Assembly (NCBI GenBank): GCA_021155885.1
Contig: JAJNBB010000021.1
Location: 1 to 36,441, forward strand
From: Fibrobacteria bacterium
GTDB taxonomy: Bacteria > Fibrobacterota > Fibrobacteria > UBA11236
Reading direction: 5' to 3'
Length of the DNA stretch: 36,441 nucleotides
Under the pieces are notes generated by a model. The model saw only the letters and a list, made by a program, of their open reading frames with translations, ran no database searches and was not told the DNA's origin. Below, in pieces: positions 1 through 36,441 of the stretch; position 1 is the first letter of the stretch; every line of letters starts with the position of its first letter. The position numbers and the translations under genes are program-made.

Positions 1-1514
1 ACGCGCCCTTCGATGGAGTGGGCCATCAGGATGCGGTCGGTGCGGTGCAGGATCGTTCTCAGGTGGCCGCGCAGGTTGTCCAACATCAAGGCCTGGACGG
101 GCCCTTCCTCGGGAGGAAGGTGCGCGTAGGTCCGCAGGCATTCATCCCAGCGCTTCCAGGCGTGAAAGTTTTCGGCCGACAAGGCCCGGCCCTTGAACAG
201 GGTTTCCAACGCGGGCGCGGGGTAGCACAGGCCCGCCGCCGCGAAGCGCGCCGTCGCCGCGGGCGAGAAGTGCGGGTTTCCCAACCGGCGGTCCCACAAG
301 GTGCGCAGGCGGCGCAGGGCGGCCTCCGCCGTTTTTCCGAAACGCGCCGCCCGCGCGCGGCCCCGCAGCATGCGCGCCAGGTCGCGCTGCCAGGAATAGC
401 CGCCGAACAGTTCGTCGGCCCCTTCGCCGCAGAGCAGGACCTTGACGCCGTCGCGGTGGGCGCGTTCCGCGATCCGCGAGAGCGCCATGTCGTTGGGATG
501 ATAGAGCGGCAGATCGAGATGCCAGGTGACCGCCGGCATGCGCTCCAGGAACTCCCGGCGGTCGATCCGCTCCACCACGAGTTCGGCGGAGAGGTGGCGC
601 GCCGCCTGTCGCGCGAACGCCTCTTCGCCTCCCGGGCCGTCCACGCCGCAGTGGTATAGGCGCATGTCGGGACGGCGGTTCAGCGCCATGGCCGCGAGCA
701 AGGTCGAGTCCACGCCGCCGCTGCACAGCGCGGCCAGGGGCGCGTCGCTTTGCAGGTGCAGGTCCACGGAGGCCTCGAGTTTTTGCCGAAGGTCCGCGGC
801 CAGCGAAGACAGGTTCCGGGCTCCCAGCGCGGCCATGCGCGGCGGGGTGGCCGCGGCGGAAAGCGAGGCGAAGCATCCGGTTTTGCCGGTGCCGGTGCGC
901 ACGTCGAGGCGCAGGTAATGCCCGGGCTCGAGTTCGCGCGCGCCGCGAAAGGGCAGGTTCCCCGCGCCGATGTGGCCTTCCGCGAGAACTTCCTTGAGGA
1001 GGTCGGTTTTTCCCGCGGGGCGCTCGAAGGCCTTGAGCTCGGAGGCGAACTCCAGGCCTTCGGCGTCGAGGCAATAGTACAGCGGCTTGATCCCCGCGCG
1101 GTCGCGGGCGAGCAGCAGGGACTCCCCGTTCCAGTAAGCGAAGGCGAACATGCCGTTCAACGAGTCGAGGCAGGCTTCGCCTCGCAGGCGCAGCAGTTCG
1201 AAAAGCACCTCGGTGTCGGAGTGCGTTTTCCAGGCCGCGCGCGGAACGTCGTTCTTCAAGGTGGAGAAGTTATAGATCTCCCCGTTGTAAACCAGGCGGC
1301 AGGGATCGTCCCCGGGATCGGCGGGGGGAAAGGGCTGATGGGCCGCGGGATCGGGATCGAGAACGCTCAGGCGCGCGTGCCCGAAAAACACCCGGTCGCC
1401 GAGGAAAACGCCCGCATGATCGGGGCCGCGATGCCCCAGCCGGGTAAGGCGGCGCAGGCAGGTTTCGCGGTCCGGGGCCTCATGGAACCGGAGCTGGCCG
1501 TAAATTCCGCACAT
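1..1514 (-). CDS. asnB: Asparagine synthase (glutamine-hydrolysing), C-terminus cut by window edge
   Basis: The frame runs from an ATG at 1514 leftwards past base 1, so it is missing from the ORF track; 504 codons are visible. The protein starts MCGIYG, placing the class-II glutamine amidotransferase nucleophile at Cys2 after Met removal. NGEIYN (about residues 77-82) lines the glutamine site, and SGGVDS (about 265-270) is the ATP-pyrophosphatase loop of the synthetase domain. The family transfers glutamine-derived ammonia to aspartate or, in polysaccharide clusters, to a carboxylated sugar or similar acceptor. It is divergent from a DegT aminotransferase gene 46 bp away, which favours a surface-glycan role (inference). 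I see no Shine-Dalgarno before the ATG; the Cys2 requirement decides the start. The minus-strand ORF listed at 142-1074 is a shadow. Confidence 0.95.
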   Translation of the reverse strand, partial: MCGIYGQLRFHEAPDRETCLRRLTRLGHRGPDHAGVFLGDRVFFGHARLSVLDPDPAAHQPFPPADPGDDPCRLVYNGEIYNFSTLKNDVPRAAWKTHSDTEVLFELLRLRGEACLDSLNGMFAFAYWNGESLLLARDRAGIKPLYYCLDAEGLEFASELKAFERPAGKTDLLKEVLAEGHIGAGNLPFRGARELEPGHYLRLDVRTGTGKTGCFASLSAAATPPRMAALGARNLSSLAADLRQKLEASVDLHLQSDAPLAALCSGGVDSTLLAAMALNRRPDMRLYHCGVDGPGGEEAFARQAARHLSAELVVERIDRREFLERMPAVTWHLDLPLYHPNDMALSRIAERAHRDGVKVLLCGEGADELFGGYSWQRDLARMLRGRARAARFGKTAEAALRRLRTLWDRRLGNPHFSPAATARFAAAGLCYPAPALETLFKGRALSAENFHAWKRWDECLRTYAHLPPEEGPVQALMLDNLRGHLRTILHRTDRILMAHSIEGR

Positions 1515-1526
1515 GGATGCATGAAG

Positions 1527-1547
1527 GTACAAAAAGGGGATTTGTAC
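1527..1547. promoter_or_regulatory. Inverted repeat between divergent asnB and degT, candidate operator
   Basis: GTACAAA (1527-1533) and TTTGTAC (1541-1547) are perfect reverse complements separated by 7 bases, in the only 46 bp between two divergent start codons. The arm spacing, about 14 bp centre to centre, is compatible with a dimeric regulator, and any protein bound here would cover both promoters. No clear -35/-10 pair can be assigned because the space is so short. The operator role is inference. Confidence 0.4.
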
Positions 1548-1560
1548 TTTAGGGAGCCCT

Positions 1561-2769
1561 TTGGAAAGAATCCTCGTGGCCAAACTCGCCCTGGACGGCG
1601 GCAAACCCGTCCGCGCCCGCAAAGACTTCCTGGTGTTCGGCGCGCCGCAAATCGGCGCGGAAGAAATCGCGGGCGTGACCGATTCCCTGCGCCGTCGCTG
1701 GATCGGGACCGGCCCCAAGGTCGGCGAGTTCGAGCGCGCCTTCGCGGCCTACAAGGGAATTCCGGCGTCGCGGGCCGTGGCGGTGAATTCCTGCACCGCG
1801 GCGCTGCATCTTTCCATTCTTTCGCTCGGCATCGGCCGGGGCGACGAGGTGATCACCACGCCGCTGACCTTTTGCGCCACGGCCAACGCCATCCTGCATG
1901 CCGGAGCGACGCCGGTGATCGCGGACGTCGATCCGTTCACGCTGAACATCGATCCGGAGCGGGTCGCGAGGAAGATCACGAAGAAAACCAAGGCCATCCT
2001 GCCCGTGCATTTCGCGGGCCGCTCCTGCGACATGGACGCGCTTTCGCGCCTGGCGAAGGCGCACCGGCTCAAGGTAGTGGAGGACTGCGCCCACGCCATC
2101 GAAACGGAGTGGCGCGGCAAAAAGGCCGGAACTTTCGGCGACGCCGGCTGCTTCAGCTTCTATGCCACCAAGAACCTGACCACCTCGGAGGGCGGCATGA
2201 TCCTGGCGTCGGGCGAGGCGATCGCGGACCGCGTGAAGCGGCTCGCGCTGCATGGGATGACGAAGGACGCCTGGAAGCGCTATTCCGATTCGGGATACGT
2301 GCATTACGACGTGGTGGAGCTCGGCTACAAGTACAACATGACCGACCTGCAGGCCGCCATCGGGATCCCGCAGCTGGCGCGCCTCGAAAAGAACTGGAAG
2401 CGCCGCCGCGCGATCTGGAACCGCTACCAGGAGGCCTTCGAGGACTTGCCCGTGGACCTTCCCATGGACGCGGGCCGCGACGAGCGGCACGGCTACCACC
2501 TGTACACCCCCCTGGTGCGCGCGGGCGCCCCGCGGAACCGCGACGTCGTGCTGGCGGCGCTCACGGCCGAGAACGTCGGCGCCGGCGTGCACTACCGCGC
2601 GCTGTGCGACCATCCCTACTACCGCAAGAGCCTCGGCTGGAAACGCAAGGATTGCCCTTTGGCGTCGGACATCGGCGACCGCACGGTTTCCCTGCCGCTT
2701 TCGGCCGCGCTGACCAACCGCGACGTCGACGACGTGATCGAGGCCTTCCGGAAGGTATTGGGGAAGTAA
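1561..2769 (+). CDS. DegT/DnrJ/EryC1/StrS-family PLP aminotransferase
   Basis: A 402-residue fold-type-I aminotransferase of the sugar-nucleotide (DegT/DnrJ/EryC1/StrS) family, which transaminates keto-sugars for O-antigen, capsule or glycan modification. Visible landmarks are the N-terminal WIGTGPKV segment, the VEDCAHAIE motif with the cofactor-facing Asp, and FYATKN where the Lys (about residue 204) should form the PLP aldimine. The family usually runs 370-400 residues, so it looks full length. I keep the TTG start at 1561 because AGGAG-like AGGGAG (1551-1556) precedes it by 4 bases; a GTG at 1576 is the alternative. It is divergent from asnB, and the two probably act in one polysaccharide pathway continuing to the left of the window (inference). 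The exact sugar substrate cannot be read. Confidence 0.92.
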   Translation: MERILVAKLALDGGKPVRARKDFLVFGAPQIGAEEIAGVTDSLRRRWIGTGPKVGEFERAFAAYKGIPASRAVAVNSCTAALHLSILSLGIGRGDEVITTPLTFCATANAILHAGATPVIADVDPFTLNIDPERVARKITKKTKAILPVHFAGRSCDMDALSRLAKAHRLKVVEDCAHAIETEWRGKKAGTFGDAGCFSFYATKNLTTSEGGMILASGEAIADRVKRLALHGMTKDAWKRYSDSGYVHYDVVELGYKYNMTDLQAAIGIPQLARLEKNWKRRRAIWNRYQEAFEDLPVDLPMDAGRDERHGYHLYTPLVRAGAPRNRDVVLAALTAENVGAGVHYRALCDHPYYRKSLGWKRKDCPLASDIGDRTVSLPLSAALTNRDVDDVIEAFRKVLGK

Positions 2770-2800
2770 GAGGGAGGCTCCCCGTAGGCGCGACTTCGTC

Positions 2801-2900
2801 GTTGTTTGTTGTTGGTTGTTGGAAAGCGCAAAACGCAAAAATCCCGACAGGATAGGGGAATTTTGGCGTTTCCAACAACCAAGTACCAACAACCAACAAC
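2801..2900. repeat. Heptad-armed palindromic element A
   Basis: The left arm (2801-2822) is a run of GTTGTTG/T units. The right arm (2872-2900) is the complementary run of CAACAAC units, with one extra 7-base unit. Between them lies a core containing GCAAAACGCAAAAA and its imperfect complement, so the whole segment can fold into one long hairpin. It sits 31 bp after the degT stop and ends 14 bp before the purB start. The ORF-track start of purB at 2816 lies inside this element and is an artefact. Elements B and C share the design. Confidence 0.8.
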
Positions 2901-2914
2901 TACTTTTTACCTCC

Positions 2915-4357
2915 ATGAACGACGCCTATTCCCAATACGACAACCCGCTGATCCGCCGCTACGCCTCGCAGGCGATGAGCTTTTTGTTTTCGCCCCAGTT
3001 CAAGCACCAGACTTGGCGCGCGCTCTGGATCCATCTGGCCGAGGCGGAGCGCGACCTGGGATTGCCGATCACCCCGGAGCAAATCGCCGAGCTGAAGGCC
3101 CACGCCACCGACATCGACTTCGCCGAGGCCGAGGCCCAGGAAAAGATCGTGCGCCACGACGTGATGGCCCACGTGCACGCCTACGGCAAGCAGTGCCCCA
3201 AGGCCGCCGGCATCATCCACCTCGGCGCGACCTCGGCCTACGTGGCCGACAACACCGACCTGATCCAGATGCGGGACGGCCTGCACCTGGTCCGCAAGCG
3301 CCTGCTGCGCACCCTCGACGCGCTGGCGAAGTTCGCGGAGGAATGGAAAGCCCAGCCCACCTTGGGCTTCACGCACTTCCAGCCCGCGCAGCCCGTCACG
3401 GTCGGCAAGCGCGCGACGCTGTGGATCCAGGAGCTGTTGCTCGATCTCGAGGAAGTCGAAGGCCTGATCGAATCCCTGCCCTTCCTCGGGGTGAAGGGCA
3501 CCACCGGGACGCAGGCCAGCTTCCTCGAGCTGTTCAACGGCGACCACGGCAAGGTCAAGGCGCTCGAGGCCGAGGTCACGAAGCGCGCCGGATTCTCCCG
3601 CGTCCTGGCCGTGTCGGGCCAGACCTATACCCGCAAGCTCGACGCGCGCGTGCTCTCCGCGCTTTCCAACATAGCGCAGTCGCTCTCCAAGTATTCCACC
3701 GATCTGCGCCTGCTCCAGCACCTCAAGGAGGTCGAGGAACCCTTCGAGAAAAGCCAGATCGGCTCCTCGGCGATGGCCTACAAGCGCAATCCCATGCGCA
3801 GCGAGCGCATCGGATCGCTGGCGCGCTTCATCGAGTCGCTGCACGCCTCGGTGGCGTTCACCTCGTCCACGCAGTGGTTCGAGCGCACGCTCGACGACTC
3901 CGCCAACAAGCGCCTCGCGGTCGCGCAGGCCTTCCTCGCCGTGGACGCGATCCTCATCATCGCGGAGAACGTGTCCTCGAACCTCGTGGTCTATCCCAAG
4001 GTGATCGAGCGCCGCCTGCGCGAGGAGCTGCCGTTCATGCTGACGGAGAACATCATGATGGATGCGGTGAAGCGCGGCGGCAATCGCCAGGACTTGCACG
4101 AACGGATTCGCGTGCACTCGGTCGAGGCCGCGCGCCAGGTGAAGCAGTACGGCCACGCCAACGACTTGCTCGAGCGCATCGCGGGGGACAAGTCCTTCGA
4201 CACCACGGTCGAGGCGCTGACGAAGATGCTGGATCCGGCCCTGTATACGGGCCGCTCGGCGCAGCAAACCGAGGAATTCCTCGCCGAGCAGGTGAAGCCC
4301 GCCCTCGCGAAGTGGAACGACTGGAAGACGCTCGGGGAAGAGGCGCTGCGGGTCTAG
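2915..4357 (+). CDS. purB: Adenylosuccinate lyase
   Basis: A 480-residue fumarase/aspartase-superfamily lyase that cleaves SAICAR to AICAR and adenylosuccinate to AMP in purine synthesis. The signature loop GSSAMAYKRNPM (about residues 283-294) holds the catalytic Ser, and LGFTHFQPAQ (around residue 153) carries a catalytic His. Length and the opening MNDAYSQYDNPL resemble the longer clade that includes the animal enzymes rather than the roughly 430-residue Bacillus type (family knowledge). I start it at the ATG at 2915; the longer ORF from 2816 would translate the palindromic repeat. There is no good Shine-Dalgarno, only TTTTTACCTCC before the ATG. It ends in a CTAG that also gives the stop of the convergent hibernation-factor gene. 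Confidence 0.97.
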   Translation: MNDAYSQYDNPLIRRYASQAMSFLFSPQFKHQTWRALWIHLAEAERDLGLPITPEQIAELKAHATDIDFAEAEAQEKIVRHDVMAHVHAYGKQCPKAAGIIHLGATSAYVADNTDLIQMRDGLHLVRKRLLRTLDALAKFAEEWKAQPTLGFTHFQPAQPVTVGKRATLWIQELLLDLEEVEGLIESLPFLGVKGTTGTQASFLELFNGDHGKVKALEAEVTKRAGFSRVLAVSGQTYTRKLDARVLSALSNIAQSLSKYSTDLRLLQHLKEVEEPFEKSQIGSSAMAYKRNPMRSERIGSLARFIESLHASVAFTSSTQWFERTLDDSANKRLAVAQAFLAVDAILIIAENVSSNLVVYPKVIERRLREELPFMLTENIMMDAVKRGGNRQDLHERIRVHSVEAARQVKQYGHANDLLERIAGDKSFDTTVEALTKMLDPALYTGRSAQQTEEFLAEQVKPALAKWNDWKTLGEEALRV

Positions 4358-4683
4358 CCCCGCGAAGGATGCTTGTCGCGCCGGCGGTCCTCGATCCCGG
4401 CCAGCAACCGTTCCAGCTTGGCCGCGGCGCCTTCGAAGGCGTCGCGGACGCTGGCCGCGTGGTGCGTCGTCGTGACGGGCGGCTGTCCCGCCACGTGGGC
4501 TTCCAAGGTGCAGCGCTTGTCACGGCCCGACCCCTTGTCCCCGTTTTCGTCCGCCAGATGCGCGTCCACGCGCGTGACGCGGTCCGCCAGGTGCCCGAGG
4601 GCAAGGTGTATGCTGGATTCCGCATATTCGGAAAGGCGTTCATCGCCCTCGATGTGGTTGTCCGTATGAACTTGAATGTGCAT
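4354..4683 (-). CDS. hpf: Short ribosome hibernation promoting factor (HPF/RaiA family)
   Basis: A 109-residue protein opening MHIQVHTDNHIEGDERL, with the beta-alpha-beta pattern of the HPF/YfiA (sigma-54 modulation) family. These proteins bind the 30S decoding region in starved cells and silence or dimerise ribosomes. There is no C-terminal dimerisation extension, so it is of the short type, and the end (RRRDKHPSRG) is basic. AGAGGAG lies 6 bases upstream of the ATG and is a strong ribosome-binding site, but it is buried in a 27-bp near-perfect palindrome (4684-4710). It is convergent with purB, the two stops overlapping in one CTAG. OsmC lies upstream on the same strand, consistent with a stress theme, but 213 bp of structured DNA separate them. 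Confidence 0.85.
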   Translation of the reverse strand: MHIQVHTDNHIEGDERLSEYAESSIHLALGHLADRVTRVDAHLADENGDKGSGRDKRCTLEAHVAGQPPVTTTHHAASVRDAFEGAAAKLERLLAGIEDRRRDKHPSRG

Positions 4684-4710
4684 GGTATTCTCCTCTGAGA
4701 GGAGTATACC
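4684..4710 (-). promoter_or_regulatory. 27-bp palindrome enclosing the hpf ribosome-binding site and an extended -10 box
   Basis: The inner arms CTCCTCT (4690-4696) and AGAGGAG (4698-4704) are perfect complements around a single base. The outer GGTAT (4684-4688) pairs with ATACC (4706-4710), leaving one mismatch in 13 bp per arm. Read on the minus strand it holds TGGTATACT, an extended -10-like hexamer, then the AGAGGAG Shine-Dalgarno, then the hpf ATG directly after it. It could be a repressor operator or, as RNA, a hairpin that hides the ribosome-binding site. Both roles are inference. Confidence 0.6.
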
Positions 4711-4737
4711 AAGAGCGGGCCCCCGGGATCAGCCCAC

Positions 4738-4779
4738 GCCTTCCGTGCCGTGAATCATGACGATAAATTAACGGAAGGC
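4738..4779. repeat. Inverted repeat in the osmC-hpf spacer
   Basis: GCCTTCCGT (4738-4746) and ACGGAAGGC (4771-4779) are perfect 9-base complements around a 24-base AT-rich loop. They lie between the osmC 3' end and the hpf promoter. This could be a transcript-end stem or a regulator site; there is no T-run that would make it an intrinsic terminator. Confidence 0.4.
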
Positions 4780-4822
4780 CCGGGATAGAGGGGCGCCGGC
4801 AAGCCAGAATCCGTTGCCAATT

Positions 4823-4876
4823 GTGAACGGCGGCTGCGCCGCGGGTGAACGGCGGCTGCGCCGCGGGTGAACGGCG
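4823..4876. repeat. 22-bp tandem repeat of small hairpins after osmC
   Basis: A 22-base unit beginning GTGAACGGCGG is present twice exactly (4823-4844, 4845-4866), with the first 10 bases of a third copy. Each unit carries GCGGC-TGC-GCCGC, a 5-bp stem with a 3-base loop; the partial third copy is followed by GGCG-AAAC-CGCC. It lies 21 bp downstream of the osmC stop on the minus strand, so the osmC messenger would end in two or three consecutive GC hairpins without a U-tract. Confidence 0.6.
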
Positions 4877-4896
4877 AAACCGCCGGCAAACGGCCG

Positions 4897-5334
4897 TCAG
4901 GCCACGGCGGAGTCTTCGAGGCGCGTCTCCAGCGTGACTTCGGCCTTCAGCAGCCGGGACACCGGGCATCCCGCCTTGGCCGCTTCCGCCGCCTTGTGGA
5001 AGGCCTCGGCGACGGCGCCCGGCAGGCGCGCCACGGTTTCCAGGTGCACGGCGGTGATGGTGAATCCCGCCTCCGTCTTGTCCAAAGTCACCGTCGCGGT
5101 GGTGCGCACGCTTTCCGGCGTGAGGTTCGCCTTGCCCAGCTCCGCGGACAAGGCCATGGAAAAGCACCCCGCGTGCGCGGCGGCGATCAATTCCTCGGGA
5201 TTCGTCCCGACGCCTTCCTCGAAGCGCGTCCCGAAGGAATATTGCGCTTCTTTCAGGACGCCGCTTTCGGTCGATACGGTGCCCTTGCCTTCGCGCAGCC
5301 CGCCGCGCCATTCCGCCGATCCCTTGCGTTTCAT
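4897..5334 (-). CDS. osmC: OsmC-family organic hydroperoxide peroxidase
   Basis: A 145-residue OsmC/Ohr-family thiol peroxidase that reduces organic hydroperoxides. The first catalytic Cys is in HAGCFSMALS and the second in KAGCPVSRLL, the spacing expected for the peroxidatic and resolving cysteines. NPEELIAAAHAGC is the usual helix leading to the first Cys, and the OsmC-type opening (KRKGSAEWRGGL) argues for OsmC rather than Ohr. The ATG at 5334 is preceded by GGAGG at 4 bases. A lipoprotein gene lies upstream and hpf downstream, all on the minus strand; whether they form one transcript is unclear because the osmC 3' side carries tandem hairpins. Confidence 0.94.
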   Translation of the reverse strand: MKRKGSAEWRGGLREGKGTVSTESGVLKEAQYSFGTRFEEGVGTNPEELIAAAHAGCFSMALSAELGKANLTPESVRTTATVTLDKTEAGFTITAVHLETVARLPGAVAEAFHKAAEAAKAGCPVSRLLKAEVTLETRLEDSAVA

Positions 5335-5381
5335 AAAGCCTCCGTCCTTAAACTAGAAAGCGCTCGAACCCGCCAGCAACA

Positions 5382-5903
5382 TCAGTCCAGCTCGCGCACC
5401 ATCACGATGTTGTCCAGCCAGGTCTGGGCCCCCGCCATAAGGCTAAGGTTGACGGGCAGATCGTTTTGCGCCTCGAAGTAATAGGTCTTGAGTTCCCAGT
5501 CCGGGGCGTCGAAGGGCGCCTCGCGCAGCAGCTCCTCGTTTCCCTGTTTGACCATCACCATGAACTGGGCCGCGCAAAAGACCTGGCTCCCCACCCCCAC
5601 TGGTTCCATCTTAACGTGGAAGGACAGGGAATACCGGCGTCCTTTTTTTACGGGAATGCCCGTCTGCCGGTCCGCATGGTAACAGCCGGTCGGTGAAAAA
5701 TGGAGGGAGGCGGCTCCCTGGAATTTGACGGCGGTGTCGAGCGAGGCTTCGCCTTCGGATGAACCCAGGTTCCAGTTGGAAAGTTCGGACGGGTCGTCGA
5801 AGCCGATGGAGGCTACGTTGACCCGCTGGTCCATCCCGTCGGTGGTGCCTGGGTCGCAGGCGAGCAAACCGCACATTGAAAGCAAAACGATGATTTTACG
5901 CAA
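5382..5903 (-). CDS. Lipoprotein with carbohydrate-binding-module-like jelly roll
   Basis: A 173-residue secreted lipoprotein. The N-terminus reads LLSMCGLLACD, a signal-peptidase-II lipobox with the lipidated Cys near residue 16. The mature part has the shape of CBM4/9-type or similar beta-sandwich modules: an opening GFDDPSELSNW, a central GAASLHFSP, and a closing TWLDNIVMVREL, which is the usual last strand of such domains. Ligand and role cannot be read; binding a polysaccharide at the cell surface is inference. The start is TTG (5903-5901), supported by AGGAG 7-8 bases upstream and by the signal peptide that follows. The ribosome-binding site lies inside a 16-bp imperfect palindrome. Confidence 0.75.
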   Translation of the reverse strand: MRKIIVLLSMCGLLACDPGTTDGMDQRVNVASIGFDDPSELSNWNLGSSEGEASLDTAVKFQGAASLHFSPTGCYHADRQTGIPVKKGRRYSLSFHVKMEPVGVGSQVFCAAQFMVMVKQGNEELLREAPFDAPDWELKTYYFEAQNDLPVNLSLMAGAQTWLDNIVMVRELD

Positions 5904-5917
5904 AAGAAGCTCCTTTT
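5902..5917. promoter_or_regulatory. Palindrome around the lipoprotein ribosome-binding site
   Basis: AAAAGAAGCTCCTTTT is self-complementary at 14 of 16 bases with AGCT at its centre. On the minus strand it spells AAAAGGAGCTTCTTTT and includes the AGGAG of the TTG-started lipoprotein gene. As RNA it could mask translation initiation; as DNA it could be an operator. This is a weaker version of the arrangement at hpf. Confidence 0.4.
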
Positions 5918-6033
5918 TTTGGCGCCGCTATTCGGAACATTCCGGCTGCCGAGGAACTTAAAAAGTTTCACATGTTAAAATTGTTTCATTTGTGTTATAG
6001 GTTGGCTTTCTTTCCGTCGTTCCGGCCGGAATA

Positions 6034-7344
6034 TCACACGAGATAGCGCTCGAACCCGCCGAAGCGTTCGGTCACCCGGCCGCGGGGAATGCTGAAGGCG
6101 ATCACCAGCGCCCCGACGACCAGGTCGTTCCAGCGGCCCGCGCCCGTGGCGCCGCCGAGGATCCAAGGGGCGGCTATGAGCCAGAGTCCGAAGGGAAGAT
6201 TGATCCAGCGGACGCTGCGGCCCACCTCGGCGAGCGCGATCACGGCGACGGTGATCACCAGCGGGCCGACCAGTTGGTCGCTCACGGCCACGGAGCCGGA
6301 ATTGCCGAACACCGCCGGGGACAACATCAGCCAGGCGCCCAAGGCGGCGCTCAGGGCCAAGGTGGGCGTGATCGTGGTGAGTCCGAGCGCATTGGCGATC
6401 CAGGACGGCCGTCCCGGGTCGTTCGCGACCGCCGAGGCCGACGGCGCGGAGCCCGCGCCGGTCCGGTCGCCCCTCTCACCCTTCCATAAGGAAACCCACA
6501 AGCGTCCTTCGCGGCGCTCGCGGCCCAGGAATTGAAGGGTGGCTACGATTTCGTCGGCGGCGGGCGAGATCATCAACAACGTCGTCACCGCCGTGATCAG
6601 GCAGAACCCGCACCAGGCTCCCACCGCGACGGGCTGCAGGATGATGAGAACGATGCTCACGACCCCGGCGGGCACGACCATAAGCCCGAAGACCAGCACC
6701 AGCCAGGGCATCGTGCGCCACCGCCGCGTCCCGCCCGCGAATCCCGTCAGCGCCTCGATCAGGTAGGCGACGGCGCCCAGCCCCGCGTCCGAAACCGGGA
6801 AGGCCTTCGACACGCTAGACGTCAGCACCCGGCGCGTCCCGTCCCCGAAGAACGGGTCCCAGGGGACGTCATGATAGCCGAGCTGGAAGGCGGCCATATA
6901 TTGCGCGAAGAAAAATCCCAGAAAGGCCATGGCGATGATGGGCGCCCGCTGGGACCAGGCAGAGGGGTTGTAGCTCCATCCGGGGGGAACGTCGGTCCCG
7001 CGCGTCTCCGCCTCCAGCGCGTTGCGGGGAGTGAGGATGGCGAAGGTCAGGGCGAGCGAACCCACCAACGTCGAATTCACGTAGGCCGCGGCGCTGTCGG
7101 CCCAGAACACCAGCGGAGCCAGCATCAGCCAAACACCCACGCCCGCGGAGGCCCATTGCGCCGCGACGCCGAGGCCCGGGCGCAACGAGAGGCCCGCGAG
7201 CGCCATCAGAACCAAGCCGCCCGCCAGGTCGCTCCAGGCCTCGGGCCTGCCGCCGTAGCCGAAGGTCCAGGACCCGGCGGCCAGCCAGCCGCCCGCCAGC
7301 ATTTGCGCGTAGGGCGCCCAGGCGAAATCAGACCTTGTATTCAA
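6034..7344 (-). CDS. SPW-VKOR-SPW membrane fusion protein
   Basis: A 436-residue multi-pass membrane protein. Hydrophobic N- and C-terminal parts carry the W-x(n)-WNDL/WSDL pattern of SPW repeats (GRPEAWSDLAGG near residue 38, GRWNDLVVGALV near residue 411). The middle (about 135-290) is a VKOR-like thiol-oxidoreductase module with WCGFC (Cys245/Cys248). VKOR homologues normally pass electrons from a periplasmic-loop Cys pair to quinone through the CxxC; here the loop between the first helices (GDGTRRVLTSSVSKAFPVSD) contains no Cys, so the partner thiols must be elsewhere or the function differs. The TTG start at 7344 is backed by AAGGA 8 bases upstream, and the gene overlaps the upstream SDR gene by 17 bp, indicating coupled translation. 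Confidence 0.85.
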   Translation of the reverse strand: MNTRSDFAWAPYAQMLAGGWLAAGSWTFGYGGRPEAWSDLAGGLVLMALAGLSLRPGLGVAAQWASAGVGVWLMLAPLVFWADSAAAYVNSTLVGSLALTFAILTPRNALEAETRGTDVPPGWSYNPSAWSQRAPIIAMAFLGFFFAQYMAAFQLGYHDVPWDPFFGDGTRRVLTSSVSKAFPVSDAGLGAVAYLIEALTGFAGGTRRWRTMPWLVLVFGLMVVPAGVVSIVLIILQPVAVGAWCGFCLITAVTTLLMISPAADEIVATLQFLGRERREGRLWVSLWKGERGDRTGAGSAPSASAVANDPGRPSWIANALGLTTITPTLALSAALGAWLMLSPAVFGNSGSVAVSDQLVGPLVITVAVIALAEVGRSVRWINLPFGLWLIAAPWILGGATGAGRWNDLVVGALVIAFSIPRGRVTERFGGFERYLV

Positions 7345-8401
7345 GCCCGTTTTCCTTGTACCAGGCCTTCGGGTCGGCCTTGAGCTGGGCCACCATGACG
7401 GGCAGGGTCTCGCGCAGGGAACGGCGCGGGTCCCAATGCAGGAGCGTCCGCGCGCGCGACGTATCCAGCGCGAAGTGATCGTCCGCGCGGTCGATCATCC
7501 AGGGACGGATGAAGGGATCGCTCCCTGGCATCTTTTCCTGGAGCCAGGCGCCGAGCTTCGCCAGCGGCTTCGGAATCGGGAGAGTAAGCCAATACTTCTC
7601 CCCGTGGATCAGGCGCGCGAGTTCCCGTTGGAGTTCGGAGAAGCTCATCACCTCGGACTCGCCGAGCAGCAGCGCCGTCTCGGGCGGCAGCACGCGCCGC
7701 CGGCGAATGGTGAGGTAAAGCGCTTCCACGAGATCGTCCATGTGCAGGAAGGCCTGGCCGTGCCCGAATTCTCCGGGAAAGAAATGGCTCAGGAGCCGGC
7801 GCTCGTAAATGCGCTGCATGTGCTGGGCCAGCGGGATCGAATGCGTCCAGTCGTCGTAGACGCCCGCGACGCGCAGCGAAACGGTCGGGATGTCGCGCCG
7901 CTCCCGGTGGATGACGGCTTCGGTCTCGACCTTGGACCGGGGATAATCCCACCGGGGATCAAACGGGTCTTCTTCCGTGATGAAATCCCCCGGGACCACC
8001 GGAGGATGCACCAGCATCGTGCTGGTGAAGACGAATTGCTCGACCTCGAAGTCGCGCAGCCCTCGCAGCAGGCGCTGGGTGCCCTTCACCGTGATCTCCT
8101 CGTAAAGCGGGCTCGGCTTTCCGGAAAAGTCGTAATAGGCGGCGAGGTGCAACACCGAGGCGATGCGGCCGCCGCCGAGGCGCCGCGTTTCCGCGAGGGC
8201 GGCCTGAACGCTTTCGTCGGAGCTCATGTCGCACGGGATGACGTGCTCGGCCGAATGCGGGGGATGGGGGGGGCCTTCGCGGTCGAAGGCGAACTCGCGG
8301 AACTGGTCATGAAAACGATTGATGAAGGCCTTCCCGATTCGCCCGCTGCTGCCGGTGATGAGAATGCATTCCTGTTGTTGTTCGCGGGGGTCCGATTCCA
8401 T
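7328..8401 (-). CDS. Extended SDR: NAD(P)-dependent epimerase/dehydratase family protein
   Basis: A 357-residue Rossmann protein of the extended short-chain dehydrogenase/reductase family. ILITGSSGRIG (residues 13-23) is the GxxGxxG cofactor loop and YPRSK (about residue 150) is the YxxxK catalytic pair. Substrates in this family are nucleotide sugars or other polyols; nothing here tells which. It is followed by, and overlaps, the SPW-VKOR fusion gene, so the two products probably act together at the membrane (inference from coupling). The ATG at 8401 has no Shine-Dalgarno; instead a TATACT box lies 7 bases before it within an 18-bp palindrome, so the messenger may be leaderless. Confidence 0.9.
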   Translation of the reverse strand: MESDPREQQQECILITGSSGRIGKAFINRFHDQFREFAFDREGPPHPPHSAEHVIPCDMSSDESVQAALAETRRLGGGRIASVLHLAAYYDFSGKPSPLYEEITVKGTQRLLRGLRDFEVEQFVFTSTMLVHPPVVPGDFITEEDPFDPRWDYPRSKVETEAVIHRERRDIPTVSLRVAGVYDDWTHSIPLAQHMQRIYERRLLSHFFPGEFGHGQAFLHMDDLVEALYLTIRRRRVLPPETALLLGESEVMSFSELQRELARLIHGEKYWLTLPIPKPLAKLGAWLQEKMPGSDPFIRPWMIDRADDHFALDTSRARTLLHWDPRRSLRETLPVMVAQLKADPKAWYKENGLEYKV

Positions 8402-8402
8402 G

Positions 8403-8420
8403 CAATCAGTATACTGACTG
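8403..8420 (-). promoter_or_regulatory. Palindrome with -10-like box immediately before the SDR start
   Basis: TCAGTATACTGA (8406-8417) is a perfect 12-base palindrome, extended to 18 bases with one mismatched pair. It includes TATACT on the minus strand, positioned so that transcription would begin at or next to the ATG at 8401. A convincing -35 box is not visible 16-18 bp upstream. Combined promoter and operator is the simplest reading. Confidence 0.45.
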
Positions 8421-8479
8421 CGGCGAACCGGACCACCCGCTATTTGCGTAACGCGGCGTTACGCTATGCGCGTTGCCGG

Positions 8480-8578
8480 TTACTTGCCCTTCTTCTGCTG
8501 CTTGTCCGCGCGCTTTTCCTTCAGCGTCTTGGCGGGCGCCTTCTTCGTTTCTTTTTTAGTGTCTTTTTCTTTACCCAT
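8480..8578 (-). CDS. Small lysine-rich protein, 32 residues
   Basis: Too short for the ORF track. It reads MGKEKDTKKETKKAPAK and then TLKEKRADKQQKKGK, 32 residues, about 40 percent Lys, no Cys or aromatic residues, ending in TAA. AAGGA lies 7 bases before the ATG, a good ribosome-binding site. It resembles the small basic KxLKEKRAxKK-type hypothetical proteins I recall from many bacteria; no function is known to me. A disordered nucleic-acid- or ribosome-associated peptide is the obvious guess from charge. It lies alone between the CC0125-type lipoprotein gene and the SDR gene, all on the same strand. Confidence 0.65.
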   Translation of the reverse strand: MGKEKDTKKETKKAPAKTLKEKRADKQQKKGK

Positions 8579-8655
8579 GGTCGTTCCTTGCTTGAGGGTG
8601 AAAGTCCCCCGCGGCGGCGAGCGCGGCCGGGGACGCCTATACTATAACTATTGTC

Positions 8656-9177
8656 TCAAGGCTTCAGGATGCCCTGCTCCACCGCTTCGCGCAGCTTCTC
8701 CTCCACGCTCAGGCAGTCCTCGCAGTCGTCGTTGCGGAAATACACGTTCAGCTGCGCCACGGGCTCGGGCTTCAGGGCCACGACCCTTTGCCGCCGCCGG
8801 CGGGAATCCTCCCAGGCGCGCCGCTCGCGCTCCTCGCGCGTCAGGCTCTCTCCCGTCCACCGGTTTTGCGGGAAAAGTTCCGGCTCGAGGTACTCGCGCG
8901 TCGTTTCGCGCCGCACCCTCGAATTCGCCACCCGGAAATAAAGAAAGCCGTTGCGCTTCCCGATTTCGGCGGCGCGCACGATGGCGAAATTCTTGGCGGC
9001 CGCGTCGTCGAGGTCGGCCGGCCCATGGAAAAACACTTCGTAACGGTTTTTCGCGATGTTCACCTCGGAATACCCGTAGCTTCCCGAATCGGCGTAGGGC
9101 CGGTACAGCGCGGGCGCGGAGCAGGCGGCCAGCAGGAGAGCGCCCAAGGCGAATTTTCCGGGATGAAAGTGCCGCAT
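8656..9177 (-). CDS. CC0125/CC1285-type conserved lipoprotein
   Basis: A 173-residue lipoprotein. ALGALLLAACSAP is a signal peptide with lipobox LAAC (Cys at about residue 19). The conserved block runs from YGYSEVNIAKNRYEVFF to a RAAEIGKRNGFLYFRV segment, which matches from memory the CC0125/CC1285 family found in proteobacterial and related envelopes; the function is unknown. A charged middle region (REERERRAWEDSRRRRQR) is followed by a C-terminal CEDC pair, which could form a disulfide or bind metal. The ATG at 9177 has only a weak AAGG in front. Element B begins 27 bp upstream, so this gene is transcribed out of the palindrome or from a promoter overlapping it. Confidence 0.75.
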   Translation of the reverse strand: MRHFHPGKFALGALLLAACSAPALYRPYADSGSYGYSEVNIAKNRYEVFFHGPADLDDAAAKNFAIVRAAEIGKRNGFLYFRVANSRVRRETTREYLEPELFPQNRWTGESLTREERERRAWEDSRRRRQRVVALKPEPVAQLNVYFRNDDCEDCLSVEEKLREAVEQGILKP

Positions 9178-9203
9178 GGCCTTAATTTACATGGGTTCTT
9201 GGG

Positions 9204-9273
9204 GGTAAGAGGTAGGAGGTAGGGTAGGAGGTAAGAAGCATTCATTCCTACCTCCTACCTCCTACCTCTTACC
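9204..9273. repeat. Heptad-armed palindromic element B
   Basis: The left arm (9204-9229) is a run of GGTAGGA-type units. The right arm (9246-9273) is the complementary run TCCTACC repeated, ending TCTTACC. The arms pair over about 26 bp with a single 2-base gap, leaving a 16-base loop. The minus-strand GNAT gene runs into this element: its last residues (GKR) and its TAG stop come from the repeat itself. Unlike elements A and C, the core has no CAAAACGCAAA. Confidence 0.8.
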
Positions 9274-9774
9274 TGCTTCCAAATCCTTCACCGCGAACAC
9301 CCGGAAGGGGGCATACCCCTGCGCCGTCCAGGCGGCGCCGGCCGTTTCGCTATCGGCCCCGTACGAAAGTTCCGCGAAACGGACCCCCTTCTCCCGGAAC
9401 CACTCCTCGGCCTGCGCCGTCAGCGATTTCCCGATTCCTTTTTCCCGAAACTCCGGCGACACCCACAGCGCGGCGATGCTTCCGACCTTTTCGGCGGTGA
9501 GCGCGGGCACGGAACTCTCCGTGATCTCGGCGAGCAGGCAGCCCACCTTCCTCTCGCTCCTCCCGTCCTCCTGGGCGATCAGGGGCAATTTTTCCGGGGA
9601 TTGCAGGAAGCCGAGGGCGTACTCGAATTCGCGCGGCGTAACGACGGCGGGCAGGCGAACGTTGTAGGCGCTTCCGGGCCGATCGCGCACGGAACGGGCG
9701 ATGGCGATCAGGCATTCGGCCAGGAAGGCCGCGTCGGCGGGGATGGCGGGGCGCAAGGTGAACGAGGTCGTCAT
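9262..9774 (-). CDS. GNAT-family N-acetyltransferase
   Basis: A 170-residue acetyltransferase of the GNAT superfamily. The acetyl-CoA binding motif A is visible as LWVSPEFREKGIGKSLTAQA (about residues 104-123), with the Q/RxxGxG/A loop as REKGIGKS, followed by GVRFAELSYGADS. The acceptor substrate is not evident. The ATG at 9774 lies 18 bp after the stop of the flippase-like gene, so it is probably the last gene of the purN-like/rnhB operon. The stop codon lies inside palindromic element B, so the C-terminal GKR is repeat-derived; an ancestral C-terminus may have been replaced when the element arrived (inference). Confidence 0.88.
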   Translation of the reverse strand: MTTSFTLRPAIPADAAFLAECLIAIARSVRDRPGSAYNVRLPAVVTPREFEYALGFLQSPEKLPLIAQEDGRSERKVGCLLAEITESSVPALTAEKVGSIAALWVSPEFREKGIGKSLTAQAEEWFREKGVRFAELSYGADSETAGAAWTAQGYAPFRVFAVKDLEAGKR

Positions 9775-9792
9775 CGCCGAACCGAACGAAGG

Positions 9793-10812
9793 CTAGGGGC
9801 GGCGGGCGCGCCGCCGACGGAAGAAATACGCGGGCGCGCAGATCAGGGCCATCAGCAGCCCGAGCGTATGCACCAGGGCGGGGATCTCGGCCTGCCCATG
9901 CGTGGCGCCGACCGCCTTGTAAAGAACCATGCCCGCGGCTTCGCCCACGCCCAGGCCGGCCGGGGAAATCGGGATCCCGTTCACGAAGGTCAGCACCGGG
10001 CTGACGTAGGCGTGCAGGCGGAAGGGCAGGTCGACGTCGAGCGCGCGGGCGCACAGGGTGTAGATCACGATCAGGCAGAAATGGACCCCCATGGAGATCG
10101 CGATGGTGCCGAGAAACACGCCCGGAGTTTTCCGGAAGGCCGTGAGCGCGCCCGCCAGTTCCGACAAAAATCCCTTCTGTTTTCCGGCGCCCGTCCTCGA
10201 AAGGAACGCCAGCGGGTTCCAGGGCGAGAGATAGCCCAGCGTGACCACGAGCGCGCCCAGCGCGATCGCGAGGATGAAGGTGCTTTGCGCGCCGAGGAGC
10301 GGAGAATCGCGCCAGACGGGGATGCTGGCCAGCGTGGCGATCGCGGCCACGCCGATCAGGCCGAACAGCCCGACGATGCGGTCCACCACGAGGGTTCCCA
10401 GCGCGGCCGCGCCCTCGGCCTTCGTGCGGCCCTTCATCAGGTAGTAGCCCTTCACGAGATCGCCCCCCGTGCCGCCGGGAAGGAAGCCGCTGAAGAACAG
10501 GCCCATCATGTGGAGGCGCACCGTCGTGCGCAAGCGGATGGGGACCCTGGCGGAGCGCAGCAACCAGTACCAGCGCCCGCAGGCCATGATTTGCAGAAGG
10601 CTGACGTAGAGGAGGAACGACACCGCGTACAGCCATGGATGGCGCGCGATGGCGCGGCCCAGCAGCTCGGGCTTGAGCGCGCCGGTGCGGATCAGCAGGT
10701 AGATCGCGAGCAGTCCGAACCCGATGCGGGCCGCATGCCCCAGCCCCGCCCGGATGGGGGCGAGGAAGCGCTGCAGGGAGCTCATGTGGACTGAGGGGCG
10801 GGCGGCGGTCAT
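9793..10812 (-). CDS. Flippase-like (LPG synthase TM / YbhN-type) integral membrane protein
   Basis: A 339-residue membrane protein with about eight hydrophobic segments, of the lysylphosphatidylglycerol-synthase-TM / YbhN (UPF0104) family. Typical blocks are [15 protein letters not shown] (first half) and the late [16 protein letters not shown], matching the family P-x-pgGlGv-E motif. Members are thought to move or modify lipid-linked substrates, but specific activity is unproven for most. I place the start at the ATG at 10812, where ATGA overlaps the rnhB stop; the ORF-track start at 10944 would lie deep inside rnhB. GNAT follows 18 bp later. Confidence 0.85.
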
Positions 10813-11519
10813 GGAGTCGTTTCGGAAAAATATTCCAGGGCGCCCAGGATTTCCTCTTCCTCCGAGATTTCCGCGAGGCCGAGCGGCAGCTCGATCGTTT
10901 CGGAATCGGGCGAGAGGCTGAACGAGCGCCGGTGCAAGGGGCATGGCCCGTGCAGGCGAAGGGCTTCGCGGTGCTCGCGCGTGGCGTATCCCTTGTGGCG
11001 CGCGAACCCGTACTGCGGGTAGAGCGCGTCCGCCTCGAGCAGCGCCTGGTCGCGGGCGACCTTCGCCAGGATCGACGCCGCGGCGATGCAGGCCGAGAGG
11101 GCGTCGCCGCCCACGATCGCGCGCTGGGGCACGTCGAGGTCGCGCAGGGTGCGGTTCCCGTCGACGAGCAGCAGCGCGGGCGCGGCCGCCGCGACGGCAT
11201 CGAACGCGCGCCGCATGGCGAGGAAGGAGGCGTGGTAGATGTTGAGGGAATCGATCTCCCCGACGCTGGCCTCGCCTACGGCGAAGGCCACCGCCTCCTC
11301 GCGGATCCTCGGGGCCAGCGCCTCGCGCATCCCGGGAGTCAGCTTCTTCGAGTCATGCACGCCCGCGATGGGCCGGCGGCGCACGTCTAGGATCACGCAC
11401 GCGGCCACCACGCTGCCGGCCAGCGGGCCGCGGCCCACCTCGTCGACGCCGCAAAGGAAGCCCGTCTCCGGCGCCAGCTTGCGGTCGTGGCGCCACAGCG
11501 CCGCCGAGTTCAGGGTCAT
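10809..11519 (-). CDS. rnhB: Ribonuclease HII
   Basis: A 236-residue RNase HII, which removes single ribonucleotides and RNA primers from [17 protein letters not shown] contains the DEXGRGP active-site motif; VDGNRTLRD and the later AKVARDQ...[12 protein letters not shown] stretch carry the remaining metal-binding Asp residues and substrate-contact segment. The C-terminus has an extra acidic tail ([15 protein letters not shown]) beyond the usual domain. The start codon overlaps the upstream purN-like gene as ATGA, and its own stop overlaps the flippase-like gene the same way, so three genes are translationally linked. Local composition is much richer in GC than the upstream gene. Confidence 0.96.
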
Positions 11520-12256
11520 GGGAAGACCGTTCCGCTCAAGTTGCGCATTTCCCGTTTCCAGGCGTCCGAAATCCGCACAGCCTGAGAGGGATCATCGGAA
11601 TCCGTGGGCACAATGTCGCCGGTGGCAAAACCGCGCAAGACGCGCCAGTAGCTGTCGTGCTCACGCTGGAGCACAAATCGGGCGAAGAACGCGGGATCGG
11701 ACGTGTTGATGTCATCCGTTCGACGTTGAAGGATGATCTGTCCCTCGTCGTATTGTTCGTTCACCATATGAATGGTCATGCCACTGAAGTTTTTACCCGC
11801 GCGCGCGACGGCTTCGTGAACGTGATGTCCATACATGCCCGCGCCGCCAAACTCGGGCAACAGCGCGGGATGAATGTTGATTACCCGGTTCTTCATATGC
11901 TTAAGAACGGCGTCAGGCACTTTCTTCATATAGCCGGCAAGCACCAGCAAGTGCACCGGGTGGGTTTTCAGCAGTAAAAGAAGAGCTTCCGAGACGCGCT
12001 CCTCCGGATCTTCAGCGTGGACGCCGTGATCCTCGAGCAGGCGGATCGCCACGGAACTGACCGAGCTGATGTGATAGGCTGGAATGCCCCTCTTTCTCGC
12101 GCGCTCTAGTACGAAAGCCTTACTATTGTTGGACGCGACGAAAGCGGCTTCGGTGGGATTTTCACTGAAAATCCCGGGATCCAAATGATCTAAAAGTGCC
12201 TGGAAATTGGAGCCGCCCCCCGAGGCGAGGACGGCGTATTTGAACGGAGCGGTCAC
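11516..12256 (-). CDS. purN: PurN-like formyltransferase
   Basis: A 246-residue protein of the formyltetrahydrofolate-dependent formyltransferase fold. [11 protein letters not shown] (near the start) is the phosphate loop, [11 protein letters not shown] precedes the catalytic block, and INIHPALLP holds the catalytic Asn127 and His129. The later YDEGQI supplies the Asp. GAR transformylase (PurN) is usually about 200-215 residues, so this one is longer, with an insert between residues 60 and 90 and a C-terminal extension. A sugar- or amine-directed formyltransferase is therefore possible, though the HPALLP..GAGMYG..VHEAV context is PurN-like. The GTG start at 12256 has no obvious Shine-Dalgarno. 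Base composition is lower in GC than rnhB next door, a possible sign of transfer. Confidence 0.8.
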
Positions 12257-12268
12257 GGACCGACGGGC

Positions 12269-13822
12269 TCAGGCGTCGTGGGTAACGGTTTCACGCACCG
12301 GATCCGAGGTCAGATCGCGCGCCGAGGGCTCCTTGGGCCCGGAGTAGCCGCTCGCGGCCTGGGGGGCGCCGTGCTTGCGGAACAGGTGCTTGAAGAGCGT
12401 CCCGGCGCCGCGGAAGACGCGGTAGCGCTCGCGGCTGTTGGTCATGGCCATGTAGGCCTGCTTCAGCACGTAGCGCGGACGCAGGTAGAACTCGCGGCGC
12501 GCGCGGTCGCAGAAATCGACTAGCTGCTGCGAACTCAGGTTCTTGCGGATCACGGTCGTGTTGTGCTGGCCGTCTTTGTCGAGCCACAGGTCGTAATCGG
12601 TCGAGGCCAGCTCGCCGCGCTCCTTGGCTTCCTCGTAGGCGGAAGTGCCCGGGTAGGCCATGATGGGGTAGAACTGCGCGGTGTTGGGGTTCAGCTTCTT
12701 CGCGAACTCCAGCGTCGCCTGCAGGGTCTCGGGAGTATCTCCGAGGTTGCCCACCATGAAGCAGCCGTGGATCAGGATGCCGGCCTTGTCGGCGCCGTCC
12801 ATGAACTTGGCGGCCATGCCGTCGGCGAGGCCCTTCTTGACGTTCTTGAGCACGTCGACGGAACAGGACTCGAAGCCGACGCAAAGTTCGCGGCAGCCGG
12901 CCTTCTTCATCTTGACCAGCAGGTCGGCCTTCACGTCGGCGCGCGCGTTCGCGGACCAGGTGATCTTGAGACCGCGGCTGAGGATCTCGTCGCACAGTTC
13001 GCCCGTGCGGGTCGGGTGCGCGGTGAAGGTGTCGTCCTCGAAGAAAACCTCGCCCAGGTCGGGGAAAGCGCTCTTGATGTACTCGAGCTCGTCGACCACG
13101 TCCTTGATGTCGCGCTTGCGGTAGGTGTGGCCCGTCAGCGTCTGCGGGATCACGCAGTAGGTGCAGCGGAAGGGGCAGCCGCGGCCGGAGAGGATGACGA
13201 TCAGGGGATTGATGTTCGCGCCGTAGAAATAGCGCTTGTAGCAGGAGAACAAATGCTTGCGGTAGACCTTGCTGACCCACGGAAGCGCGTTGATGTCCTC
13301 GATCTTCGGGCGCTCGGGGGTTTGCAGGGGACCTTCGACGCCGCGATAGGCGATGCCGAGAATTTTCGAGGGGGCGTCGGGGCCGTCCCCGCGGACGTGA
13401 CGGGCCAGTTCGCGGGCGGTGTAGTCGGCCTCGCCGACGATCACGTAGTCGATGGCGGGCTCGCGGTCGAGGATCTCGACCGGCTCGGCGGTGGCGTGCG
13501 TGCCCATCATGGCGACGGGGCAGCCCACGGCTTCCTTGATGGCCTTGGCCACCCGCATGTCGTTATTGATCGAAGGGGTGGAGGTGTTGAGCACGGCAAA
13601 TTCGGGCTTGAAAGCGCGAATTTTCTCAAGCGTCTGCTCCAGGTCGAGGTCCATGGCCGGCGAATCGATCAGGAGCAGTTCGTTCCCGTCCTCCTCCACG
13701 CAGCCCGCGGCATAGGCCATGAACATGGGCCAGTACAACGTGCTGGACTTGGTCACGCTCGGGCTCCGCGATTCCCGGGAAAACATCGGGAAATACGGCG
13801 GATTCAGGAAAAGAACTCTCAT
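12269..13822 (-). CDS. B12-binding-domain radical SAM protein
   Basis: A 517-residue radical SAM enzyme with an N-terminal cobalamin-binding Rossmann domain. It opens MRVLFLNPPYFPMF, typical of the class, and CPFRCTYC (Cys216, Cys220, Cys223) ligates the [4Fe-4S] cluster. Members methylate or rearrange unactivated carbons in lipids, cofactors or natural products; the substrate is not evident. ATG 13822 is preferred over TTG 13837 because GGAGG sits 5 bases before the ATG. A promoter (TTGATA, 17 bp, TAATTT) lies 46 bp upstream. A B12-uptake locus under a riboswitch lies 4 kb away, which fits a cobalamin-requiring cell. The purN-like gene starts 12 bp after its stop. Confidence 0.92.
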   Translation of the reverse strand: MRVLFLNPPYFPMFSRESRSPSVTKSSTLYWPMFMAYAAGCVEEDGNELLLIDSPAMDLDLEQTLEKIRAFKPEFAVLNTSTPSINNDMRVAKAIKEAVGCPVAMMGTHATAEPVEILDREPAIDYVIVGEADYTARELARHVRGDGPDAPSKILGIAYRGVEGPLQTPERPKIEDINALPWVSKVYRKHLFSCYKRYFYGANINPLIVILSGRGCPFRCTYCVIPQTLTGHTYRKRDIKDVVDELEYIKSAFPDLGEVFFEDDTFTAHPTRTGELCDEILSRGLKITWSANARADVKADLLVKMKKAGCRELCVGFESCSVDVLKNVKKGLADGMAAKFMDGADKAGILIHGCFMVGNLGDTPETLQATLEFAKKLNPNTAQFYPIMAYPGTSAYEEAKERGELASTDYDLWLDKDGQHNTTVIRKNLSSQQLVDFCDRARREFYLRPRYVLKQAYMAMTNSRERYRVFRGAGTLFKHLFRKHGAPQAASGYSGPKEPSARDLTSDPVRETVTHDA

Positions 13823-13867
13823 GCGCGCCTCCAGCAACGACTCCGAATAAACGACTCAAGCCACGAA

Positions 13868-13896
13868 AAATTACCTAGTAACGCGGTCTATATCAA
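13868..13896 (-). promoter_or_regulatory. Sigma-70-type promoter for the radical SAM operon
   Basis: On the minus strand TTGATA (13891-13896) and TAATTT (13868-13873) are separated by exactly 17 bp in an AT-rich patch unlike the surrounding DNA. The predicted start is near 13860, giving a leader of about 40 nt before the ATG at 13822. It is the best promoter match in this part of the window. Confidence 0.55.
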
Positions 13897-13934
13897 TCTC
13901 GCTTAATTAGGCGAATTTCACAAGCGGAATTCCA

Positions 13935-13965
13935 CAAAAAAGGCCGACTCCGAGGAGACGGCCTT
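13935..13965 (-). terminator. Intrinsic terminator of gnd
   Basis: On the minus strand the stem AAGGCCG-x-CTCC pairs with GGAG-x-CGGCCTT around a 2-base loop, with one mismatch, and is followed by a run of six T. It lies 25 bp after the gnd stop. It separates gnd from the radical SAM promoter. Confidence 0.85.
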
Positions 13966-13989
13966 GCGTTTTACGCAGGAAAAGGCCTT

Positions 13990-15414
13990 TTAGGCCTCAA
14001 GCCACTCCGTGTGGAAATGGCCGGGCTTGTCGACCCGCTCGTAGGTATGCGCGCCGAAATAGTCGCGCTGGGCCTGAAGCAGGTTGGCCGGCAGCTCGGG
14101 GCTGCGGTAGCTGTCGTAGTAGGCGAGGGCCGAGGTGAACGCGGGAACCGCGATGCCCGAAAGGATGGCCTCGGAGACGGCGCGGCGCCAGTTGGACTCG
14201 GCCTTCTGGATCACGTTGGTGAAGTAAGGCGCCAGGATCAGGTTTCTCAGGCCGGGCTCGGCGTCGAACGCCTTCTTGATTTCCTCGAGGAAGGCGGCGC
14301 GGATGATGCAGCCGCCGCGCCACAGGTAGGCGATCGAACCGAAGTTCAGGTCCCACTTGTATTCTTCGCCCGCCGCGCGCAGGAGCTGGAAACCCTGGGC
14401 GTAGGACATGATCTTGGAGGCGTAGAGCGCGTCATGGATGGCCTGGAGGAACTTCTCGCGGTCCTCTTGTTTGCGCAGGGCCGGGGCGGGGAACTTGCGG
14501 CCGGCGGCGACGCGCTCGTCCTTGAGGGCCGAGAGGCTGCGGGCCACCACGGCCTCCATCATGGTCGGGATCGGGATGCCGAGGTCCAGCGCGTTCTGGG
14601 AGGTCCACTTGCCCGTGCCCTTCTGGCCGGCGCGGTCGAGGATCACGTCGACGAGATACTTGCCGCTCACGGGATCCTTCTTGTTCAGGATGTCGCGGGT
14701 GATTTCGATCAGGTAGGAATCCAGCGGGCCCTTGTTCCACTTGGCGAAAACCTCGCTCATTTCCGGGGGCGTCATGCCGAGCAGGTGCTTCATCATCGCA
14801 TAGGCCTCGCAGATCAGCTGCATGTCGCCGTACTCGATGCCGTTGTGGACCATCTTCACGTAGTGGCCGGCGCCGTCGTTGCCGACCCATTCGGCGCAGG
14901 GAATGTCGCCGTTCGGGCCGACCTTGGCGGAAATCGCCTGGAAGATGGGCTTGAGGTGGGGCCACGAGGCGGCGGAGCCGCCGGGCATGATGGACGGGCC
15001 CTTGAGCGCGCCCTCTTCGCCGCCGGAGACGCCGACGCCGCCGAACAGGAAGCCCTTCGATTCGAGGTAGGCCGTGCGGCGGATGCTGTCGGGGAAGTAG
15101 CTGTTGCCGCCGTCGACCAGGATGTCGCCGGGGGACAGGTGCGGGATGAGCTGCTCGATGAGGTCGTCGACGGCGGGGCCGGCCTTGACCATCATCATGA
15201 TCTTGCGGGGAAGCTTGAGCGACTGCACGAATTCGGGAATGGAATGGGCGCCAATGAGGTTTTTGCCCTTCCCGCGGCCGTTGACCAGGTCGTCGACCTT
15301 GTTCGTGGTGCGGTTGAACACAGCCACGGTGTAACCCCGGCTTTCCATGTTGAGAACGAGGTTTTCACCCATAACCGCCAGGCCGATCAGCCCGATATCT
15401 GCTTGCGCCGCCAT
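13990..15414 (-). CDS. gnd: 6-phosphogluconate dehydrogenase (decarboxylating)
   Basis: A 474-residue enzyme of the oxidative pentose phosphate pathway that converts 6-phosphogluconate to ribulose 5-phosphate with NADP reduction. The cofactor loop is IGLIGLAVMGENL, VDGGNSYF and GVGVSGGEEGA form the substrate site, and GHYVKMVHNGIEY carries the catalytic Lys (about 187) and the Glu. Length is normal for the long dimeric type. I use the ATG at 15414, with GGAAGG 5 bases upstream; the ORF-track start three bases earlier is a TTG. The gene is divergent from htrA and ends at a strong intrinsic terminator. Confidence 0.97.
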   Translation of the reverse strand: MAAQADIGLIGLAVMGENLVLNMESRGYTVAVFNRTTNKVDDLVNGRGKGKNLIGAHSIPEFVQSLKLPRKIMMMVKAGPAVDDLIEQLIPHLSPGDILVDGGNSYFPDSIRRTAYLESKGFLFGGVGVSGGEEGALKGPSIMPGGSAASWPHLKPIFQAISAKVGPNGDIPCAEWVGNDGAGHYVKMVHNGIEYGDMQLICEAYAMMKHLLGMTPPEMSEVFAKWNKGPLDSYLIEITRDILNKKDPVSGKYLVDVILDRAGQKGTGKWTSQNALDLGIPIPTMMEAVVARSLSALKDERVAAGRKFPAPALRKQEDREKFLQAIHDALYASKIMSYAQGFQLLRAAGEEYKWDLNFGSIAYLWRGGCIIRAAFLEEIKKAFDAEPGLRNLILAPYFTNVIQKAESNWRRAVSEAILSGIAVPAFTSALAYYDSYRSPELPANLLQAQRDYFGAHTYERVDKPGHFHTEWLEA

Positions 15415-15461
15415 CAAAACCTTCCTTTTTTCAAATTGTTCAGAGGGGGTGAAAGTTAGCT

Positions 15462-15479
15462 AATCCCTCAAATCCCTCA
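15462..15479. promoter_or_regulatory. Perfect 9-bp tandem repeat between gnd and htrA
   Basis: AATCCCTCA occurs twice head to tail with no gap (15462-15470, 15471-15479), in the 145 bp between the divergent gnd and htrA start codons. Adjacent direct repeats of this kind are often response-regulator sites, but the 9-bp period is shorter than the usual 10-11, so the regulatory role is a guess. Confidence 0.3.
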
Positions 15480-15559
15480 TAGTCATAAACAGGTCCATTT
15501 GGCGGGGATTTTGTAGAATATGGCCCAAATTCAGCCTCAAGTTCAAGAAAGGAAGCCTC

Positions 15560-17101
15560 ATGCTTTTTTCTTCCCGCTTTCCCCTTCGGTCCCTCTTGCT
15601 GACGGCGGCCGTTTTCCTTGCTTCGGCGCACGCCGCGGAGGACTCCAAGGAGGCGCGCCCCAAGCGGGGCACGCTCGAGCTCGGCAAGGGTCCGCGCGCC
15701 CAGACCGACCCCGCCCAGGTGGGCGCGATCAACGGGCTGTTCGGCAAGGTCGTGGAGTCGATCACGCCGAGCGTCGTCTCCATCAACACCGAGAAAAAGT
15801 GGAGCGCCCAGCCGCAGCCCTTCGACCACCGCTTCTACGAGTTCTTCGGGCTGCCGAAGCCGGAGATTCCGGATGATCGTTCGCCCAAGAAGAACGTCCC
15901 CCTCGGCGGCGGTTCGGGCTTCATCGCCTCGAAGAACGGGCACATCCTCACCAACGCCCATGTGCTCGAGGGAGCGGACGTCGTGAAGGTGCGGCTCAAC
16001 AACCAGAAAACCTACACGGCGAAAATATTGGGCGTCGACAAGAAGGCCGACGTGGCCGTGATCCAGATCGACGCGCCCGCCTCGGAACTGAGGCCCGCCG
16101 CCTTCGGCGATTCCCGCAACCTCCAGATCGGCGAATGGGTGCTGGCCATCGGCACGCCTTTCGCCCTGCAGAACACCGTGACCTCGGGCATCGTGTCCGC
16201 CAAGGGACGCCGCGAGCAGTTCACCGGCGCCGATTCCTACCAGGACTTCATTCAGACCGACGCGGCGGTGAACCCAGGAAATTCCGGCGGTCCGCTGGTG
16301 AACCTGCGCGGCGAGGTGATCGGCATCAACTCGAGCATTTACACGCGCACCGGGGGTTATATGGGCGTGAGCTTCGCCATCCCGATCAACATGGCGGTGA
16401 AGGTCGCCGAGGATTTGATCTACGACGGCAGGGTGACGCGCGGTTACCTCGGCGTGGCCATCGACAACGTGGACGAGAACCTCGCGGGCGCCCTCGGCCT
16501 TCCCGGAAGCGCGGGCTGCCTGATCCGCGAGGTCACGCCGGGCTCCCCGGCCGCGCGCGGCGGACTCAAGGCGGGCGACATCGTGCTGTCGGCCGACGGC
16601 GTGGAGGTGCTCGACGCCGCGCACCTGCGCAACCTGGTCGCCGACCTGCGACCGGGCCAGGCTTATCCCTTCGAGACCTGGCGCGACGGAAAGAAGATCA
16701 CCCTGAGCCTCAAGGTCGGCGCCAAGCCGGGCGAGGAAGGCCAGGCCGAGATCATCCCGGCCACCGAGGGCGAAGACACGCGCGGGGGATTCGCGAGCGC
16801 GAAGCTGGGCCTGCGCTTCGAGGGCGTCGACGCGGCGGCGCGCAAGCGCCTCGAACTCCCCGCCGACCTCGCGGGCGCGGTCGTGACGGAAGTCACCGAC
16901 GGGTCCCCCGCGGCCGAGAACGGCCTCCTGGAGGGGATGGTCATCACCCATTACAAGCGCAAGCAGGACCCCGTCTTCCAGCCCATCCAGAACGCGAAGC
17001 AGCTTTCCGACGCCGCCAAAACCCTCGCCGCGGGCGACCAGATCGCCTTCATGATTTATAACAAGGGCAAGACGGACCTCAGGGCCTTACGTGTGAGATA
17101 A
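15560..17101 (+). CDS. degP: Periplasmic serine protease/chaperone HtrA (DegP family)
   Basis: A 513-residue HtrA protease for envelope protein quality control. A signal peptide (FPLRSLLLTAAVFLASAHA) is followed by a trypsin-like domain with the triad His134 (TNAHVL), Asp164 (KKADVAVI) and Ser242 (GNSGGP), and two PDZ domains (about residues 285-385 and 410-510). The first PDZ opens GYLGVAID, and both have GSPA blocks (PGSPAARGGL, DGSPAAENGL). Length and architecture match DegP/DegQ. ATG 15560 has AGGAAG 5 bases upstream. It is divergent from gnd, with a 9-bp tandem repeat in the shared spacer. Palindromic element C begins 2 bases after its stop. Confidence 0.95.
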   Translation: MLFSSRFPLRSLLLTAAVFLASAHAAEDSKEARPKRGTLELGKGPRAQTDPAQVGAINGLFGKVVESITPSVVSINTEKKWSAQPQPFDHRFYEFFGLPKPEIPDDRSPKKNVPLGGGSGFIASKNGHILTNAHVLEGADVVKVRLNNQKTYTAKILGVDKKADVAVIQIDAPASELRPAAFGDSRNLQIGEWVLAIGTPFALQNTVTSGIVSAKGRREQFTGADSYQDFIQTDAAVNPGNSGGPLVNLRGEVIGINSSIYTRTGGYMGVSFAIPINMAVKVAEDLIYDGRVTRGYLGVAIDNVDENLAGALGLPGSAGCLIREVTPGSPAARGGLKAGDIVLSADGVEVLDAAHLRNLVADLRPGQAYPFETWRDGKKITLSLKVGAKPGEEGQAEIIPATEGEDTRGGFASAKLGLRFEGVDAAARKRLELPADLAGAVVTEVTDGSPAAENGLLEGMVITHYKRKQDPVFQPIQNAKQLSDAAKTLAAGDQIAFMIYNKGKTDLRALRVR

Positions 17102-17103
17102 AC

Positions 17104-17204
17104 GTTGGGAGTTGCGGGTTGGGGGTTGGGAGGTAACACAAAACGCAAAGACGATTCGGCGGCTTGTTTTCCGCCCCCAACTCCCAACGACCAACCCCCA
17201 ACTC
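17104..17204. repeat. Heptad-armed palindromic element C, with quadruplex potential
   Basis: The left arm (17104-17133) is a run of GTTGGGA/G-type units and the right arm (17171-17204) is the complementary CCCAAC run. The core holds ACAAAACGCAAAGAC, sharing CAAAACGCAAA with element A. The left arm contains four G-runs of three or more separated by 6, 2 and 2 bases, fitting the canonical G-quadruplex pattern on the plus strand. It lies between the htrA stop (17101) and the cobalamin riboswitch (from 17228). Confidence 0.8.
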
Positions 17205-17227
17205 TTTGTTATCTTCCCCTTCACTCA

Positions 17228-17434
17228 CAGGGAGTCCGCCCGGTAATGCCGGCGCGGACATAACGAGGAATCCCGTTAAAATCGGGAGCGAGCTCGTCGC
17301 TGTAAGCGGTTGAAATTCTCCGGCGCCTTGATCTTCGGATCGGGCGCGGCCACTGCCCCACGGGGGCGGGAAGGCGGAGGGTTCCGGGAAGCGGTTCACC
17401 GCGTCCCAATCCGCAAGCCAGAAGACTCACCTGC
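17228..17434 (+). promoter_or_regulatory. Cobalamin riboswitch
   Basis: The B12 aptamer is recognised by its conserved blocks in order: TTAAAATCGGGAGC, CTGTAAGCGG (17300-17309), GCCACTG (17349-17355), GGGAAGGCGG (17368-17377), and the B12 box AAGCCAGAAGACTCACCTGC (17415-17434). The closing helix is visible: CAGGGAGTC (17228-17236) pairs with GACTC-A-CCTG (17424-17433). Adenosyl- or aquocobalamin binding should shut off the downstream genes. The first of these is a TonB-dependent receptor, exactly the expected target. Confidence 0.93.
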
Positions 17435-17459
17435 GGGTTCACGTGCTGCTCTTCGGGAC

Positions 17460-17535
17460 GAGGGCGGACGGATAGGGCGCACGCTCCCCGCCTTCGCGGG
17501 GACAGGCTGTGCGCCCCTACCGCCACCCTCTTTTT
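17460..17535 (+). terminator. Intrinsic terminator in the riboswitch leader
   Basis: GAGGG (17460-17464) opens a long imperfect stem that closes at CCCTC (17526-17530), directly followed by TTTTT. Inside it GGGCGCAC pairs with GTGCGCCC and CCCCGC-CTTC-GCGGGG forms the tip. It lies between the B12 box and btuB and is the natural off-switch of the riboswitch. A second small hairpin (TCCGGGG at 17557-17563, CCCCGGA at 17571-17577) overlaps the first bases of the btuB Shine-Dalgarno and could add translational control. Confidence 0.8.
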
Positions 17536-17588
17536 CTCCCGAAGACGGCCATTCATTCCGGGGCCCAAGCCCCCGGAGGAAGGTTCGT

Positions 17589-19634
17589 GTGCCGTCTTTT
17601 CGCCCCGGGACGTCTTTCCGGTTGCTGGTCGCGTCGCTGCTGCCCGCGTTCTCCGCGCCGGGCGCGGAGGTTCCGGCGCGCGTTCACGCCGACTCGGCCG
17701 TGCTCGAGCTTCCGGCGGCGGAAGTCACGGGAAGCCCCGACGGGGACGTCGACGCCGCCGTGTATCGCCTCGACGCCGCCGCGTTGCGCCGCTTCGCGAC
17801 GCTCGAGGAGGCGCTGGACGCGCTGCCCGGGTTCCGCGTGCGGCGCCAGGGCGGATTGGGCGGCTATTCGGAGCTCAGCTTCCGCGGTGCGCGCGGCTCG
17901 CAGGTCGACATCTACGTGGACGGCATCCGCCTGAACCAGGACGGCGACGCGGCCCCCGATCTTTCCAAGTGGCCGCTGCTGTGGTTCACCTCGCTGGAGG
18001 CCCGCGCGGGGTTCGGTCCCGAGGGGTCCGGCACGGGCGCGCTGGCGCGGGTCGACCTTTCGACGCGCGACGAAAGCCGCGCGAATTTTCAGGGACGCGC
18101 GGGCAGTTTCGGGGCCGCCGAGGCCGCGCTCTCGGCGCAGGCCCCCGTCGGCGCGGGCTGGAAGCTGAGCGTGGGCGCGCAGGGGCAAGGCGCGCGCAAC
18201 GACTATCCCTACTTCAGCGACAACGGCACGGCCTACAATCCCGGCGACGACGGTGTCGTGCGCATGGACAACAACGCCTACCGGAGCCGGGGGGTACGCG
18301 CCGCGTTGCGCCGCGAGGAGGCGGCAAGCCGCCAGACGGTTTCGGTGCTATGGCTCGACAGCCGCAAGGAATACCCGGGCATCTTTCCCGGCGACGCGCG
18401 CGCCTATACCCGCCGCAGCGATTGGCTCGGCGCTTGGCGCCTGGAACGTTTCGAGGGGCGGCTGCCCTGGGAGATCGGGTTGCAGGCGCGCCGCTTCGAG
18501 GATGCCTACCGGGATCCGGGCCAGTCGCTGGGCTACCTGTCGTACGAATCCGCGCGCCTGTCGACCTCGGGCGAGGGCGACGCGCGCGCGCGCCTGCAAC
18601 TGGCGCCGCGCCTCGGCGCGCGCGCGGATGCCCGCCTGCGCGCCGAGGAGACGAAACCCCGGGTGACGCCGTACTCGGCCGCCTATTCCTCGCCCGACGC
18701 GACGCGCGGCGAAGCGCAGGGAGGCCTCGCCGCGGATCTCGATCTCACCCCGCCCGGGAACAGGGCGCGCACGCACGCTTCCGCGTCTCTCGAGGCGCGC
18801 GGTTCCCTCGTACGCTTCCGCGCGGAGGGCCTGCGGTCCTTTCCGGATACGGCCGCGGGGCTTATCGCCTCGAAGGATTATCGCCCGACGGCCCTGCGCG
18901 CCTCGCTGCAATGGGGCACGGGCGCACAGGCGCTTCGCCACACCGTGGGGTTTCAGGGCCGGCTCGAAGAGCGGGCACCCACGTCGGGCGAGTTGCTCGG
19001 CGATAATGTGGGCGTCCTTTCCAAAATGGACTTGCGCCCGGAACAGGCCCGCGCTCTCTCCTTCTCCCACGCCCTCACCGGCGCCTCCTCGCGCGCGGCG
19101 GCGAAGGCTTCCGTGCAATCCACCGTATTCTGGAACGACTACCGCGACCCCATTCGCCTCAAGGCCCATGGGGCTTCGTCGTTCATGCGCTACGAGAACG
19201 ACGCGGACTATCGTTCCCTTGGGTTCGAGGCGCAGGCGTCCGCGGGCCTGCGCCTCGCCGAAGCCTCGCTTTCGCTGACTTGGCAGGACCTGTCCGTCAC
19301 CGAGGGCTTTTACAAGGGCAACCGGCCCGCTTACCAAAGCCCCGTCGAGATTCACGCCGAATTTTTTATCAAGCCGCCCGCGAAAAGCCCGGCGCGCGCG
19401 GGCATGCTGGCGGACTTCCGGAGCGCTTACTACCCCGGTGACGCGAACGTTCCCGATTCGCGCCGCGCCGCGGAATGGGAGCTCGGCGCCCATGCGGACG
19501 CGCAGCTCGGAACGGGCGGCCCGCTGCGGCTGGCTTTCGACGCGCGCAATCTGACCGGCCGCCACTACCGTGACTTCGCTTACAGCCCCCGCAGCGGGCG
19601 CAGCTATTCCCTGTCCCTTTCATTCACCCTGTAA
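17589..19634 (+). CDS. btuB: TonB-dependent outer-membrane receptor, BtuB-like
   Basis: A 681-residue receptor for TonB-driven uptake, here presumably of cobalamin. A signal peptide (TSFRLLVASLLPAFSAPGA) is followed by a plug domain (about 40-150) with EEALDALPGFRVRRQGG and VDIYVDGIRLNQ, then a 22-strand-type barrel ending GRSYSLSLSFTL with the C-terminal aromatic/hydrophobic end needed for outer-membrane insertion. I start it at the GTG at 17589: GGAGGAAGG is 9 bases upstream and the signal peptide begins there. The ORF-track start at 17310 would translate the riboswitch. The upstream cobalamin riboswitch gives the substrate. A beta-propeller lipoprotein gene follows 23 bp later in the same transcript. 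No BtuCDF transporter genes lie in the window. Confidence 0.92.
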   Translation: MPSFRPGTSFRLLVASLLPAFSAPGAEVPARVHADSAVLELPAAEVTGSPDGDVDAAVYRLDAAALRRFATLEEALDALPGFRVRRQGGLGGYSELSFRGARGSQVDIYVDGIRLNQDGDAAPDLSKWPLLWFTSLEARAGFGPEGSGTGALARVDLSTRDESRANFQGRAGSFGAAEAALSAQAPVGAGWKLSVGAQGQGARNDYPYFSDNGTAYNPGDDGVVRMDNNAYRSRGVRAALRREEAASRQTVSVLWLDSRKEYPGIFPGDARAYTRRSDWLGAWRLERFEGRLPWEIGLQARRFEDAYRDPGQSLGYLSYESARLSTSGEGDARARLQLAPRLGARADARLRAEETKPRVTPYSAAYSSPDATRGEAQGGLAADLDLTPPGNRARTHASASLEARGSLVRFRAEGLRSFPDTAAGLIASKDYRPTALRASLQWGTGAQALRHTVGFQGRLEERAPTSGELLGDNVGVLSKMDLRPEQARALSFSHALTGASSRAAAKASVQSTVFWNDYRDPIRLKAHGASSFMRYENDADYRSLGFEAQASAGLRLAEASLSLTWQDLSVTEGFYKGNRPAYQSPVEIHAEFFIKPPAKSPARAGMLADFRSAYYPGDANVPDSRRAAEWELGAHADAQLGTGGPLRLAFDARNLTGRHYRDFAYSPRSGRSYSLSLSFTL

Positions 19635-19657
19635 TCGTTCACCTCAAAGGAGTTCTC

Positions 19658-20827
19658 ATGTATCGCAGATATAAAGCCGCATCGCGGCTGAATCAAACCG
19701 TTCACTCGCTCAGCTTCGCGGCGCGCTCATCGGCGCTGGCAGCGGCCCTGTTTCTCAGCGCCTGCGACTTCTTCCTGTCGGACCCGGGGACCGAGGCTCC
19801 CGGGGAGTCCGGCCTGAGCTCGCCCTGGATCGGCAAGTCGCTCGACAGCCTCGGGGAGGTGGCGGCAATCGCCGTGCGCGACGGCCGCCTCTTCGTGGCC
19901 AATCGTCATGCAGCCGCGCCCGGCGTGGCCGCGGTCGACACCGCCACGGGCCTGATCACGGAATATTATCCAGAGATCGTCGCGCCCTCGAGCCTGGCCT
20001 TCACGTCCGCCGGCCATTTGATCGTCACCGAGACCAGCTTCAACTACATGGAGGGATCCGTGAGCGTCATCAACGTGCCCGCGAAGAAAATCCGGAAGAG
20101 CGTGATCACCTTCGGCAGCGACAACGGCGCGGTCGCGGGGGAGGACGGCAGGGTCTATCTGTTTGACCGCACTACCGGCGCGGTCACGGGTTTCACCGGC
20201 AACGAGCCGGGAGCCGGCGTGGCTTTCGACGTGCAGACGGGAGCGGGCTCGAACCCCTACGACATCGCGGTGACGAACGGCAAGGCTTACATTCCCCGCT
20301 ATAATTCGAAGTCGCTGCTGATTCTCGACGCGACCTTGCTCGGCGGCGGCGTCCGCGATTCCATCGATCTGTCGGCCTACTCCAAGGACACGGCTACCCT
20401 GGCGCCGCGCATGGCCTCGGTCACGGCCCACGGCGGCTACGTTTTCGTGACGCTGCAGCGCCTGAGGGCCAACTATTCCGCCAATGACACGTCGCTGGTG
20501 GTGGTCATCAACGCCTCCACCAAGGTCATCGAGAAGACGATCGCGCTGAGGTTCCGGAACCCGGTGGCGACGGCCGCGCAGGGGGACTTCCTGTACGTGA
20601 CGGGCATAGCCGGCTACGGCGACCAGCTCGGCGGCGTGGAAAGGATCAACCTCTCCACGCGCCAGCACGCGGGCACGGTGATCACCGAGGCGGCCCTCGC
20701 CGCCGACGTGTTCGACTTCGTTCCCGCCGGCAACGGCACGGGCTACGTCGCGTACAGCACCGACTTCGGCGTGCACACGCGCCTCAAGAAGACCCCTTCC
20801 GCCGCCGTTGCCAAGGTTGCCCCCTAG
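19658..20827 (+). CDS. Beta-propeller (YncE/DUF5074-like) lipoprotein, candidate BtuG-type B12 binder
   Basis: A 389-residue lipoprotein with lipobox LSAC (Cys about residue 36) after an unusually long basic N-terminus. The mature part shows repeated blade-like strands of YVTN/YncE-type propellers: GRLFVANRHA, GSVSVINVPA, NPYDIAVTNGKAYIPRYNSKSLLILD, and DFLYVTGIAGYG. AAAGGAG 6 bases before the ATG supports the start. It follows btuB by 23 bp, so it is under the cobalamin riboswitch. In Bacteroides a surface propeller lipoprotein, BtuG, caps BtuB and captures B12 (established). A like role here is inference from fold, lipidation and position. It ends before a strong terminator. Confidence 0.8.
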   Translation: MYRRYKAASRLNQTVHSLSFAARSSALAAALFLSACDFFLSDPGTEAPGESGLSSPWIGKSLDSLGEVAAIAVRDGRLFVANRHAAAPGVAAVDTATGLITEYYPEIVAPSSLAFTSAGHLIVTETSFNYMEGSVSVINVPAKKIRKSVITFGSDNGAVAGEDGRVYLFDRTTGAVTGFTGNEPGAGVAFDVQTGAGSNPYDIAVTNGKAYIPRYNSKSLLILDATLLGGGVRDSIDLSAYSKDTATLAPRMASVTAHGGYVFVTLQRLRANYSANDTSLVVVINASTKVIEKTIALRFRNPVATAAQGDFLYVTGIAGYGDQLGGVERINLSTRQHAGTVITEAALAADVFDFVPAGNGTGYVAYSTDFGVHTRLKKTPSAAVAKVAP

Positions 20828-20948
20828 GGCAGCCTATGAAGGCGCCTAGTCGAAGCAGTTCCCGGGAACAGCCTGAGCACCAGGGTGTAGGGGCCTGAAT
20901 CACACCGCGGCACGCTAGGAGACCGGATCCGCGGGCTTTGCCCGCTTC
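20828..20948. other. Palindrome-rich spacer after the B12-uptake genes
   Basis: About 120 bases with no ORF. It contains the 12-base palindrome GTTCCCGGGAAC, GGTGT/ACACC complementary blocks, a motif GCTAGGAGACCGG (20914-20926) that resembles a B12 box, and GCGGGC-TTT-GCCCGC just before the terminator. The other conserved riboswitch blocks are absent, so I do not call a second riboswitch. Confidence 0.35.
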
Positions 20949-20991
20949 AAAAACAAAACGCCGCGGGTGAAGCCCGCGGCGTTTTGTTTTT
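20949..20991 (+). terminator. 19-bp perfect-stem terminator of the btuB operon
   Basis: AAAAACAAAACGCCGCGGG and CCCGCGGCGTTTTGTTTTT are exact complements around TGAAG, ending in T-runs on the plus strand and, by symmetry, also on the minus strand. It is 121 bp after the propeller-lipoprotein stop and can stop transcription in both directions. Confidence 0.9.
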
Positions 20992-21012
20992 CCCCGAAAA
21001 TTTTCTCCCCAT

Positions 21013-21045
21013 AAAAAAACGGGAAGCTTTGCAGCCTCCCGTTTT
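21013..21045 (-). terminator. Intrinsic terminator of the RRM-protein gene
   Basis: On the minus strand AAAACGGGA-G-GC pairs with GC-T-TCCCGTTTT and is followed by a run of T. It starts 24 bp after the stop of the RNA-binding-protein gene and faces the btuB-operon terminator 22 bp away. Confidence 0.85.
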
Positions 21046-21069
21046 CGAATTCAAAGCGTTGCCGCCGAA

Positions 21070-21381
21070 CTACCAGCGACGCGGACCGCGCTCGCCGCCG
21101 CCGCCGAAGCCGCCGCCACCGCCGGTGCGGGGACGCTCTTCGCGAGGACGGGCCTCGTTCACGTTGATGGCGCGACCCTTGACTTCTTTGCCGTTCAACT
21201 CCTGGATGGCCTTGCGGGCATCGGCGTCGTTGGGCATTTCCACAAAGGCGAATCCACGGGACTTACCGGTCTCGCGATCCGTCATGATCTTGGCCGAAGC
21301 CACTTCACCGTATGCGCCGAACGCTGCTTCCAAATCCCCCTGAGTGGTGGTCCACGAGAGGTTACCGACGAACAAATTCAT
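21070..21381 (-). CDS. Single-RRM RNA-binding protein with Gly-rich tail
   Basis: A 103-residue protein made of one RNA-recognition motif. RNP2 is LFVGNL (residues 3-8) and RNP1 is KSRGFAFVEM (about 40-49). After residue 80 it has an Arg/Gly-rich tail (EERPRTGGGGGFGGGGERGPRRW), like the cold-inducible RNA-binding proteins of cyanobacteria and other bacteria, which act as RNA chaperones. AAGGA lies 9 bases before the ATG at 21381. The 240-bp upstream spacer has no other gene and is AT-rich, so a long regulated leader is possible. The gene ends at a strong terminator and looks monocistronic. Confidence 0.93.
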   Translation of the reverse strand: MNLFVGNLSWTTTQGDLEAAFGAYGEVASAKIMTDRETGKSRGFAFVEMPNDADARKAIQELNGKEVKGRAINVNEARPREERPRTGGGGGFGGGGERGPRRW

Positions 21382-21653
21382 AACACTTTTCCTTGATTGG
21401 GTTGGATGGTAAATCCAAATGGAGCGGCCTGCACAATTAGGTTCTTCAAAAGGACTCCCGAAGAATATAGAAGTAAACTCGGGAATATGCAGGAGAAAGC
21501 CGAACTATTTGCGGGAATCCGGTTGATATCAGGGAGTTAGGGGCGACATTCCGGACCTTTTTGCGTTGGAACAAGTGAAATTTAAGGTGGTTTGGGGGTA
21601 AAACGGCTCGAAGCGGCGTCCCGATGCCGGTCGGTGTTTCTCTATTTCCGGGA

Positions 21654-21974
21654 ATGCCGCCGCCCCGGAAAATCCCCGCCTGGTTCGTATATCTGCTGCG
21701 TTGCCGGGACGGCTCGCTTTATTGCGGGATTACCAAGGACGTCCCGAGACGGGTCGATCAGCATAATTCGGGGGCAGGGGCGAAGTACGTGGTCCCCGCC
21801 CGGCGGCCGGCGGAATGCGTGTGGAAACGGCGCATGGCCGACCAGTCCCGGGCGCTGGGCCTGGAGTATTGGCTCAAGCGGCAGAGCGCCGCCGTGAAGG
21901 GCCGCCTGGTGGAAAAGCGCGCCCGGCTGACGTCGGGAAAATCGGGCTGGAGGATTTCGCCTCCGAGGGACTAG
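21654..21974 (+). CDS. GIY-YIG nuclease-domain protein (YhbQ-like)
   Basis: A protein of about 106 residues consisting of one GIY-YIG domain: WFVYLLRCRDGSLYCGIT holds the VYL and YCG versions of the GIY and YIG strands, PRRVDQHNSG the conserved Arg, and ALGLEYWLKR the catalytic Glu. Small single-domain members of this kind (YhbQ/UPF0213) are thought to act on DNA but are poorly characterised. The ORF track starts it at 21624; I prefer the ATG at 21654 because homologues begin a few residues before the WFVYLL strand, though neither has a good ribosome-binding site. It is convergent with the Crp/Fnr gene; their stops share a CTAG. Confidence 0.85.
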   Translation: MPPPRKIPAWFVYLLRCRDGSLYCGITKDVPRRVDQHNSGAGAKYVVPARRPAECVWKRRMADQSRALGLEYWLKRQSAAVKGRLVEKRARLTSGKSGWRISPPRD

Positions 21975-22567
21975 CCGGCCGGGGCGCTTTCCGGCAGTTC
22001 GGGCAGCGACATGCGCTGGCGGATGCGCGATAGCGCGACGGGGGTAATCCCCAGGTAGCGGGAAACGTCGGCCTGGGTCACGCGGCTCGCGATGTCGGCG
22101 TGCTCCTGAAGGAAGTCGCGGTAGGCTTCCTCGGCGGTGAGGGCGAGCATGTTGCGCGCGCGCCGTTCGCGCTGAAGGAGGTAGGCCTGGATCACCTCGA
22201 AGCCCGCGCGCACCAACTGCGGGTTTTCGGCCCCGATCTTCACCAGCAGGGGATAGGGGTAGGCGGTGAACGCGCAGTCCTCGAGGGCGATCGCCGAAAA
22301 GGTCGTCTCCTCGTCGGGCCTCTGCAAGTACACCTGGCTGAAGACCCCCGGCGCCGCGGCGAAGGAGCGGATCCATTCCTTGCCGTCCCCCGAGATGAAG
22401 CAGAGCTTGACCAGCCCCCATTCGACGGCGAACACGACCTGCTCGTCCCCGGGGCGAAAGATTTCATCACCCTTCCTGGCGGTGCGCCGCACGCCGGCGG
22501 CGCGCAACTCGGGGAACGAGGCGATCTGCCGCAGGAAGTGCTGGGTGAGGTCCGAGGGGTGGGTCAT
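21971..22567 (-). CDS. Crp/Fnr-family transcriptional regulator
   Basis: A 198-residue regulator with an N-terminal cyclic-nucleotide-binding-type beta-barrel (about 15-115) and a C-terminal winged helix. The recognition region reads VTQADVSRYLGITPVALSRIRQR (about 165-187), the common end of Crp/Fnr proteins. The classical cAMP-contact Arg-Ser/Thr segment is not recognisable and there are no N-terminal Fnr-type cysteines, so the signal is unknown. It is convergent with the GIY-YIG gene through a shared CTAG and lies downstream of glpD on the same strand, in the opposite orientation to glpK. A role in glycerol control would be inference from position only. Confidence 0.9.
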   Translation of the reverse strand: MTHPSDLTQHFLRQIASFPELRAAGVRRTARKGDEIFRPGDEQVVFAVEWGLVKLCFISGDGKEWIRSFAAAPGVFSQVYLQRPDEETTFSAIALEDCAFTAYPYPLLVKIGAENPQLVRAGFEVIQAYLLQRERRARNMLALTAEEAYRDFLQEHADIASRVTQADVSRYLGITPVALSRIRQRMSLPELPESAPAG

Positions 22568-22661
22568 GGGGGCTTGGAGGTTCGGGTGTCGGAAGAATCA
22601 CTACATCTTTAACAAAAAGGAGGAGCTCCCGCAAGACGCCGCGGTGAGGCTTCCCGGTTTT

Positions 22662-24266
22662 TTAGCCTTCGTTTTCGATCGCGGGGTCGGGGTGGGAGAA
22701 GTCCGGGCGGTCGGCGCACGCCTGCACCTCCCGTGCAACCCTGGCCGCGTCCCAGCCCAGCGTCGGAGCGATCCGATCCGCGAGGCGGTGGAGGTGTTCC
22801 GAATCCAGTCGAGCCAGGATCGACAGCGGCATGCGACGGCGAACCAGATCGGAGAGATGCAGCGCCATCTCCTCGCGGGCGCAGAAAAGAAGATCGGCCT
22901 CAATGAAGGGCAGGTCGGGAACAAGGCGACCGGCCAGGCCAGGCGCTTCCTCGATGAGGGGGAACAAGCGCGCGATCCTCGAACCATGACGACGCAGGAG
23001 GCCCTCGGCGCTTTCCGCATCGATGCCGAGACTTTGGGCCCGCGTCCGCATTTCCCGCGACCAAGCGGCGAAATTCCCGGGCGGCCTCCAGGGAAAATCC
23101 CTGTCGCGAGTCGGGCACGGGCGTTTCACGCCCATCGCCGCGCAAACCGCGTCGACGATCGAGGCGGCGTCCTCGCGCGCCGAGGTAATCTTTCCGCCGA
23201 TGGAATAGCGCAATCCGCTGGGTGCGGTCTTCAGTTCCCAATCCCTGCTGACGTCCGAAGGAGACGCTGCGGTGCTTTGCTTCATTACTCGCAATCCGGC
23301 AAAAGCACCCACTACGTCCCGACGGGTCCAAGGGGTTTCGAGATAGGTTCCTGCCGCTGCGAGCAGGTAGTCCACGTCGGCGGCCTCTACGGTCACCCCG
23401 TCGACGGCGCCGCGATAGTCCGTATCGGTGGTGCCGACCAAGGTGCGCCCGTACCACGGAATCAGGAAGAAGACGCGGCCATCGCTCTCGGCCGTGAGCA
23501 AAAGGGCCTCGCGCGTCGGCAAAGCGGGCAGCACCAGGTGGACGCCCTTGCTCAATCGGCACCACGGACCTGCTTCCGGGATCGCGGCCGACCATTGGCC
23601 GGCGGTGCTGACGCATTCCCGGGCTTTCACATTCGCCCGGGCGCCGCTCGCGCGGTCCTCCACCGTCGCGCCGGCCACATGGCCGTTCTCTAGATTCCAC
23701 TCGACAAGTTCGGCGTAATTGACGCACACCGCCCCGAGATCCAGCGCGCCCCCTACCAATTCCAGCACCAGCCTCGCGTCATCGGTTTGCGTGTCGCCAT
23801 AGGTGAAGCCGCTCTTCAATCCAGCCCGCTTCAGGAAAGGAAAACTTTTCCGGAAGGCCGCCGTCTTCAAAAACCGATGCGGCCCCGGTTCTTCGGGGAA
23901 TCCGCCGAGCATGTCGTACAAGGTCAGGCCGACCTTCAGCTTCCAGGAGCCATGATCGCCTCCGGCGTACACCGGCACGCCGAAGCGCAAGGGCCAGACG
24001 CGGTGCGGAGCGGCTTGCAACAGGCTTCGACGCTCCTTCAGGGCCTTTCTGACCAGCTTGAAGTCGAACGTTTCCAGGTAGCGCAGCCCCCCGTGGATCA
24101 ATTTGCTCGACGCGGAGGAGGTAGCGCTCCCCCAGTCTCCTCTTTCGACGAGCGCCACTTTCAAGCCGCGCAGCGCCGCGTCGTAAGCCGTCCATGCGCC
24201 GTAGATGCCGCCACCGCAAATCAGAAGATCGAAACTGTCCTGGAGGGCCGAAAAATCCCGTTTCAT
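22662..24266 (-). CDS. glpD: Glycerol-3-phosphate dehydrogenase (FAD, GlpD type)
   Basis: A 534-residue flavoenzyme that oxidises glycerol 3-phosphate to dihydroxyacetone phosphate and feeds electrons to quinone. [19 protein letters not shown] is the FAD dinucleotide fold; [16 protein letters not shown] is the FAD-linked signature of the family, [11 protein letters not shown] is the conserved C-terminal FAD contact, and a C-terminal helical domain follows. I choose the second Met (24266) because GAGGGA lies 6 bases upstream of it and runs into the first. It is divergent from glpK across a spacer of about 100 bp, giving a two-gene glycerol-use module without a visible facilitator gene. Confidence 0.95.
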
Positions 24267-24317
24267 CGCCATTCCCTCAAGGTAAAAAGTCGGGCGCGCG
24301 CAAAATGGACTCCGGCT

Positions 24318-24326
24318 TGCTACAAT
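24318..24326 (+). promoter_or_regulatory. Extended -10 promoter for glpK
   Basis: TGCTACAAT fits the extended -10 form (TGn followed by TACAAT). No good -35 lies 17 bp upstream, as is common with extended -10 promoters. The start would be near 24333. A short tandem ACGTCGA repeat (24348-24361) follows just before the glpK ATG and could be an operator. Confidence 0.5.
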
Positions 24327-24367
24327 CTCAGCATGTCGTCCCCCTCAACGTCGAACGTCGAGAAAAC

Positions 24368-25867
<1,500 letters not shown>

Positions 25868-25877
25868 CGTTTGGGAG

Positions 25878-26501
25878 TCAAGCCCGGTCGCCCTGCCGAA
25901 GTTGGGCGTAGGCTCTGCGCAGGACGCCCCACGAGGACGACAAGACCAGCACGGCCACCAACACCCCGATCCCGATATCCGGCCACCGGCTTTGCGTGAA
26001 GTGGACGGCCGCCGCGGAAACAAGCACCCCGAGGTTGACCAGAATGTCGTTCCGGGAGCAGAGCCAAACCGACCGCATGTTCAAATCGTCGCCGCGGCTT
26101 TTCCACAATAAGGCCAGACAGACCAGGTTCGCCGTCAAGGCCAACAGACCGACGGCTCCCACCGTTTCAGGGATAGGCAGGGAGGGATTGAAGGCGCGGA
26201 ACAACGCCTGGCCGAGAACCATCAGCCCGAGCGCCGTCATCAAGCCGCCCTTGAACAGGGCGGCGAAGGCATTCAACCTCGCGCCTTTCCCCAAGACATA
26301 CAGGCTGAGGCCATAAGCCAAGGCGTCCCCCAGCATATCCAGGGAATCGGCCGTCAAGGCCGTGGACCGCGCGAGGGTTCCCGCCGTAATCTCGACCACG
26401 AACATCACGGCGTTTATCGCCAGAACCGTTTTCAGGATACGGGCATGGCTTTGCCTCAGGGCGGCTACCTCGCAGGATTTGTCCTCGCAGCAATCAGTCA
26501 T
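25878..26501 (-). CDS. Short cation-diffusion-facilitator-type metal transporter
   Basis: A 207-residue membrane protein with six hydrophobic segments, a CDF-superfamily core without the usual cytoplasmic C-terminal domain (typical members are about 300 residues). The N-terminus carries a Cys cluster (TDCCEDKSCE). In TM2 the metal site reads TADSLDMLGD; in TM5 the usual HxxxD appears as CSRND, so a Cys replaces the His. That suggests a different metal preference or a thiophilic metal (inference). Its start overlaps the methyltransferase stop as ATGA, so it is the last gene of the metal-efflux operon. Confidence 0.85.
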   Translation of the reverse strand: MTDCCEDKSCEVAALRQSHARILKTVLAINAVMFVVEITAGTLARSTALTADSLDMLGDALAYGLSLYVLGKGARLNAFAALFKGGLMTALGLMVLGQALFRAFNPSLPIPETVGAVGLLALTANLVCLALLWKSRGDDLNMRSVWLCSRNDILVNLGVLVSAAAVHFTQSRWPDIGIGVLVAVLVLSSSWGVLRRAYAQLRQGDRA

Positions 26502-27124
26502 CCCGGCCCGTGCTTCCTGCGCAGCAACACGGAAACGAAGCGCTGATCGGACCCCGCAGGAGTCTTATGCACGAAGCGATCATGCATGACAGGATCAAAG
26601 GCTTCCCCGAAGAATTCTTCCAGGTCCCGTTCCGTATGGCGGCTGATGACGAGGCCGCTGCATTTTTCCGGGCCGTCATCCGCAAAAACATTCAGGAACA
26701 GAAACCCTCCCGGCTTCACGGCCCTTGAAGCTTTGTCGCGATAAAGCTGCCGATCGGATGTCGCGGTCAGAAAATGGAACACCGCCCGGTCGTGCCAGAG
26801 ATCATAGGCCGCGGACCCGAAATCATGCTCCAATGCGTTCGCGGCGATCCAGCTTGCCTCGGAAGCCCGTTCCCCCAGCCGCGTCTTCGCGATACTCAAG
26901 GCCGTGGGAGAGATATCCAGCACCGAAATGCCCGAATAGCCTAACTTCAACAAATCGTCCACCAAGGTCGAGGCGCCCCCGCCCAGATCCAGGATCCTGG
27001 CATCCGGTTGCAATCCCAACGACCGGATCCGGGCCAAAGAGGATTCGACGTGGTCCGCATACCAGCTCACGGACCTGGAATCCTTGTTTTGGTAGACGTT
27101 CTCCCAGTGTTCTTGCGCGTCCAT
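26498..27124 (-). CDS. Class I SAM-dependent methyltransferase in the metal operon
   Basis: A 208-residue Rossmann methyltransferase. ARILDLGGGASTLVD (about residues 42-56) is motif I, SGISVLDISP motif II, and the AYDLWHDRAVFHFL segment motif IV. It opens with EHWENVYQNKD, a start shared with many small-molecule methyltransferases of this type. Methylation of a metal- or thiol-containing compound is possible but not shown. AGGAG 7 bases upstream supports the ATG at 27124. It sits 12 bp after czcA and overlaps the CDF gene by 4 bp, so it belongs to the efflux operon. Confidence 0.9.
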   Translation of the reverse strand: MDAQEHWENVYQNKDSRSVSWYADHVESSLARIRSLGLQPDARILDLGGGASTLVDDLLKLGYSGISVLDISPTALSIAKTRLGERASEASWIAANALEHDFGSAAYDLWHDRAVFHFLTATSDRQLYRDKASRAVKPGGFLFLNVFADDGPEKCSGLVISRHTERDLEEFFGEAFDPVMHDRFVHKTPAGSDQRFVSVLLRRKHGPG

Positions 27125-27136
27125 CGGATTCTCCTG

Positions 27137-31309
<4,173 letters not shown>

Positions 31310-31313
<4 letters not shown>

Positions 31314-32584
31314 TTCATTTCCTTTGCTTCAAACATGTGCGCGGATCCCGCCAGGGCATCCAGTTCGGAATAGTCGCGATGCCAGGCGGCCAGCGCCTCG
31401 ATGTATTGTTTGTTCAGTTCAAACAGAAGCCGCTGCCCGTCGAGCAATTCCAGGGAACTGAAGCGGCCGGCGGCGTAGGCGTTCCGCGCGGCGTCGTTCG
31501 ATTTCTCGGCGTCGGGGATCAGTTCTGTCTCCAGGCGCTCCAGTTCCGAGGCCAGCATGCGGAGCCCGTCCCACAACGCGCGCGCGTGCGCCAGCCGCTC
31601 CCGCCGCGCGGCTTCTTCCTCTTTCTCGACCCCGGCCATGCGGTACGAAGCGCCCGCCCGCCCGCCCGGGTTCCGGCTCCATAGCGGCAGCGGGACCGAC
31701 ACGCCGCCGACCCAAGCGTGCTCCGCGCGCCCGGCTTCGCCTTGCCGCCGAAAACCGGCATTGAAATCGAGGTCGGGCATGTTTTCGGCGTCCGCCAGTT
31801 TTCGCGCGGCTTGGCGAACCTCCTTCTCGTCCTTCCAGCGGCCCAGGTCCGGATGCGCCAGAACTCCCTCGCTGACGGTTTCCCAGGCGGGCAGGGTTTC
31901 GCGTTTTTTGAAGTCGCCCTTGGCACCGGGGAAATCCGGGTCGGGCGCGCCCAGGAAGGAAGACAAGCGAGTTCTCGCGGCGGCCGCTTCGCCCTCGGCC
32001 CGCGAGGCCTCCAGCCGGGCGCGCCCGAGCTCGACCCGCATCTTCAAACTCTCCGCGATCGTGCCGCGCCCCGCTTCCAGCCTTTGCCCGGCCAGCCGGG
32101 CCGCGTCTTCGAGAACGCGCACCTTGCGCGCCGCGAGGGTCGATTGCTCTTGGCGCCACAGGAGGTCTCCAAAAAGGCCGCGGATCGCACGCGTGATCTC
32201 GCGGCTCCGGGAGGCCAGCTCCCCTTCCACCAGGCGCGCTTCCGCTTTCGCCTGCTCGCGGCGCCAGGAACGCTTTCCGCCGAGTTCCACCGTTTGCTCC
32301 AGGCGCGCGGTGGTTTCCAGCGCTTGCGTTCCGGACAGGGGGCCCGTGCCCGCGAAGTTTTCCGCCTCGAGGGAAACGCGCGGATTCGGGAAGGCCCCGG
32401 CTTGCGAGGACAGGGCTTCGCGGGCGCGCGCCTCCAAGCGCAATGCTTCCACCGAGGGGTGGTTGCGGCCGCGTTCCAGGGCCTGCGCCAGCGTCAGGGA
32501 GTCCGCGCCGGACTGCGACCGCGCGACGCCCAAGGTTGAGATTGCGATCCATACAAGGTATGGCGCAAGATTCATGGATCCCAT
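31310..32584 (-). CDS. czcC: CzcC-type outer-membrane efflux channel (TolC family)
   Basis: A 424-residue outer-membrane factor: a signal peptide, then two repeats of long coiled helices typical of OEP proteins (LTLAQALERGRNHPSVEAL at the start; the ADAENMPDLDFNAGFRRQGE region in the second half). No lipobox is seen, so it is not a Cus-type lipoprotein. GGAG 6 bases before the ATG at 32584 decides the start. Counted lines are 70-78 percent GC, far above czcB and czcA. Either the operon is a mosaic or codon use differs strongly between its genes. Confidence 0.92.
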
Positions 32585-32598
32585 GTTCGACTCCGATG

Positions 32599-32613
32599 GC
32601 CCTTTTGAAGGGC
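32599..32613. promoter_or_regulatory. Inverted repeat ahead of czcC
   Basis: GCCCTT-TTG-AAGGGC is a perfect 6-bp stem with a 3-base loop, 14 bp upstream of the czcC start in the 108-bp gap after the secreted-protein gene. It may be a regulator site or an intra-operon RNA stem. No metal-responsive regulator gene is in the window. Confidence 0.35.
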
Positions 32614-32692
32614 GATGAGAAAAGGCATGATGAATGGACGCACGGCGAGACGGAGGGCTCCGGGGCCTCTCCGCGAAAACGAAAAGGCGCGT

Positions 32693-33091
32693 CTAAATCA
32701 GGAGGCGGACCGAGCTTAGATGCCCGGTGACGGGGCTTCCGAAAACGGAAGCGGGCGCGGAGAGCGCTTGAGAAGGGGCAACCAGAAAGAACGCGGGATC
32801 CGCCGAGAACTCGGGGACGAAAAGTTCCGGAGAAGCGACGGCGGACCGAAGGGAGGTTTCCGACGGGAGCGGGATATCGAAGCAGGGGCCGCAATGTTCC
32901 TCGGCGCGTGCTTCCCCTTCGTGGCATTCGACTTCGAGAACGGGAGCCCCGCACTTTCCGTCACGGGACCATTCCAAGGAGACACCCCCGGCTTCTTCCC
33001 GGCACAGCGCGGCCCCCGAAAAAAATCCCTGGGCGGTTTGCAAAACCGCCAGGAGGACAAGGAGGAAAAGACGGCCGGAAGCCCTGCGCAT
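32693..33091 (-). CDS. Secreted Cys/His-containing protein of the metal-efflux operon
   Basis: A 132-residue protein with a signal peptide (RLFLLVLLAVLQTAQG) and a mature part holding LCREE, GKCGAP, VECHEGEARAEEHCGPCFDIPL, i.e. six cysteines and two His in about 50 residues, then a non-polar C-terminal half. Small secreted proteins with a CxxCxDIPL-type block recur near Czc/Cus pumps in my memory, but carry no established function; a periplasmic metal-binding or sensing role is inference. It lies 108 bp upstream of czcC on the same strand. There is no visible Shine-Dalgarno and only 48 bp separate it from a tRNA gene. Confidence 0.7.
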   Translation of the reverse strand: MRRASGRLFLLVLLAVLQTAQGFFSGAALCREEAGGVSLEWSRDGKCGAPVLEVECHEGEARAEEHCGPCFDIPLPSETSLRSAVASPELFVPEFSADPAFFLVAPSQALSAPASVFGSPVTGHLSSVRLLI

Positions 33092-33105
33092 GGGCGGTAA
33101 CGTAC

Positions 33106-33123
33106 AAAAAGCCCAAGGCGGGC
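33106..33123 (-). terminator. Weak intrinsic terminator after tRNA-Arg
   Basis: On the minus strand GCCC-GCCTT-GGGC is followed at once by TTTTT. The stem is only 4 bp, so termination may be partial. It lies 16 bp after the tRNA 3' end and 14 bp before the start of the metal-operon secreted-protein gene. Confidence 0.45.
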
Positions 33124-33139
33124 GCGGATAAGGAAGAAA

Positions 33140-33216
33140 TGGTACACCAGACAGGAGTCGAACCTGTGACCTTCGCCTTCGGAGGGCGACGCTCTATCCA
33201 GCTGAGCTACTGGTGC
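33140..33216 (-). tRNA. tRNA-Arg, anticodon CCG
   Basis: A 77-base cloverleaf on the minus strand: acceptor GCACCAG with CTGGTGT (first pair G-U), D arm GCTC/GAGC, anticodon arm TCGCC/GGCGA with loop CTCCGAA (anticodon CCG, reading CGG), T arm ACAGG/CCTGT with loop TTCGACT, and an encoded 3' CCA after discriminator A. All stems are intact. Confidence 0.97.
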
Positions 33217-33267
33217 CCGAAAAGAGGGCCCTAAAGGTAATTAAGACAGGGGGGGTGCGGTGCGCCT

Positions 33268-34155
33268 TTAACCCCCAAACAAAGGCATCGGCAGGCCTTT
33301 TGCCCCGGGGACGCAACGGAACAGGCTTCCGGCCAGGGGATGCTTCCTCCGTTCTTCGGGACTTAGGCCATGCGTGGCGGTGGTGATGAAAAGCGTGTCG
33401 AGATCCGGTCCGGCGAAGACGCAACTGGTGGGGTTCGGGACGGGCAAGGGCATGGTGACAAGGAGTTCCCCCCGGGGCGAATGGCGCGTGACGCGTCCGC
33501 CTCCGAAGTGACACACCCACAGGCAACCTTCGCTATCCACCGTCATCCCGTCGGGCCGGCCCGCGGCCGGATCGGGGAAATGCACGAAGACGCGCTTGTT
33601 GCGGATCTCTCCGTCCGGGTCGAAGTCGAAAGCGTAGATCGCGCCCTTCATGGTCTCGGCATGGTAGAGGGTCCGGTTATCCGCGCTGAAGGCGGGCCCG
33701 TTCCCGCAAATGTAGGGAGCGTCCATTTTCCGCACGGACAGATCCGGATCCACCCGGTAGAGCGCTCCGGTGTCGCTCTTGCAATCCGCATCCATGGTGC
33801 CCGTCCAGAAGCGGCCGTGGACGTCCACCTTGCCGTCGTTGAAACGGTTGCCCGGCCAGTCCGCCTCGACGGTCGCGATGGGCCGCGACGTCGCGATGTC
33901 CCCCTCGAAATCGAAGAAGGCGACCTCGTGCCGCGTCGTCCCGATGAACCCTCCCCGTTCGCGAGGGGCCAGGCAGGTCACCTCGGCGTCGAAGCTCCAG
34001 GATTTGCGCGATCCGTCCGCGAATCCCAGGCGATGCGCCTTGCGCCCGAACAGGTCCACCCAGTATACCGCGTTCTCCCGCGCCACCCACGAGGGGCTTT
34101 CTCCCAGGATAGAGGGCATTTTCCAGACGCATTCCAGGTCCAACTCCAGGTCCAT
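33268..34155 (-). CDS. SMP-30/gluconolactonase/LRE-family protein
   Basis: A 295-residue six-bladed propeller hydrolase of the SMP-30 family, which opens sugar lactones such as gluconolactone or related esters. Metal ligands expected in the family are present: Glu19 in ILGESPSW, Asn in ICGNGPAFSAD, and Asp in GRPDGMTVDSEG. FNDGKVDVHGRFWTGTMD is the long family signature (central region). The ORF-track start at 34443 would run through yjbQ; the ATG at 34155, with GAGGG about 8 bases upstream, places the conserved region correctly. It follows yjbQ by 11 bp, so the two form an operon. Confidence 0.92.
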   Translation of the reverse strand: MDLELDLECVWKMPSILGESPSWVARENAVYWVDLFGRKAHRLGFADGSRKSWSFDAEVTCLAPRERGGFIGTTRHEVAFFDFEGDIATSRPIATVEADWPGNRFNDGKVDVHGRFWTGTMDADCKSDTGALYRVDPDLSVRKMDAPYICGNGPAFSADNRTLYHAETMKGAIYAFDFDPDGEIRNKRVFVHFPDPAAGRPDGMTVDSEGCLWVCHFGGGRVTRHSPRGELLVTMPLPVPNPTSCVFAGPDLDTLFITTATHGLSPEERRKHPLAGSLFRCVPGAKGLPMPLFGG

Positions 34156-34166
34156 CGGGGCCGCCC

Positions 34167-34589
34167 TCAGGACGCTTTCAGAACACGGATCAACAGGGTC
34201 CGCGTTTCCGGATGCTTGCGGTGTTCGCAGAGATAAATGCCCTGCCAGGTGCCGAGCAGCATCTTGCCGTCGCCCACGGGGATCGACAAGTCCACCGCCG
34301 TCACGATCGATCGCATGTGGGAGGGGGAGTCGTCCTCTCCCTCCAGCGTATGCCGGTGCCAGTCCTGCCCGTCGGGGGCGAGGCGTTCGAGAAACGCCTC
34401 GAGGTCGCGGCGCGCGCTGGGGTCGTAGTTTTCGCTGATGCACAGGCTCGCGCTGGTGTGCCGGATGAAGACGAACAGCATTCCTTCCCGGGCTCCGGAC
34501 TTCTCCAGCTCGGAGGCGACCTCCGCGGTAATGTCATGCAGGCCCCGCCGCGAGGCCCGAACCTGGATTTCGGACGCAAACCATTCCAT
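34167..34589 (-). CDS. yjbQ: YjbQ-family protein (UPF0047, secondary thiamine-phosphate synthase)
   Basis: A 140-residue UPF0047 protein. FIRHTSASLCISENYDP is the family signature with its His, and the second conserved block is LLGTWQGIYLCEHR near the C-terminus. The fold binds a metal, and E. coli YjbQ has weak thiamine-phosphate synthase activity; the physiological role is unsettled. Length is standard. The gene is divergent from the cold-shock gene and is followed at 11 bp by the SMP-30 gene on the same strand. Confidence 0.93.
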   Translation of the reverse strand: MEWFASEIQVRASRRGLHDITAEVASELEKSGAREGMLFVFIRHTSASLCISENYDPSARRDLEAFLERLAPDGQDWHRHTLEGEDDSPSHMRSIVTAVDLSIPVGDGKMLLGTWQGIYLCEHRKHPETRTLLIRVLKAS

Positions 34590-34687
34590 GCGATAAACTT
34601 AAATTGGCGGCGGATCTCGGGTAAAACCGCGCGATGCCGATGTAAATTCAGCGAGTCTGACGGAGTCAGGAAGTTCAGGGGAATAGG

Positions 34688-34891
34688 ATGCGCATCCAGG
34701 GAACGGTGAAGTGGTATAACGAGGCGAAGGGGTTCGGGTTCATCGGCGTGGAGTCGGGGCCGGACGTGTTCGTGCATTACAATGCGATCCAGCGCAACGG
34801 CTACCGCAGCCTGGCCGAGGGCGCGCTCGTGGAGTTCGACGTCGAAAAAGGCCCGAAGGGCCCGCAGGCGGAGAACGTCCAGGTTTTGTAA
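34688..34891 (+). CDS. cspA: Cold-shock domain protein
   Basis: A 67-residue single cold-shock domain that binds single-stranded RNA and DNA and melts RNA structure. [15 protein letters not shown] contains RNP1 (KGFGFI), VFVHYNAI contains RNP2, and [21 protein letters not shown] closes the domain. AGGGGAATAGG just upstream of the ATG provides the ribosome-binding site. It is divergent from yjbQ with 98 bp between starts. It is the second single-domain RNA chaperone in the window, after the RRM protein. Confidence 0.97.
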
Positions 34892-34954
34892 ACCGGGACT
34901 CCGGACGGAACGTCGCCCGCCCGGAACCTCCGGCATCCCTTCCGTTCCCAACCG

Positions 34955-35722
34955 TTAGTTCTCCTTGGCCGGGAAATTTTCGCAGTACCGATCGATGGCC
35001 CGCCGCAGAAAATCGGCGAGTCCCGGCGCGACATTCTCATAAAACGCCCGGAACTCGGGATCCTCCGCATAGCCTCTTCCCAGTCCGCGGTAAGAGTCGG
35101 CATCGGGTTTCCAGAAGTGCTCGATCCACGCGCGGTGGCGCGCCACCACGGACTGGACGGCCGCATCGCCCGGGTCGCGGTCCAGCAGCGCGGCCAGGTC
35201 CGCGTTGACGGCGGCGCCTTCCCGTCCGACGGCCTCCCACTTTTCGCGGGTCATTCCCCGCACCCTTTGCTCGGAAGCCTCCACGAGTTCGTTGCCCCAG
35301 CGCTCGCGGGCTTCCCGCTTCATGCGCGTGATCTTTTCGGGGGCGAAGCCCCGGTACATTTCTTCTTCGGTCAGCATGTGTTCTCCTTCGTAATGCGCGA
35401 CGGTTTTGTCGAGCGTGTCGAGGAGGCGATGGAGCCTGCCGATTCTGTCCTCAAGGGTCTTGCGGTGCCCGCGCAGCGCGCGCGCCGGGTCGAAATCCGG
35501 CTCGGCGAGCATGCGCGCGATTTCCGCCAGCGGAAACTCCAGTTCGCGGAAAAACAGGATCTGCTGCAGGCGCAGCAATTGCCCGCGTCCGTAGAGCCGA
35601 TATCCCGCCCCGCTGCGCGCGTCCGGCCGCAGGAGGCCGATCGCGTCGTAATGATGCAGCGTCCGCACGCTGACTCCCGCCAGCCGCGCCAGTTCCTTTA
35701 CGGTCAGTCCCTTCAAGTCCAT
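34955..35722 (-). CDS. MerR-family regulator with TipAS-type ligand domain
   Basis: A 255-residue activator. The N-terminal MerR winged helix reads LTVKELARLAGVSVRTLHHYDAIGLLRPDARSGAGYRLY (about 7-45), then a dimerisation coiled coil with a HYEGEHMLTEEEMYRGF linker, then a C-terminal TipAS-like domain (about 140-250) that in TipAL binds thiopeptides and is common in TipA-like MerR proteins. The GTG at 35737 in the ORF track lies upstream of the predicted transcript start, so it is not used. ATG 35722 (GGAGG only 2 bases away) or TTG 35716 (8 bases) is likely. The promoter 35738-35768 has the 19-bp spacer of MerR-controlled promoters, so it probably autoregulates. Confidence 0.9.
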   Translation of the reverse strand: MDLKGLTVKELARLAGVSVRTLHHYDAIGLLRPDARSGAGYRLYGRGQLLRLQQILFFRELEFPLAEIARMLAEPDFDPARALRGHRKTLEDRIGRLHRLLDTLDKTVAHYEGEHMLTEEEMYRGFAPEKITRMKREARERWGNELVEASEQRVRGMTREKWEAVGREGAAVNADLAALLDRDPGDAAVQSVVARHRAWIEHFWKPDADSYRGLGRGYAEDPEFRAFYENVAPGLADFLRRAIDRYCENFPAKEN

Positions 35723-35737
35723 CACCTCCGGAACCAC

Positions 35738-35768
35738 AAGGTACGGCCTGACGTTAGGTGAGAGTCAA
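35738..35768 (-). promoter_or_regulatory. MerR-type 19-bp-spacer promoter with central dyad
   Basis: On the minus strand TTGACT (35763-35768) and TACCTT (35738-35743) are separated by 19 bp, not 17. The spacer centre holds CCTAACGTCAGG, a 12-base sequence symmetrical at 10 positions with ACGT in the middle. An over-long spacer with a dyad in it is the hallmark of promoters that MerR-family proteins untwist and activate. The gene it drives is itself a MerR-family regulator. Confidence 0.65.
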
Positions 35769-35784
35769 GGGGGCGCGTGGCGCG

Positions 35785-36441
35785 CTATCGGATTTCCCGT
35801 TCGCAGGCGGCCGCGTAGAGGGCGCGCAGGCGGGCGAACACGGGGCCGGGCCTGCCGTCGCCGACTTTTTGCTTTTCGATTTTCGTGATCGGAACGGGGC
35901 CGCGCACGGAGGAGCACAAAAAGGCTTCGCTCATGCCCGCGATCTGTGCGGGAAAAATTTCCGCTTCCCGAAACGGAATTTTCTTCCGGCGCATTTCGCG
36001 CAGCAGCACCTGGCGGGTGATGCCGGGGAGGATCCCGGTGTCGATGGGAGGGGTGACGACCACGCCGTCGAGCACGCAGAAAAAGCTCGAGGTCGACAGC
36101 TCCGCGATCTCGCCCCGCGCCCCGAGCAGGATGGCCTCATAGCACCCGCGCTTGTCGCCTTCGGCTTTGGCGAAGATGTTGGCGAGATAGTTGATCGACT
36201 TGATGCGCGGGTCCAGGCCCGAGGCGGCCGCCTTGTTGATGCCCGAGATGGCGACCTTCACGCCGCGGCCGAGAAGCGCCGCAGGTAGCGGCGAGACGGG
36301 AAGCACGGTGACGATCAACGAGGGCGGGATCGCCGGGTCGATGGAGAGGCCTCCGAGATAGCGCCCCCGGGTCAAGGTTATGCGCACCACCGCATCGTCG
36401 AGGCGGCTGCGGCGGCACAGCGTCGCGATGAGGTCGTGCAG
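35785..36441 (-). CDS. Class-IV PLP aminotransferase/lyase, N-terminus cut by window edge
   Basis: The frame is open to base 36441, so 218 residues of the C-terminal part are visible; the ORF-track start at 36390 is internal. It belongs to the fold-type-IV PLP family of branched-chain and D-amino-acid aminotransferases and aminodeoxychorismate lyase. IKSINYL carries the PLP lysine, EAILLGARGEIAELSTSSFF holds the Glu that contacts the pyridine ring, and TPPIDTGILPGITR is the conserved turn. Which reaction it does cannot be told without the N-terminal part. It is 16 bp upstream of the MerR promoter on the same strand. Confidence 0.92.
   Translation of the reverse strand: MHDLIATLCRRSRLDDAVVRITLTRGRYLGGLSIDPAIPPSLIVTVLPVSPLPAALLGRGVKVAISGINKAAASGLDPRIKSINYLANIFAKAEGDKRGCYEAILLGARGEIAELSTSSFFCVLDGVVVTPPIDTGILPGITRQVLLREMRRKKIPFREAEIFPAQIAGMSEAFLCSSVRGPVPITKIEKQKVGDGRPGPVFARLRALYAAACEREIR

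Follow-up and report, generated by a model that had tools for sequence, protein, structure and literature searches.

Can a B12 transporter capped by a surface lipoprotein occur outside the Bacteroidetes? Thus far BtuG has been stated to occur only in that phylum (PMC6143338), and lipoprotein-capped TonB transporters as a class seem to be exclusive to it (PMC10404256). Among the papers that we searched, none names both BtuG and Fibrobacter. The question is raised by a 36,441-nucleotide stretch of DNA from a member of the Fibrobacterota (the window; contig C79 of a 2.59 Mb genome that is 87.5% complete). An earlier note on this DNA had described a cobalamin riboswitch ahead of a TonB receptor gene and, 23 bp after the latter, a lipoprotein gene, and had suggested the two-part uptake machine of Bacteroides, possibly in another phylum and with low similarity. 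With a probability of roughly 85%, we consider that the locus encodes a pair of the BtuB-BtuG type for the capture and import of B12 (corrinoids).

A Riboswitch-Controlled Receptor of the BtuB Type

The gene order was confirmed on the plus strand by Rfam, Plug domain and lipobox evidence, with the RF00174 riboswitch followed by the BtuB-type TonB receptor and, across an intergenic gap of 23 bp, by the propeller lipoprotein. The features of the locus are:

17212 to 17448, plus strand: cobalamin riboswitch aptamer (RF00174)
about 17460 to 17535, plus strand: probable intrinsic terminator of the riboswitch
17589 to 19634, plus strand: BtuB-type TonB-dependent receptor, 681 aa
19658 to 20827, plus strand: BtuG-like beta-propeller lipoprotein, 389 aa, circularly permuted, with an ATG start
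19763 to 19765, plus strand: codon of Cys36, the predicted lipid-anchored residue
19880 to 20005, plus strand: relocated last blade of the propeller, residues 75-116

The aptamer matches the whole Rfam model (80.4 bits against a gathering threshold of 31.5) and contains the B12 box, and the genome has no other RF00174 match. The expression platform likely acts by transcription termination, because a strong hairpin sits behind the aptamer, with a long stem and UUUUU directly after it; the fold of positions 17449-17600 reaches -86.5 kcal/mol (z -5.65). Upstream of the riboswitch lies a protease-like gene (15560-17101, plus strand), which holds the same place in the window and in loci L002, L041 and L063.

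The receptor reading frame as listed (17310-19634) is over-extended, and the start is likely the GTG at 17589, which has GGAGG before it and a signal peptide after it. The genome encodes six Plug-domain receptors, and this is the only one behind the riboswitch. Searched alone against the PDB, the window receptor matches E. coli BtuB, among others, with an E-value near 1e-7, and as a single sequence it is distant from both this protein and BtuB1/2/3 of Bacteroides. The profile of its family (A2) has precisely these proteins as its best PDB matches (2e-53 to 8e-50). Four Bacteroides BtuB chains lead the list (2e-53 to 6e-52), 9gbc and E. coli BtuB come after them (1e-50), and siderophore receptors rank far lower. 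Control by a cobalamin riboswitch is a further likeness. Both marks by which a receptor is assigned to BtuB were thus found, a Plug domain (E 3.7e-9) and, with the A2 profile, BtuB as the nearest family. The structure model of the receptor (AlphaFold2, two sequences; pLDDT 29) was unusable.

The Propeller Lipoprotein and Its Relation to BtuG

By profile comparison, the propeller is a distant homologue of BtuG, a relation reached by the family profile only, as the single sequence is too distant. As a single sequence the window propeller gave no firm match in Pfam, NCBIfam or the PDB, and phmmer likewise found nothing when it was compared with known BtuG. The blades had been called "YncE/DUF5074-like" in the earlier note; at the level of the single sequence the backing for this is sub-threshold Pfam scores (DUF5074 E 0.006, NHL E 0.002), whereas the profile of the propeller family (A1) does meet BtuG. 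In an hmmsearch of the PDB its best match is the BtuG1 chain 8blw_B (2e-13, one collinear stretch of 244 positions), followed by further BtuG1, BtuG2 and BtuG3 chains. For scale, a BtuG1 piece finds BtuG3 only at 2e-4. The PDB entry 3dsm is also a BtuG homologue. In hhalign comparisons, Fibrobacterota copies with canonical blade order align collinearly at 97.8% with BtuG1 and at 96.7% with BtuG2/3 pieces.

The resemblance to BtuG1, BtuG2 and BtuG3 of Bacteroides thetaiotaomicron (PDB 8blw, 8bmx, 8p97) extends to the setting, since both propellers carry a lipid anchor and have their genes next to btuB under the control of a cobalamin riboswitch, and to an aromatic residue at one position of the putative ligand site. 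Tyr239 of BtuG2 is a B12 contact (PMC10404256), and the hhalign alignment has Y, W or F in its column in 51 of 65 canonical copies (BtuG2 residue numbers being mapped by inference from chain offsets). On the side of difference, the Fibrobacterota are another phylum and the similarity lies below the reach of single-sequence search. Where BtuG2 has Trp194, the Fibrobacterota copies have Gln-Arg, with the Gln conserved in 56 of the 65. The window copy is also circularly permuted, and several other Fibrobacterota copies are permuted at another place.

The structure model of the propeller (AlphaFold2, two sequences; pLDDT 58.5, pTM 0.56) is too weak to fix the number of blades, which is seven in BtuG. 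When it was used for Foldseek, the ranking mixed BtuG chains with YncE of E. coli and with an S-layer propeller from an archaeon, so the fold alone does not single BtuG out. YncE and YVTN surface-layer propellers (3vgz, 1l0q) share the fold class of the window propeller, but to our knowledge they do not occur as riboswitch-linked lipoproteins beside BtuB. The surface B12-binding accessory lipoproteins BtuH and BtuJ (DUF4465) of Bacteroidota loci are set apart by description, as they have other folds and are not propellers.

The lipobox of the window propeller reads FLSA before Cys36. A lipobox-like N-terminus was detected in 70 of 77 family copies by a strict script, which missed the window's own motif through its hydrophobicity threshold. 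At least two acidic residues occur at positions +2 to +7 in 51% of the propeller family, compared with 14% in the protein body. This recalls the lipoprotein export signal of the Bacteroidetes, a likeness of sequence alone. On comparative evidence, the Fibrobacterota propeller probably works like BtuG.

Distribution and Linkage in the Fibrobacterota

In a survey of 168 genomes of the window's own phylum, the window propeller sequence alone found homologues in 105 (112 matches), and RF00174 was present in 151. Three quarters of the propeller matches (84/112) follow a listed RF00174 match on the same strand; in 83 cases the distance is 2.0-3.2 kb, enough space for a single receptor gene. Eighty loci were collected for iterated profiles, and in almost all of them a receptor is followed by a propeller. 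Twenty riboswitch loci had lacked a propeller in the first pass; five of them end at a contig edge, and in each of the remaining 15 the profiles show a receptor followed by a propeller. The loci that at first seemed to lack a propeller are accordingly not taken as true absences, since the profile finds one in every locus with room for it. The order of riboswitch, receptor and propeller is not due to chance, given that it is conserved across the phylum.

Most exceptions come from genus g7 and its neighbours; there the two genes lie apart or in reverse order. Here solitary propeller genes stand directly behind their own AdoCbl-II riboswitch (RF01689), with scores of 31-45 bits around a gathering threshold of 36.5:

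L088, 3961-4052: AdoCbl-II riboswitch
L095, 4039-4128: AdoCbl-II riboswitch
L085, 1449-1550: AdoCbl-II riboswitch
L090, 4880-4972: AdoCbl-II riboswitch
L097, 4734-4809: AdoCbl-II riboswitch
L099, 4781-4868: AdoCbl-II riboswitch

Separately, genome G040 carries a second propeller copy (L084, 3746-5035) with neither a receptor nor a detected riboswitch nearby.

Solitary riboswitch-controlled genes in one genus are what might be expected if the propeller were an accessory lipoprotein that binds corrinoids as a surface reservoir or periplasmic scaffold without capping a receptor, its likeness to BtuG reflecting independent recruitment of YncE/YVTN-type propellers. The A1 profile also meets the S-layer propeller 1l0q (3e-12) almost as well as it meets BtuG. 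That match, however, consists of five short repeated stretches, the best at 21.5 bits, whereas BtuG is matched collinearly in a single piece. Pairing with a BtuB-like receptor is, moreover, near-universal in all families sampled, and the best PDB matches of both partners are chains of BtuBG complexes. We therefore regard an accessory role without capping as unlikely.

Neighboring Genes for B12 Import and Salvage

At 19 loci the end of the propeller gene is directly followed by a gene for a periplasmic binding protein, and in most of them genes for a FecCD (BtuC-like) permease and an ABC ATPase come next. For the binding protein of L056 the best-scoring model is BtuF and for the permease of L041 it is BtuC, both scores falling below the NCBIfam equivalog cut-offs. 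Salvage genes occur as well, with BtuR in the operon of L055 and a CobQ-CobU fusion downstream of the propeller at L046 (5717-7699). In L041, a sister species, the riboswitch is followed in turn by the genes for the receptor, the propeller, the binding protein, the FecCD permease and the ATPase. The only FecCD operon of the window genome lies on a different contig (C75) and is homologous to that of L041, with 38% identity for the binding protein and 47% for the permease. Users of B12 are present, as the window genome encodes four B12-binding domains, one of them inside the window. The latter belongs to a B12-binding and radical SAM protein (12269-13837, minus strand) near the uptake genes, possibly a corrinoid-dependent enzyme.

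Some of these genes could also suit a pair that imports another substrate, such as a different metallo-compound or a siderophore, and is merely co-regulated by B12. FecCD and Peripla_BP_2 are families common to iron importers, the binding protein of the window genome scores best, though weakly, against siderophore-binding proteins, and single-sequence scores of the receptor also reach siderophore and heme receptor models. Yet the receptor profile is nearest BtuB, a cobalamin riboswitch is present throughout, and BtuF-like, BtuR and CobQ/CobU genes share operons elsewhere in the phylum. Iron transport by the pair was judged unlikely, and we give a substrate other than B12 very little credence. 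The earlier suggestion of the same two-part machine in another phylum gains support from the phylum-wide linkage, the neighboring genes and the fact that both profiles are nearest to BtuBG chains.

Circular Permutation of the Propeller

The permutation of the window propeller, read from its sequence, adds to what the earlier note had proposed. Blade order was determined in 77 family copies with segment profiles built from canonical copies. The canonical order, 1 to 6, is found in 59 of the 77 and is also that of BtuG, whose N- and C-terminal pieces are placed as in canonical copies. The window copy departs from the BtuG order in having its last blade first, as do L002 and L041 (three species, one genus), and ten copies have the order 3-4-5-6-1-2 in whole or in part. 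The relocated blade, which closes the chain in BtuG and in the majority of Fibrobacterota copies, was located at mature residues 40-81 of the window copy (last-blade HMM, 17.9 bits).

As the blades resemble one another and the window score is just 17.9 bits, the rearrangement might be thought an artefact of repeat-like blades or of misassembly. Against this, the order recurs in three species of the genus, and in L041 the same HMM reaches 31.5 bits. For the other permutation, BLAST alignments fall into two swapped parts between L106 and L069 of one genus (5e-47 and 5e-18) and between L079 and L056 (3e-56 and 8e-27). When the window copy is aligned with L051, whose cut lies elsewhere, the split is that expected of two different cuts (1e-19 and 3e-17); the comparison of the window copy with L043 is weaker support, with a second piece at 0.02. 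An artefactual origin thus seems highly improbable.

The permutation states call for at least seven changes on a tree of the receptors (quick IQ-TREE, with SH-aLRT as the sole support measure). We read these approximately as one occurrence of the window cut, four of the other cut and two local strand swaps (L060 and L072). L108 and L078, both on long branches, meet in this tree, which may reflect a single event or be a wrong grouping. In L060 (2901-4067) and L072 (3728-4852), from two families, the first two strand segments are locally swapped relative to related copies. Genus g9 holds both forms, with L105, L106, L117, L118 and L119 on one side and L062, L066 and L069 on the other.

Wherever the start of a permuted copy can be read, the lipobox is still N-terminal. 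Because it stays there while the blades are permuted, the point at which the lipid anchor is attached to the ring has moved. In BtuBG the N-terminal linker has been proposed as a hinge (PMC10404256).

Proposed Mechanism and Significance

The capture and import pair would work as follows. At low cellular B12, the riboswitch would let transcription run on into the genes for the receptor and the N-terminally lipid-anchored propeller. The latter, which we infer to be displayed on the outer surface, would bind a corrinoid in its central pocket and, as a hinged lid on the receptor mouth, pass it to the receptor. Driven by TonB, the corrinoid would then enter the periplasm, from where an ABC importer resembling BtuFCD, whose genes lie elsewhere in the window genome and beside the pair in the sister species, would carry it into the cytoplasm. 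In the window genus the lipid anchor and presumed hinge would meet the ring one blade away from their position in BtuG.

On a wider scale, we lean toward the view that lidded TonB-dependent B12 transport is phylum-wide in the Fibrobacterota and either old in the Fibrobacterota-Bacteroidota group or transferred from one phylum to another. The lid would have been permuted repeatedly, by one cut in the window's genus and another on about four separate occasions, so that the hinge moved while the corrinoid site and the receptor were kept. If the hinge was indeed moved round in this way, lid opening would not need one fixed hinge position. The recurrent permutants would be natural experiments on the "pedal bin" hinge, permitting permuted and canonical lids to be compared within one genus. 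Members of Fibrobacter are known as cellulose degraders of the rumen. If this reading is true, the lid mechanism extends beyond the Bacteroidetes to the phylum of Fibrobacter, and with it to the rumen, a setting where the supply of B12 matters to the host.
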